Shown: positions 1 to 64,000 of the stretch, one piece after another
Numbering within the stretch: position 1 is the stretch's first letter
How the letters are laid out: each line of letters opens with the position of its first letter
Assembly (NCBI RefSeq): GCF_030253575.1
Contig: NC_080562.1
Location: 42,385,852-42,449,851, forward strand
Direction: 5' to 3'
Origin: Rhododendron vialii
Taxonomy: Eukaryota > Streptophyta > Magnoliopsida > Ericales > Ericaceae
Length of the DNA stretch: 64,000 bases
Notes under the pieces: generated by a model
What the model saw: the letters and a program-made list of their open reading frames with translations, nothing else
Database searches by the model: none
What the model was told of the DNA's origin: nothing
Translations under genes and position numbers: made by a program

Positions 1-752
1 AGAATGACAAAATGAAGAACATGGAATCAACCACGTAACACAATGACGTGTGTTTTGGAGTGTCAAACTTGATCCCACTATACACGACGCCATGAACGTT
101 AACCAATTAATCAGTAAAATTGCTGCTTTCCTGCCGAGTTAGAAAAAAACAGTACTTTTTACGGATTTGAAGCGTTAGCTATTATTACAGCGACGCGTGA
201 ACTCATGTGTATGTTGTATTTTGTGTTGTTTTCTTTACCATAGTAGCCCACATGTGATGACAGGGTAAATCTATTGTCATTGCGTGATTGTGCATTTGCT
301 TTTGAGTTGCTCGGATCGTTTGCTCAAGATCTTTTGAGGACTCGAGGAAACAAAATTGGGATCCAATGGTGGTGGCAGACTCAGTTAAGAATGGTTATGA
401 GCTAGTTCATGGCCTGATGTTACTAGTGTTCAGTGGTTGATTTCGATGTTGGGAAAATTCCGATCCCAACCGAAACGCAAGCACAACCAAAAAAGAATAA
501 GCACGCACAGAAAAAGAACACACCTAGTTTTTATGTGGTTCGGCCTCAATGCATGGAAAAGAGAGTCCACAGTTTAAAAAATAGGAGATTACAATGTGAG
601 ATGGAAAACTGCACTCACCATGGCACAATGTTTTTTACTCATCCACACAAATTATTCAGAGCTAAATTATTACCGATCAAAACAGTCAAGAAAATCACTA
701 CAACTAAGCAAAAAAAGCATCAAGAAAGGCTATCCAGAGAGAGAGAGAGGAC
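1..752 (-). other. Intron 1 of the partial CslE copy
   Basis: Nearly base-for-base the same as 6975-7522 plus 8439-8654 in the neighbouring CslE copy. It lacks the 916-bp insertion found there and so preserves the empty target site (ttcggcct at 539-546). The coding-strand sequence right after the donor is CT-rich. Confidence 0.85.
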
Positions 753-1042
753 CTGTTTATGAGCCTATCCTTAAATGGGTAACGATGGGTAACGTTCCAC
801 CGAACAGATAAAGTAATGATCCAGTAGAAACCAAACCAGAGCTCGGCCATGAACATACCAATCCAAGCCCATCTTCCATGTTCTTCAGCTGTTGGGATGT
901 TTATTGACCTATACACCCATATCGAGCATATCCCAATCAACACCGTGACTGCATAAACCCTGTATGCAAGTTTACCCTTGGACACTTCTGTTTCGAATAG
1001 AGGCAGAGGCGCCTCTTCGTCTCCTCCATTATGTCCTCCCAT
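753..1042 (-). CDS. CSLE: Cellulose synthase-like protein E, exon 1 only (gene continues off the left edge)
   Basis: First coding exon of a CslE glycosyltransferase (GT2 family, expected in Golgi membranes; its polysaccharide product is not settled for the family). It encodes 96 residues plus two bases: a short acidic N-terminus, then two membrane segments (around [19 protein letters not shown] and [19 protein letters not shown]), ending in KDRLIN and an AG|GT donor. The ATG at 1042 was chosen because the third copy starts at the same place; an upstream in-frame Met would read through a GA microsatellite as Arg-Glu repeats. The exon is almost identical to that of the next copy at 8655-8944. 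Position 1 of the window matches intron 1 of that copy a few bases past its exon 2, so exon 2 of this gene should lie just outside the window. Confidence 0.88.
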
Positions 1043-1085
<43 letters not shown>

Positions 1086-2584
1086 CACCAAGGACAAAGA
1101 GTATGCAGTATTACTAGAATTTTCAGAGGGTTTTTGACAAGAGCCAAGAGGTAGTGGAGCGAACTCTTGACAAAGGCAAGCAATTATGCAGAACAATGGA
1201 CCTCAGACGAACAGTCCTTGTCAATGCTTACAGTATTATTTTTGGGAAAAAATCCAAAATAGAAAAAGTTATTTCCGGATGAGCCGCCTGCCATTGTGGG
1301 CGCCACCGTGCGTTCGCCATAATCTAAAGTTCATCTTGTACAATCCGTAGAGCGGTGTAATTATGTCAAAAATCAACTTGATCGGATACTGATAGGTATA
1401 TTAAAAATTGAAATTTAATTTATAAAATAGACTTCCACGTACATTTAAACTTAAAAACTATTGACAGAATCTAAGCCGTCCGTTTTATAAACCAAAATTT
1501 TATTTTTGATATACATATAGATGTCCCATAGAGCTGATTTTTTGCGTGAATACACTACTTTGCAGGCCCTACAAGATGAACGGTTTAGATTATCGCAGTG
1601 AATACACAATGGGTCTGTGGCGATGGCGGTGGGGTTTCCGCCTCATCCGGACAGAATTTATTCTTATTTCAAAATACTTTCCAAATTTTTTCAACAATGT
1701 CTAATACACAATCAAGCTTTGTCAAACTTCAAATAAACACCTAAATTATTGACCTGTCAAAATTGCGTAGATAAGTGTGATTAAACTCCCCTCCATTATC
1801 AAACTCCACCAAACAAATGTCCCTTCTGTGTTCTTCTGTTAATTTCGCCATGCCACCAGTTAATCCGGAAAAAATCCATTTTAATCATTCGAGCTTATAG
1901 CCAAATATGTCCTACCTTTAGACTCCCCGTTAACTTGGCAAAGGAATTTCTCAAGTTGAGTTCATAGAGAAGCTACTTTTGATGTTTCATCTTTGCATTA
2001 ATAAAAATAAAAATATACCATTATCGATTGGGGAAAAAAAAAAATATCGGTCGAGCTCACCTCCTTTAGTCTAGGGCTGGGAGTTGTCTTGTTTTGAGAT
2101 GGATTGAGATAGAGGCCGGGGCTAGTTGGGAGTTGTCTTGTTCCCACAAGCTTTCTTCTCCCTTAGTCACGTAATCCTTCAAAACGTCGTACGCTTTCGC
2201 TCTCAGTCCTCACACAGCATCCAAGCTCTCAATCCTCGCTCTCGCGAGTTTTAGTAGGTTGTGATGTGTTTTCAAAGAAGCTTTCATGCATGTGAATTAT
2301 GTGGACCAGGCATGATTCTTTGAGGTTAAGATGATGGCAGAGATTCACATAAGAAGGTGCGTATGTCCCACTCACGGTAGAGATGTTGTATTGAAAATAG
2401 GCGAAAATATGAAATTCGGAAGCCTAAAAATTGTTAGAGACTTACCATTTCAAAGTTAAAAAAATCATCGTAACCTCAAATTATAAACGAACCTCACGAG
2501 TCATCACGGATATTAGAGGTCCTTTAAATTCATCATGAAAATACAGACATTCTTATAACCATTCTTTTGCTCAACCTGCCTCAC
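1043..2584. other. CslE intergenic spacer 1 with 5' leader of the partial copy
   Basis: Begins with a CT repeat (about 1046-1082; GA on the coding strand), which is the 5' leader of the partial CslE copy. The rest aligns with 8985-10794 upstream of the next copy, showing that the duplicated unit includes the promoter as well as the gene. It lacks the 184-bp insertion found at 10023-10206. No coding sequence recognised. It also contains the 3' flank of the CslE gene that ends at 2585. Confidence 0.7.
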
Positions 2585-4577
2585 TCAATACACAGGAATC
2601 AGGCATGCCAATGAAGCCAGAACAAGAGACTTAAACATAACCCAAGATGGAATCCGGCCGTTATCATCCCTCAAGAAGAGTGCTTGGTACACCGGCAAAT
2701 TAATCACAACCACTACCAAGCAAAGACCGATTTGCACAGTCAAGCCTTCGGTGATACCATAACCCCAAACGACTTTCAAAATTCCCCCAGCAAAGCCGAA
2801 AAGGTTTAGCAAAGCCAACGTTGCTATTATTGTCAACATGACAGATGAGGTTCCAAATTCCATCATCCCTTCCTCGTACCTCTTCAACACGTCGTCGCCG
2901 ACCACTTTAGCCGTGATGGAAAACCCCGTATGAGAGAAGCCCAATTGCTCAGTGATGGTGTCGATGAAGGCGAAAAGGTAGGAAGTTGTCCGGTGAAATA
3001 GCCACATCCGTTGAGAGTTCCACCATGCTTTGAGTGTTTCTCCACATGTCAGGGCCTCAGCTATGCTACAAGCATTCCTAGCTGCATATACATATGCAAA
3101 AGGCAGGAACCAAAGGCTTGACACCTGAATCATCAGTGAGACAATACATTGGACCAAAACTTCACAGGAAGACCTAAAATATTTCATCCAAGTGGAGTAT
3201 TTGGTGCGGGCTGAGCCATTATTTATGTCTAAATCTCCTAATCGAAATCCTAAATGAAGAAATCCAAAAGATCATGGCTGTGAATGTTCCCCATGGCTAA
3301 AAACAGATTTTCGGAGAACGAGTCAATCGGAAATATCAGAGACCTATAGATTGAAATTTGTAGACACTTTTGCATGAGGGCATGGTGTACAAGATGAAAA
3401 TCTCACATATGGTGCTGCAACGTAATATCTTCTGTACAATGGGTCAATCAACACAATCGAAAATCACAGGGGAAAAAAAAGAACATTCTCAAAATTGCAA
3501 TTGTTTTTTTTTTTTTCCCCCCTTCTTCTCCTAACACAACTCATCACAAGCTTAAAACCACATGGAAAATTTTGTTTTCAAAAACTCAGTACTTGCCCAA
3601 TAGTGACTCCAAACCCCATCGAATGCAATTCTGTCAGTACAAGATACTACTTAAAACTTGAAAACTTTTATGGGTCTGTTGTCCAAAGTTGTACTAAGAA
3701 TCTCCATGCTGTCCAATTCTACTTTTTCTAGTCTATTGTACAGAGAGAGAGAGAGGGAGAGGGAGAGGGAGAGGGAGAGGGAGAGGAAGAGAGAGAGGGG
3801 TTACCTCGGGAAATAAAGGAATGCTGCGGAGCAGGCAAATAGAGGGGATGATGAGATAATTGAGCAAGGCTACGGAATTAGGAGCAAACAAAAGGTACAC
3901 ACAGTAGCCCATTTGGGCACCTAGTTTGATCTTGCCACGGGCATATATAAAGGGGCAGTACTTGGACAAGAAGATCTGGAACATGCCTTGACCCCACCTC
4001 TTGTGCTGGACAAGAGCAAGATCTAAGGTGTTTGAAGCCACACCCAGAAAGGCCTTCCTTTCTGGATTGTAGTAGACTGGTTTCCATCCCCTGCATTGGA
4101 TTCTCAATCCAGTAATGAGGTCTTCTGACAAACACCCGTACACCAATCCCATCTGCAAATCCATACACATGAAATGCATACTATCATTCCGATTTTAACA
4201 ATGTAAATAGAGATGGATCCAAGGGGCCGAGCGATCCCAAACACTTACAAACCCCGATAATTGCACTCATTATGAGCAACTTAGGATACCCAAGAGGAAT
4301 TCTCATCAAACAGTTCATTTTCCCGAATATCTTGGAGATTTGAGTTTATAACCTCAAATTATTTTTATACACATCATTGGTTTGGTTTATACTGAGCAAG
4401 TTTAAGGAACATGTGACATCAATGCTATTTTGTGGGGTAAGGAAAACACAATTAAACAAGTTTAAGAAATTATAGTAATACTTCATATCTTTTAATTATT
4501 CACTGAGCGGCACAAATGGTTTCGCTGTCCAAATTTACAATCGTGGATCCATTCCTGTACAGATGTATATCTGTGGG

Positions 4578-4623
<46 letters not shown>

Positions 4624-7600
4624 CCTCTTTTCCCCATTGTGTGCCTTTCTCATAGCTACAATTTGCAAGAACTTTTGATCCTTGTTCCAATTCATGGACA
4701 GAACTGTCTTTCATTGTATTGCACAGACTGTTCAATTCTCCTCTGTAGTTTCTGGAGAACTCAACTCCGCAAAGACTTTCTCTTCGATGAAAGCATCCAG
4801 TGCCACAATAAGGGGCCCCGTCACATCCATCCATGCCAGAAAGCTCAATCTTTGTGACCAACATTCCAATATAAAATATCCATCAGTTTCAGTGGAATAA
4901 GGAGGGTAAGGAGTCTTGAGAAGAACTAAAATCAATGGAATAAGGAGGAGGTAAGGATTCTTAGTCTAGTGACACTAAATCCCAGATAAATTCAGCTTGT
5001 GAATTAATCACGTCCCCGGTTTAGTTAGGCATGGGATAAGGAACTCACTATTGATCTGAGTTGTGAGATAAAATTTCCAGGATTAGCTAACTCAACCCAT
5101 GGGATTAGAATAGTCTCAAGGAGAGGATACAGAACTGGTTGTGGGGGGGAAAAATTTCAGCGTTCTTCAGGCAGGCCCCAAAGGCCATTTGTAATCACGT
5201 ATTATGTGGTTCCACCACTAAATGCATGGAACCAAGACAAATGTGTGGTTGAGAAGATGTAATTCGGTCCAGGAGCACTATATGATTTCTCCACAATCCC
5301 CACCCTCGGACTTGCAAGTCAAACAAAGGTTAAAATTTAGACATTACAAAATAGTCTAATGTTAGGAGCCCTGTTATACCTCAGAGATTGGTAGGATTTG
5401 CTGTTGTGCAACTAAAAATTGGAAGAATGATAACACGAAAGAGTTATTAAGGATATCAGTATTCCTACCTTATTAAACGCACTGCGCACATTTGAATAAA
5501 TGTCATTGTTGGCGATGTTGTCATAACTTTGCGGATATTGCACATACGATATCATGTGGCCCCTTTCTTTGTCCATGAAGAAGCAGAGTGCCTCTTTTAT
5601 TGCATCTGAATTATTTGAGTACATATCGCAGTCCACGTTAAGGATAATTGGTGCATTGCTTATTTCTGCAGATACTCTTATCTGCACATTCAAACTGGTT
5701 TTAGCGAAATGCAGTGGATCCTATGACTAGTATCTGCAAGAAGATGGGTAGAGCTTAGTGACAACGTAGCAAATGAGCCAACTATAAGCTGCATTATACA
5801 TGATTTGAGCTGATTGTATTTTACAGGTTACAGAACAAAGCACAGATTCGAATGTAACATAGTTAACAGAGAAATTAAACTATCAGGAAATGGCAATACA
5901 AAATTACAATAATAATATACTGGTATGGCCAAGATGCGATTGTCAAAAAAAAAAGAAAAGTTAAAATGGACACGGTTTATTACCAGTGAGTTCATGGACC
6001 CAGCTTTGAAGTTATGAGGGCAATGAGGTCTCTTCTCTCTAGCCAAGTACACTAGTGTTGGCAATTGATGACCATCATCATCCACTGCATCCGGGTTCCT
6101 TCCGTCGATCAAAATCTTGTAACAGAAAAAGCACAACGTATTATAATTGCATGGTGTTGAAGTGTTTCACTGGAAAAAAAAAAGTGAAGTTACCTGTACA
6201 ATGGACTGATGATCCTGCTTTGTCACTCCAGAGTTCCATTCCAAAAACCCTTTGTGTTGATCCCTTGTATCTTTTGAAGTACCACCTTTTTTGATGACTG
6301 ATTCTATCCGGCATTTCATATCTTCATATAGTTTCTAACCAACAAAAAGAATGAGGAAAAAATTCAAGCAATGTAATTCACAAAGGCTCCATTTTGTATT
6401 TATTATCAAACCATCCAACTCAAATCAATTGGCAATGAGTAGACGCCTCCCAAGCTCATGTAGGTAATAATGAACAATGTATGATGGGTTGTCATAGACT
6501 AATACTACCCTGCATGAGCAACTCCTGATTTGCATGCAGAGAGATAAACATATTTTCTATTATAAGATGACAAAAGAAACAAGGTGACAAACAACAAGCA
6601 ATCAATTAAAAGAGTCTTGTCCAGAAGTATCTACCTTAATATCCAACCACTCTTTTGGAACTGTTGTGTCTTTTGGGTTAGAATTCTGAGCAAAATAGGC
6701 TGCCGGAGACCTGGGTTCCACGCTGAATTTCTTGCAAAATGGTATCCAATGCTTAGAGAAATGAGAAGCCTCAAGGAGAGAATAGAAAGTAAACTCCGAG
6801 CCACCATCATCCGAAAGGTAAATGTTCAATCTATCAGGTGGGTAATTGTATGACATGACTGATAAAACTGTGCTAATCACCATTGTTGGAGGCTCTATTC
6901 TGGGATCCGCTGTGCATACAAACACGTCCACAGCCGGTAACTTGTCCCCATACCTGTTGCATTTTATGAGGTGGTCAGAATGACAAAATTAAGAACATGG
7001 AATCAACCACGTAACACAATGATGTGTGTTTTGGAGTGTCAAACTTGATCCTACTATACACGACGCCAAGAGCGTCAACCAATTAATCAGTAAAATTGCT
7101 GCTTTCCTTCCGAGTTAGAAAAAAACAGTACTTTTTACGGATTTGAAGCGTTAGCTATTATTACAGCGACGCCTGAACTCATGTTTATGTTGTATTTTGT
7201 GTTGTTTTCTTTACCATAGTAACCCACATGTGATGACAGGGTAAATCTACAGTCATTGCGTGATTGTGCATTTGCTTTTGAGTTGCTCTGATCGTTTGCT
7301 CAAGATCTTTTGAGGACTCGAGGAAACAAAATTGGGATCCAATGGTGGTGGCAGACTCAGTTAAGAATGGTTATGAGCTAGTTCATGGCCTGATGTTACT
7401 AGTGTTCAGTGGTTGATTTCGATGTTTGGAAAATTCCGATCCCAACCGAAACGCAAGCACAACCAAAAAAGAATAAGCACGCACAGAAAAAGAACACACC
7501 TAGTTTTTATGTGGTTCGGCCTCAGGGCTGGCCAGGGGGTAAGCCCCGCAAGCCAGCTGGCTCGGGCAACCCCCGGCAAGGGGCAACAAAAAAAAAAAAA

Positions 7601-8944
7601 ATTGTATGTATACAAAAAAAAATAGAAATCCAGCAAAAAATATATTCAGGGGCATCATCCAAAAAATTTTGTACAAATTTTTTAAAAAAAGTAAATATGT
7701 ATGGTTTCCATCTACTTAAAAAAATTATGATACTTGAGAAAATTAGGAGGGTAAAAGAGAGGTTTTTATATACCTGGGGTAAATAACAAATAAAAAAAAT
7801 TTAGGAGGGCAAATTATTAAGAGAGAAAATTAGGAGGGCTATCAGATAAGAAGAAAAAAGAAAAGGGACGCTATAGTCAAAACGAGAAGGGATGGATGAT
7901 GTAATTCAAGCTAAATGGACAATATAATCTTGTTTTTGTCCTTTTTTTTTTGCTTGTATGTCTTTTTTTTATACTTAACACTAGTGGACAACGAGCCCTG
8001 TTATTCACAATAAAGATTTGCAGACAACCACATAAGGAAAAACTCGTTTTGGCCCATTTCAGGTCCCACAAAAATCTAGAAAAATATCCATAAATTTTTT
8101 AATATTATTTTATGGAACCATGTAAAAAATTAGCTACAACAGACATCAGTAAGTGTTACTTTTGAATTCATATGGGCGAATTGAACAGTTTCGCCCCAAC
8201 GAATCCAAAAGTAATACTTACCGATCGATACCCCTTGGAGCCGATTTTTTACAGGGCCCCATAAAAAAATATTCAAAAATTTTGGATATTTTTCTAGATT
8301 TTTGTGAGACCCGAAATGAGCCCAAACGCATTTTTCTTTGCTTGATTCTCTACAAACCTTCCCTGTGATTAGAATTTTCGAGTGGGCAACCAAGCGGAAG
8401 GTTGGGCTTGGGCAACCTAAAGGTCGGGGCCCGCACTGTTCCGCCTCAATGCATGGAAAAGACAGTCCACTGTTTAAAAAATAGGAGATTACAATCTGAG
8501 ATGGAAAACTGCACTCACCATGGCACAATGTTTTTTACTCACCCACACAAATTATTCAGAGCTAAATTATTACCGATCAAAACAGTCAAGAAAATCACTA
8601 CAACTAAGCAAAAAAAGCATCAAGAAAGGCTATCCACAGAGAGAGAGAGGGGACCTGTTTATGAGCCTATCCTTAAATGGGTAACGATGGGTAACGTTCC
8701 ACCGAACAGATAAAGTAATGATCCAGTAGAAACCAAACCAGAGCTCGGCCATGAACATACCAATCCAAGCCCATCTTCCATGTTCTTCAGCTGTTGGGAT
8801 GTTTATTGACCTATACACCCATATCGAGCATATCCCTATCAACACCGTGACTGCATAAACCCTGTATGCAAGTTTACCCTTGGACACTTCTGTTTCGAAT
8901 AGAGGCAGAGGCGCCTCTTCGTCTCCTCCATTATGTCCTCCCAT
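2585..8944 (-). CDS. CSLE: Cellulose synthase-like protein E, complete copy 1 (8 exons, 735 aa)
   Basis: Minus-strand gene with coding exons 8655-8944, 6635-6953, 6194-6334, 5984-6115, 5469-5681, 4625-4849, 3805-4152 and 2585-3124 (stop TGA). All introns are GT-AG and the exon lengths sum to 736 codons including the stop, with no frameshift. The protein is a processive GT2 enzyme of the CslE family. Two N-terminal membrane segments lie in exon 1. The catalytic residues are all present: Asp in LSDDGG (145-146), DCD (311-313), ED in SEDLITG (450-451) and QHKRW (489-493). Several C-terminal membrane segments follow, in exons 7-8. Usual family length is about 730-740 aa, so it looks intact. The ATG is preceded by a GA-repeat leader. 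Intron 1 (1.7 kb) carries a hAT-like insertion. The exact substrate is not inferable from sequence. Confidence 0.93.
3740..3800. repeat. GA/GGGAGA microsatellite next to CslE exon 7 donor
   Basis: Purine-rich repeat with (GA)n and six-base GGGAGA units. It lies a few bases inside intron 7 of CslE copy 1 (donor GAG|GTAACC, then CT/CCCTCT repeats on the gene strand). Confidence 0.92.
4578..4621. repeat. (AG)n microsatellite at a CslE splice donor
   Basis: About 20 AG units on the plus strand, read as CT on the gene strand. It begins three bases after the exon 6 donor of CslE copy 1 (GAG|GTATCTCT). Confidence 0.95.
7523..8438. mobile_element. Non-autonomous hAT-like element in CslE intron 1
   Basis: 916-bp insertion. 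The ends are CAGGGCTGGCC and, on the other strand, CAGTGCGGGCC (9 of 11 matching), which is typical of hAT termini. It is flanked by an 8-bp near-perfect target duplication, ttcggcct (7515-7522) and ttccgcct (8439-8446). The partial CslE copy at the left edge has the same intron without it, with a single ttcggcct at 539-546. No transposase coding sequence is visible. The interior contains two related segments in opposite orientation around 8040-8120 and 8230-8330. Confidence 0.8.
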
Positions 8945-8987
<43 letters not shown>

Positions 8988-10794
8988 CACCAAGGACAGA
9001 GTATGCAGTATTACTAGAATTTTCAGAGGGTTTTTGACGAGAGCCAAGAGATAGTGGAGCGGACTCTTGTCAAAGTAAGCAATTATGGAGAACAATGGAC
9101 CTCAAACGAACAGTCCTTGTCAATGCTTATTATTTTTGGGAAAAAATCCAAAATAGATAAAGTTATTTCCGGATGAGCCGCCTCGGGCCCACCGTGCTTT
9201 CGTTGCGATAATCGAAACTGTTCATCTTTACAATCCGCAGAGTAGTGTAATCACGCTAAAAATCAACTTGTTCAGATATTGATAGGTATATTAAAAATTG
9301 AATTTTGATTTATAAAATAAACTTTCATGAACATTTGAACTTAAAAAATTATTGGCAGAATCTAGGTTGTCTGTTTTATAAACCAAAATTTCAATTTTGA
9401 TATACATATGGATGTTCCATAAAGCTAATTTTTTGCATGAATATACTACTTTGCATGCCTTACAAAATGAATGGTTTAGATTATCACACGATAAGGCTAT
9501 GGCGGTGGGGGTTGGGTTTCCGCTTCATCCGGATAGAACTTATTCTTGTTTCAAAATACTTTCTAAACTTTTTCAACAATGTCCAATACACAATCAAGCT
9601 TTGTTAAACTTCAAATAAACACCTAAATTATTGGCCTGTAATTCAATTATACCCCTGTCGTCTAAATTCATCAAATTGGTGCCTGATTTTGATGACTTGG
9701 ACTAACGATTTGTCAAAATTGCGTAGATATGTGATTAAACTCCCCTCCATTATCAAACTCCACCAAACAAATGTCCCTTCTGTGTTCTTCGGTTAATTTC
9801 GCCATGCCACCAGTTAATTCAAAAAAAATTCATTCTAATCATTCCAGCTCATTATCAAATATGCCCTATCTTTACACTCCCCGTTAACTTGGCAGAGGAA
9901 TTTCCCGAGTTGATTTCACAGAGAAGCTACCTTTGATGTTTCATCGCATTAATAAAAATAAAAATATACCATTATTGATTGGGGAAAAAAAAAATCGTTC
10001 GAGCTCACCTCCTTTAGTCTAGAGTGATCCTCTCTCTTATTGGTTGAAATAGTATGGATCCCACCACAAAGTGATGTCATGCTTGACATCACTTTGTGAT
10101 GGGGTTCACATTATTTCAACCAATAAGAAAGGGGGTTCACATTATTTCAACCAATAAGAAAGGGGGTTCACCCTCTTAAATGGAGGGTTAACGAAACTCA
10201 ACTCCGTAGTCTAGGGTTGGGAGTTGTCTTGTTTTGAGATGGATTGAGATAGAGACCGGGGCTAGTTGGGAGTTGTCTTGTTCCCACAAGCTTTCTTCAT
10301 CCGAAGTTCAAGACTACCGAAAGAATTTCAACGAGTCGCCCAACACGATTGAAATAACATAAAAGATACATTGAAAACTCTTTCTTTTATTGTTTGTGTT
10401 TTATCTGTACACACCTCTCTTGCCTTCTCCCTTAGTCACGTAATCCTTCAAAACGTCGTGCGCTTTCGCTCTCAGTCCTCACACTGCATCCAAGCTCTCA
10501 ATCCTCACTCTCGCAAGTTTTAGTAGGTTGTGATGTGTTTTGTTAAGAAGCTTTCACGCCCGCGAATTATGTGGACCACGCATAATTCTTTGAGGTTAAG
10601 ATGACGGTAGAGATTCACGAGTTGGTGCGCATGTCCCGCTTACGTTGGAGAGTTACCATTTCAAAGGAAAAAAATCATCGTAACCTCAAATCATAAACGA
10701 ACCTCACGAGTCATCACGGATATTAGAAGTCCATTAAATTCATCATGAAAATACAGACATCCTTATAACCATTCTTTTGCTCAACCTGCCTCAC
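8945..10794. other. CslE intergenic spacer 2
   Basis: Duplicate of the spacer at 1043-2584, starting with the GA (coding strand) leader repeat at about 8947-8984. It contains a 184-bp insertion absent from the other spacer. Around 10280-10440 it also has sequence not found in spacer 1. No gene seen. Confidence 0.7.
10023..10206. mobile_element. MITE insertion in the CslE spacer
   Basis: 184-bp segment absent from the paralogous spacer at 1043-2584 and flanked by a perfect 8-bp duplication, tagtctag (10015-10022 and 10207-10214). Its right end, read on the minus strand (GGAGTTGAGTTTCGTTAACC), matches the left end of the MITE at 31955-32154, so both belong to one family. The left end appears truncated. 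A stretch of about 34 bp containing ttcacattatttcaacc is tandemly duplicated inside it. Confidence 0.75.
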
Positions 10795-13693
10795 TCAATA
10801 CACAGGAATCAGGCATGCCAATGAAGCCAGAACAAGCGACTTAAACATAACCGAAGACGGAATCCGGCCGTTATCATCCCTCAAGAAGAGTGCTTGGTAC
10901 ACCGGCAAATTAATGATAACCACTACCAAGCAAAGACCAATTTGCACAGTCAAGCCTTCGGCGAAACCATAACCCCAAATGACTTTCAAAATCCCCGCAG
11001 TAAAGCCGAAAAAGTTCAGCAAAGCCAACGTTGCTATGATTGTGAACATGACTGATGAGGTTCCAAACTCCATGGTCCCTTCCTCGTACCTCTCCAACAC
11101 ATCGTCGTCGACCACTTTAGCTGTGATGGAAAATGCTGATTGAGAGAAACCCAATTGCCTAGTGATGGTGTCGATGAAGGCGAAAAGGTAGGAAGTCGTC
11201 CTTCGAAAATACCACATCCGTTGAGAGTTCCACCATGCTTTGAGTGTGTCTCCACATGCCAGGGCCTCGGCTATGCTACAAGCATTCCTGGCTGCATATA
11301 CATATGCAAAAGGCAGGAACCATGGGCTTGACACCTGAGTCATAAGCGAAAGTACATTGGAGCAAAATTTTAGGCAGGTACCCAAAAGGGCCGAAACAGC
11401 TAACAGATAAGTGTCGGAATGCAGAGTGATTCGTTCATCCTAGTGGAGTGTTGGCGGGGCAGAGCCATGATTCTTTTATGTAGGTGCTAATCAACAAAGC
11501 CATTACGATTTTCATGGCTGTGAAACTTCCAGAGGGCTAAAAACAAATTTTCGAAGGACTAGGCAATCTGGAATATTAGAGACCTTCAAATTGGAATTTC
11601 AGACACTCTTGCATCAGGACATAGCGGAATAAGATGAAAATCTCACCCATGGTCCTGCGATGTAAATATTTTCTGTACAATGGCACAATCAACACTGTTG
11701 GAAAAAAAAATGGACAAGGCAATATTCTGAAATCCTGGTCAAGCAGATTTTTTCCGGAAAAAAGAGCTTAAACCAGTACTTGTCCTATAGTGGCTCCGTC
11801 CATAATTGCAGGCGTCAAATACAATTCTGCCAATACAAGTTTCTTAACACATGGAACTTTTATGGGTCTATAGTATTCTCCAATGTTTTATTTAGAGCAA
11901 GCCCACTTTTGGGCCAATGCCATGTCGAAGTCGAAATTTAGCATCAAGAATGGCAAACCCCTCTCCACCCTCGTGTCAAATTCAATGCTAATCTCTGGTT
12001 ATGCAATTGTAAGTTCCAAATTTGGCAAAAGTGGAACTTGCCACCGCATGGCCGTTTGGCTAAATAAGCCAAGTGGCTTATTTTTTTGTCCTTATTCAAA
12101 TTTTTTTCGCATTTGTTAGTTTTTCGTTAATTTTTTGGGGATCATTGTTTCTTCATGACAAGAGGAATCTAAAAAGTAAAAAATTACAATCGAAACCTAA
12201 TTTTTTTGAAAAAAACAAAAATAAGCTAATTTTTTCGTCTTTATTTAAAAAAAATAGATTTCGATCGTAATTTTTTACTTTTTAGATTCTTCATGAAGAA
12301 GCAATAATCCTCAAAAAATTGACAAAAAACTAACAAATGCGAAAAAATTTGAATAAAGACAAAAAAAAATAAGCTAAGTGACTTATTTAGCCGAACGGGA
12401 AAAATTGGTTTATTGGCTTATTTTCGTCTTTATTTAAAAAAATTAGGTTTCGATCGTAATTTTTTACTTTTTAGATTCTTCATGAAGAAGCAATAATCTC
12501 CAAAAAATTGACAAAAAACTAACAAATGCGAAAAAATTTGAATAAAGACAAAAAAAATAAGCTAAGTGACTTATTTAGCCGAACGGGAAAAATTGGTTTA
12601 TTGGCTTATTTTTATCTTTATTCAAAAAATTAGGTTTCGATCGTAATTTTTTACTTTTTAGATTCCTTTCGTCATGACGAAGCAATAATCTCCAAAACGT
12701 TGACGAAAAACTAACAAATGCGAAAAAAATTTGAATAAGGATAAAAAAAATAAGCCACTTGGCTTATTTAGCCGAACGGCCAAAGTGTGGGAAAGGTGGT
12801 GGCAAAGGGGGAAGAAAGGTGGTTATGCCAAAATGTGGAGCAACCCTGTCATTTGTTGGCAGATTGACATTATAGCCAGCCAAAATGGCTTTGGCAATGC
12901 CATTTTGGCACCGGCGGGTGGATGGTCTCCATGTCATCCAGTTCTACTTCTGCCAGTCTATTGTGTACACACCCGCACACACGTAGAGAGAGGGAGGGAG
13001 GGTGGTACCTCTGGAAATAAAGGAATGCCATGGAGCAGGCAAATAGAAGGGATGATAAGATAATAGAGCAAGGCGATGGAGTTAGGAGCCCACAAAAGGT
13101 ACAGACAGTAGCCCATTTGGGCACCCAGTTTGATCTTGTCATAACCATATGTGAAGGGGCAGTACTTGGACAAGAAAATATGAAACATGCCTTCACACCA
13201 CCTCTTGTGCTGGACAAGTGATATATCTAAAGTGTTCGGAGCCACACCCAGAAAGGCCGCTCTTTCCGGATTGTAGTAGACTGGTTTCCATCCCCTGCAT
13301 TGGATTGTCAATCCAGTTATGATGTCTTCCACCAAACACCCGTACACCAATCCCATCTGCAAATCCATACACATGAAATGCATATTAACCTTCCCATTTC
13401 AACAATAGAAATAAAGATCAATGTACAGACCCCCATTGTTGCACTCGTGATAGTCATGAATTATGAACTGATAATGAGAACCATAGAGGAATTCTCCTCA
13501 AACAGTTCATTTTCCTGAATTTCTCTGGTGAGTTTGAGTTTACAATTGATTGCTTCTTGTGGGTAAAAGGAAGATGAAACTAAAAAAGTTTAAGGAATTG
13601 TTCGAATTCTTCATATTCTCTAAGTGAATGTTATATGGTTTCACCGTCCAAATTTACAACCGTGGATCTGTCCATGCACAGATAGACGTATAA

Positions 13694-13741
<48 letters not shown>

Positions 13742-16700
13742 ACTTTTCCCCATCGTGTGCCCTTCTCATAGCTACAACTCGCAAGAACTTTTGATCCTTG
13801 TTCCATATCATGGACAGAACTGTCTTTCATTACATTGCACAGACTGTTCAATTCTCCTCTGTAGTTTTTGGAGAACTTAAGTCCACAAAGGCTTTCTCTC
13901 CGATGAAAGCATCCTGTGCCACAGAACAAGGCCCCATCCCATCCGTCCATGCCACGAAGCTCAATCTTTGTGACCAACGTTTCCCATGTAAATTATCCAT
14001 CAGACTCAAAAAGAAAAAAGAAAAAAAGGAGCCATTGGGAAGAAAGATAAAACAAGATACTAAATAAGGATGTTTGTATTCCCACCTTATGAACTGCACT
14101 GGCTACATTTGCATAGATATCATTCTTGGTGATGTTATCATAACTCTGCGGGTATTGCACATACGATATCATGTGGCCTCTCTCTTTATCCATGAAAAAG
14201 CAGAGTGCCTCTTTTATTGCATCTGAGTTATTTGAGTACATATCGCAGTCCACATTAAGAATAATTGGCGCATTGCTTATTTCTGAGGATACTCTTATCT
14301 GCACATTCAAACTAATGTCAGAAAAATACAGCTAACCATATGACTACTGTGTACAAGAGGATATAAGCTGCAGTATATTTGACTTGAGCTGATTGTGCTT
14401 TATATGTTGCACATATTCGAATGCAGCATAGTTAATATAGATTTTACAAAATCACGAAATAATGGTACAAATTTCAAAACATGATATGGCTACGGCCAGG
14501 ATACGATTGCGAAAAAGTTCTTGAGATGGACCCCGTTCATTACCAGTGAGTTCATGGACCCAGCTTTGAAGTTATGAGGGAAATGAGGTCTCTTCTCTCT
14601 TGCCACATAAACTAGTGTTGGCAACTGATGTCCATCATCGTCCACTGCATCCGGGTTCCTCCTGTCGATTAAAATCTGGTGACAGAAAAGGCACAATATA
14701 ATGACTCTTCAGATGGTTAAGCAACAAGTTCATGTTGTTGATGTCTGTCACTGAAAAATGTGAAGTTACCTGTACAATGGACTGATGATCTTGCTTCGTC
14801 ACTTCTGAGTTCCATTCTGAAAAACCTCTGTGTTGATCCCCTATATCTTTTGAAATACTACCCTTTTCAATGGCTGATTCTATCCGGGATTTCATCTCTT
14901 CATATGATTTCTAACGAACAAATGAAGGAGGTTCAAAAAAATTCAAGCAATGTATTTCACAAAGGCTCCATTTTGGATCTATTATCAAAACATCCACCTC
15001 AAAACTAATTGGCAAAGCTAATTGGCAAAGAGGCCTCCCAAGCTTATGTACTAGTTTGGGAGGTAGTAACAAACAATGTGCATGGGTTAAGCTCTAATAC
15101 ACCACACGCGACTCCTAACTCGCATGCAGAGAGGTAAACTTATTTTCTATTACAGGGATGACAATGAAACAACGTGATAAACAATGGGCAATCAATATAA
15201 AGTGTCTTATCCAAAAGTATTTGAAAACCTACCTCTATTACCGTGTTAAATTACCCAAATCAAAACCAATTGCAAAAATCAGTTCGCAACGAATGAAGAT
15301 GTCTCGAAGGCTCGTATACTATAAATACAATTTTTTCAAAAAAAATTTGAATTTTTTTCATCAATTTACTAGATATTAATTAAAGAAAAAATATTGAATT
15401 TTTATTGAAAAACATGCACTATTATTTTTAAATTCACATTTTTTCGGATCGGAAAAACATTTTGGGACGGATGGAATGATTCTTACCTTTATAGCCAACC
15501 ATTCTTTTGCAACTTTTGGGTCTTCTGGTTTGGAATTCTGAGCAAAATAGGCTGCCGGGGACCTGGGCTCCACGCTGAATTTCTTGCAAAACGGTATCCA
15601 ATGCTTAGAGAAACGAGAGGCCTCAAGGAGAGCATAGAAAGTGAACTCCGAGCCGCCGTCATCGGAAAGGTAAACGCTCAATTTATCAGGTGGGTAATTG
15701 TACGACATAACCGATAAGACGGTGCTGATCACCATTGTTGGAGGCTCCATTGTGGGATCCGCCGTGCATACGAATACGTCCACCGCCGGTAACTTGTCCC
15801 CGTACCTGTAGCATTTTAGAGGTCAGAATGAGGAAAAGAACAGATTTTTACCAAACCTCGTACTGTATATGTTCTCGTCAAAAAAAAAAATTTACTGTAT
15901 ATGTTCTGTTTTTTTTGTTTTTTTTTTCTTTTCTTGCTTTCATTTTAATTTCTCGTTTGATTTCTGTGATTCATGGCATTACGAGAATCGTAACATGCGT
16001 TGGAGTCCATAGTGTTTTTTTACGGCCACAGTGGTGCATACATATCTTGACCCGACCCGGGCGGTGTTAGACATGTTAGTAAGATGAGCCGAGTACAAGG
16101 CTACATATGATTTTACGTTCAATTGAATCTTTTATTGATCTCTTCTTAAACTTGTTCTTATTTCAAGCACTTAAGTTTTTTGTCGTCATATTTCATATAC
16201 TATCAAGCGTTTTATATTTTTCAGGTGTGGAGCTAGTAAGTTAAGTGGAGGCCCAATTGATGATCCGAAAGATTTAGTTTTTTAGAGATTATTTCGAGAA
16301 GTCATTGTTGTTATTTTGAGGATTTTAGGACCCATCACGTATTTTTTTTAAGATACTTGTAATTGTTCGTGATTATTTATTTTTAGGCAGCGTAAAAAAT
16401 TTGGATCATCGATCACACTATAATTGCAACGTAGTCGATTCAACATCCCAATTAACATGTTAATCGAATCAAACAGTTTGAGCACTTGTTTAAATGAATA
16501 CTTAAATTGGATAATTTGATTACGTGGATCAATAATTTAGTGTTACTCCTGTACCAGCCAATCGATTACTACTCATTATCTCACTACCAACAACGGGAAC
16601 TACTCATTATCTATTTTGCAAATAGGAATGACTTCGGTGTCCCCGGTCATTTTGAGTACACCGTAACTTTTGGCATAACAAAACTATTATGAGTATAACC

Positions 16701-19700
16701 AAAACCTATTACAAGCATAACAGAACTATAACACGGCATAACCAAAACCATAGCAAGGCATAACTTATTTGTTATGCCTTGGTTGGGTTTAGTTACGCAT
16801 TGGTTGATTTTTTGGATATTTCTTAATTATGCCTTGTTTGGGTTCTGTTATGCTTGTAATTGATTCTAGTTATGCTCTTAATGGTAAAGTTATGCCAAAA
16901 ATTACGGTGTCCCCAAAATGACCGAGGACACCATAGCATCATCCGCAAAGTACTAGTAGGTACCAAAACGATTACCATATACTCCCTCCGTCCCACTTTA
17001 TTGCACATGTTTCCTTTTTGGAACATCTACAAAAATTGTCTATATCTCACAAACTTTAATGTTTTTTATGATTTTGAGAACTTTGTTTAAAAAAATAAAT
17101 TAAGATCTATCAAACAAGATCCATATTAAATATATAAAATACTGTAGATTGTGAGATATAAATAATTTTTTGAGACGTCTAAAAAAGGAAACAGGCGAAA
17201 CAAAGTGGGACGGAGGGAGTATATATATAGGAAATTTTTTACAAATGGTCCCTTTAGTTTACACGAGTTCTCATTTTCGTCCCTCTAATATTAATTGTAT
17301 CAATTTCAACCCTATAGTTTTCCATCTCAATTTCATCCCTCTCTCTGACGCCGTTAATGAAACAAACGGAATTAAAGGGCAAAATTGTCATTTTCTCTCA
17401 TAGAATGACTAAATTGAGATTTTATGTAAATTAGAGGGACTATTTTTAAAATTTTACATTTTACTTTCGTCTTTTGCAAATAAAATAAAAAAGATTAGGG
17501 GGCGACTATTCACAGCCCTTTATTTTCTTTCTCAGCCCGTTAAAAATTTTCAACTAATTACAACATGACCCCCTAATGCAAAATGACCTACTTACCCTTA
17601 TACCTATACGTGAAATGACCTACATGCCCTTATGACCAAAACCCTAAATTATCTTCTTCCTCATTCCCCTCAAAAATCATCATTCACGTTTTAAAACACA
17701 CACATCAGGCAACTGTTCATCTTCTTTTCTCCTCTCTCTTTCTTCTCCATTTTCATCCTCTATTTTCTCCTCTCTCTCAAATTTTCCAATGGAGGAGAAG
17801 TAAGGGCCAAATATTGTATCAATGGAAGGTTCAAGTCCTTCCATTGATCCATTTTTTGACCCACTTGTAGGTTTGGATTTTGAAATTGAATCAAATTCTA
17901 TTGACAACCATATGATGGCAAATGAGAAGAAAGATACTGTGATGGACATTGTATCTTGGAAGCCGCTTGAGGAGGTAAGTTTTTCCGTTTACAATGGTTT
18001 CTGCTTTGTTGTTGTGGCGTCTGGGTTTACAAATTTCAGTTTTTCGAAGTGTTTGGTCCGAATAGAATAAAGTAAGTAATTTTAGTAGCTAACCACTGTA
18101 AAATATTATCATACTCGACAGTTAGTTACCGAAATTAAGATACATTTTCAGCATCCAATTACCAAAATATATGTTTCTTGTTTTTGTTGTATGCATTTCT
18201 GACATATAGTTACCGAAATATAATCTTGTTTTCAACAGCTATTTACCGAAATGTATGTATGATTTTCGTATATAGTAGTTTGGCAGTTGTTTACCGAAGG
18301 TTGAATAATTTTTGACATGTAATTACCGAAATATAATATTGTTTTCAACAGATATTTACCGAAATGTTATATATGATTTTCGTATATATAGTTCGGCAGT
18401 TGGTTACCGAATTTTGTACATATTTTCAACATGTTGTTATCAAAACTAATCTAATTGCTATTATTGTATATATACATACATGTATGTATATACTCACAGA
18501 GAGAGAGAGTGAGAGAGAAAACGACACCTTGAAGAGAGGCGATGGTGGCTATGGGGGTGGGAGACGACAATGGAGGGGGGGTGTGGCGGCTTAACTAATG
18601 TCTTTGTATCATGTTCTTATAATTTCCTTATTTTTTCACCCGATAAAAAAAATATTCAAAATCCGTGTTTATTTGTTATATGAGTGATTTTATGAGTAAA
18701 TCCCAAAATAAATACACTTATACCCATATTTTAATGTATTTGATCTCTTAACATTCAATAGTGTTTCATTGCTTAATTAAACAAAATTACAAAGATTTCT
18801 AAATACTATTGAACAATTTTTTCTTTTTAATTATGTGACAAAGAAAATAACAAGATTGAAAATTCAATTGAAAAAAAAATACAATACCAAGACATTTAAC
18901 CTAAGGGTTGCTTTTCGAATTTTCTCATATTTTTTGTGATATATATAATAAAACCTTTAAAAAAATTCAACATATTTTGATTATTCAATATAAAATGAGA
19001 TGAAAAATATATTACATATGATGTATTTTAAACTTATTTACAAAAACAAAAGTATAAAATAAAATTATAGAAATAGTTCCTCTAGTTTGTATTAAATCTC
19101 AATTTAGTCCCTCTGTGAGGAGAAATGACAATTTTGTCCTCCAATTCCATTTGTTTCATTAACGCCGTAAGTGAGAGGGACGAAATTGAGACAGAATGCA
19201 AATTATATGACTAAAATTAATACAATTGATACTAGAATGATGAAAATGAGAATTCATGCAAACTTGAGAGACCATTTATAAAATTTACCCTTGAATTAAT
19301 CAACAGGCATAATTCTGTTCAAAAAAAAGAAGGCATAATTTGCAAAGGATGATGCTATGGTGTCCCCGGTCATTTTGGAAACACCGTAATTTTTGGCATA
19401 ACTTTACCATTAGGAGCATAACTAAAATCAATTACAAGCATAACAGAACCCAAATAAGACATAACCAAGGAATATTCAAAAAACCAACTAAGGCGTAACT
19501 AAATCCAACCAAGGCATAACAAATAAGTTATGCCTTGCTATGGTTCTGATTATGCCTTGCTATGGTTCTGTTATGCTTGTAATGAGTTTTGGTTATACTC
19601 ATAATGGTTTTGTTATGCCAAAAGTCACTACAAGAAAAAGTATGTTTAGTGACGAAAAAGTGGCGACAAAATTTAATTTCGTCGCTAAATGAGTATATTT

Positions 19701-21586
19701 GGCGACAAAAAAATAAATTCGTCACTGTTTTGATAACTTCCTTGACGAAATTATTTTGTCACCAATTATAACTATTTAGCGACGAAAAAGATATTTTTGT
19801 CACCAAAGGCTCCTATTTGGTGACGAAATAAAATTTTCATCGTCAAAAGAGTAAAAAAGGAGACGAAATTATTTTTTGTCGCCAAAAATAACTATTCGGT
19901 GACAGAAAAAATATTTTGTCGCCAAATGAACCAATTTGGCGACGAAAAATATTTTCGTCTTCTTTTTACGTTTTCAGTGACGAAAAATTTATCCTTTGGT
20001 GACAAAATTTATGAATTACGCTTTGTCACCAAATATATTTCGGGCATAACTCTTTGCTCAGAACTCCGATTGAGATAATTTAAATTGGGTTTGAACAATA
20101 ACATAAAGAGCTACAACTTTCATGTTTATTAAAATTGCTAATTTTAATGTTTAATAGTTCAAAATGCCGTTCAAAATATATTTTAATGTTCAATGTATGT
20201 GTTATATATTAGATATTTCAAACATTTGTTGAAAAGTTTGTGTGGTGTAGTTGGTTAAAGCTTGCGGGCAAAACTTAGGAGACTCGGGTTCGAAACCCCG
20301 CAGGAGCAAGAAAGTGAGATTTTATTCACATATAAAAATGTTTTTCGCGACAAAAAATTTCGTCACCGCTGGGTCACCTTTGACGAGCCAAAGGGAATAA
20401 TTTGTGACGAAATTTTTTGTCATCAAAAAAACACAATAGGTGACGAAGAAAATTTCGTTACCAAGTCATTTTTCTGTGACGAAATTTTTCGTCACCAAAA
20501 GGCACTATAGGTGACGAAAAATAGATTTCGTCAGTAAGTAGGAATCCTCGACAACCTTTAGTCGACAAATTTTTTTTCGTCACCTATATTATTTGTGACG
20601 AAAAACATACAATTTGTGACGATTTTCATTCGTCAACCAATACAATTTTTCTTGTAGTGAGTTACGGTGTCCCCAAAATAACCGGGGACACCGAAGTTAT
20701 TCCCTGAATTTTATACTCCATCCGTCCCTAAATAAGTGTCCAACGAGCAAAACTAAGCTTTACAAAACATGCATATTTTTTATTAAAAAATTTAATTTTT
20801 TTTCACAATCTAATAGAACTCATTGTTATCTATTGATTTGTGAAAAAAAATTAATTTTTTTAATGAAACAAATGCATCTTTTTGAAGGCTTAATTTTGCA
20901 TGCCGGACACTTATTTAGGGACGGAGAGAGTATCCAATATGAATATTGTTTAATAGATCTCGATTTGTTTTATAATATACTGTTTTCAAAATCACCTAAA
21001 AATAAAAAATTACAAAATATAATCTATTGAAAAGTGACAATTAAATTGGGACGGAGGTAGTACACCAAAAATATGCGTAACATATATACTCTAAAAAAAT
21101 GCGTATGTAACATCTCTATGGCACACCTAATTAATGTACCACAGCTTTCTCCTTCGTAATGGTACCAGAAATTCTGCAAAAATATAAATTAACTTGTTTT
21201 TCCTTTCTTTTTTCTCCTCTTCAACTTTCTCAATGTTGCAGTAGATAAGAAAAACTTGAAAACTTCATCGACAGATCGAGAGGGAGAAAAGACCTGTTTA
21301 TGAGCCTGTCCTTGAAGGTAAAACGATGGGTAACGTTCCAACGAGCAGACTGAGTAATAATCCAGTAGAAACCAAACCAGAGCTCGGCCATGAACATACC
21401 AATCCAAGCCCATCTTCCCTCTTCTTCAGCTGTTGGGATGTTCATTGACCGATATACCCATATCGAGCATATCCCAATCAACACCGTGACTGCATAAACC
21501 CTGTATGCAAGTTTACCCTTGGACACTTTTGTTTCGAACAGAGGCAGTTCAGCTTCAGCCTCTTCTCCTCCAACATCTCCACCCAT
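10795..21586 (-). CDS. CSLE: Cellulose synthase-like protein E, complete copy 2 (8 exons, 736 aa)
   Basis: Minus-strand paralogue of the gene at 2585-8944, with coding exons 21294-21586, 15487-15805, 14770-14910, 14544-14675, 14086-14298, 13741-13965, 13009-13356 and 10795-11334 (stop TGA). Exons 2-8 are exactly the same length as in copy 1 and exon 1 is one codon longer; all boundaries are GT-AG. Catalytic residues are retained: DDGG (146-147), DCD (312-314), ED in VEDIITG and QHKRW (490-494). Membrane topology is as in copy 1. Intron 1 is 5.5 kb and packed with transposons; intron 7 (1.7 kb) carries a repeated foldback element. The donor of intron 6 is GTG|GTCTCTCT, directly abutting a CT microsatellite, which makes it weaker than the GTATCT donor of copy 1. 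Predicted to be functional if the long intron 1 is spliced. Confidence 0.9.
11900..12935. mobile_element. Nested foldback MITE insertion in CslE intron 7
   Basis: Relative to the same intron of copy 1 (3125-3804), this copy has about 1 kb of extra sequence. The outer part begins near gagcaagcccacttttgggc and ends near ccattttggcaccggcgg, with inverted GCCAATGCCA / TGGCAATGCC segments. The inner part (12050-12781) is a second element with ends GGCCGTTTGGCTAAATAAGC and its near-exact reverse complement. Outer boundaries are approximate. Confidence 0.6.
12050..12781. repeat. Foldback element with ~188-bp tandemly repeated arm
   Basis: Terminal inverted repeats of about 35 bp (GGCCGTTTGGCTAAATAAGC and complement). 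One arm (12050-12221) is followed by three head-to-tail copies of the opposite arm, starting near 12222, 12415 and 12603. The second copy is 188 bp; the third ends at the terminal repeat. Units share ttaggtttcgatcgtaat and attcttcatgaagaagca. Related, more degenerate sequence occurs at about 28110-28310 and 63845-64000. Confidence 0.8.
13698..13739. repeat. (GA)21 microsatellite overlapping a CslE splice donor
   Basis: 21 GA units on the plus strand. On the gene strand the GT donor of intron 6 (positions 13740-13739) is fused to the CT repeat, reading GTG|GTCTCTCTCT. Confidence 0.95.
16625..16944. mobile_element. Foldback MITE (GGTGTCC family), copy 1
   Basis: About 320 bp of inverted-repeat structure. 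The left end is GGAATGACTTCGGTGTCC and the right end, reverse-complemented, is GGATGATGCTATGGTGTCC. Inward, gcataac motifs (as gttatgc on the other arm) recur, so the whole element folds on itself around 16755-16770. A second copy in opposite orientation is at 19347-20703. Confidence 0.75.
16982..17219. mobile_element. Stowaway-type MITE
   Basis: Terminal inverted repeats CTCCCTCCGTCCCACTTT and AAAGTGGGACGGAGGGAG with a TA target duplication on both sides (16980-16981 and 17220-17221). This is the classic Tc1/mariner-derived Stowaway signature. 238 bp, non-coding. Confidence 0.92.
17233..17487. repeat. Left copy of a ~255-bp inverted repeat
   Basis: Shares diverged similarity, in inverted orientation, with 19030-19286. 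Both copies include the segment acgccgttaatgaaacaaa (with small changes), short 'gtccctctagtttg'-like blocks, and a tail like tacttt-gt-tttgcaaata. The pair encloses about 1.5 kb that includes a possible exon at 17822. They could be terminal repeats of one Mutator-like element or two independent MITEs. Confidence 0.65.
17822..17974 (+). pseudogene. Possible captured first exon (51 codons), identity uncertain
   Basis: An ATG at 17822 opens 51 codons (starting [15 protein letters not shown], ending VSWKPLEE) that stop at a strong donor, GAG|GTAAGT. It is preceded by a pyrimidine-rich, leader-like tract with CTCTCT runs. The acidic N-terminus followed by W-x-P-x-E is reminiscent of the start of FAR1/FRS-type proteins, but the match is short and I cannot confirm it. 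No following exon was found. It sits between the inverted repeats at 17233 and 19030, antisense inside CslE intron 1, as in gene-capturing Mutator elements. Confidence 0.25.
18108..18440. repeat. ~113-bp degenerate tandem repeat with ttaccgaaat motifs
   Basis: Roughly three head-to-tail units. The last two are clearest, starting near 18224 and 18337 with (t)attgttttcaacag, then tatttaccgaaatg, tgattttcgtatata and ggcagttg-ttaccga. No coding potential. Confidence 0.7.
19030..19286. repeat. Right copy of the ~255-bp inverted repeat
   Basis: Reverse-complement counterpart of 17233-17487. Between the exon-like fragment and this repeat (18600-19029) I see only AT-rich sequence. Confidence 0.65.
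19626..20659. mobile_element. Non-autonomous CACTA-type (En/Spm-like) element, copy 1
   Basis: 1034 bp, starting CACTACAAGAAAAA and ending TTTTTCTTGTAGTG, flanked by a perfect 3-bp duplication, agt (19623-19625 and 20660-20662). Both ends carry dense arrays of gtgacgaaa/tttcgtcac-type motifs in both orientations, like subterminal transposase-binding repeats. No transposase frame is present. The centre contains a tRNA-like segment with a Pol III B box. A related copy in opposite orientation lies at 22408-23493. Confidence 0.85.
20238..20310 (+). other. tRNA-derived segment inside the CACTA-type element
   Basis: Contains an A-box-like tggtgtagttgg and an excellent B-box, ggttcgaaacc, spaced as in tRNA genes. 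It ends in gcaggagcaag, but the acceptor stem cannot form. The equivalent segment in the second element (22756-22828) is more decayed. It is a relic or SINE-type head, not a functional tRNA. Confidence 0.6.
20716..20930. mobile_element. Second Stowaway-type MITE
   Basis: Ends CTCCATCCGTCCCTAAATAA and TTATTTAGGGACGGAGAGAG with TA on both sides (20714-20715, 20931-20932); 215 bp. A further orphan Stowaway end (gggacggaggtagta) lies near 21047-21061. Confidence 0.88.
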
Positions 21587-22407
21587 CCTCTCTCTCTCTC
21601 TCTCTCACCACACACTCAAGGACAAAGAGCATTTATCTCCAAAGGGTTTTATCTTAATACTCAAGATCGAGGTGGCGGACTGTAGTGTGGTCAATAATGT
21701 ACAGCAATTATGGAGAGGAATATGGAAAATTATTGGAAAGTTTTGGTGCACCACGAATATAGTACAACAAATGTTTCATCATATATTTTTGTGGAGTTCA
21801 TATATACTAAGTGCGTAAATTTTACAAAAATATACGATGAAAAAAATGTTTCAACACCACGTACCGACAATACTGTTGTAGGGAGTCCTTTTTTTTTTTT
21901 TTTTCTGGTCAAACGGAAATTATTGTAGTCAGTTCTTGTCATTCAATTAAAATCACGTCGTCCTATCGAAGACTTTTGGAAGAATTTTATTCAGTGCTCA
22001 TGACTCATGGCCTGCGTAACACGCAGTTTTTTGTTTTTTAAGTGTGCCAATATTGTATATATCAATCAGAGATAATGGAGTGTTAGAATGTTAGTCCACA
22101 AAAAATTTAAAAATTGACCATAGTCCTGAACCCAAAATCGCACCTCATGGGACTCGATATCCATGCCTCTACTGAGGGAGGCGGTAGGGATACCAACTGA
22201 GCTAAGAGCTCATTCGTTAACAGCCAGTATGATACATACATGCATGTGTAGCCAAGCTTTTTTCATTAGCGCCGAAAAATAAAATATATACGTGCAGCTG
22301 GCAAGATGTGATGGGCGGCGTAAAAGGCATGAATCTTTAGTCACATAATTCTTTAATAGAACTCTTTGCTTGCACCCTTAATTCTCTCTTGCAAATTTCA
22401 CTCCGGT

Positions 22408-23493
22408 CACTATAAGAAAAATTATATTGGGTGACGAATGAAAATCGTTACAAATTGCATATTTTTCGTCACAAATAATATAGGTGACGAAAAAAAAATT
22501 TGTCGACTAGAGGTTGTCGAGGATTCCTACCTGGTGACGAAATCTATTTTTTGTCATCTATAGTGCCTTTTGATGACGAAACCTATTGTGCTTTTTGACG
22601 ACGAAATTTTTTGCCATCAATTATTCCTTTTGGTGATGAAAAAATTTGTCACCGATGTGTCACATTGGTAACGAAAATTTTCATCACCAATATAAGAAAT
22701 CGGTGACGAAATTTTTCGTTGCAAAAGACACATGTTAAAAAAACATTCCTTCTTTCTTGCTCTTACTAGGTTTTAAACCCAAGTCCCCTGAGTTTTTCAG
22801 GCAAGTTTCAACCAACTGTACCACACACTTTTCAATACATATTTGAAATATCTAATATATAACATATATGTTGAACATGAAATATATTTCGAATGTAGTT
22901 TTGAACCTTTAAATATTAAAATTAGCGATTTTGATAAACATGAAAGTTGTAGGCATTTGAGTATTGTTCAAACCCAATTTAAATTATCTCAATCGGAGTT
23001 CTTAGTAAAGAGTTATGTCCGAAATATATGTAGTGACAAAGCACAATTCATAAATTTCGTCACCAAAGGTACCCATTTGACAACAAAATATATTTTTCAT
23101 CGCTAAAGCGTTAAAATGCTGACAAAATTTTTTTTCGTCACCAAAGTTAAGTGTTTTGTGATGAAAAAAAATATTTTGTTACTAAATTGGTCCCATTTGG
23201 CGACGAAATATTTTTTTGTCACCAAATGATTATATTTGGCGACGAAAAATAATTTTGTCACATTTTTTAAGCTTTCGGCAATGAAAAATGCATTTCATCG
23301 CCAAATGGCCGGTACCTTTGGTGACGAAAATATTTTTTTCGTCGTTAAACAGTTATAATTGTTGGCAAAATTATTTCGTAACGGAAGTTGTCAAAACAGT
23401 GATGAATTTTTCGTCGCCAAATATACTCATTTGGGGACGAAATTAAATTTCGTCGCCACTTTTTCGTCATTAAATTTCATTTTTCTTGTAGTG
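22408..23493. mobile_element. Non-autonomous CACTA-type element, copy 2 (inverted)
   Basis: 1086 bp from CACTATAAGAAAAA to TTTTTCTTGTAGTG. Its right end, reverse-complemented, matches the left end of copy 1 closely over at least 80 bp, so the two are inverted relatives. Flanking triplets are ggt and agt, an imperfect duplication. It has the same gacgaaa arrays and a degraded tRNA-like core at 22756-22828. It lies upstream of CslE copy 2, outside the transcribed region. The preceding 21587-22407 holds the CslE leader CT repeat and otherwise nothing recognised. Confidence 0.8.
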
Positions 23494-24019
23494 AGTAGTT
23501 TGGGATATCTTTAAAAAACGCTTTCACATGCACTTATGCTCATGCTCACGCACACACACATACACATCACCCATACACACGTCAACGCGAATTATTTGAT
23601 TAAAGTTTGGATTGCTATTGGGATGGAGTCTCGTCATTTAATTGTCATTTTCTTGGGACGGACCGCGAAAAGATCCAAATGAGGGATGAAAAGTCCAAGG
23701 AGTGGAGTAATTTTTCAATAGTCTTGAGGCACTGCTATCGACCACCACGAATTCATGTGAGATTCACACATTTAGTCCTAGATCCCGTACATGTGAGAAA
23801 GGTGTCAATTAGGCAACCGCCGCGTGCATGGTGACTTAGGATGACCTAGTAATTTATTCAAGAAGTGAGTTTCTTAGTCCGGCCAGTTCGTAGTTAAGAG
23901 CGATAAATTTGGCATATTCTCAGATTGATCCACCCAGATAGACTTGTTTATAGTAATATTTTCAACCTCTAAACCAAACTACTAGAACTTCGTTAATGCT
24001 AAATCCTCTGATCACTATC
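23494..24019. other. Non-genic spacer
   Basis: AT-rich sequence with short CA-rich repeats near 23560. No gene, RNA or recognisable element seen. Confidence 0.5.
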
Positions 24020-24860
24020 TGTAGGGGGCCGAAATATCCGAAGGTTCATAAGGTCCAGTAGGGCGGATAAAGGATCACGCTGTTTGACCCAACGTCCAGC
24101 TGTCTCAGTTCATCTATAAATGGCGGTGGGCTTCGGCTTGTTACATCATCATTCATCCGAACAACAGACGGATCCCCATGGATTTTTTCCGAACGTTTTG
24201 TGCCTTATCCGAACGTAAGTATATTCGAGTTCGCTTGGGTAGTACTCTTGTTCGGCCATGTTGTTCTTCGAAAAGAGCATCAGATGCTGATGCTCGGAAC
24301 TTCATCGTGTGTCAGAAGTGGGCTCCACCGAGTACAGGCGATTATGGAACCTTCCAGAAATATCTTTTGATAAGTAAGTTGTCCATTCTGATATTCGAAG
24401 TGACATCTCTGAACGATGTGACCTTTCTGACGTCGACCCATGTGGCTCTATGAAACTTGGGAAGGGGTGTTCATTAAATGGCCCTGCTGCAGGACGCCAC
24501 CCGAGCAGAACGCGACACGTGGAAAGTAGGACCAACTTGCTCAGCACTCTACCCCTTCGCCTATAAATAGAAGAGCATGACCACTAGGAAAAGTCTCTCG
24601 GCATATCTTCACAACAACACTCTCTTCTCTCTACTAGATACTTTCTTACAAAACTTCTTCTTCTCTTCTCCACTTACTGACAAGTTCGTCGGAGCTTCTT
24701 CCCGGAGGAACATCCTCCTCCGGTTCTGCAGGTACATCAAGACCGGCATCATCTCTCACGGCCCAACGCACGAAGACAGCTATACAGGAAGGATCACAAA
24801 GAAATCCACCCCCACACTATCAATTGCAATCACCTCATTATTATATGTCTCACGTTTTTA
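24020..24860 (+). mobile_element. LTR-retrotransposon-like fragment with internal promoter
   Basis: Begins TGTAGGGGGCCGAAATATCC, a typical LTR start. It contains a TATA box (cctataaatagaagagc at about 24560) followed by a pyrimidine-rich, leader-like stretch. No gag/pol frame or primer-binding site follows and no matching second LTR is in the window, so it is a solo LTR or a relic. The 3' boundary is not defined. Confidence 0.4.
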
Positions 24861-25034
24861 ACCAGTGATCGATTAAGGCCCGAGACTTATATGAGTTTGC
24901 TTCCTCTCAAGGTCTTAGATACTATCAACTCTTTCGGGGCTAGCTAGTCCATATGGACTTTTGCTCAAACTTTAATTGAGCTTCCCCGCAGGTGAACGGT
25001 AGAGTTGGACCCTTAGGATTAGTTGAGGTACGCC

Positions 25035-25122
25035 TAAGCTAGCTCGACATGTAAGTTATAATATACATGTATAACTTACATGTTATATATACGTGTATAA
25101 CTTATATGTCGGGCTAGCTAAC
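25035..25122. repeat. Compound palindrome
   Basis: Outer arms agctagctcgacat... and ...atgtcgggctagct enclose perfect 13-bp inner arms catgtaagttata / tataacttacatg, with a third tataactta copy. Could extrude as a cruciform; function unknown. Confidence 0.75.
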
Positions 25123-25276
25123 GAAGCCATGCATACTGGTCGTCAGAAAATTATTTGGTGTTCTTGAGTATGATCGCCTTGTTAATTTGAGCTCTCTAAT
25201 ATAGTTTCTTAATTAATCAAATTATCATCTTTGAGGAACTCTGAAATAGTGTCCTTTTCTTTTTTTTACTTCTCAT

Positions 25277-25882
25277 TAGGGCTGTAAATGAACTGAGCCA
25301 TTCGCGAACTGTTCGAGGCTCGATTCGGTAAGAGCTCGTTCGAGTTCGATTCGTCTGCTAAACGAACTGAACCTGAACCTCAATTCTAGGCTCATTCCGT
25401 AAATGAGCCGAACCTGAGCCTAACGGTATTCGGCTCGGTTAGGTTCGCGAACCTATATTTAAATTTAATTAATAATTCAATAGGGGTCTATTTGTAAATG
25501 TAAATTTTTTTAAGGTTGTATATATAATTCAATATTTATTTTTCTCCCAAATTCTATACGATCAATGAGAGAGTTTGGGTTCGCTTGAGTTTAATGAGCG
25601 GAGCCGAATCAAACTTGAGTCTTGACGAGCTCAATTTGAGCTTAGATTCGGCTTGGCTCGACGATTCATTTGAGTTTAACGAGCCAAACTCGAGCCAAGA
25701 TGTTCAAGTTCGAATCGAACCCGAGCCGAATCCAAGCCGAACTTGAGCCAGACTAGTATCTTAACGAACCCAACCGAGCCGAACCCAAGCCTTAAAAAAT
25801 TTTAACGAGCCGAACTCATACCTTAACGAACCCGAGCCGAACTTAACAGGGTTCGGCTCGATTCGGTTCGTTTACAGCCCTA
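25277..25882. mobile_element. Non-autonomous hAT element with perfect 8-bp target duplication
   Basis: 606 bp with terminal inverted repeats TAGGGCTGTAAA / TTTACAGCCCTA and perfect 8-bp flanking duplications cttctcat (25269-25276 and 25883-25890). The interior is dominated by short gagccgaac / gttcggctc motifs in both orientations. No transposase frame. A diverged relative is suggested by gagccga/gttcgttta motifs around 29710-29880. Confidence 0.92.
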
Positions 25883-25890
25883 CTTCTCAT

Positions 25891-27143
25891 GCAGACGGCA
25901 CCTAAAAGATTTGAACAATAAAAAAGAAGAAGAGGTTGAATGTGGAGAAACAAAAATCCAGCAAGAGTTAGGCTATTTAATTTAATTTTCCTAATTAGCT
26001 TATTTCCCCCCATGCATATATTTTTTGGGGGGGACTTCCGAATTTGGTCCACTTTATGAATTTTGCATTCCAATTAATTGATCTCATATTATTATAGACT
26101 TATAAAAATATACTCAGATAATAATTTTCCAATAAAATACTAGGGTACATATAATAATTTCAAATAAGGGGCTTTTAGCATAGAAAATTTGATATATGTC
26201 GAAGGCTATATTTTAAGATCATATAAGAATTTTAACATTTGCTTTTTATTTATCAACCTCTCATCTTGGTGAAAATCCGAACAATTAAATCTCAATTAAA
26301 AGGTAGGGTGGGATGCGTATCTCATCCAGCCCTTTGTATAGCAGTATAGGTAAGTTTAGCTCGGTATCATTCACCGAGGTTCGTGCGATTGGAAATTGTC
26401 GGTATTTGGCCACATCAATTTCTGTAAAAAAAAAATTAAATCGGTAAAAGAACAAATCACTTTCTGTTGGATGCATGAATCAAAGTTCTATTATTGCAAC
26501 TATTTTGTCCCCCCCTTTTCCCATTTTTATATGGTCAGCTATCTAATAGGCTCATAGGTTACATAAAAGGTTATTGTGAAAAGTAAATTAAGGTGGCAGT
26601 AATCTAAAGCGATTTGTCGACTAGAAGTATGACAGCAGGTTAGAGGTTTACACTCTCAAGCTCGTTCGTTGGACTCTTATTGTCATGAAAAAACTCTTTA
26701 ATTAGGCCACTAAATGTTTATCAGATCATAACTTTAAGTTTTGAAATTGATCAAAGTGTGCGTAAGTTGTTCCACACATCCGATCGATTTCGAAAAGTAG
26801 TGACATTTATCTTAATGCATGCATCTATGCACATGGAGCGCCAGGCGGACATACAGTGGCAAATTGTTTTATCCTTTGCAGATTTTTTTTTTCAATCGAT
26901 AGGAGAGATCATTTTTACATCATGAATGAATTACAAAGAACAAACTTGGGACATGACATCCATGGTGAAAGTTCACAGGATAACGAAGCCCGATAACAAC
27001 TTAACCGATACAAGAAATAAGCTCATCATAGGAAAGAAACAAAAGACAAGTCCCTCCAAAAAAAGAACATCCACACGTAGATAGAGAGATTCGAACACCT
27101 AACCTCCTATAATGAGATGCAAGAGTCCTGACGAACACTGCTA
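25891..27143. other. Non-genic AT-rich spacer
   Basis: No open reading frame with recognisable homology, RNA gene or clear element was found in this 1.25 kb. Confidence 0.5.
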
Positions 27144-27406
27144 CAATACACACCCTTATTTGGGTGTGTATCATATGCACCCTTATTAAAATACACCAAA
27201 ATGTTATGAATCCCAAAATGTTACGAATCTATTGCTAAAAAGTTACGAATCATATTGTTGAAAAGTTACGAATTTTTAATATAAAAGTTACGATACGAAA
27301 TAAAATGTTATGAATGACCGGTCCTACAAGTAATTTTTTATGAGGTGGCACAATATGAACCACACAATAGGTGCATATGGTACACACCTTAAAGGGGTGT
27401 GTATTG
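27144..27406. mobile_element. MITE with repeated aaagttacgaat core
   Basis: Inverted ends CAATACACACCC...tatgcacc and ggtgcata...GGGTGTGTATTG. The interior holds about six copies of a motif like aaaagttacgaat. Target duplication not identified. Just after it, a 24-bp block (tcacgtgtcacgttataaat and following bases) is present twice in tandem, around 27470-27518. Confidence 0.65.
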
Positions 27407-27519
27407 AAGACTTTCCCTACAGCTAAAATGAAACCTGTCAAATTGGTCAATTTTGTCACGCCCATATATATCACGTGTCACGTTATAAATATTCGTCACG
27501 TGTCACGTTATAAATATTC

Positions 27520-28530
27520 ATTTCTAAAATGAAACAAATAATGTCAACACCAGTCAGTTTAATACTAATATGTTTGTGGGGTAAGTAATTTAATTTAATT
27601 TAAGAGTGCTAGTTAGTTGTGTTTTAAGTACCAGTCAGATTTATTTGAGAGTGTGTCATTTGCGAATGTTGACCTATCATGTGTAAATTCCTGGTGAATT
27701 TTGCAGGATAGTTGATAATTTATGTAGTGGAACAATTTTTGGAGATTAATCGTTCGTCGTCTTGACAAATGGAATTTAAAAAATAAAAAAATTATGACCG
27801 TTATAGTTACAAATAAATTACTAAGATAAATAATTTTGAAAAATACAAATTTTCACCTGTTAGTGTTTCATTGAAGGGTGTAGTCCCAGATTCGAGATTG
27901 CCTCATGCACTTTTCAATAAAAGTGAACTTTTTCATCAGGCAAAAAGAAACGACTCCATATAAAATTAAATGCTCTTTTTTACGGTGGATAGACAAAATT
28001 TAGACCTTTGATTTTTAAAAACTTCTCATACATAGCAGGTCAATGAAATAGAAATTCCGATATGGTGCCTTGTCACTTCCGCCAAAAAAAAAAATAGTTT
28101 AGGAGTGATTTGGCTTGATAAGCCACTTGGGTTTTTTTTTTGGTGGTCTTTATTCAATTTTTTTTCTTATTTGTTAGTTTAGTGTCTAATTTTTGTATAT
28201 TATTGGTTCATTTCAACGAGAGTAATCGAAAAAGTAAAAAATTATGAACCAAACTCAAAATTTGGTAAATTAAGACAAAAATAACCCAAATAAACATCTT
28301 TTGGATTGTTTTTGTCTTTATATACAAATGGATCGGATTGTTGGGCCCCCGGATAAGCTCCATGCTACAATGGGCCAAAACCCAGGTTTTCCAATCACAC
28401 TTGGGAAAATGTACTTTGCGACTACTGGGTTTTCAAAGTAAAACTGGTTGGGCCACCACATAATATTAAAGGGCCCGTCCATTCAAATTCGTATCAAAAG
28501 GAAAATGTAGGGGGCATTCAAATGTCACTA
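27520..28530. other. Non-genic spacer with a foldback relic
   Basis: Mostly unrecognised AT-rich sequence. 28110-28310 resembles the arms of the foldback element at 12050-12781 (ataagccacttgg, tttgttagttt, aaaaagtaaaaaattatga). Confidence 0.5.
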
Positions 28531-29180
28531 AGGCTGTGTTCCAGAAACAAGTTAAGAACTTATTTTTTGTTGAATAAGAAGGGTTGTTCTGGAAAATAAG
28601 AAGGGTGGTAATTATTTTGGAAGAATTTATATAGGTACCAATGGGTGCCGGGAGGGAAATTGTACCGGCGGCCGTGCCGGGCCGTCTCCGGCCACCGGAC
28701 GGCCGATCTGAGCCATCATGGAAAAGGAGTGCTCGGATCAAGCACCCTACACATCTCGGATGCCGTTGATTCCCGAGTAAGCCCCCTCGGTTTTTTTTTT
28801 TAGAATTTTTGGACGGCTCAGATCGGCCGTCCGGTGGCCGGAGACGGCCCGGCATGGCCGCCGGTACGATTTCCCTTCCCCGGCGCCCATTATCATAGCA
28901 ACAGTCTTATTTTTTGTATAAGGAAACTTCAAGTTCAAAAATCATGTGTTTACGCAAATAATTTTCCTATCACTATGGATCTTGTTTGATAGATCTCATT
29001 GAGATCTTTAATACGGTGCAAAAAAAATGGAATTTTTTTTTTCATTTACATTATTTTTGAGTTTGAAAATGTGAAAGAAACTTTTTATTTGAATTTTGTG
29101 GACTGACCCTTCTTATTTTTTGAATAAGAAGTGGCAAAATAAGTACTTATTTTTTAAGAAGGTTTCCAGAACGGAGCCTA
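28531..29180. mobile_element. MITE-like element split by a GC-rich palindrome
   Basis: Left end aaggctgtgttccagaaac and right end gtttccagaacggagcct are inverted relatives. The interior block around 28915-29080 (including attgagatctttaatacgg) has a second, diverged copy at 43330-43560. The palindrome at 28640-28891 lies inside it. Confidence 0.6.
28640..28891. repeat. GC-rich long inverted repeat (75-bp arms)
   Basis: Arms 28640-28714 and 28815-28891 are nearly perfect reverse complements (key blocks ccgggccgtctccggccac and gacggccgatctgagcc), around a 100-bp loop with a T11-12 run. It is far more GC-rich than its surroundings. No coding potential. Confidence 0.9.
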
Positions 29181-30927
29181 ATGCTAAGGGGATAGACCAC
29201 GTGGGGCCCACTTTGGGTCGTTCAATAATTAAAAAAAATTAATGGGTTCGTGAAAAACCAGCTCAATCTGATATGTGTATGTACTTGATTCAATTTCCTA
29301 TTTTTGCATTCAAGATTTCAAGATCATTGAACGGCTCGAATTATGCTTGCTGCCCATCGGTAGTCATCCTATCGATACCAATAGTAGGACTCTTTAAATG
29401 TAGACTGGGTGAAGAGGAAATCAAACTGTTCTGCATTCCTTTTCCTTTTCTTTTTCTTTTTTATAACGGATGTCCGGATAAACTTGCATCGATTTTAACT
29501 AAGTTTGAGGTCTTAAAGTTAACGACCAAACAAATCTTCCACTGTCTCGCGTTCAATTCACAACCTCTTGTAAAATCACTACTGAAGTAAAAATAAAATA
29601 GGATATGGCTCTTCAGTGCACAACGCAAACTAAACACCCAAATCATAACTCCATGAGAGAGAGGTGGTCATGTTAAAAGTAGACTGCAAAATAGCAGGAT
29701 CTGAGGGGTTTGAACTTGGTTCGTTTATTAAACGAGCCGAGTATAAAGGAGGTGAGCTTTTATGGAAGAGTCGAGTTAAACCTACTTCAAACTTGACTCT
29801 TTCACAAACAAGCCGAAATGAACTAAGCCTATGGCGAGTCGAATCTCGAGCTATTCGCAACAATCCAATTCGTTTCCAACCCTGGCCTTGAGTACTTGTC
29901 TTTGATAGGCAAATATTGCTGGCAAGGAGTATTTCGTCTGCCTTATGCATGGTGGCACTAGAAACCTCAGTACCATTTTGGACATGGTGATCGATAAAAA
30001 GAAGATCGAGAAACAAAAGAGACGAGGGGCACAATTGATTTCAATCATGTGCAAGCACACCATTATGTACAAAAGAGCTAGCAAACGAGCATAATAACTT
30101 AGGAAAAAAGGAATTCCATGTTAATTTTCTTTCAATCTCCTTTCAGAACTCATATAGTCACAAACTTTCACTGCTTCAAAAATCAAAGAAATCGTGTTTT
30201 TTTTTTTAATGTAGGATGTACTTGCTCAATTTGTGTGCATCTTAGTAATCCTTGAAGTCTCGTATACTTACACAGTTACACGTAGATGTGAGGTGACCCC
30301 AATATAATAGTTGCTGATAAGAACAAACATGAGACCTTATGAGATATCAATCTCCTAAATCTAAAGTCAACACCCACCAGGCCAACAGCCCAAAGCATTA
30401 GAGTTAAAAGCAATATCTTTTGTCACATGCCAATTAAGTCTTAAAATTCCCAAAAAAAAAAAGGACTTCAAGTAAATAGATCTATGGTAAATTTCTCATT
30501 CCGAGTAGTATGATGACTGACTATTAATTTGTAGCGAGTATGCGCAGTGCCATTAGCGTGCCAAAGTCATAATTTGATATTTTTGGACAAAATTCAAGTT
30601 CACCTATTGCCATTTGTTCATTAAAAAAAATAATAATAATACCATCTTTTGTGCTAAATTCGGCACTAAAAATGAATATTACCATTTCTATCACATTATT
30701 CAAATAATTTAGTAATTTGCATCGAATAGTGAGATGAGTTTAATCCAGTAGTCTTGATGCCAGATCGGTGAACTAATTACTCTAAATAGAATAAATTTTC
30801 TTCATGATATTGATTTCCTTTCCATACTTTTTGGAGAGAGAATCCAATTATTTTGACATGCATATACGATGTCAGTCGAATATGCCAAGAGAGAGAAAGA
30901 GCCCATCCCAATGATCCGAGAGTCCGG

Positions 30928-31133
30928 ATCCCATGTCCGACCCGCCCGTTTTATTCTTTTCGGTCGTTGATCTGGCAAATTAACGACTTAGATAAGCCAA
31001 GCATTTTTTTTCTTAAAACGACATCGTTTTAGAGCAAAACATGCTCGGTCCATCTCAACCGTTGATTTGCAAAATCAACGACCGAGAAAAAATGAGACAA
31101 ACGGATCAGACAGGGAGAGTCGGACACAGGATC
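30928..31133. repeat. Imperfect foldback element
   Basis: Outer arms contain gatcccatgtccgac and its approximate complement gtcggacacaggatc. Inner arms contain cggtcgttgat / atcaacgaccg. A perfect small palindrome, aaaacgacatcgtttt, sits near the centre. Flanking sequence from 29180 to 30927 shows no gene, only degraded repeats. Confidence 0.6.
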
Positions 31134-31326
31134 TCAAGGCATGATGAAGATCACCGTGAGTTTGTATGAAAGGAAATAGCATAAAGTGTGGCAATAATGC
31201 TGCTGCTTTATCGGAAGGTTGATAGAAAAGCAAATCAAATGTGTTTTAGGACATGTTAGTGTCAAGTTGTGCGTGTAAGAGAGAGAAAGAGACAAGACAG
31301 AAAAGCCCAATCCATTTTATCTACTT

Positions 31327-31857
31327 GGTAAATTTCATTGACAATCCCTGAGGTTTCTTCAATGGCGGATACCTTCCGCGGTTTCTATGTGCATTTCATA
31401 GATACCCTAAATCGATAATTATCTGTCAAAACAAGTGATGGAATGAGCTAAAGATGACTTATGTATGAAAATTTACCCTTTTATTAAAAAATAATAAGAT
31501 ATCAACTCTTACTTATTTTGAAACAAGATGACTTTTTTTATACCTATTGAAAGAGTTTTGTTTTAATAAAAAGATTAACAAAAATATTAACTATTTTGAT
31601 CAGAAAAAGAACAAATTTATTATGGTCGACTTAAAAATTTGAGAATTAAGAGTTTTTTGTTAGTTATTCTATAACAAATGGTAAACTTGCCACTATAAAT
31701 CAGTTCTGGCTGATTCTATTACGTGTTTGGTCGAAAAGTTTTTGGTTTGGTACTGTGAAGTAAACATTCAAACCACAACAGTTTTATCTCTATTTCATAT
31801 ACGTGAAGGGGTTATCTGCCATCAGGAAAAACCTCAGGGGGGTCATTGATATTACCC
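31327..31857. mobile_element. Mutator-like MITE with perfect 9-bp target duplication
   Basis: 531 bp flanked by identical 9-bp repeats tatctactt (31318-31326 and 31858-31866). Terminal inverted repeats are GGTAAATTTCATTGAC...CCTGAGG and the complement of CCTCAGG...GTCATTGATATTACC. A 9-bp duplication points to the Mutator superfamily. No coding sequence. Confidence 0.82.
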
Positions 31858-31954
31858 TATCTACTTTTGTTTTCGCGTCGTTTACCCACCACACTGGTCA
31901 GAGTCCACAGACACTACTTGGACGGTGCCCCATTGCTGACCTGGCCCCCCCCCC

Positions 31955-32154
31955 GAGTTGAGTTTTGTTCACCCTCCACTTAAGAGGGTGAACATTACCC
32001 TCATTCCTATTGGTTGAAATGGTGTGGATCCCACCACAAAGTGATGTCATGCTTACCAAAAAGTATATTGCACGGATGAAACCTACACCATTCCAACCAA
32101 TACGAGGGAGGGTAATGTTCACCCTCCTTTAAGGAGGGTGAACAAAATTGCACT
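31955..32154. mobile_element. MITE between C-homopolymers upstream of the WEB gene
   Basis: 200 bp with ~50-bp inverted ends, GAGTTGAGTTTTGTTCACC and its partner (complement of ggtgaacaaaattgcactc). It is bordered on both sides by runs of C, so the target duplication cannot be separated from the homopolymer. Same family as the insertion at 10023-10206. Confidence 0.75.
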
Positions 32155-34275
32155 CCCCCCCCCTCTCTCTCTCTCTCTCTCTGATGTCCTAACCAGCCGT
32201 CGAATTTTCAAACCCCTCTCTCTCTCTCTCTCTCTCTGAAATCTTCCTCCCAGTCCCCACCACCGTTTCGATTCTCCTCCCTTCAAACCCAGTTCATACT
32301 CCAACTTCACTTCACTAATCTCTTCTTCTTGCAAATTCGAAAAGGTCACTGGAAATTTGTATTCTTAGCGTATAGTCAATAGTCCATTTTCTTGGTAGCT
32401 GGAACAGTCTTTGGACTGTTTCTTGGTGCTAATCTCAGTTGGGTTTTGAACGATTTACCAAAAGGGTATTGTGACTTTGTTATAGAAAGAAGATAAATCA
32501 AGAATTGGTGCACGGTCAGAATTTTGGGTTTTGAATCGTAGGGTTTATGATCCCTTTGTCTCTTCGCTCTCTACTGATTAGGGGTTTTCAGTAAGGTATC
32601 ATTAGGTTTGTACTTTATCCTGTTCCTGCCTTTTCATCGTCTTTTCTTGCTTTTCTCTCTCTTTACTTGTGAATATTCGGTTATTGTAAATTTGTTATTT
32701 ACTACGGTATTTGTTTGATTTGACTCGTGATTTCTATGGTATCTGTGATATTCGTTCTTGATGCCATGAAAAATTGAGAATATATGATGGGATCAACTTT
32801 TCTAATGGTCATGTAGTGGGATTGGAAGTGGCATAGTCGTTGGCTAGCAACTTGTGCGATACTGCAATTAGTGGAAGATTTCGCAAGATCATCAGATATT
32901 TATATGACCCGGATAGGATTATACCACCGAAAAGACTTTCTTTCTGTTTGTTGATAAAGAGAATTTCGAACTTTTAGAGGAAACTAGAGTGAAGACATGA
33001 TTCTTGCAAGAATGTGCACAGAGTGTGGAAGCATCTTTCAAAAAGATCCCAAACTACTAAAAATTCACTAGGGTGAGGATTGAGGGTGCAAGTGTGCAGT
33101 GAGAATTGAGAGTTCGAGCGAAGGATCCTAGTGGAGGATTATGTGACTAAGCTTGTAAATATTCTTATACATGTTTGATGAAAATCTTTTGGCTGGGGAA
33201 AAACGCGCTTTAAATGATTTTCCAAGAATGATGGTTGATTGGTGCAAGTAGTAGTGTCTTCTCTTTTACTATCAGGTATCTAAATATCCATGAGTGTACG
33301 AGACATAATTAACTTTGGCTGCTTAATCCAATTGTAATCTAGTTCTCTACTTTAGACTTGTGGATTATTTTCTGGTTGTTTTCAGCTATTGAGTTGCACA
33401 TTATCTTGGACATTTATTTAATACAGTCTCTCCCTAGCTTTTCTAATCCATTCCACCGCTATTAATTGTTTTCCTATTGTTGTGTTGCTTCGCGCCATAG
33501 GATTTAGTCTTTGTGAGGATCACCAACTATGTAAGGCCATGTTTTGTCTGTGGTCTTTTGTTTGATTCTGTGAGCTTCGGACATCTCTGTCTTGCGAATT
33601 GGTTGCTGGAAAATTGTGCCGTTGTTCCCAAGTATCACCCTTGGCTTCCTGTTCTTACGGAGTTATTGTACCATGGTCCAATGCTTCATTAATGTGTCTA
33701 ATCAAACTCATTCTTTGCAATTGTGGATGTCCTGCTACCCGTTTTTGCTTTTATCTGGCCGACCATTATGATGTTGTTACTGTTGTATCATTTTTGCCGC
33801 TTCTGCATATTGTATAGACCTGACCCTTATTCAGTAAATTCCTTTTTGCCTCCTCATTTGCCATGTGCAGTCGGGTAGGAGTTAAGGAGATCCTAAGTAA
33901 CCCCGTTATATATAGTGGTTTCTTCAGTTTTTACCTTAAGGACACATAAACAATGAACATCTCTGAAAGTTTTCAGTCTGCGAGTGAAACCCAGTTCTCT
34001 ATGATAATTCATATGCTTGACTGGTGTTTCTCAATTAGAACCTCTTTTACTCATTTACTCTTACCTGGGTCAACAGTTTGTGATATAAGCAAGGCTGTCT
34101 ATGTTTGGCAATTTTTGGGTTGGAAGTTACCTTCTATCTGCCCTATCATTATGAGTATTGTCCACTCAGATTTATCCTTATGTATGTATTCATTCTTCTC
34201 TAGATTAGCTCGAAAATCAAATGTTTTGTCTTCTTTATCGACAGGTGGCGATTAGGTAATAATAAATAAAGCACT
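32155..34275 (+). other. Putative promoter-proximal region and 5' leader of the WEB gene
   Basis: Two CT repeats (about 32162-32182 and 32216-32238) and a leader-like pyrimidine-rich stretch precede a long non-coding interval. A splice acceptor, ttatcgacag|gtggcg, at 34244 would start the exon that carries the ATG. The leader is therefore probably spliced with one or more 5' introns; exact transcription start and 5' exon borders are inferred, not seen. Confidence 0.45.
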
Positions 34276-37168
34276 ATGGGAGCAAAAGACCGTCAAAATG
34301 CTACCGACTCTCCTAAAGCGGAAGTAGGAGAGATAGACACCAGGGCACCATTTCAATCTGTCAAGGATGCTGTCAATTTGTTTGGTGAAGGCGCTTTTTC
34401 AGGGGAAAAACCTGCAATCAAGAAGACAAAGCCACATTCTGCGGAGGTATTATGAATCTATGATACCTTTGCTGTACTTGTATAGAAACATATTCATATC
34501 ACTTACAGTATTTTTCTTCTTTTGTGGGGGTAATATAATTGTACCATAATAACAAGCCTAAAATGGATACATGCATGCATTTAGTGACAATCCAGTCTCT
34601 GGATACAGTAGGACCTTGTACTAAATTCAGATCCGAATGATGTGGCTTTGAAAGTTTTGAAATACAGTACAAGTATACAACAGATATTGGTTTCCATCTT
34701 ATCGCTAGGTGAATAGTAGACAGTTGCAAGCGTAGATTCTGTCTTATTAGCGCAATAATATTTCTTGTAGTACCATTGCTTCGGCAAGTACTATGATTCT
34801 AATTCTTCTTTTTATTTTTGTGGGATTTTGTGCCCAAAGAGATGTATTCGTTAGTCACCTATTCACTTATTGTGGCATGAACCAAACCATGCTACTCATT
34901 CAATTGCAAAATTTTCTTTTCTACTTGCAATTTTGGTAACATTGTTTGCTTTCAATGCTACAAAATGGCAAAGCTTTTATGGCATGGGAAATTCCATTTG
35001 GGATCGATTGTTTTCGTTTTTGATTGGCCTGGAGGGATTGATTGTTCTGGAAACTCTGTTGTCTTAATATTGATCTAGATTTGGTGAATGAATAAGGAGC
35101 TCATAAATTTCATGGAGGATGTTATTGATGGAATTGTACTTAGCTTGACCTTTTTGCAAACCTAGTACTAGTTTGATAAAGGTTGGTGTTAATACCATGC
35201 AGTCATGCACGAAGTGTCAGCATTTACTCTTGCAGCTTCAATTTTCTTACTTAATCCGATTCTTCTTTTCTCGAGACACCAATAAATTGCGTTGTGGCTT
35301 CATTTGTCCCTTCGATTGATGATGCTGGTGTTAAATACAGAGGGGGTAGTAACTTACGATTAGCTTATAATTGTTTATCTGATCTGCTGCAGAGGGTATT
35401 AGCAAAAGAAACACAGCTTCACTTGGCTCAGAAAGAGTTAAATAAGCTCAAGGAACAACTGCAGAATGCTGAAGCTACAAAAGCTCAGTCACTTGAAGAG
35501 CTTGAAAAGGCTAAAAAGGCAGTTGATGAACTAACCCAGAAACTCAAAACTGTGACCAAGTCAAAGGAATCGGCAATCAAGGCAACAGAAGCTGCAAAGA
35601 ACAAACTTGCAGAAGCAAACGGTGATAATTCTGTGGTAAATGATGTTGCCCAGAAACAGGACATGGAAAATAAAAGAGAGCAGTACATGACTCAAATTGC
35701 TGAACTTGATGCCGCAAAACAATTGCTGAGGCAGATGCATCAGGAGTGTAATGCGGCCATGGAAGCAAAATCTGCTGCCTTCAAGCAAGCAGCAAATGCT
35801 GAGCAAGCAGCCAAAGCAAACACGGAGAAAGCTAGTGAGGTTTCTAAGGAAATTACTGCTATACATCAGGCAATTGGGCAGGTGAAGGAAGCAACGATTT
35901 TAGTCCAGAAGGATCAAGAAAAGATATTTGCTGAAAAGGAAGTTCAGAAACAGTCGTATAAAGCTACCCTTGAAGACTCGGCAAAGAAATTGCTTGCTTT
36001 GAAGAAAGAGATCGATCCTGAAGTCGCGAAAAATCTCGAGTCTCAGCTGGCTGAGACGGTGAATGAGATTGGATCCCTCAAAAAAGAAACGGAAAATGCG
36101 AAGGCTTCGGATCTTGATTCTGTTAGAACAGTCACTTTAGAACTGGATGATGCTAAGGAGTCGCTTCACAAGGTTGTTGAAGAGGAAAGCTCCCTTAGAA
36201 CCTTGGTGGAGTCCCTTAAGCTAGAGCTGGAGAATGTGAAAAGAGAGCATTTGGAACTAAAGGAGAAGGAAGCGGAAACAGAATCCATTGCTGGCAATCT
36301 GCACGTGAAGCTCCGGAAAAGCAAGTCTGAGCTTGAAGCAGCCATCTTAGAAGAATCTAAAGTGAGAGGAGCTTCTGAAGAAATGATATCAACACTCCAC
36401 CAATTATCATCAGAAAATGAAAACGCTAGATTGGAAGCGGAAGAGATGAAAAAGAAAGCTGAAGAATTAAAGAAGGAAGCAGAGGCCACCAGAATAACGC
36501 TCAAGGAGGCAGAGGATGTTCTAAAAGTAGCACTGGAAGAATCTGAGGAAGCAAAAGTGGCTGAGGCAAGCGCGCTTGATCAGATCAGAATTTTGTCTGA
36601 GAGAACTCATGCGGCGCGTGCCTCGACCTCTGAATCTGGGGCACACATTACAATCTCGAGGGATGAGTTTGAGGCATTGAGCCGTAAAGTAGAGGAATCG
36701 GAAAAACTATCGGAAATGAAAGTGGCGGCTGCAGTAGCTCAGGTGGAAGCTGTGAAAGCTAGTGAACATGAGGCACTAAAGAGGATGGAGGCGACTCAGA
36801 AGGAGATTGAGGATATGAAAGCTGCGACTCAGGACGCGCTGAAGAAGGCGGAGATGGCGGAGGCCGCCAAGAAGGCCGTGGAGGGAGAGCTCCGGAGGTG
36901 GCGCGACCGGGAGCTGAAGAAGGCAGCTGATGCCGCTTCTCGGATTCTTGCTGAGACAGAGATGTCAACAGAATCTTCCCCACGCCATTACCGAATTCAG
37001 AAGCAGAACCTGCCTGAGAAAGTTGTAGCAGCCCAAAAGCTAGATAAGGAGAACATTTCAGTATCTAAGAAAGGGCTTTTACCTAGTTTCAGTGGCATCT
37101 TTCACAGGAAAAAGAATCAGATTGAGGGTGGATCGCCATCTTATCTACCTGGTGAGAAGCCGTTTTGA
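34276..37168 (+). CDS. TREPH1: WEB-family coiled-coil protein, TREPH1/At5g55860-like (2 coding exons, 648 aa)
   Basis: Coding exons 34276-34446 (57 codons, donor GAG|GTATTA) and 35393-37168 (acceptor CTGCTGCAG, stop TGA). The N-terminus has the conserved block APFQSVKDAVNLFGEGAFS (residues 27-45), then KETQLHLAQKELNKLKEQL, followed by about 470 residues of almost continuous Lys/Glu/Ala-rich coiled coil. The tail contains PSFSGIFHRKKNQ and PSYLPGEKPF. These features match the WEB (weak chloroplast movement under blue light) family, and length and ends resemble Arabidopsis At5g55860, known as TREPH1, a touch-induced phosphoprotein. The Ser at about 624 in FSGIF is the likely counterpart of the reported phosphosite region, from memory. 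The protein is cytosolic, presumably a scaffold. No truncation seen. Confidence 0.9.
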
Positions 37169-38458
37169 GACGTGTTTTCGCTTTAGTATTTTTTGTGCAA
37201 GTGAGAATGGTTGAGAGATAAACGTTTATACCTTGGTATTTGTATATTTGGTGTTATTTCGTTTTTTTCGTTAGGCGTTTTAAATGTGAAAGATGGAATT
37301 TGGAAGCAGTGGTGTGGTTGGGGTTTAGGAAGAGCGACTTTGAATGATGTAGCAACAAGCTAGAACAATTTGCTTTGGAGATTTCAGCACAAGAAACTGG
37401 CTTTGAATGGTCTAGCAACACCCTATAACAATTTGCTTGGAGATTTCAGGACATATGATCTGTTTTGTTTTCTCAGGAGTTACTTTGGTGCTGCTGTTTT
37501 ACATGTGCTTCTATTTTCAGTGCATTCTTCTTGATTCCTCAAACGATGCTTCAAGGAATACCCAGTAGGGCCAACAGCAGCACATGCATCATTGAACTTC
37601 AATGTTAGCCTCTTTAAAATTGTAGTAGTACATTTCCAACTAATATGGATCATGATAACCCAAAAAAACCTACTCCAATTTGCTTCATAAACATGGTAGA
37701 GGAGTCCAGGTGCAGGCAAGAATCGAATGCATCGAATTCCTCACCTGGTCAGCAAGCCAATTCTGTTGGTTGACGAAATGTTGGTTGATCGAAATTTGTC
37801 ATTTCTGCGATCAATGGTGCGTTCGAGTGACAAGATGTTTATCCTCTTGAAAATTCATTTGCGTTAATGAGTGACGAAGTTTATCCTCTTCAAAATTCTT
37901 AAACTAAATTAACCAGGGATCATTGTGTAAAAACTAAACTCAGACTACCAACAAATCGACTCGACAAACTCACTACTGAAAAACGTTATCTGGGTTATAC
38001 GACTCACTGTTCATTCTTGACTCTGTTGCACCAAACACACAAAACCGTCTCTAACAGGATCTCAAATGCGCCCCCAAAACAGCTCTCTCTCTCTCTCTCA
38101 TTATCAAAACCTTCAATGGAAAGAAATAGAAAGTATGAACCTCTGACATTCATAAATCCATTAACATTGCTGCCAACTGTTGTCTCCGTCTCAGACGGTT
38201 GTAAAAAGCGAACAAATTCATGTTTGAGTCCGTCATGTTCTGGTCATCAATACAATTGTATACCCGTGAATGGTAATGCCAAAGCTACATGCAACCAGCT
38301 TTTCTGCTACCAAATCTGCAGTGAGCTGATGCAAGGAATTGCTATGTCATCCCTAAATTAATACCCTCGTTCAATGCAAGTTATTGTAAGTAATCAACGA
38401 ACTGTTGTACTACTACATATCACCTGAGCCCTTAAAAAGGCTCGTCTTCCTCGAGCTT
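37169..38458. other. Convergent 3' ends of the WEB and Sec14 genes
   Basis: Intergenic space between two converging genes. Contains a near-duplicate pair of short blocks (caacaagctagaacaatttgc / caacaccctataacaatttg) at about 37350-37440 in the presumed WEB 3' UTR. A short reading frame at 38017-38361 shows no recognisable product. Confidence 0.55.
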
Positions 38459-41400
38459 TCAGTCACCATTCATTCTATGGTTGCTGTTGGACTTGGAAAG
38501 CCCATTCTGATGATCCTCAAGCCTTTGAAACTCGGATTCTATGGTTTCGGCAATTTTGGCATCTTCAGGGTCTGGTTCAGGGAAATCCACATGGACTGAA
38601 CCTTGTCTAATTGGTGCCTCTACAAGCGCAGCTTGCTGCTTGATGTAACGATAGAGCTGTTGATGGAAAACATGGTCCAAGGAGAAACAATTATCTGTCA
38701 TTCCGTTACCAGAATGCCGAGCTGATCCAGACCCTTCTCTTCTACAAAAATGCGGGAGAGATGCATAATCCATTATCTGCATTCAAGTAGCAAATCAAGT
38801 GTCAAAGGTTTGGTGTACAGCAATAAAAGAAGGTTCAGAATCATTGCTGCAACATCAGACAGTTGTAGAACAAATGATGTTTAAGAATAAAGTTGTATAG
38901 AAACTGAGAAAGAAGCACGGTGAAAGTTTTTATACCGCCAATAACTCGTCTCTACCAGAACCTGGCAGCACCTGAACTCTGTTCCTGGTTCTCTGATGCA
39001 AAAGAGGCCTAACAACCTGCCAAAACACACACCTCTTAGGATTTCCATAAGAGAAAATCATCCTGTTTTACATGTTTCGTCAGAGATGAAGATAAAGCAA
39101 ACCTTCCAGCATGCTGAAAATATGTATGGTGCATTAACAACGTAATATGTATCCGTCTTCTCGGGATAGTTGAGGTCATCGATGGTCGATATGACAGTCA
39201 ATAGCTGAAACAAACATAGAACATGAAGATGGTTCCCAATAAACAAACTACATGAAATAAGCTGTGTATGTGAAATCAAAAGAAAGACAGGAATCACATT
39301 AATTTCAGGCCATCAAATAACTCCTATAAATCATAGTGGAATAGAAAATATTACATCCATTTCACTAATAAATGTTAACATTTAACGAGAGCAGCGGAGA
39401 GTTGATCAGGAAGTTTCAAAGACAAATGAGGAAATTGCGACACGACTATAGGTTAGGCTTAACATGCAATCCAAAACGATACCTTAACTTGGTTGAGTGC
39501 TGAAAGCTTTAGCCCAGTCATGTCCAGAACCTTCACACAGGTACCAATATGCCGTCCAAACTTCTTTGTTGCGGCGGGCTGTAACCAAACAATAGTTAGG
39601 TAAAACGGAAGCTAAAAATGAGATTATATGGTTAACCATTCCCATATCTGCTGGAATCATACTGACCAATATAACACGGTCCCTGTATTCATTCATTTGG
39701 ATGTGGGACTGAACATAGTAGTGAACCTAGAATGGAAAAAGAATTAAACATCAGTATGAACAAAATGATTGAACCCAGCTCCAAGTGGAATTTTCATGCT
39801 TGGTTCACTTCATGCATTAGTGTAACATTATGTCCCGTCGATAAAAGTTCGGGTGCATTGACCCCCAAGTAGCTTGAAAAAAAATATTAATTGTTGATGA
39901 TGCTGAAGCTCGTATCAAAATGAAGAAATATTGGGTTCTTACGGATGCTTTGTCAAACGTGCTGAGCCCTACACCAACAGCGATGACTGGAAGACCCTGG
40001 AAATGATTACAAGGGGAAAGAAGGACTGAGTAACAGCAAATCATTACCAAACTGCAATCTTTCTCGGTTATTAAAATCTTGTTTCCACAATGATCAACTT
40101 CACCAGACTGGTGAGGCAAAACAAAATCCAAGTCCTGAAACCGATTCGTGTAAACACAAATTTCAAGCACCCAAAGGAAACCATCAATACAGACTAGTAC
40201 CTCTTTTGAGTAACCTGACATTCCTATTAGCTGTGAATCCCGAACTGCTCTGTACAAATCACTAGGAACGATTGGTTTCTGCATAACGCACCAATTAAAG
40301 TCAATGATGAAGCACATCATTAATGACCTAGTGAGATATATCAACATTGTTTAACCTATTCTGAACTTCCAGAACCTTCTAAATGAATAACATTATCATT
40401 GTTCTAAATTGTGACGAGTTGATAAGGCATGACAGTTTTCAGCTTTGACGCAAGTGAATATAACTTCCATGAATAATCGAGGTACAAGAATTAGAGTTCA
40501 AAGCACAAGAACTTTGATACCTTGGTGGCCAGGGCTTATATCTTACTTTCTTTGGCTTCTAGCCTATACTTAGTCACTTAGGGATGTAAGGAAAACCGAC
40601 AAACCTTAGTTGCACGAAGCGAGAGCAGGAGAGGGGAGCAGGGGAATATAGAAGCTCCCAAGGTTGGGAGCATGAAGGAATGTGTACATCTATTACAAAA
40701 ATAATGTAGTATAGAATATACACTTTAAAAGTACAATCATTTTGGGGAGTAAAAATATAGGTCAAGCCTACCATAAGTGTAAGAAATGGGCTAGTGTTAC
40801 AATAGACGGTTTTCTTTTCAAGATATCATGACATGGGCTAGATATATGAGTTCATCAAAGATCAATTAATAAAGCAAAAGGATAAATCCCTGTTTTCCTG
40901 TACAAGGATCCTACAAAAGCTCTCATCTTCATAAGGAGCGTGCTCCCATCCCAAAGGGCGCAGGCTCCCGTCAAGCTCCTTAGTTGGGAGTCTAGGAGCA
41001 CACTCCTAATCACTTTAAGAGCTCCCTACTAAGCACCAAACCAAATCGAACCGGTGAATTGTGGTTGATTTTTAATTAGTTTTGGTCAATTTGGTTGTCA
41101 AAAGCTACAAAAATTGGTTTTTTGTTTGGTTTATGTTTAAAGATTTGTACACCGAACCGATTCTTTTGTGTTACTTTCATAGCATCTAGTATTATATATT
41201 CATATCTTAGTTTCCCTTCACATACTTATGATTACATAGAGATGGAAGAATGTTATACTCTCATTTTTTCTTTGTACTGCACTAGATTAGAGTTTCATTA
41301 AAATAATAGTTGCTATTTTTCCTTCCCCCTTTTAACATTGCAATTGAACTTATTGGTACCGAACTTTTGAGTACCAAAACAATCAGAGCATTTCGGTTTG

Positions 41401-43090
41401 GTTTGTTAGAATTCTCGGTCGGGTTTGGTTTGTGAAACTAGAAAACCATATAATTGGCTTGTTGTAAAAATATGAACACCAACCAAACGGAGGAAAAATG
41501 AATAATGAGCTATGGAAGTTGGTTTTCAGATAAAAATAAAAACTCACCGCCAATATATTGTCAATCTCATTTTGTATCCTCCAGTTTAAGCAGTCAACCA
41601 TCTGCAACAGTTACATAATAATTGGTGAGCAATGGAGATGCATTCATAGAAGTGGTTCTAAAGGATTTTTTATTTTTATTTTGGTCATAGTATTCATTTG
41701 AAATGAACAGCATCTAACCATTTTATGGGCTTTGGAAACATTCCCATCCCTTGCTTTGAGAAACCGCACCAGAGTTTCAGTTGGATATCCTTGATGTATA
41801 GTCTGTAAAATGTAAGTTAAGACAAAACTCAATTTTATTGTTCTATTTGTTCAATGCAATAATGCAAGATAAGTTTTACAACTACTGCGTGTTCATCTGA
41901 TAAAAAAGATTGAATTCTTCCTCCCATTTCTCAATACATTAACGAGTTATAGTTTCGAACCTATGCAGCAGAGTGTAGGCTTTGGCCCTTAGGGACCTTT
42001 ACCCTTGCCATCTCTCAGCCCAGAATGCCTTGGGACCATATTTCCAATTTATTTTCCCGAGCAAGTCAATTTGATTTTGAATCTTGAATCTATCAATTAC
42101 TAAGTTGCGCTTTCCTTCGTTTTGTGGTCTCAAATCTCAGGACCAATGACATTTTCCCAGATCTGGGAAGTACAATTTTTACCACCACCTATCCTAGATT
42201 TACTTGGTCACTTCAAGTTACCAACACTCTATCAGTCTGTGAGACCTAAAATCAATAAGGGAAAAAAGCTTAAAACTGCGAACATTTGAATGAGCTAATA
42301 GAGACCCCCTTTCCATATTCAAAGGTAGCACTATGACCACTGATCCATGGAAAATTAAACAGATTTAAGAGGCCCATTAAGACTAAGAGCGATTTATTCG
42401 TCGCCTTGTCGGTACTTCCACTAAACAACCAAACACAAAAGATCGTGCATTTCGCAGCAGTGTGTAACCATAATCAGATATGCAATCCAGATCTAAGAAT
42501 TTAGGATACATACATCACATAGACCTAAATTTCAATGTTTACCCAACAAACTAATCGGAAAAAAAAAGATTAGTACAAAATAGCAATAGGATTTACCATT
42601 TATATTATACTTTCTTTTTTATAAGTAAATAATATACACCAGCATAGTCAGTATACGTAAACCCACATACAGAAAATTCAAGACTAAAGAGAGGAGATCA
42701 GACCCAAGATCAAGAGTAGCTCTAGATGCCCAGATCACCACCTCACAAATTTAGTTTTAATAAATAACAGATCTGACCCATACCATACGTATATCTACAT
42801 GGGTATCTCTTAATGTGCATCATGTACACTACATCCACATAGAGAGAGATAGGAATGAGTACCTTGAAGGTAATCCTAAGTGGCTCATCAACTGCAACAA
42901 CCACAAAGAAAAAAGGAGTAAATATTACAAGGGTTCTGAAGATCAACAAGACAAAAAGTTGTATCTTTTTTGCTTTTTCTTTGCTGTGGATCGAATCAAA
43001 GAAAGTGAAGAGTGGGTTATGACTGAGGAACTCACTCTGTTCAATCAATGTCTGAAACTGCTTGATCATGTCTTCAGTTATGATATCCAT
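38459..43090 (-). CDS. Sec14-like phosphatidylinositol transfer protein (11 exons, 336 aa)
   Basis: Minus-strand gene with coding exons 43036-43090, 42863-42891, 41719-41802, 41548-41601, 40201-40278, 39943-39996, 39667-39726, 39483-39578, 39103-39204, 38936-39016 and 38459-38776. All junctions are GT-AG and the sum is 337 codons including the stop. The N-terminal CRAL-TRIO helical part contains GYPTETLVRFLKARDGNV. The lipid-binding domain contains GLPVIAVGVGLSTFDKAS, QMNEYRDRVIL, VLDMTGLKLSALNQVKL and TYYVVNAPYIFSACWK. The C-terminus has MDYASLPHFCRREGSGS. This is the plant single-domain Sec14p-like class (close to Arabidopsis At1g75170/At4g36640 in order of motifs, from memory), expected to bind and exchange phosphoinositides at membranes. 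Intron 4 (1.27 kb) contains degraded repeats. The intron 2 donor is followed by CTATCTCTCTCT. Confidence 0.93.
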
Positions 43091-44765
43091 ATTTTGCGCA
43101 CAGTAAAAATTGCCAGGGAGCTCAAACCCAGAATTTGAATTTCTGATCTGGTATCCCCTTCCGCGAAATTCTAGAGAGAGAAGGTGAATGGGGAGTTAAA
43201 TGGGTATGTGGCCCCTTATTGAGAAAGATCAACGATTATTGCTTTGACTCTAAGGTGAGCTCTGCTTTATAGCGGATTTATAGGACCGAAAATTCCAAGA
43301 ACAGGGGGACCAACGATAATTACGAAACCTTCGGTTGTTTGTGTTCCAAATTGTGTAAAAAGTACTCCATTTTTTAAAAAATAAGGTAATTTTAAGTTTA
43401 AAAATTATGTATTTATGTAAATAATTTTTTAATTTAATAGATTTTATTGAGATCTTTTATACGGTAAAAAAAAAATTTAAAAATTATTTTTATTTTTATT
43501 ATATTTGAATTTAAAAAAATTTTAAAAAAAAAGGTAAACTGAAACGGGACCTAAATATTTTACCTGCAAGAAACCTAATCAATCATAGTACTGTAGTACA
43601 GTAATTCATAATCTAGACTAGAGTTACCGGAAGAAAAGGAATGTACGGTCAACTCATGTGGCAATGTTTAGCTTTCTAAAAAAATTGGTAATTGATTTTT
43701 AAAAAAAAATTCAAAAGGCATACTTCTTGTCTTATTGTGATATGAATTTATAAAATTTCATCTTTTATTTATAAACTCTTTTCATAAATGGAAGAACAAA
43801 ATTGTAAAGTCACGTTACAATAAGTCAAAAAGGGAGTACGATTATAAAGAATGCAAGTGTAAAAATCATTAACTTAAAAATTCTTGAGGCAACTTTCTAA
43901 AAAATTTAACATGTTCAATTAGCAGAAGGAGAACTGTGAATGGAAATAACTTTCTTGAACTACTTTTCTGATAAGTGAACGAAACCAAGGTTAATTAGGC
44001 TTTCTTAGAGCAAAAGTCTTGTAGCCTTCGAAATAACAAAAAGTCTACGAACATAAATTTAAAACACAACTCAAATGCCTGTGGACCCATATGCATCGAA
44101 CGGCTTCAAACTCGATTGTGTCCTAGGGTTGTGTTTTCAAGCACAACAGACTCATAAAAGTAATGTAGGAAAAGAATATGAGAAACTTTTATTAATTACT
44201 AGTACTAACAACAGTTAACACAATTTGACTGTATCCGTTCATCATCAATTTTATGGAGTACCTATCACCCAACTTTATTCTAGAATGGCTATCAGTCCTC
44301 GCCCATACTAGAATCCGCAGTAACATAGTATTAGACTTTGGACTTGTTTGTAATAGTTGTGAATACAAATTTTAAATTTTAGTTTCAGATTTTACTGCAA
44401 ATTAGATTCTAGAATCCAGTAGAAGTTGAGAAATTTGTTTGTTACGGTTGCGAGATAATGAGAATTTCATTTTTTTTTTTTTGGAGAAATTGTGTTGCAG
44501 AATCCCAAAAGCTACCCAAACTCAGTTTTGAGATTTTGAGAATTTCATTCTTTTTTTTTTAGCTTTTCAGAATCTGCAAAATTCGAGAGTCTATTACTTA
44601 GAATTTTTGGCAAACACTTTAAACTGATTTGCGAAAATAATTTATTGCAAACACCCACTTTAATTGTCATTATTGGGGAGGTTAATTCATTATTCATCTT
44701 AGCCACGAAGAGGTTGCACTTATGAATTAAGTTAAAATACTAAAGACTCGAAGATGCACGCATAA
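43091..44765. other. Spacer with a MITE relic
   Basis: 5' side of the Sec14 gene. 43330-43560 is a diverged copy of the element at 28531-29180 (shared block ttgagatctttt-atacggt and neighbouring ttatgtaaataatttt). The rest is AT-rich without recognisable genes. Confidence 0.5.
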
Positions 44766-44770
44766 GCGGG

Positions 44771-44813
<43 letters not shown>

Positions 44814-44838
44814 GCGTGTTCGATCCACGCTCACCGCA
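44766..44838 (+). tRNA. tRNA-Phe (GAA anticodon)
   Basis: 73-nt intronless gene. D-arm gctcagttgggagagc, anticodon loop ctgaaga with GAA, T-arm gcgtgttcgatccacgc. It agrees with the canonical plant cytosolic tRNA-Phe as I know it, including the unpaired G5/A68 position of the acceptor. A T5 Pol III terminator follows at 44845-44849. This looks like a functional gene, unlike the tRNA-like relics inside transposons elsewhere in the window. Confidence 0.97.
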
Positions 44839-44943
44839 TTTCTGTTTTTCCAGAGCCTAAACGAACAGGGCCTAAATCCTGCATAGCCTCCTTTTTTTTG
44901 AGCAAAATAAACGTACGAGATAAAGCTAAAATGTCCCATAACA

Positions 44944-45430
44944 CGAGTTTAACATATTAGTACATATTAGCATTAGCTATACGAGACGAGTAGGACACCA
45001 ATTGAAGACAATCCGCGGAAACTTCGACGCGACTCCATCCCTTGCCTCTTGCCCATTCCAGAGCCTTCAAAACCGCAGCTGCTTCCACCATGAGCGCCGA
45101 ATACGCACGCACCTTGAGTACTGCTCTATCTCTGTGAACAAACCCATTCCTACCTAACTTTTTCCACCCCTCAAAACCACAACTAGCTGTCAAAGAACCA
45201 AACTTGGAAGAGTAAGCTAAAAATACCCCGACTTAACCGTATCCTGCCCATCGTTCCCAACAAAGCTCATCCTCCCTTCTCTCCCTAGGCAAATGGATAT
45301 CCAAAATTCTGGCTATAACAGCATCAGGAAACAGCACACAGCACCCGAGTAAGAGCTCCCCTCCAAGAAAGCTGATCCCAATCAATGAGGTCCTTGACTT
45401 TAAAATTATTAACCCCCACTGGTAGGGATT
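44944..45430 (-). pseudogene. LINE ORF2 relic with RNase H domain fragment
   Basis: On the minus strand, 44957-45193 translates to an RNase H-like segment containing ALMVEAAAVLKALEWA and VEVSADCLQLV, the usual C-terminal part of plant L1-type LINE proteins. Upstream (45200-45430) decayed frames resemble the VxDLIDW...LPRExxDELCWE region seen before RNase H in those elements. Stops and frameshifts interrupt it, and no 5' part (endonuclease, RT) is nearby. Confidence 0.7.
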
Positions 45431-46555
45431 TATTTGAACATTTCCTTAGGTTGTTGATCAGTGGCATAATTAGCTTTGTTTCAACTACCAAGCCCATCCA
45501 GGGAACAGGTTATATTCAATGACATCAAGCAAATTGTTGTGCACAACTTCTTCTTTTTTTCTCAAATATATATGGATCAATTGGTTGTGCATATTTAGTT
45601 GAAGAAGTCAAATAAATGGTTTGATTTTCTACGATTCCTCGAGGCCTTTCCAAGACCCAGAGAGTTAGTATAATCGATCCTCGTACTTCACATCCCATGA
45701 TTTCCAACAATTAGATGCAGTATTTCATCATGTCATTGGAATTGTTGCATGGATTTGCATTACCACCGTTTAATAGCACTGTAGAATTTGGCCAAACCCA
45801 CTTCGCACAAGCTTAAGCCAGATGGTAAACAGCTCAAGCTCAGTTATCTTGGATCCGCTCGATTTTATTTAGTGAAAAATAGACGAAGAAGAAGAGAGGA
45901 GTTCAAAAGTGCATGGCATAACTATAGTGATCCTCACCTCTCTGTCCCGCAGCACTATGCACAATATCTTGCTCTTATCGCGCTTGGCTTTTGCATGTGA
46001 AGGCAACTATGGAACGGTATTTTTTCAGGTCCTTTCGAGTAGTTTATGTTGTGGTCTACTGATTTGTTTTGTGTCAAAGTCATTTATCCTTCTTGTACCT
46101 TTTTCTTTTATTATCAACGTAAGTTCTCGCATTTTCTGAAACAAAAAAACAAAAAAAACAGAGCATGTACTATATAACCTTAGTACAATCCCATGTTTTG
46201 GCCAGGATAAGCTTGAACCCTTTAACATCCTCCATTTCAACTTTTCAGCTCCATTTGGCTTGTTAAACTTCCATCTAACTTGGCCAGGAAGTTAGAATCA
46301 AAATGCTGCATATGATAAATGATCTATCCAGACTATATTATGCATTGGAAACTGTTTAATGACAACTTGAAACGTATTACCAGTCTTATTATATACATAA
46401 AAAAGTACGTACAAACACAACAATTTATACAACATTGCGTATAGCATGTTAATGTGGCAACTCATTCGTTGGCAATTGGACGGATTCTTATTTTGCAAGC
46501 ACTTACAGCTTTCCATGAGGAAGAAAACAAGTAGCAAATCAAGTCTGGAATCTAC
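45431..46555. other. Spacer, 3' side of the kinase gene
   Basis: No gene recognised. Short frames here have no recognisable domains. Part near 46556 is expected to be the kinase 3' UTR. Confidence 0.5.
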
Positions 46556-49416
46556 TTAAAAGAAATCGATTTCAAGATAATCGTTGGAGCCTTTCTCATC
46601 ATGGTTACCATCAATACCGGCCTTTTTGCTGGACACCGTTGGGGCAAGAATCCGTTCAATCTCAACCGGATTTGGAATCTGGGGTGGGCTTGCGCAACGA
46701 ATCAAAGCCCAATTCACACCTTCAAAGAAAGGGTGCTGTTTTATTTCTGTTGCGCCTCTTTTGTATGCCAACCTCTTCTTGGGATCTTTCACTAACAAAC
46801 CCCTTATCAGATCCCTTGCTGCAGAACTGATAACAGGTGACTCGAACCGAACCGGCTGACCAACAACGTTACACAGTGTGGCACGATTCCCGGACCCTTT
46901 AAAAGGAGTTTTACCAATCAATAATTCATACAAAAAAATACCTAAAGTCCACCAATCCACTGCACTACCATGACCTTCACCTTTTATGATTTCAGGTGCC
47001 AGGTATTCATGGGTCCCGACAAACGACATTGAGCGGGCCCCTGTTGGCTCAGCTATGAGCTCCACCGGGGCGACTTGGTTTCCCACTTCGTTCTTTGGTT
47101 TTCGCTCTTTATTGGATTTATTAAGAATGCGAGGGAAGAAACATGCTGGGGTTACTGCACAAGACGGTTCGATGCAAGCAGGTTGGAAACAATAAGTTCC
47201 AGGCCTAGCTGATGCAGACCTGACAATTCTTGGGCGGCTCGTGCATCGGAGAGAGAGGTCAAAGTCGGAAAGCATTATGTGTCCATCTTCCCTCACAAGG
47301 ACGTTTTCAGGCTTAAGATCGCGATAGACAATGCCAAGCATGTGGAGGTATTCAAGAGCAAGGAGAACCTCTGCTACATAAAACCTGCATATGGAAATTC
47401 ATAAGTTCGATGACAATAAAAGGTGAACATAAAACAAAATTACCTCAAGAGAACAGAAGACTAGTGTTCTTTCAATATTTACGTGATGTGATAACCGAAG
47501 AAGGTAAACCAGTAACAACTTAGTTTTGCACTCAGCATTCCTCTCTCCACTATTCTCCCCAGTTTCTTACTCTCATTCCTCTAGTTTCAACATGCCCAAC
47601 TCCTTACAACATGGCACGAGTCAGTTATTTGGCGTGTCCACAATTTCCATCCAGGCGAGGGTGGAAGTAAAAAGGTCGCTGCAGCGCTGCCCCATTGCGT
47701 TCATCCCTGTTAATTAAACTGTTCTACCTTAAGTTACTATTAGGAGTCTTCAACACAATGCTCGCATCTCCTTGTCGATGTTTTCAGTGAAAAAGGATAC
47801 CAGCATTTCCGTTTTCCAGACATGGAATATCCTGTTACAAGAACCTTCCCATGGCACGCACGAAGTCATATTAAGAATTTTAGATACATTTTCTTTCTAA
47901 GTTGTAACAGTATTCTTTCTAAGTTGTTAGATAGATTTTCTTTCTATTAACTTAGCAGCACAGAATGCGAAGAATTATCAAGAACAAGAGACACAAGATT
48001 TGTACATGGTTCTCTAACTGTGTAGTCAATACATCCACGGCTCACACCAGTTTCACTATGTCGAATGAAGAGAGTACAAGTTACATTGGCTATTGCGTAT
48101 AGCAAGTATTTATAAGCTTGAGTTTACATCACCACCTGTCTAGATTTTAGAGGCACTATCCAAAACGAATCAGGCTTTGCAAGCCCAATACAGTCAATCA
48201 AATCAAGGCATTATTTTCCACCTCTATCTATAGGATTGACTTCAAAAACCTTGGAACAAATGGGGACCACAAAATTAACAGTTTGTTATGCTTTAATACC
48301 GAGCAACCCTCGTTAGCATACATACTTTCAACATTCAGTAAAATACAGGTTGCAGATGGTTAACATGCAATTAATAGCACAGATACTCTAGAAACAATGG
48401 TAAGATAACAAACAATCTATTGATGTCATAAAGAGCATAAAAAACAGTAGGCAAACATTCTACCAAAGCATGCACCCATACTATCTCAAAGAGTTGCTGA
48501 TAGAATATGAGATATTAACCATATTGAGATTAGAAGAGGAACAAGTCTCATACCTAACAGCTTCTTCGGGAAATCGCTTTCCTGGTTGCTTCTGCCGGAG
48601 TACATGCAAGTCACCTCCTGGGCAAAACTCCATTACCAAGCACGAGACTTTTTCAGTCTCAAAATGACTATATAATGTTGGAAGGAAGGGATGATCCAAG
48701 GACTCTAGTATTTCTCTTTCTGTCTGAGCGTGAATCAGCTTCTTCTGGGTATCTAGTGATTTTTTGTCTATAACCTTCATGGCAAAGAAGCACTTCGTCC
48801 CTCTCAACTCTGAAAGATAGACACTTCCCATATCCCCCCGTCCCAACTTCTTCAGCGATCTGAAATGGCTCAAACCCAAAGCACCGTCTTTTTCTTGGAA
48901 AACTTGAATGGCTTCCCATCTTGAGTCGTTTGCCTTGTGGGGTTTGCTAACACTTCTTCTAAAACTGCTAAAACTACTATCAAAACTTATATCACTGCTT
49001 GAGCTACCCATGCACGTGCTGCTCTGCTCACTCTCAACAAAATCAGCTTGACTGCTAATTTTAGCAATCCCACTAGCATATTCAAGGCTACTGGACCGAT
49101 CACTTACTTTAGTTGAAGGTGACCTATCCTTTATATACCCATGTTCTGATTCTTTCTTTTCTTGATAAGTTCCACATTCAAGTAAACCCCCAGTGTCGGT
49201 AACCGTAGGACTTAGATTTGTTGGTATTTGTTCCAAATCAACCAAAGCTAAGCTTGAATCTGTTTGATCAGCTAAAGCATTGGTAATCCACCGTCGTTGA
49301 GAATCCATTGATTTGTACTCTGTTGCATCAAGCTGTGATTTACTTGCATTCAAATTTGAAACGTGCAAAGGTGTAGGCCGATAAGAATTTCCTTCTAATA
49401 TTCTTTTACCAACCAT
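46556..49416 (-). CDS. AGC VIII-type serine/threonine protein kinase (2 exons, 563 aa)
   Basis: Coding exons 48554-49416 (ATG at 49416) and 46556-47384 (stop TAA), joined within an Arg codon just before [14 protein letters not shown]. Residues 1-180 are a Ser-rich, low-complexity extension. The kinase domain runs from about 184: glycine loop [11 protein letters not shown] (from 191), Lys in FAMK (214), YRDLKPEN (Asp 310), DFD (328-330) instead of DFG, a Cys/Ser-rich insertion of about 75 residues in the activation segment, and [12 protein letters not shown] plus the insertion is diagnostic of plant AGC VIII kinases (the D6PK/PINOID/KIPK clade). The C-terminus EIDFF resembles the PDK1-binding hydrophobic motif. 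Such kinases phosphorylate PIN auxin exporters or act in polarity; which subgroup this is, I cannot decide. It has Arg in the third position of the glycine loop. Confidence 0.93.
47870..48310. mobile_element. Possible retrotransposon LTR fragment in the kinase intron
   Basis: Within the single coding intron (47385-48553), the stretch with agaacaagagacacaagatt and repeated attctttctaagttgt blocks resembles copia-type LTR remnants. No terminal repeats or target duplication could be delimited. Confidence 0.25.
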
Positions 49417-50770
49417 TTTCCTTTGCTTAGCACAAGATTTTGTGGCTATTAAGGAAAGGACAAATGCGTGAAGTTAATACTCGTTACTGAGCCAAATACA
49501 CTGCTCTCTTTGTTTTTCAGTTCAATGTTTTTCATCACCAACTCTAACAACACAGATAAGAGGCATCTGCAGCAATAAAGTCAAAAGTTCATGTAAGTTC
49601 AAATAGAAGGATACATGCCAAGTCTCAGATATCACGTTTGAATCAAGGAAAAGTATACACACCCGATGCTAAATAGTTACTACATGAATCCAAACATTTC
49701 AATTTCATTCTTTCTTCTTCTTTCTTTTTTGTCTTTTTCACTATCCGAAAATCCAGGGACAAAGTCATAAATCCAGATGTACACAGCATCACCAGTGAAC
49801 CAGATAGATCTACAAGGTATCCTGCTCATAAGAAGCCTAAGGTACTGAAATCTCTGCTCAAATGAGTTGAACATTCTACATATAATTAAGAAGGAAAAAG
49901 GTTCGATGTAGAACAAGTTACTACTCGGAGTCATACACCCAATTCGTTGATTGGAATGGGGTCTTCATAGGGTACGTATATAACTTTTATCAAGGTTTTA
50001 TGCATAGGTTAAATGCTACACTTGCTCCTTGGTCCTTATAAGGAGGTAGCTAGAGACCAAAGTTTTTACCCGGACAGTTTGGGTGCTTTCCTTTCATACT
50101 TTGTGGAGATATATTATTTTGGTATTTGAGCATACAGATGGTTTGTGGCTCACAGGGAAAGCTCTAAAGGCACACAAAACTTCCAGGATGATCCTTGCAT
50201 CTCAGGAGTGGACGTCAATCAACCTGGTGCAAGAGGGACGTATCTTCCATATATATAAGGAGAAAACTTTACGCGTGCCTTGATTAACATGTTTGCATAT
50301 TGTTCATGTTGTGTAGTTGTCTCCAATTATTTAAGTTTTGAGAAGTTCTAACGAATTTTTCCGACAAAAATGGCCGATGAAAATCGCGGCTCTCTTGAGC
50401 ACAGTCGACCCACCTGTTCTGATAGAGACCCTACCAAAGGATCTAAAACCCCACAAATGCTAAAAAACAAAGTATATACCATGGAGCAGCAAACCCAAAA
50501 GCAAATCGCAGAACCAGTTCAAAAGCCAATAAAAAGGATGAGTACCTGAAGTTGCAAAGATCGGGACTCTAGATTATGCAGGGAAAGCTTGCTCGAAAGG
50601 TCACAGGTCCAATCCCACAAAGGCCAAAAGTTCTAAACTTGGAACCACTCGAGCGGTCGTCAATTGCAAGGACAAGAGCACTACTGTGGGGAGAGATGGA
50701 GGAGTGAAAACTGTGGAGAAATAAGAGGAAAGGAAGACAAGCTTTGAGAGTGAGTCGGTTGCCTGTCAGT

Positions 50771-50813
<43 letters not shown>

Positions 50814-50820
50814 ATATAGA
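49417..50820 (-). other. 5' leader and promoter region of the kinase gene
   Basis: Non-coding. A (GA)n tract at about 50774-50809 (CT on the gene strand) and leader-like sequence at 50540-50770 suggest a spliced 5' UTR beginning near 50.8 kb. Splice sites for the 5' intron were not assigned with confidence. Confidence 0.4.
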
Positions 50821-52043
50821 TGGGTCAAAGTTAAATACGGTGTCGTTGGAGCACTGGAGAACATATGTTCAAATTTTTGGGTGCACCCATGTACCATGTT
50901 TTTTCAGCTGCATAATCACGTGAGAGAATCTCTAAACATAATCATGCGGCTGAAAATTACTTTGTACTATATGAGTATATACTAAAAAATTGGCGGAGAG
51001 GACTTGATAACCCAAATTTTTAGAGCTTAGATTGTGAATTATACATATTAAATTCCAAGCAAAATAGATTATGAATTTGTGAAAGCGTTGATGAGATATG
51101 TGATGTATGAAATATCTGTTACTATTATAAAGTGAACATTTTTCTTGGTGTGAACGACGGTTTTGAAGCCGGCTCACAGTTTTAATTTTCTAATTTTCTA
51201 AACTACTCTCTTAACTATCCAAGGAAACTACCATGAAGAGAAAACAAACATGGCAGTAATTTTCTTCTCCCTTATCCTACATAATGTATTCTATAAATAT
51301 TTCTCAAACAATAATTATGTTACAAAATACATTCTGCTCATATTTACCAGATTCAAAACACATTCTGACCATAATTTAAAGAGAATAAATTCTTTATACC
51401 GCCGGGTGCATGTAAATATTTGTTTCCTCCAAATCAATTGTACTGCGCCACGTTTACATGTTTTATTAATTGAGACCACTGTTTTGACACGTGTTGCAAT
51501 GCAATTGATTTGGAAAAAACAAATGTTTATACCAACGGTAAGGTGTAAAGAATTTATTCTCTAATCCAAAAAGCTAATATGGCAATGAGTAAAATGCAAA
51601 AAATAAAAAATTGAGGCTCCCAAACACTCCCTAAGGTTCTTTCTTTATAATTGTTGATTCATTTTGTGTATATACCACATATTTTATGAAGGCAACAATG
51701 AAATCATATGACAACATCGTCCATTTGTTTCCCCTTCTTTTTTTTGGTAAATAAAAAATCAATTTAGTTGACCACAGCGGAGTCGAACCCACCGTTTTCA
51801 AATAATGTATCCAGAAGAGATTGCATTATGAACAGTTCAAATTATCAAATTATTTAACTACGTCACACGATCTTGGACTTCTTCCCAACTATAGAATAGT
51901 TGCTTCCAAATAACCTATAAAAAAAATGTAAGCGAATGTGGTTTACCAAGATAGATTAAAAAAAAAAGTTGTCATATGATTTTTTTGTTTCCTCCAAATC
52001 AATTGCATTGCGCCATGTCGACATGTTTTATTAATTGAGACCA
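50821..52043. other. Non-genic spacer with a dispersed repeat pair
   Basis: Contains two copies of a ~60-bp block (tttcctccaaatcaattg ... tgttttattaattgagacca) at about 51419-51480 and 51989-52043. Otherwise unrecognised AT-rich sequence. Confidence 0.55.
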
Positions 52044-52245
52044 TGAGTTGTTAACATGGTAAGGGCGAACTTGCGCTTGCAATATAGCAGGGTTCGATTC
52101 CCCTGGAGACAAACCATGATTTAAGTGGGGGGCCACGACGGTGGGTTGCTGTGCTAGTCTCCCCCGAGATTTGGATTGTGCAGTCGAGTCCAATAGTGGC
52201 TCGGCTGCAGGGTTGTTCCTCGGTTAAAAAAAAAAAAAAAAAAAA
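52044..52245 (+). mobile_element. tRNA-derived SINE
   Basis: About 200 bp. An A-box-like tggtaagggcg and a perfect B box (ggttcgattcc at 52091-52101) form a tRNA-like head, then a tRNA-unrelated body, then a 20-nt poly(A) tail at 52226-52245. It interrupts a repeat that is present without the insertion at 51419-51490. Target duplication not resolved. Confidence 0.8.
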
Positions 52246-54009
52246 GGTATGATGACTTCAAGAAGATAAAATGACATTTCTACCCGAGCTCGTTCCAGTT
52301 TTAATTTGCTCATGTTATGATGCAAAATAAATCACGAAAGATTTTTTTGGAAAATTTTGACAAACACAAATCAAAGAAGAATCATTGATGAGGTACTTTG
52401 TTATGGCAACTTTGGTTAGGAACTTAGGATATTTTCTTTATAAAAACATTTTCTTTTCTTTAGTGTCGGTTGTTTTGCCATGACAATATTACCTCCTTAG
52501 TTTTGGCATTTTTCTTCTTGACTTGGATCTTTTTATTACCTACTTTTGGAATTAATTCAATCATCAATAATATTTTAGAGTTCTCACTATTTTCTTTGTG
52601 CACAACGTGTTTATCATTTTCTTGTAAATTCAAAAGCACATATTTTTTATGTCCCGATTTGTTTGTCCCCTTTTTGACTTTTACATGTTCCAAATTGACT
52701 GTCCAATTTCAAAATCAATGAATCAGATTTGGTTTCCTTAATAAGTTAGAAACCGAAGATTGAACAAACAAATCGGGACGGAGAGAGTAAGTTAAAACGA
52801 AATCTAACACATTCGTCTACCAGAACAATATCTAGTTGTTCTTCCGCTTCCATGTCACATCACATAAGTTGGATGTAGGTCTGTCAATGGATCCAGATCC
52901 GATCCGAGAAAATCTAAAACTGATAACGTCAGTCAGATAACCAGAATACTAGTATGATTGCCTGATCAGGTTCGGATATATCGGATCCAATTCAATAGTA
53001 AAAAAGGTTACCTCGTCATCAAAAACAGGCCTTGCACGGTTCATTCTCAAGCACACCTGGGAATATATGCATCAACTTTAATCTTTCAGATCTTTTGCTT
53101 TGATTTTTCATACGTATTGCTTACTGTTTTTTCCCACTTACTAAACTCCTAATTTTTTCATACTTTTTTTTAAAAAAAGAAGAAGGCATAACCCAGGGAG
53201 ACTCTCCCATAGGCTACACCTTGGGAGAGTCTCCCTTGGCTGTGCTGCGCCGTGCGCAGTGGCCTCACACACCACGCAGTGGTTAAGTTCAGAGTATACA
53301 GCTGCCAAGGATCGAACTTACTATTTTTTTCCCACTTATTAAACTCCAATTAGGTTTTTTCATACGTATTGCTTACTGCTTTGAATTTTGTTCGTCCATG
53401 CTCTTTGATTGTTATGTACCTACACGTGGTGTTCCGTGTATCATACGATTTGTATCGTCTCCTTCCAAAATTTATACGTACTCCACCCGGCCGTATCCTT
53501 TTTGTGTAAAAATTCTTCAATACGATGGCATATCCTACGATACATTCGCGTATCCCGATTCGGTATGTATCATACGATAAGTTATTGAACAAAAGTCAAT
53601 CCATGTTTTAAGAAGCAAAACTCCCAACACATTCTAAATCCTTTGATCTAATTGTGGCAACAATAAAAACCATTTAAAGGATACCAAAACTCAATCCATT
53701 AGACTTTGAATAGAAGAAAGAATGTCTTTTGATCATTTCTTCATGAATTGTATAAGGGTTCTTCTCCTCTTCTTTTGGCCAAGGCACTCGAAAGTCTCAA
53801 TTTGATATACCCCACCGGAGAGACTTGATATTTTTCATCCTAAAAACTTATTTTCTTTATAGAAAACATTTATTTTTCATATATACAACATTTTCTTAAG
53901 ATTGTAATTAGATATATCTTTTGATCGTATATTAACTTTTTGGTAACGTATCTTACTATATGTAACCGTATTCCGGCCTGGTTCGTGCTTAGAGTCTTAT
54001 CTTTATTTC
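52246..54009. other. Non-genic spacer with MITE relics
   Basis: 52650-52788 has a Stowaway-like right end (gggacggagagagta) and an inverted tcccgatttgtttg partner. A segment at about 53165-53325 with inverted gggagactctccc blocks is bracketed by two copies of a ~38-bp sequence (cccacttactaaactcc and relatives). No genes. Confidence 0.5.
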
Positions 54010-57000
54010 TCAGCCGGTTCCAAGCCCGGATAAAGGAGGAGGGTTGTGCGTTAGGTAGCTGACAGCCAACACATAAAAAAAACCCGTCAAATTTTTATGA
54101 CATGAATCCAAATATGATTACGAGACATACTAGGGCGTTCCCTTTAAGCGACGCGTTGTGCCTGCCTTCAGGTGTTTCAAAAAATGAGCAATGGGCGCCA
54201 CACCGGTGCCCGAGTGTGATGATAAGTGAGCAAGGGTTCTCGCGCGTGCCTGGACGAGCGCGGGTAGAGAAGCTAGCCCAGGACTATAGGATTCGTTAGC
54301 AACTTGGAATATAGAGACATTAACGGATAAGACTAGGGAGCTAGTTGACACCATGCTTAGGAGGAGGATTAGTATAGCTTGCCTTCAGAAGACTAAGTGG
54401 GTAGGAGAGAAAGCTAAAGAGATAAAGGACACAGGTTATAAGCTTTACTATACGAGTAAGGATAGACATAGAAATGGGGTAGGTATCGTAGTAGATAAAC
54501 ATCTGAAAGATTCGGTAGTTACGGTAACGAGAAAAGGAGATCGGATTATTTTAGTTAAGCTTGTGCTCGGAGAGAGTATAGTTAATATTATTAGTGCTTA
54601 CGCACCCCAAGTAGGCTTGGATGATCTTATTAAAGAGCAATTCTGGGAGCAAATGGATGACGTAGTTCAAGGGATACCTTTTGGGGAGAAGCTATTTATA
54701 GGAAATGATTTCAATGGTCATGTGGGAATGCATAAGCAAGGGTATGAGAAGGTACATGGTGGCTTTGGATTTGGTGACCTTAACGAAGGTGGTAGGAGGA
54801 TTTTAAATTTCGCGGTAGCTTTTGACCTTATAGTTGGGAATACTCTCTATAGGAAGCGAGATGAGCATTTAATTACCTTTAAGAGTGGAGCCAACAGAAG
54901 CCAAATCGACTATTTTCTTGCTCGAGTGGCAGACCGCTTGACATGTAAGGATTGTAAGGTTATTCCCAGAGAGTGTCTAGTAGCACAACATAGACTTTTG
55001 GTGTTAGATATTTGTCTCAAGGGGAATAATAAAAGGAGAAAGGAAACTAGATGCCTACGGACTAAATGGTGGGGCCTAAGAGGGGAGAAACTACAGGTAT
55101 TCAAGGAAAAAATGTCTCAAGAAGTACGGTGGGAAGTGGAAGGCGATAGTGACAATATGTGGAATACGATAGTTGACGGTATTAGAAGAATATCAAAAGA
55201 AGTTCTTGGCGAGTCGAAGGGAAAATGTCTAATTTCTAAGGAGACATGGTGGTGGAATGACGAGATTCAAACCATAATAAAAGCAAAGGAGTGCTTTAAA
55301 AAGTGGCAAAAGGACCGGAATGTGAAAAATTTTCAGGGCTATAAACAAGCTAGCAAGGAAGTTAAGAAAGCCGTTAGGGATGTAAAGTTGAAAGCCTATG
55401 AGAATTTCTACGTTAGACTCGATAGTAAAGATGGAGAAAAGAGTATTTATAAACTTGCTAAGCTACGAGAAAGGAAAGTTAGAGACGTTTCTCAAGTTAA
55501 GTGTATAAAAGATATTGATTCGGTGGTGTTGGTGAAAGACGACGCAATTAATGATAGATGGAAGTCGTATTTCGATAAGTTGTTAAACGAGAAACATGAA
55601 GGAGGCTTTGGTGGGGAGGAAGTGTATATACCTGACGAGAGCATAGAATATGAGTTTTATCGAAGAATATAAAAGTTCGAAGTGGTTAAAGCTTTGAAAA
55701 GAATGAAACCGGGTAAGGCCCTAGGACTAGATGGTATCCCTATTGAAGTGTGGAAAAGTCTAGGTGACTTGGGGGTGACTTGGTTGACGAAGTTATTCAA
55801 CAAGATTATTATGACTAGGAAGATACCCGACGAATGGAGAAAGAGCACCTTAGTATCTATCTATAAGAATAAATGGGATATTCGAAGCTGCAACAACTAT
55901 AGAGGTATTAAATTGATGAGTCATACAATGAAGTTGTGGGAAAGAGTTATTGAGCATCGCTTAAGGATGGTGACTACGGTGTCAGAGAAACAGTTTGGGT
56001 TCATGCTAAGAAGATCAACCATGGAAGCTATCTACCTATTCAGGAGATTGGTAGAAAAATACAGAGCAAAGAAGAAGGATCTCCATATAGTTTTCATAGA
56101 CTTAGAAAAGGCTTATGATAGGGTGTCTAGGGACCAAAGGGTATATCGAGGTGATTAGAGACATGTATGAAGCTGCCGTCACTACCATTAGATCATCAGT
56201 AGGGGAAACGAGTGAATTTCCTATCACTGTAGGATTGCAGCAAGGGTCAGCCCTGAGCCCATACCTCTTTGCCTTAGTTATGAATGAATTGACTAGACAA
56301 TTTCAAGAGGATATTCCATGGTGTATAATGTTTGCAGATGACATTGTCCTCGTAGATGAAACTGCTAGAGGTGTTAATACGAAACTAGAAATTTGGAGAG
56401 AAGCATTAGAGTCAAAGGGTTTTCGGATAAGTAGGAGTAAAACTGAGTATATGATGTGCAAGTTTAGTGGTACCAGTAGTGCGAGTGAAGAAAGAGTGAT
56501 GATCCAAGACCAGGAGATACCAAAGAATGATCATTTTAGGTATTTAGGCTCAATTATTAGTAAAGATGGAGAGATTGCTGATGATGGGACCCATTGGACC
56601 CAAGTGGGGTGGCTCAAGTGGAGAAGCGCTACTGGTGTACTATGTGACAAGAGGGTACCTACAAAATTGAAGAAAAAATTCTATGGAACTGCCATAAGAT
56701 CAGCAATGCTTTATGGGACAGAATGTTGGCTTATTAAGAAATAACATGTGAGCAAAATGAGTGTAGCAGAAATGAGAATGTTGAGGTGGATGTGTGGTAA
56801 GACTAGACGAGACAAGATTAGAAATAAAACAGTTTGTGAGATGGTAGGTGTAGCACCTATAGAGGAGAAGTTGAGGGAAAATAGGCTAAGGTGGTTTGGG
56901 CATATCTACCGTCGATCAGAAGATGCAGTAGTTAAGAAAGCGGATAGGATAGCTCTAGGTAGCAATGTTACGGGGAGAGATAGACCTAAATTGACATTAG

Positions 57001-57145
57001 ATGCTGTAGTGTGCAAAGATATGAGTATAATAGGTCTGTGTGAACAAGTGGCACTTGACAGAGTCTAATGGAGGAAACGGATTCATGTAGCCGACCCCAA
57101 GTGATTGGGACGTAAGGCTCGGTTTGGTTTGGTATCCCGATACAC
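54010..57145 (+). mobile_element. RTE-type LINE, near full length but decayed
   Basis: Non-LTR retrotransposon with an N-terminal endonuclease and a central reverse transcriptase, ending in a short tttggtttggta tract at about 57122-57133, as in plant RTE elements. The 5' end is approximate, near the ccggttccaagcccgga block at 54013. Flanking target duplications were not identified. Confidence 0.8.
54102..57068 (+). pseudogene. Disrupted LINE polyprotein (endonuclease + reverse transcriptase)
   Basis: Endonuclease part: TWNIETLT (from 54305), FIGNDFNGHVG and RSQIDYFLARV motifs. Reverse transcriptase part: [39 protein letters not shown] and the catalytic FADD (about 56333-56344). C-terminal part: MLRWMCGKTRRDKIRN and LRWFGHIYRR, typical of RTE ORF2. 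Disabling changes seen: an apparent one-base loss near 54297, a stop at 55670-55672 with the frame changing before the RT palm, another frame change near 56140 (between DRVSRDQR and [10 protein letters not shown]), and a stop at 56742-56744. Not expected to be active. Confidence 0.85.
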
Positions 57146-59580
57146 TTCATCAAATGAAAGAAATTGTACACTATACGTATCCTGATTTGAAAACACTGCC
57201 TACTTATGCCTGGTACTTTTTGTTTTCGCTTTTTCCTTTGTTGTTTGAAATCAATTTCAGGTTACCGCCCTCCTGAAATTAATGTCTTCAAATTAGAATT
57301 TTTGGGTTTTATTTGCTAGATTTTTGTGTAAGGGGAAAAAATCGAATCAGATTCGAATTACCAAATTAGAATTCGACTCGGAGTTGAGGTATTTCAAATC
57401 AAATCGAATCTAATCCATTGAAAGGCTTAGTTTGATGAATGCAAGGTCAATGCGAATTGAACCGCTCACATCACAGTAGTCATGTAAAGGCCATAAGCCG
57501 GGGGCAGCCATAAAGGATAACACCCCTTATGAATAATTAGTTTGTGATCCTGGAACGCCCAGACTATATGTGAGACCCGGGGCTCCATAGTACCCAAATC
57601 TACTTTTCTTTTCTATTTTTCTGATCTTACCCCAATCTACTTTATAACCAAACATTTATGCGAGACCCGCAATCCACAAGACTGAAAAGAATTGAAGCAC
57701 CACAACCCCAGGTGCCTAATAAATTTTCCATTCTCTTTTTGTCTTCTGACAATAACAACTAAGCAATGGCATTTGCGATTTTTTATTAGGATAGTTTGTC
57801 TTTGCTTTTGTGATTTTTTCCCTATGTAAGTATGGTTAAGTTTAGAGTAGGGCCATTTATTGATAAGAACCAACGAAAAAGTGGGTAACGTGGGTGAACA
57901 AAATTGCATTCAAACCATCACCCCATCTCATCGCAACAAGCATACAAATGAACACCCTCATTTTGCAAAAACAAATTTGATCCATAGCCTTATCTTCACA
58001 ATTGCAAGCCTTCCAAGTTACCAGTAACAAGTGAAAGTGTTAGGACAGACATTACACTGTCTGAAACAGCGCAATTGCATCAATTGGAGTATATGCATTC
58101 AAACAAGAAAGACAATCTGGAGGTTATCTACGCGAAAAGTTTTTTGGGTTTCAAAGGCATAGATTTGAAGAAGGCCCAAACCTAAACATCTGGTGGAGTA
58201 ATCTTTACAATAACCATCAAATTGTGTTTAAATTTCCCTTAGATATGCTTGATTGATAAACAGCAGAATCCCCGCTTGGTGAACAATGAAGAGAACGAAA
58301 AGGGGAAGAAAAAAAGAATGAAATCAGTAGCATGCACATATACCAAATATTGTATACTGCCCAGAAACTAACTGAACCATTTTTTCTACAACACCGGGAG
58401 TACAGACCAACTTACACACATCGACAAATCTCTGGGAACCAACCCCACCATCAACTAGTGAGAGCCCAATTAAAACTGGACAAAACCCTGTATGGATTGA
58501 GCATGCTTAATTCCAATGAGATTTATTTTTGAAAATGGCCACAATATCTTCAATGCTCCATTGAGGTTTGAAGCACACCAGCACAAGGTAGCAGCATACT
58601 TAAAACCAATGGTTATTAAGGGTGATCTCAAGACCATCCAAACTGCCCGATACCTTACTACAAACCTATTTTCGCACAACATGCTAGAATTATACAGGTT
58701 GAAACAAAGGGAGAAAAAAGAAACCCGAAATGGGTTTTGAAGAAAAACAATCTGGCCGTAAGGAAACTAAGCCGAATCATTATGAAGAGAAACGCTATAC
58801 CAAATCATGGAACACTAAACAGCTATGTGGTTTATGAATACAGAATTTTGAAGCAAGCAAGCTTAGAGGGTAAATGTCAAACAAGAGGAGGTATCTTAAC
58901 CCTGTAACTGATTTTGTGCCAATCAGCAAGGGAAGTTGAACTATCTTTACCCAAAACCTGGAAAATGTCAAGTTTAAACAATCCAATAAGACCTGCAATA
59001 ATTTCAGGTCCAATGGTTTGAGTCCTGCCTCATATTATGCTATCAATTTAAACCTGCAGGGTGGTGTACATCTAATACAGTTGCCTAAACAGTTAAACCA
59101 TATGATATTTCCTACTCCAGTCATACATTGCTGCAAGAGGAAAGGTAGAGAGCTATCTTGTAACAGACTAGATGGTCATGGTTACAAGGCCCAAATGAAG
59201 CGCTAAAGTAAACATAATAGCTAAACAAATCTATTACACAAGAATTGTCCGATCTAGATCAAACTAGAGGAGAAGGTAGCAAGCTTGGAACGATGATGTA
59301 CTTGACACAAGAAACTAAAGAGAAATTTAGTTCAGAAAACCACGATCATACACCGCATACTAAATGAAGATGCTATAATATTCATCTACCACAGATAAAA
59401 TGAGCCAGACTAGCCTCTTCTGATCTCTAACGTGTCGTTGGTTGCAGTAGAAGCATAAACCACTAGAACTCAAGCCAAGCACCTATTAATCCACAAGGGG
59501 AAAGAATGCAAGAAACTAGAGAGACTTGTAAGAAGCTTCTACAGAAGGCTTAAGCAAGGCTTCATGGGAAGGCATTTTTT
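57146..59580. other. Spacer and presumed 3' UTR of the hnRNP-like gene
   Basis: No coding sequence recognised in 2.4 kb. The last few hundred bases are likely 3' UTR of the gene ending at 59581. Confidence 0.5.
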
Positions 59581-62470
59581 CTACCTTGAATAAGGATGGT
59601 ATCGGCTACTGCCGCTATAGCCTCCCCTTCCATATTGCCCACCTACTCCACCATAACTAGCACCAGGACCAGAGTCATAACCGTCATAGCTTGAAGCTCC
59701 ATAACTCCCATAACCTTCGCCCCGACCATATCCGCCTAAACCACTTCCTCCATAACCCCCACTCAACCCACCACCATAGGATCCAAAGCGGCTAGAATAA
59801 CCAAGGGAAGATTCACCTCGATATGCTCCTAAGCTACTGGTTCCAAAATCTCCATAACCACCAAATTCACTCCCACCGCCACCGTACGCACCATATCCAC
59901 CAAACCTAGTGCCAATACCTCCTGGTGTCCTATTGGGGCCAGGACCAAAACCTCCATCAAAACCCACATATGAGCTGCCAAATCCACCCAAGTTATCATT
60001 GAAAGAACGAGCCCTAGAGTTGCTACCATATGCAGGAGTAGGTGGTGGTTTTGAGGTTTTCTTTGGTTCTGCTTTCTTGATCTCCACCTACAACAAAGCA
60101 ACTTAGTTAACCTATTTTCTATTAGATGCAAACTATTGTGAAGAGTCCTCCTGAGAAGATGATCTAACACTGAAAATCTTGATCCAACATCAGAAGTAAG
60201 CTCCCAAAAGTAATTACCTCTGAGACAATATTTAAAGAAGTATACAGTGTAGAAATGCATGGCATACATAATACTGAGGACAAAAGAGAATTCAGTTTTG
60301 CATGCCCTGGAAAAAGTAAAAACGTGTATCTGATTACATATTGATATCTTGGGGACCATGGAACTAAGCTCACCTGGGTACCCTCCATATCAATTATATG
60401 TCCTTTGGATAAAATTTCATCAACAACTTCCTCATTGTCAAATATTATAAATCCAAATCCTCGAGAACGGTTGGTCTCGCGATCACGAATGATTTGGTGC
60501 TCAACGACTTTCCCATACTTGGAGAAGAAACCCTGGAACTCATCTGATCAATTCAACATACTCAAAAAACGTTACAAGAGTTCAAATAAATGGCACATGA
60601 AATATGTCTACATGAACTGAAAACAAGAAAAGCAAACCTTCAGTAACTGTTGATGGCACGCCCCCAACAAATATCTTCTTTGTTTTGAATCCACCTGATT
60701 GCCCTGCTCCTTTTGGAATAGTTCTTTTAATCTCAACCTACCCATATTCACACAGCAAATAAAAACAGGTCAATATGCATATAGAATTACAATTATACCA
60801 GAGATTGATCATCACTAGCACGCAGTTCAAATTGCCAAGTCCAAAAGAATCTTACCTGCTTTCCATTGATGATGTGGTTATCTACGATAACCTTGTCAAC
60901 AACTGAAGGATCAGCATAGGTGATGAATCCAAAACCCCTTGGATTCCCTGTATGCCGATCTTTCATTATCACTGAGTCTGTAATCTCTCCATACTTCCCA
61001 AAGTGCTCATTGAAAGTAGCTGTTTTCAATAAATAACAATACTGCATCAGCCAATAAACAGTACTGAACATCTAATGAACATCATGCTGATATCAGGCAT
61101 GCTATTCAACATCAAATTGGTCAATTTGAAGCAACCTAGAATTTACAGGTACCAAACATGCAGTACTAATCAGTGAAAACTCCTAAACATGGGAATAGAT
61201 GCCATAAGCAGTTTTCATGGAATAGATTCTACATCAGCTAATAAAAGGTACAGGAGGCCTAATCATCAAAAGTACAGAATGCCTAATCACCATTAATTAT
61301 GACACTGATGATAGGGATGCTATTCATCATCAAGTTGGCCAAATAAAACCAATGTAAAATGTAAAGATACCAAACGTGATGTATGAACAAGTGAACACCT
61401 AAGCATGCAATGCCATAATCCAATCAAGATGCAGATATCATATCACCTCATTACAAACAGGCTAGCCAACCTCACCAACAAAACTTTGAGAGAAAAAAAA
61501 CCTAATACTATACTAGCATTTAGTATGATCATCAAGAAACCGCATCCCCAAATAAGGATTCTCGAGTTACCCTCAGTACGAGAGGCCCAACAGACCATGA
61601 AGTTCACTAGCCCAACCAATTTATCATCTCCAATTAGAGAATCCAATTAAAAACTAACACTAACAAGTCACAAGTATAACCAACCCATAAATTCCCCAGA
61701 CACAAAAATGCAACATGATTCAGTAATTTGACCACAACCAGGCTGTTAATGCACTAAAAAGAACCCGTCTATTGACAAAGCAAGGAGACTAGGAGAGTCT
61801 ACAAATCAACAAATCGCCATAAGTCCCCGTCATTAGACATACCAAAGCACGCAAATGGGTTATGTTTAATCACATTGCACGCGTCAAAGTACATTCTAGT
61901 ATTCTACACAGTACACACACATAAAGCTACGCACATACACGCGCATATCTCTTATCTATTATAAATGCAACACCCCTTTGTGGTGTGATTTGTATGAACA
62001 TCAGTTTAGAGGATGACTCACACTTCTTTTTTTTCAAACTACCCTTTAACTGCCTAAATAAACTGCCAGCCCAATTTTTTTCACCCCTTTTCTACTTTCA
62101 CATCCCAGATATCATTACAGACTAATCAAAAGTCAAGATTTTTCGCTTTCCATCTTTTGCATAACTCAGTTTGCTCGTGCATCGTATATGCCCTGGCGTC
62201 TAGTATCAATCTACATATGTATATGTATTTATGGAGAGAGAGAGAGAGAAAGAGGAATTGTTACCGTTAGTGGTGTCTTTTGCCAATCCACCGATGAAGA
62301 TCTTCCTGAAATTCAAACAATTAAAGTTCAAAATTAGGGTAGGAAATTCTTGAACAGCCTAATTATTAAACGAATGAAATGAAAAAGGCGTGAAAAGGGC
62401 ATCTATCTAACCCAGGACTAGCACCATCATCTCCTGAGCGGGGGTTGAAGCTCTTCGATTTCGAACCCAT
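59581..62470 (-). CDS. Glycine-rich hnRNP-like RNA-binding protein with two RRMs (6 exons, 346 aa)
   Basis: Minus-strand coding exons 62412-62470, 62265-62305, 60856-61019, 60638-60737, 60374-60543 and 59581-60087 (stop TAG). GT-AG junctions and phases agree throughout. RRM1: RNP2 KIFIGG (21-26) and RNP1 RGFGFITY (61-68). RRM2: RNP2 KIFVGG (109-114) and RNP1 RGFGFIIF (149-156). The C-terminal region (about 190-346) is rich in Gly, Tyr and Ser and ends SSRYHPYSR. Layout and the linker KRTIPKGAG match the Arabidopsis RBGD1/RBGD3 (At1g17640/At3g13224) group of hnRNP A/B-like proteins, whose low-complexity tail is linked to stress condensates. The 5' leader has GA repeats and intron 2 begins GTAACAATTCCTC followed by a CT repeat. 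Confidence 0.93.
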
Positions 62471-62654
62471 GATCTCTCTCTCACCAGCTCTCTCTGGTTT
62501 GCTTCGGGAGACTTTCACCGGCCTCACACGATGATGAAAGGGATCTTCTAGGGTTTGTGATAAGGATATCGACGGGGGATGGAGAGGGGTAGAATGGATC
62601 TAGGGCTTGTTAACAAATGATTTACGTAATTTTACAAAGTTCCTTTATACAAGT

Positions 62655-62870
62655 AAAGTTAAATGCGTTCTTAGTACTAGCGTTTTTATTACTGCGGCCA
62701 AATCCAATAAGCTATGGGTGCAAAGCCGTTGCTGGCCGGAAACTTTTACAGTTTAAAAGCGTTCTTATTAGTAACGCTTTCTATTTGTTTTTGTACTTTA
62801 CTCCTGGGCGCAAACTTTGACGCTTTGGTTAAAACCGTTTTTACTGCTTACGGTTTTCTTTCTTTTGCTG
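62655..62870. repeat. Cluster of short hairpins upstream of the hnRNP-like gene
   Basis: Successive small palindromes: aaagcgtt...aacgcttt (about 62755-62783), aaaaccgt...acggtttt (about 62831-62857) and cggcca...tggccg (about 62694-62740), plus a degenerate one near 62661-62686. Loops share (t)tactR-like sequence. Nature unknown; no frame of note. Confidence 0.55.
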
Positions 62871-62878
62871 CGGCGGCC

Positions 62879-62985
62879 GGGCCAGAAATTGGGCCTGTCG
62901 GACTTCTTGGGCTTGAAGTAGACCAACCTATATATTAAGTCCAAAACAATTGAAATAGGTCCAAACTAATTTTTAAAAATCTTTC
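62879..62985. repeat. Left ~110-bp direct repeat flanking plastid-like DNA
   Basis: From gggccagaaatt to aaaaatctttc. Same orientation as 63447-63566, with about 12 bp fewer near its start and a handful of substitutions. Confidence 0.9.
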
Positions 62986-62989
62986 TATG

Positions 62990-63318
62990 AAAAATTACGT
63001 ACAAAAGAATAGGAGAATCGTTTCTGGCCTCTTGGGAATTGCGCATATAGAGATTCAAAAAAGAATCGATCTGATCCAAGTCTGAATCTATTTGGCATTC
63101 CCAAAACTCTTAAAAGAAAGTCCAATGACAGCATTACAGATGAATCTACAAAAAGAATTTTATTGTGTAAATCAAAAACTCAACATTGATATTACAAGAA
63201 TTGCAAAACCTCATGGAAACTCTATTATTCTTGCACAATACATAGCCGGACAATTAAAATATAGAGTTCCATTTCGAAAAGCAATGAAAAGGGCTATTGA
63301 AAAAACAAAAAAGCAAAG
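62990..63318 (+). pseudogene. rps3: Chloroplast rps3 fragment in nuclear DNA
   Basis: One frame reads [31 protein letters not shown], a TGA stop (63083-63085), then [56 protein letters not shown] and MKRAIE. This is the central part of plastid ribosomal protein S3. The start and C-terminal third are missing. After MKRAIE the sequence becomes Lys/Gln-rich and no longer resembles rps3. It lies between two direct repeats. Best read as a nuclear plastid insertion (NUPT), now non-functional. Confidence 0.85.
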
Positions 63319-63446
63319 ACAAAAAGTGACAAAGAAAAGACCAAAAATGGATTAAATGGACAACTCGTAGAAAGAAAGGAAAAAAAGTCACAAATAAAGG
63401 CCTAAAAGAAAAAGATCCTTTTTTTTAAACAGTTGTTGGACTGGTC

Positions 63447-63566
63447 GGGCCAGAAATTGGATTGTAAATTGGGCCTGTTGGACTTCTTGGGCTTGAAGTA
63501 GACCTACCTATATATTAAGCCCAAAAACAATTGAAATAGGTCCAAACTAATTTTTAAAAATCTTTC
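63447..63566. repeat. Right ~120-bp direct repeat flanking plastid-like DNA
   Basis: Direct counterpart of 62879-62985, from gggccagaaatt to aaaaatctttc. It includes a ttgggctt...aagcccaa inverted pair inside. Confidence 0.9.
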
Positions 63567-63671
63567 AAGTGACCTCAAAATGCTTCTTTTTCTTTTCTTT
63601 TTCCCTCAAAAATCTCCGAGATAAATATTTCCACCATTATTTTTTTTAAATTATTTTCATAAGATTTCTTG

Positions 63672-63740
63672 TTTTTTTTTGGCCATTAGTTGAATCTTTT
63701 GCTTATCCACGCAGATGAAGACCTTCCTCAAATTCCAACA
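63672..63740 (-). pseudogene. Decayed copy of hnRNP-like gene exon 2
   Basis: On the minus strand, ttggaatttgag|gaaggtcttcatc...gcaaaaga...actaatg matches the acceptor and exon 2 of the gene at 59581-62470 (tttgaatttcag|gaagatcttcatc...gcaaaagacaccactaacg) over about 50 bp, including intron sequence. It has lost the AG/GT borders and gained small indels. No other exons of that gene are seen nearby. The remainder (63741-64000) is AT-rich; 63845 onward resembles the foldback family at 12050. Confidence 0.7.
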
Positions 63741-64000
63741 ATAATAATGGAAAATTATACTAGAAAGGGTATGCTTTAAAATTTCAATTTTTTTTCCAAA
63801 AATCGAGCTTAAAAAAAATGTAATTGAATCAATCCTCAAGCTAGGTTTGGATTAAAAAGTTGGGAGTAACTTTTTTTTTTGTCTTTATTTATTTATTTTT
63901 TATATATTTCATATTTATTAGTTTTACGTTGAATTTTTGTGATTTATTAATTTATCCCGATAAAATAAATTAATAAGTAATAAAAGTTTGACGCAATTTT

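What the first reader, a model, noticed from the sequence alone, without database searches (positions are those of the whole stretch)
62879..63566. Plastid rps3 fragment bracketed by 110-bp direct repeats
A piece of chloroplast rps3 in nuclear DNA lies exactly between two similar direct repeats (62879-62985, 63447-63566) that are not plastid-like. This resembles either a miniature terminal-repeat retroelement that captured plastid sequence, or plastid DNA used as filler during repair of a break with duplication of the flank. Neither is a routine NUPT structure.
Basis: partly seen in the sequence, partly recalled or inferred. Interest (0 to 1): 0.7.

Follow-up and report, generated by a model that had tools for sequence, protein, structure and literature searches.

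The report
Chloroplast gene fragment between duplicated flanks
A decayed piece of a chloroplast ribosomal-protein gene sits in plant nuclear DNA between two near-identical copies of about 110 bases, which looks like a scar left when the cell patched a broken chromosome rather than a jumping element.

Summary
The direct repeats are real: 62878-62985 (108 bp) and 63446-63566 (121 bp), 96% identical over 101 aligned columns, differing by 3 substitutions, a 1-nt and a 12-nt indel. Similarity does not continue into the flanks. Between them, one base after the left copy, a decayed plastid rps3 fragment begins (spinach chloroplast uS3 residues 42-154, one internal stop). The match ends near 63316; about 130 bp of A-rich, unassigned DNA precede the right copy. 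A TRIM reading fails the structural tests run: no 4-8 bp target duplication, no TG...CA ends, no TGG beside the inner end, no purine tract adjoining the far repeat, in either orientation; purine runs of 12 and 19 nt lie 30 bp and more away. Best reading: one-off repair of an uneven double-strand break, the ends filled in or copied (duplicating ~110-120 bp), with plastid DNA as filler. Tandem duplications from break repair are reported for rice insertions (PMC7407515 passage) and at nickase-made breaks (PMC8355091 passages). The decisive tests, copy number of the repeat in the host genome and an empty site in a relative, were not possible: the genome search did not answer in 19 attempts.

The parts
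62878..62985 (+). Left copy of the direct repeat (A_L), 108 bp; lacks 12 bp that the right copy has
   Evidence: 96% identity to the right copy; 3 substitutions, a 1-nt and a 12-nt indel
62987..63316 (+). Decayed plastid rps3 fragment (spinach chloroplast uS3 residues 42-154), one in-frame TGA at 63083-63085, three residues fewer than spinach; G+C by codon position 0.41/0.29/0.26 over 62987-63310
63317..63445 (+). A-rich filler tail of unknown origin, with a T run and then AAACAGTTGTTGGACTGGT; an imperfect 37-bp internal repeat (63310-63346 / 63371-63407, 78%); purine runs 63369-63387 and 63404-63415
   Evidence: no assignment
63434..63442 (+). 9-nt exact copy of a stretch inside the right repeat (63476-63484): at most a weak hint of locally templated synthesis at the junction
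   Evidence: 19 of 2000 random 22-mers of the window also reach 9 nt or more
63446..63566 (+). Right copy of the direct repeat (A_R), 121 bp; carries AAATTGGattgtAAATTGG where the left copy has one AAATTGG

Best explanation
[quoted passage not shown] Most likely two opposite-strand nicks, or a break with long single-stranded ends, opened the A segment; each end was filled in (or one end copied A and then switched template), giving A on both sides, and a free or copied piece of plastid rps3 plus an A-rich tail was joined between them. Shown: the duplicated flank in direct order, the plastid identity of most of the filler, similarity that does not continue into the flanks, the absence of the LTR-element hallmarks tested. 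Inferred: the uneven break, the order of events, and that it was a single event. From 3 substitutions in 107 sites and recalled nuclear rates of 5e-9 to 1.5e-8 per site per year the duplication would be roughly 1-3 million years old (95% limits over these rates 0.2-8).
For: Direct repeats in the same order flanking filler, no third copy in 64 kb. The stretches next to the copies are not alike. rps3 starts one base after A_L. No TSD, TG...CA, adjoining PBS or PPT in either orientation. A 9-nt copy of A_R beside the right junction is what copy-and-join repair could leave, but 19 of 2000 random segments reach that too. The outcome class is in print: rice insertions of 10-1000 bp include tandem and partly tandem duplications, ascribed to asymmetrical nicks and end joining (PMC7407515 section 4.3, passage seen, reporting Vaughn and Bennetzen 2014, itself not held); tandem duplications form at breaks with overhangs by fill-in and NHEJ (PMC8355091, abstract and introduction passages seen; its reference list names Schiml et al. 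2016 on adjacent nicks and tandem duplications in plant genomes, title only); organelle DNA serves as filler at breaks (PMC7037861 section 5, passage seen).
Against: The rps3 piece is only 67% identical (73 of 109 residues) to spinach, while the repeats differ at only 3 of 107 sites; it seems unlikely that all of that change came after insertion. Either the donor plastome has a fast-evolving or pseudogene rps3, or the filler was already an old nuclear or mitochondrial copy, or the repeats arose or were homogenised later. The stop count cannot decide (chance of at most one stop falls only from 0.96 to 0.34 between 5 and 36 neutral amino-acid changes). The filler is not one clean plastid piece: 130 bp are unassigned. 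Neither the copy number of A in the genome nor an empty site was seen.
Confidence: 0.68

Rival explanations
1. Two separate events: A was first duplicated in tandem (or occurred twice as part of a dispersed repeat), and plastid or older NUPT DNA was inserted later at or near the junction; or the reverse, an old NUPT beside A and a later duplication of A.
For: rps3 differs from spinach far more than the repeats differ from each other, tandem duplications exist elsewhere in the window (12232-12779, 18195-18445), and the filler has an extra unassigned 130 bp.
Against: An insertion that falls at the boundary of both copies needs a coincidence; no piece of A beyond the weak 9-nt match was found beside the junctions.
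Confidence: 0.17
2. A TRIM-like or other terminal-direct-repeat retroelement of 689 bp that took up plastid rps3 as cargo and moved as a unit.
For: Size and repeat length suit a TRIM: average 685 bp over 289 subfamilies, 197 of 289 with LTRs under 250 bp, gene fragments in 30 elements (PMC4717578, passages seen). Purine runs of 12 nt (63404-63415) and 19 nt (63369-63387) occur in the interval, though 30 bp and more from the right repeat. The same paper notes that diverged elements can lack PBS or PPT.
Against: No TSD of 4-8 bp (left words ending 62866-62885 against right words starting 63558-63577), no TG...CA, no TGG in the 17 bp inside the left repeat or in 48 bp of the minus reading, longest purine run 3 or 2 nt in the 19-20 bp adjoining the far repeat; rps3 starts one base inside. 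No further copy of A in the window. The 30 gene-bearing TRIMs of that paper were all flanked by 5-bp TSDs and were 1,172-1,449 bp.
Confidence: 0.06
3. The block A-rps3-A was made in an organelle genome (a repeat-rich rearranged plastome, or a mitochondrial genome with plastid inserts) and moved to the nucleus whole.
For: Some plastomes carry pseudogenes of duplicated genes, rps3 among them in Vaccinium macrocarpon (PMC4958920, passage seen), which would also explain a diverged rps3.
Against: None direct. The host species is unknown and no organelle genome was at hand, so A could not be compared; that the block is flanked by nuclear genes says only where it lies now.
Confidence: 0.05
4. Assembly artefact joining plastid reads into a nuclear contig.
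For: Plastid reads are abundant in plant libraries (general knowledge).
Against: The rps3 piece carries an internal stop and loses its match two thirds through the gene, and the two repeats have private differences, which a chimera of live plastid reads would hardly show.
Confidence: 0.03

Closest known systems
Natural insertions with flanking tandem duplication from patch-mediated or paired-nick break repair (Vaughn and Bennetzen 2014; Schiml et al. 2016; both known here only through other papers)
   Same: Direct duplication of target sequence, insertion size within 10-1000 bp (second-hand).
   Different: Here the filler is organelle-derived and diverged; none of the passages I saw describes that combination. 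The overhangs in the passages are called small, whereas here 110-120 nt are duplicated.
NUPTs (nuclear plastid DNA insertions)
   Same: Short, decayed plastid fragment in nuclear DNA.
   Different: The review passage describes junctions with 1-7 bp microhomology or blunt joins, without mention of a 110-bp target duplication.
TRIM elements
   Same: Overall size and terminal direct repeats.
   Different: No TSD, adjoining PBS or PPT, or TG...CA.

Membership tests
NUPT | Sequence of plastid origin | tested here: met
   Best match of both rps3 pieces among solved structures is spinach chloroplast uS3, E 3e-9 and 3e-23, against 4.6e-6 for the best bacterial chain. The last 130 bp of the interval are not assigned.
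NUPT | Located in nuclear DNA | tested here: met
   Interrupted plant genes and nuclear families in the same window; assembly not checked by reads.
Break-repair insertion with flanking duplication | Direct duplication of target on both sides of the filler | tested here: met
Break-repair insertion with flanking duplication | Empty site with one copy of the target in a relative or other haplotype | not testable with these tools
   No plant genome could be searched; the genome search gave no answer in 19 tries.
Break-repair insertion with flanking duplication | Target segment is single-locus | tested here: inconclusive
   Only the pair within 64 kb; genome not searched.
TRIM / LTR retroelement | Target-site duplication of 4-6 bp | tested here: not met
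   No shared word of 4-8 bp between left words ending at 62866-62885 and right words starting at 63558-63577.
TRIM / LTR retroelement | Primer-binding site beside the 5' repeat | tested here: not met
   No TGG in 62984-63002; first at 63025; none in 48 bp of the minus reading. TGG as start of a primer-binding site is recalled.
TRIM / LTR retroelement | Polypurine tract beside the 3' repeat | tested here: not met
   Longest purine run 3 (plus, 63427-63445) and 2 (minus, 63005-62986); runs of 12 and 19 nt lie 30 and 58 bp before the right repeat.
TRIM / LTR retroelement | TG...CA ends | tested here: not met
   Repeats run CGGGCC...CTTTC.
TRIM / LTR retroelement | Several copies in the genome | not testable with these tools
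   The genome search did not complete.

The most novel reading that the evidence does not exclude
The repeat A is a terminal repeat of an uncharacterised mobile unit that leaves no short target duplication and carries plastid rps3 as cargo, so that plastid DNA is moved around the nucleus by an element rather than only patched into breaks.
Probability: 0.05. Interest if true: 0.6.

Novelty: new member of a known kind. Interest (0 to 1): 0.24.

Why it matters
It is a readable example of how organelle DNA may enter a chromosome: the target duplication would record an uneven break and its filling. If such duplications are common round NUPTs, they would date insertions independently of the plastid sequence (repeat-to-repeat divergence, like LTR dating) and tell which repair route was used. 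As a single locus it is ordinary.

Tried and rejected
Larger duplication: the stretches next to the copies share nothing beyond chance. LTR/TRIM structure in both orientations: rejected, with the caveat that purine runs lie farther inside. Extension of A to the left through a 22-bp internal similarity (63434-63455 to 63476-63497, 77%), which would make the right copy the native one: its first 13 nt match at 10, which the best 13-mer of 71 of 400 random segments also reaches, so not used. Whether the rps3 changes are neutral decay: the stop-codon simulation is uninformative. Relatives of the second rps3 piece in viral contigs (72 stretches matched a pattern, none a relative) and in bacterial and archaeal genomes (152 stretches, one relative, Ruminococcaceae, 38%); DNA matches of 62879-63566 in plasmids and phages at E up to 1e-3 (none). 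These collections are not plant collections, so the misses say little. CACTA-type transposon ends in 62500-64000: the two longer recalled motifs (12 and 11 nt) had no match within 2 mismatches; the two 8-nt ones had 6 and 10 matches at 2 mismatches, no better than noise to my eye and not tested. NCBIfam: first rps3 piece no family; second TIGR01009 at 51.7 bits, below its whole-protein cut-off of 114.5. Papers: of those listed (20 of 29; 20 of 53; 14 of 14; 15 of 28), no title or shown start of an abstract is about NUPTs flanked by 100-bp target duplications; passages of PMC12181080, PMC4632043, PMC6215612 and PMC4504983 did not describe it either. Only open-licence papers are held.

Full report
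What is there. The window is plant nuclear DNA. Of 7 open frames given to Pfam, 4 were named (two cellulose-synthase-like pieces, a WEMBL protein, a protein kinase) and 3 were not. The gene next to the finding, on the minus strand with its ATG at 62470, reads as interrupted exons with two RRM_1 domains (E 6e-11 each) and a glycine-rich end; I call it hnRNP-type from recall. Upstream of that gene lie two direct repeats, A_L 62878-62985 and A_R 63446-63566. They align at 96% over 101 columns and differ by 3 substitutions, one 1-nt indel in an A run and one 12-nt indel, where A_R has AAATTGGattgtAAATTGG and A_L a single AAATTGG. There is no third copy in the 64 kb.

What lies between. In frame on the + strand, 62987-63082 matches spinach chloroplast uS3 residues 42-73 (24 of 32 identical, E 3e-9) and 63086 onward matches residues 75-154 (49 of 77 identical, E 3e-23); a TGA at 63083-63085 stands between them. 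The best non-plastid match is a bacterial S3 at 4.6e-6, so the origin is plastid. The recognisable match ends near 63316, about two thirds through the gene. The remaining 130 bp up to A_R is A-rich, has a T run followed by AAACAGTTGTTGGACTGGT, holds an imperfect internal repeat (63310-63346 and 63371-63407, 78%), and could not be assigned. So the fragment touches the left repeat (one base between) but not the right one, which corrects 'exactly between'.

Is it a mobile element? TRIMs are under 1,000 bp with terminal direct repeats and 4-6 bp target duplications, average 685 bp, and some carry gene fragments (PMC4717578, passages seen), so the size is suggestive. The structure is not. No 4- to 8-bp word is shared between the outer ends (left words ending 62866-62885, right words starting 63558-63577); the repeats run CGGGCC...CTTTC instead of TG...CA; there is no TGG in the 17 bp inside the left repeat, nor in 48 bp of the minus-strand reading; the longest purine run in the 19-20 bp where a polypurine tract should adjoin is 3 or 2 bases. 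Against this test stand purine runs of 12 nt (63404-63415) and 19 nt (63369-63387), which lie 30 and 58 bp before the right repeat in a generally A-rich stretch, and the paper's remark that diverged elements can lack these sites. But rps3 begins one base inside the left repeat, where a primer-binding site should be, and repeats that differ at only 3 of 107 sites leave little time to lose all the hallmarks.

Is it part of a larger duplication? Not by the test run. The 100 bp before A_L against the 100 bp before A_R, and the 100 bp after each, have local scores reached by 27.6% and 64.4% of 1000 shuffles.

Most likely mechanism. A direct duplication of about 110-120 bp round a piece of foreign filler is what is expected when two nicks on opposite strands, or resected ends, are filled in before joining. 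In rice, insertions of 10-1000 bp include tandem and partly tandem duplications, ascribed to asymmetrical nicks followed by end joining (PMC7407515, section 4.3 passage, reporting Vaughn and Bennetzen 2014; the original is not held). Small tandem duplications arise by fill-in of complementary 3' overhangs and NHEJ (PMC8355091, abstract and passages; experiments in mouse and human cells, overhangs called small; plant paired-nick work is cited there by title). Organelle DNA is described as filler at breaks (PMC7037861, passage). A copy-and-switch route (one end copies A, then plastid DNA, then joins) would give the same anatomy; the sequence does not separate the two. A 9-nt copy of A_R next to the right junction would fit copying, but 19 of 2000 random segments do as well.

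What does not fit neatly. The repeats suggest a young event: 3 substitutions in 107 sites, about 1-3 million years with recalled rates, limits 0.2-8. The rps3 piece is only 67% identical to spinach over 109 residues. Plastid rps3 differs among families, but I had no plastid genome to say how much. Either the donor plastome has a diverged rps3 (an rps3 pseudogene is reported in the Vaccinium macrocarpon plastome, PMC4958920, passage; the host here is unknown), or an older nuclear or mitochondrial copy was reused as filler, or the repeats arose, or were homogenised by gene conversion, later. The piece keeps uneven G+C by codon position (0.41, 0.29, 0.26), which any rps3 copy would inherit, so it does not say where the changes arose; the single stop codon is uninformative as well.

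What could not be done. The other collections searched (viral contigs, bacterial and archaeal genomes, plasmids, phages) gave no plant match. The repair reading therefore rests on anatomy alone.

Verdict. A real, tidy structure: a decayed NUPT with target-flank duplication, best explained as a break-repair scar. It is a new example of a known kind of event, and mildly interesting because the repeats could date the event separately from the plastid sequence.

Noticed in passing
62264-62336 and 63683-63757: 77% similar: the second looks by eye like a decayed copy of exon 2 and adjoining intron of the neighbouring hnRNP-type gene, same strand, beyond the right repeat, so this upstream region seems to have been rearranged before.
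   Followed up: partly
62659-62686, 62753-62780, 62829-62856: Three related 28-mers in the 240 bp just left of the left repeat; two of them hold perfect inverted arms of 8 and 7 bp, the first none of 4 bp or more. Reminiscent, from recall, of subterminal repeats of CACTA-type transposons, but no matching ends were found.
   Followed up: partly
62890-62895 and 63470-63475: Each repeat holds a TGGGCC motif (a site II/TCP-type promoter motif, recalled) upstream of the hnRNP-type gene; the event may have duplicated a promoter element. Positions read by eye.
   Followed up: no
62624-62639 and 62985-63000: A 16-nt inverted pair, 88% complementary, whose right arm spans the junction of the left repeat and rps3; possibly chance.
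   Followed up: no
12232-12779 and 18195-18445: Two other local tandem duplications, 189-bp period (2.9 copies) and 113-bp period (1.9 copies).
   Followed up: no
54290-56744: Open frames in different phases that look by eye like endonuclease and reverse transcriptase of a broken LINE; Pfam gave no family for the first frame, the others were not given.
   Followed up: no
2585-3271 and 10795-11439: Two cellulose-synthase-like C-terminal stretches on the minus strand (PF03552): probably a tandem gene pair.
   Followed up: no
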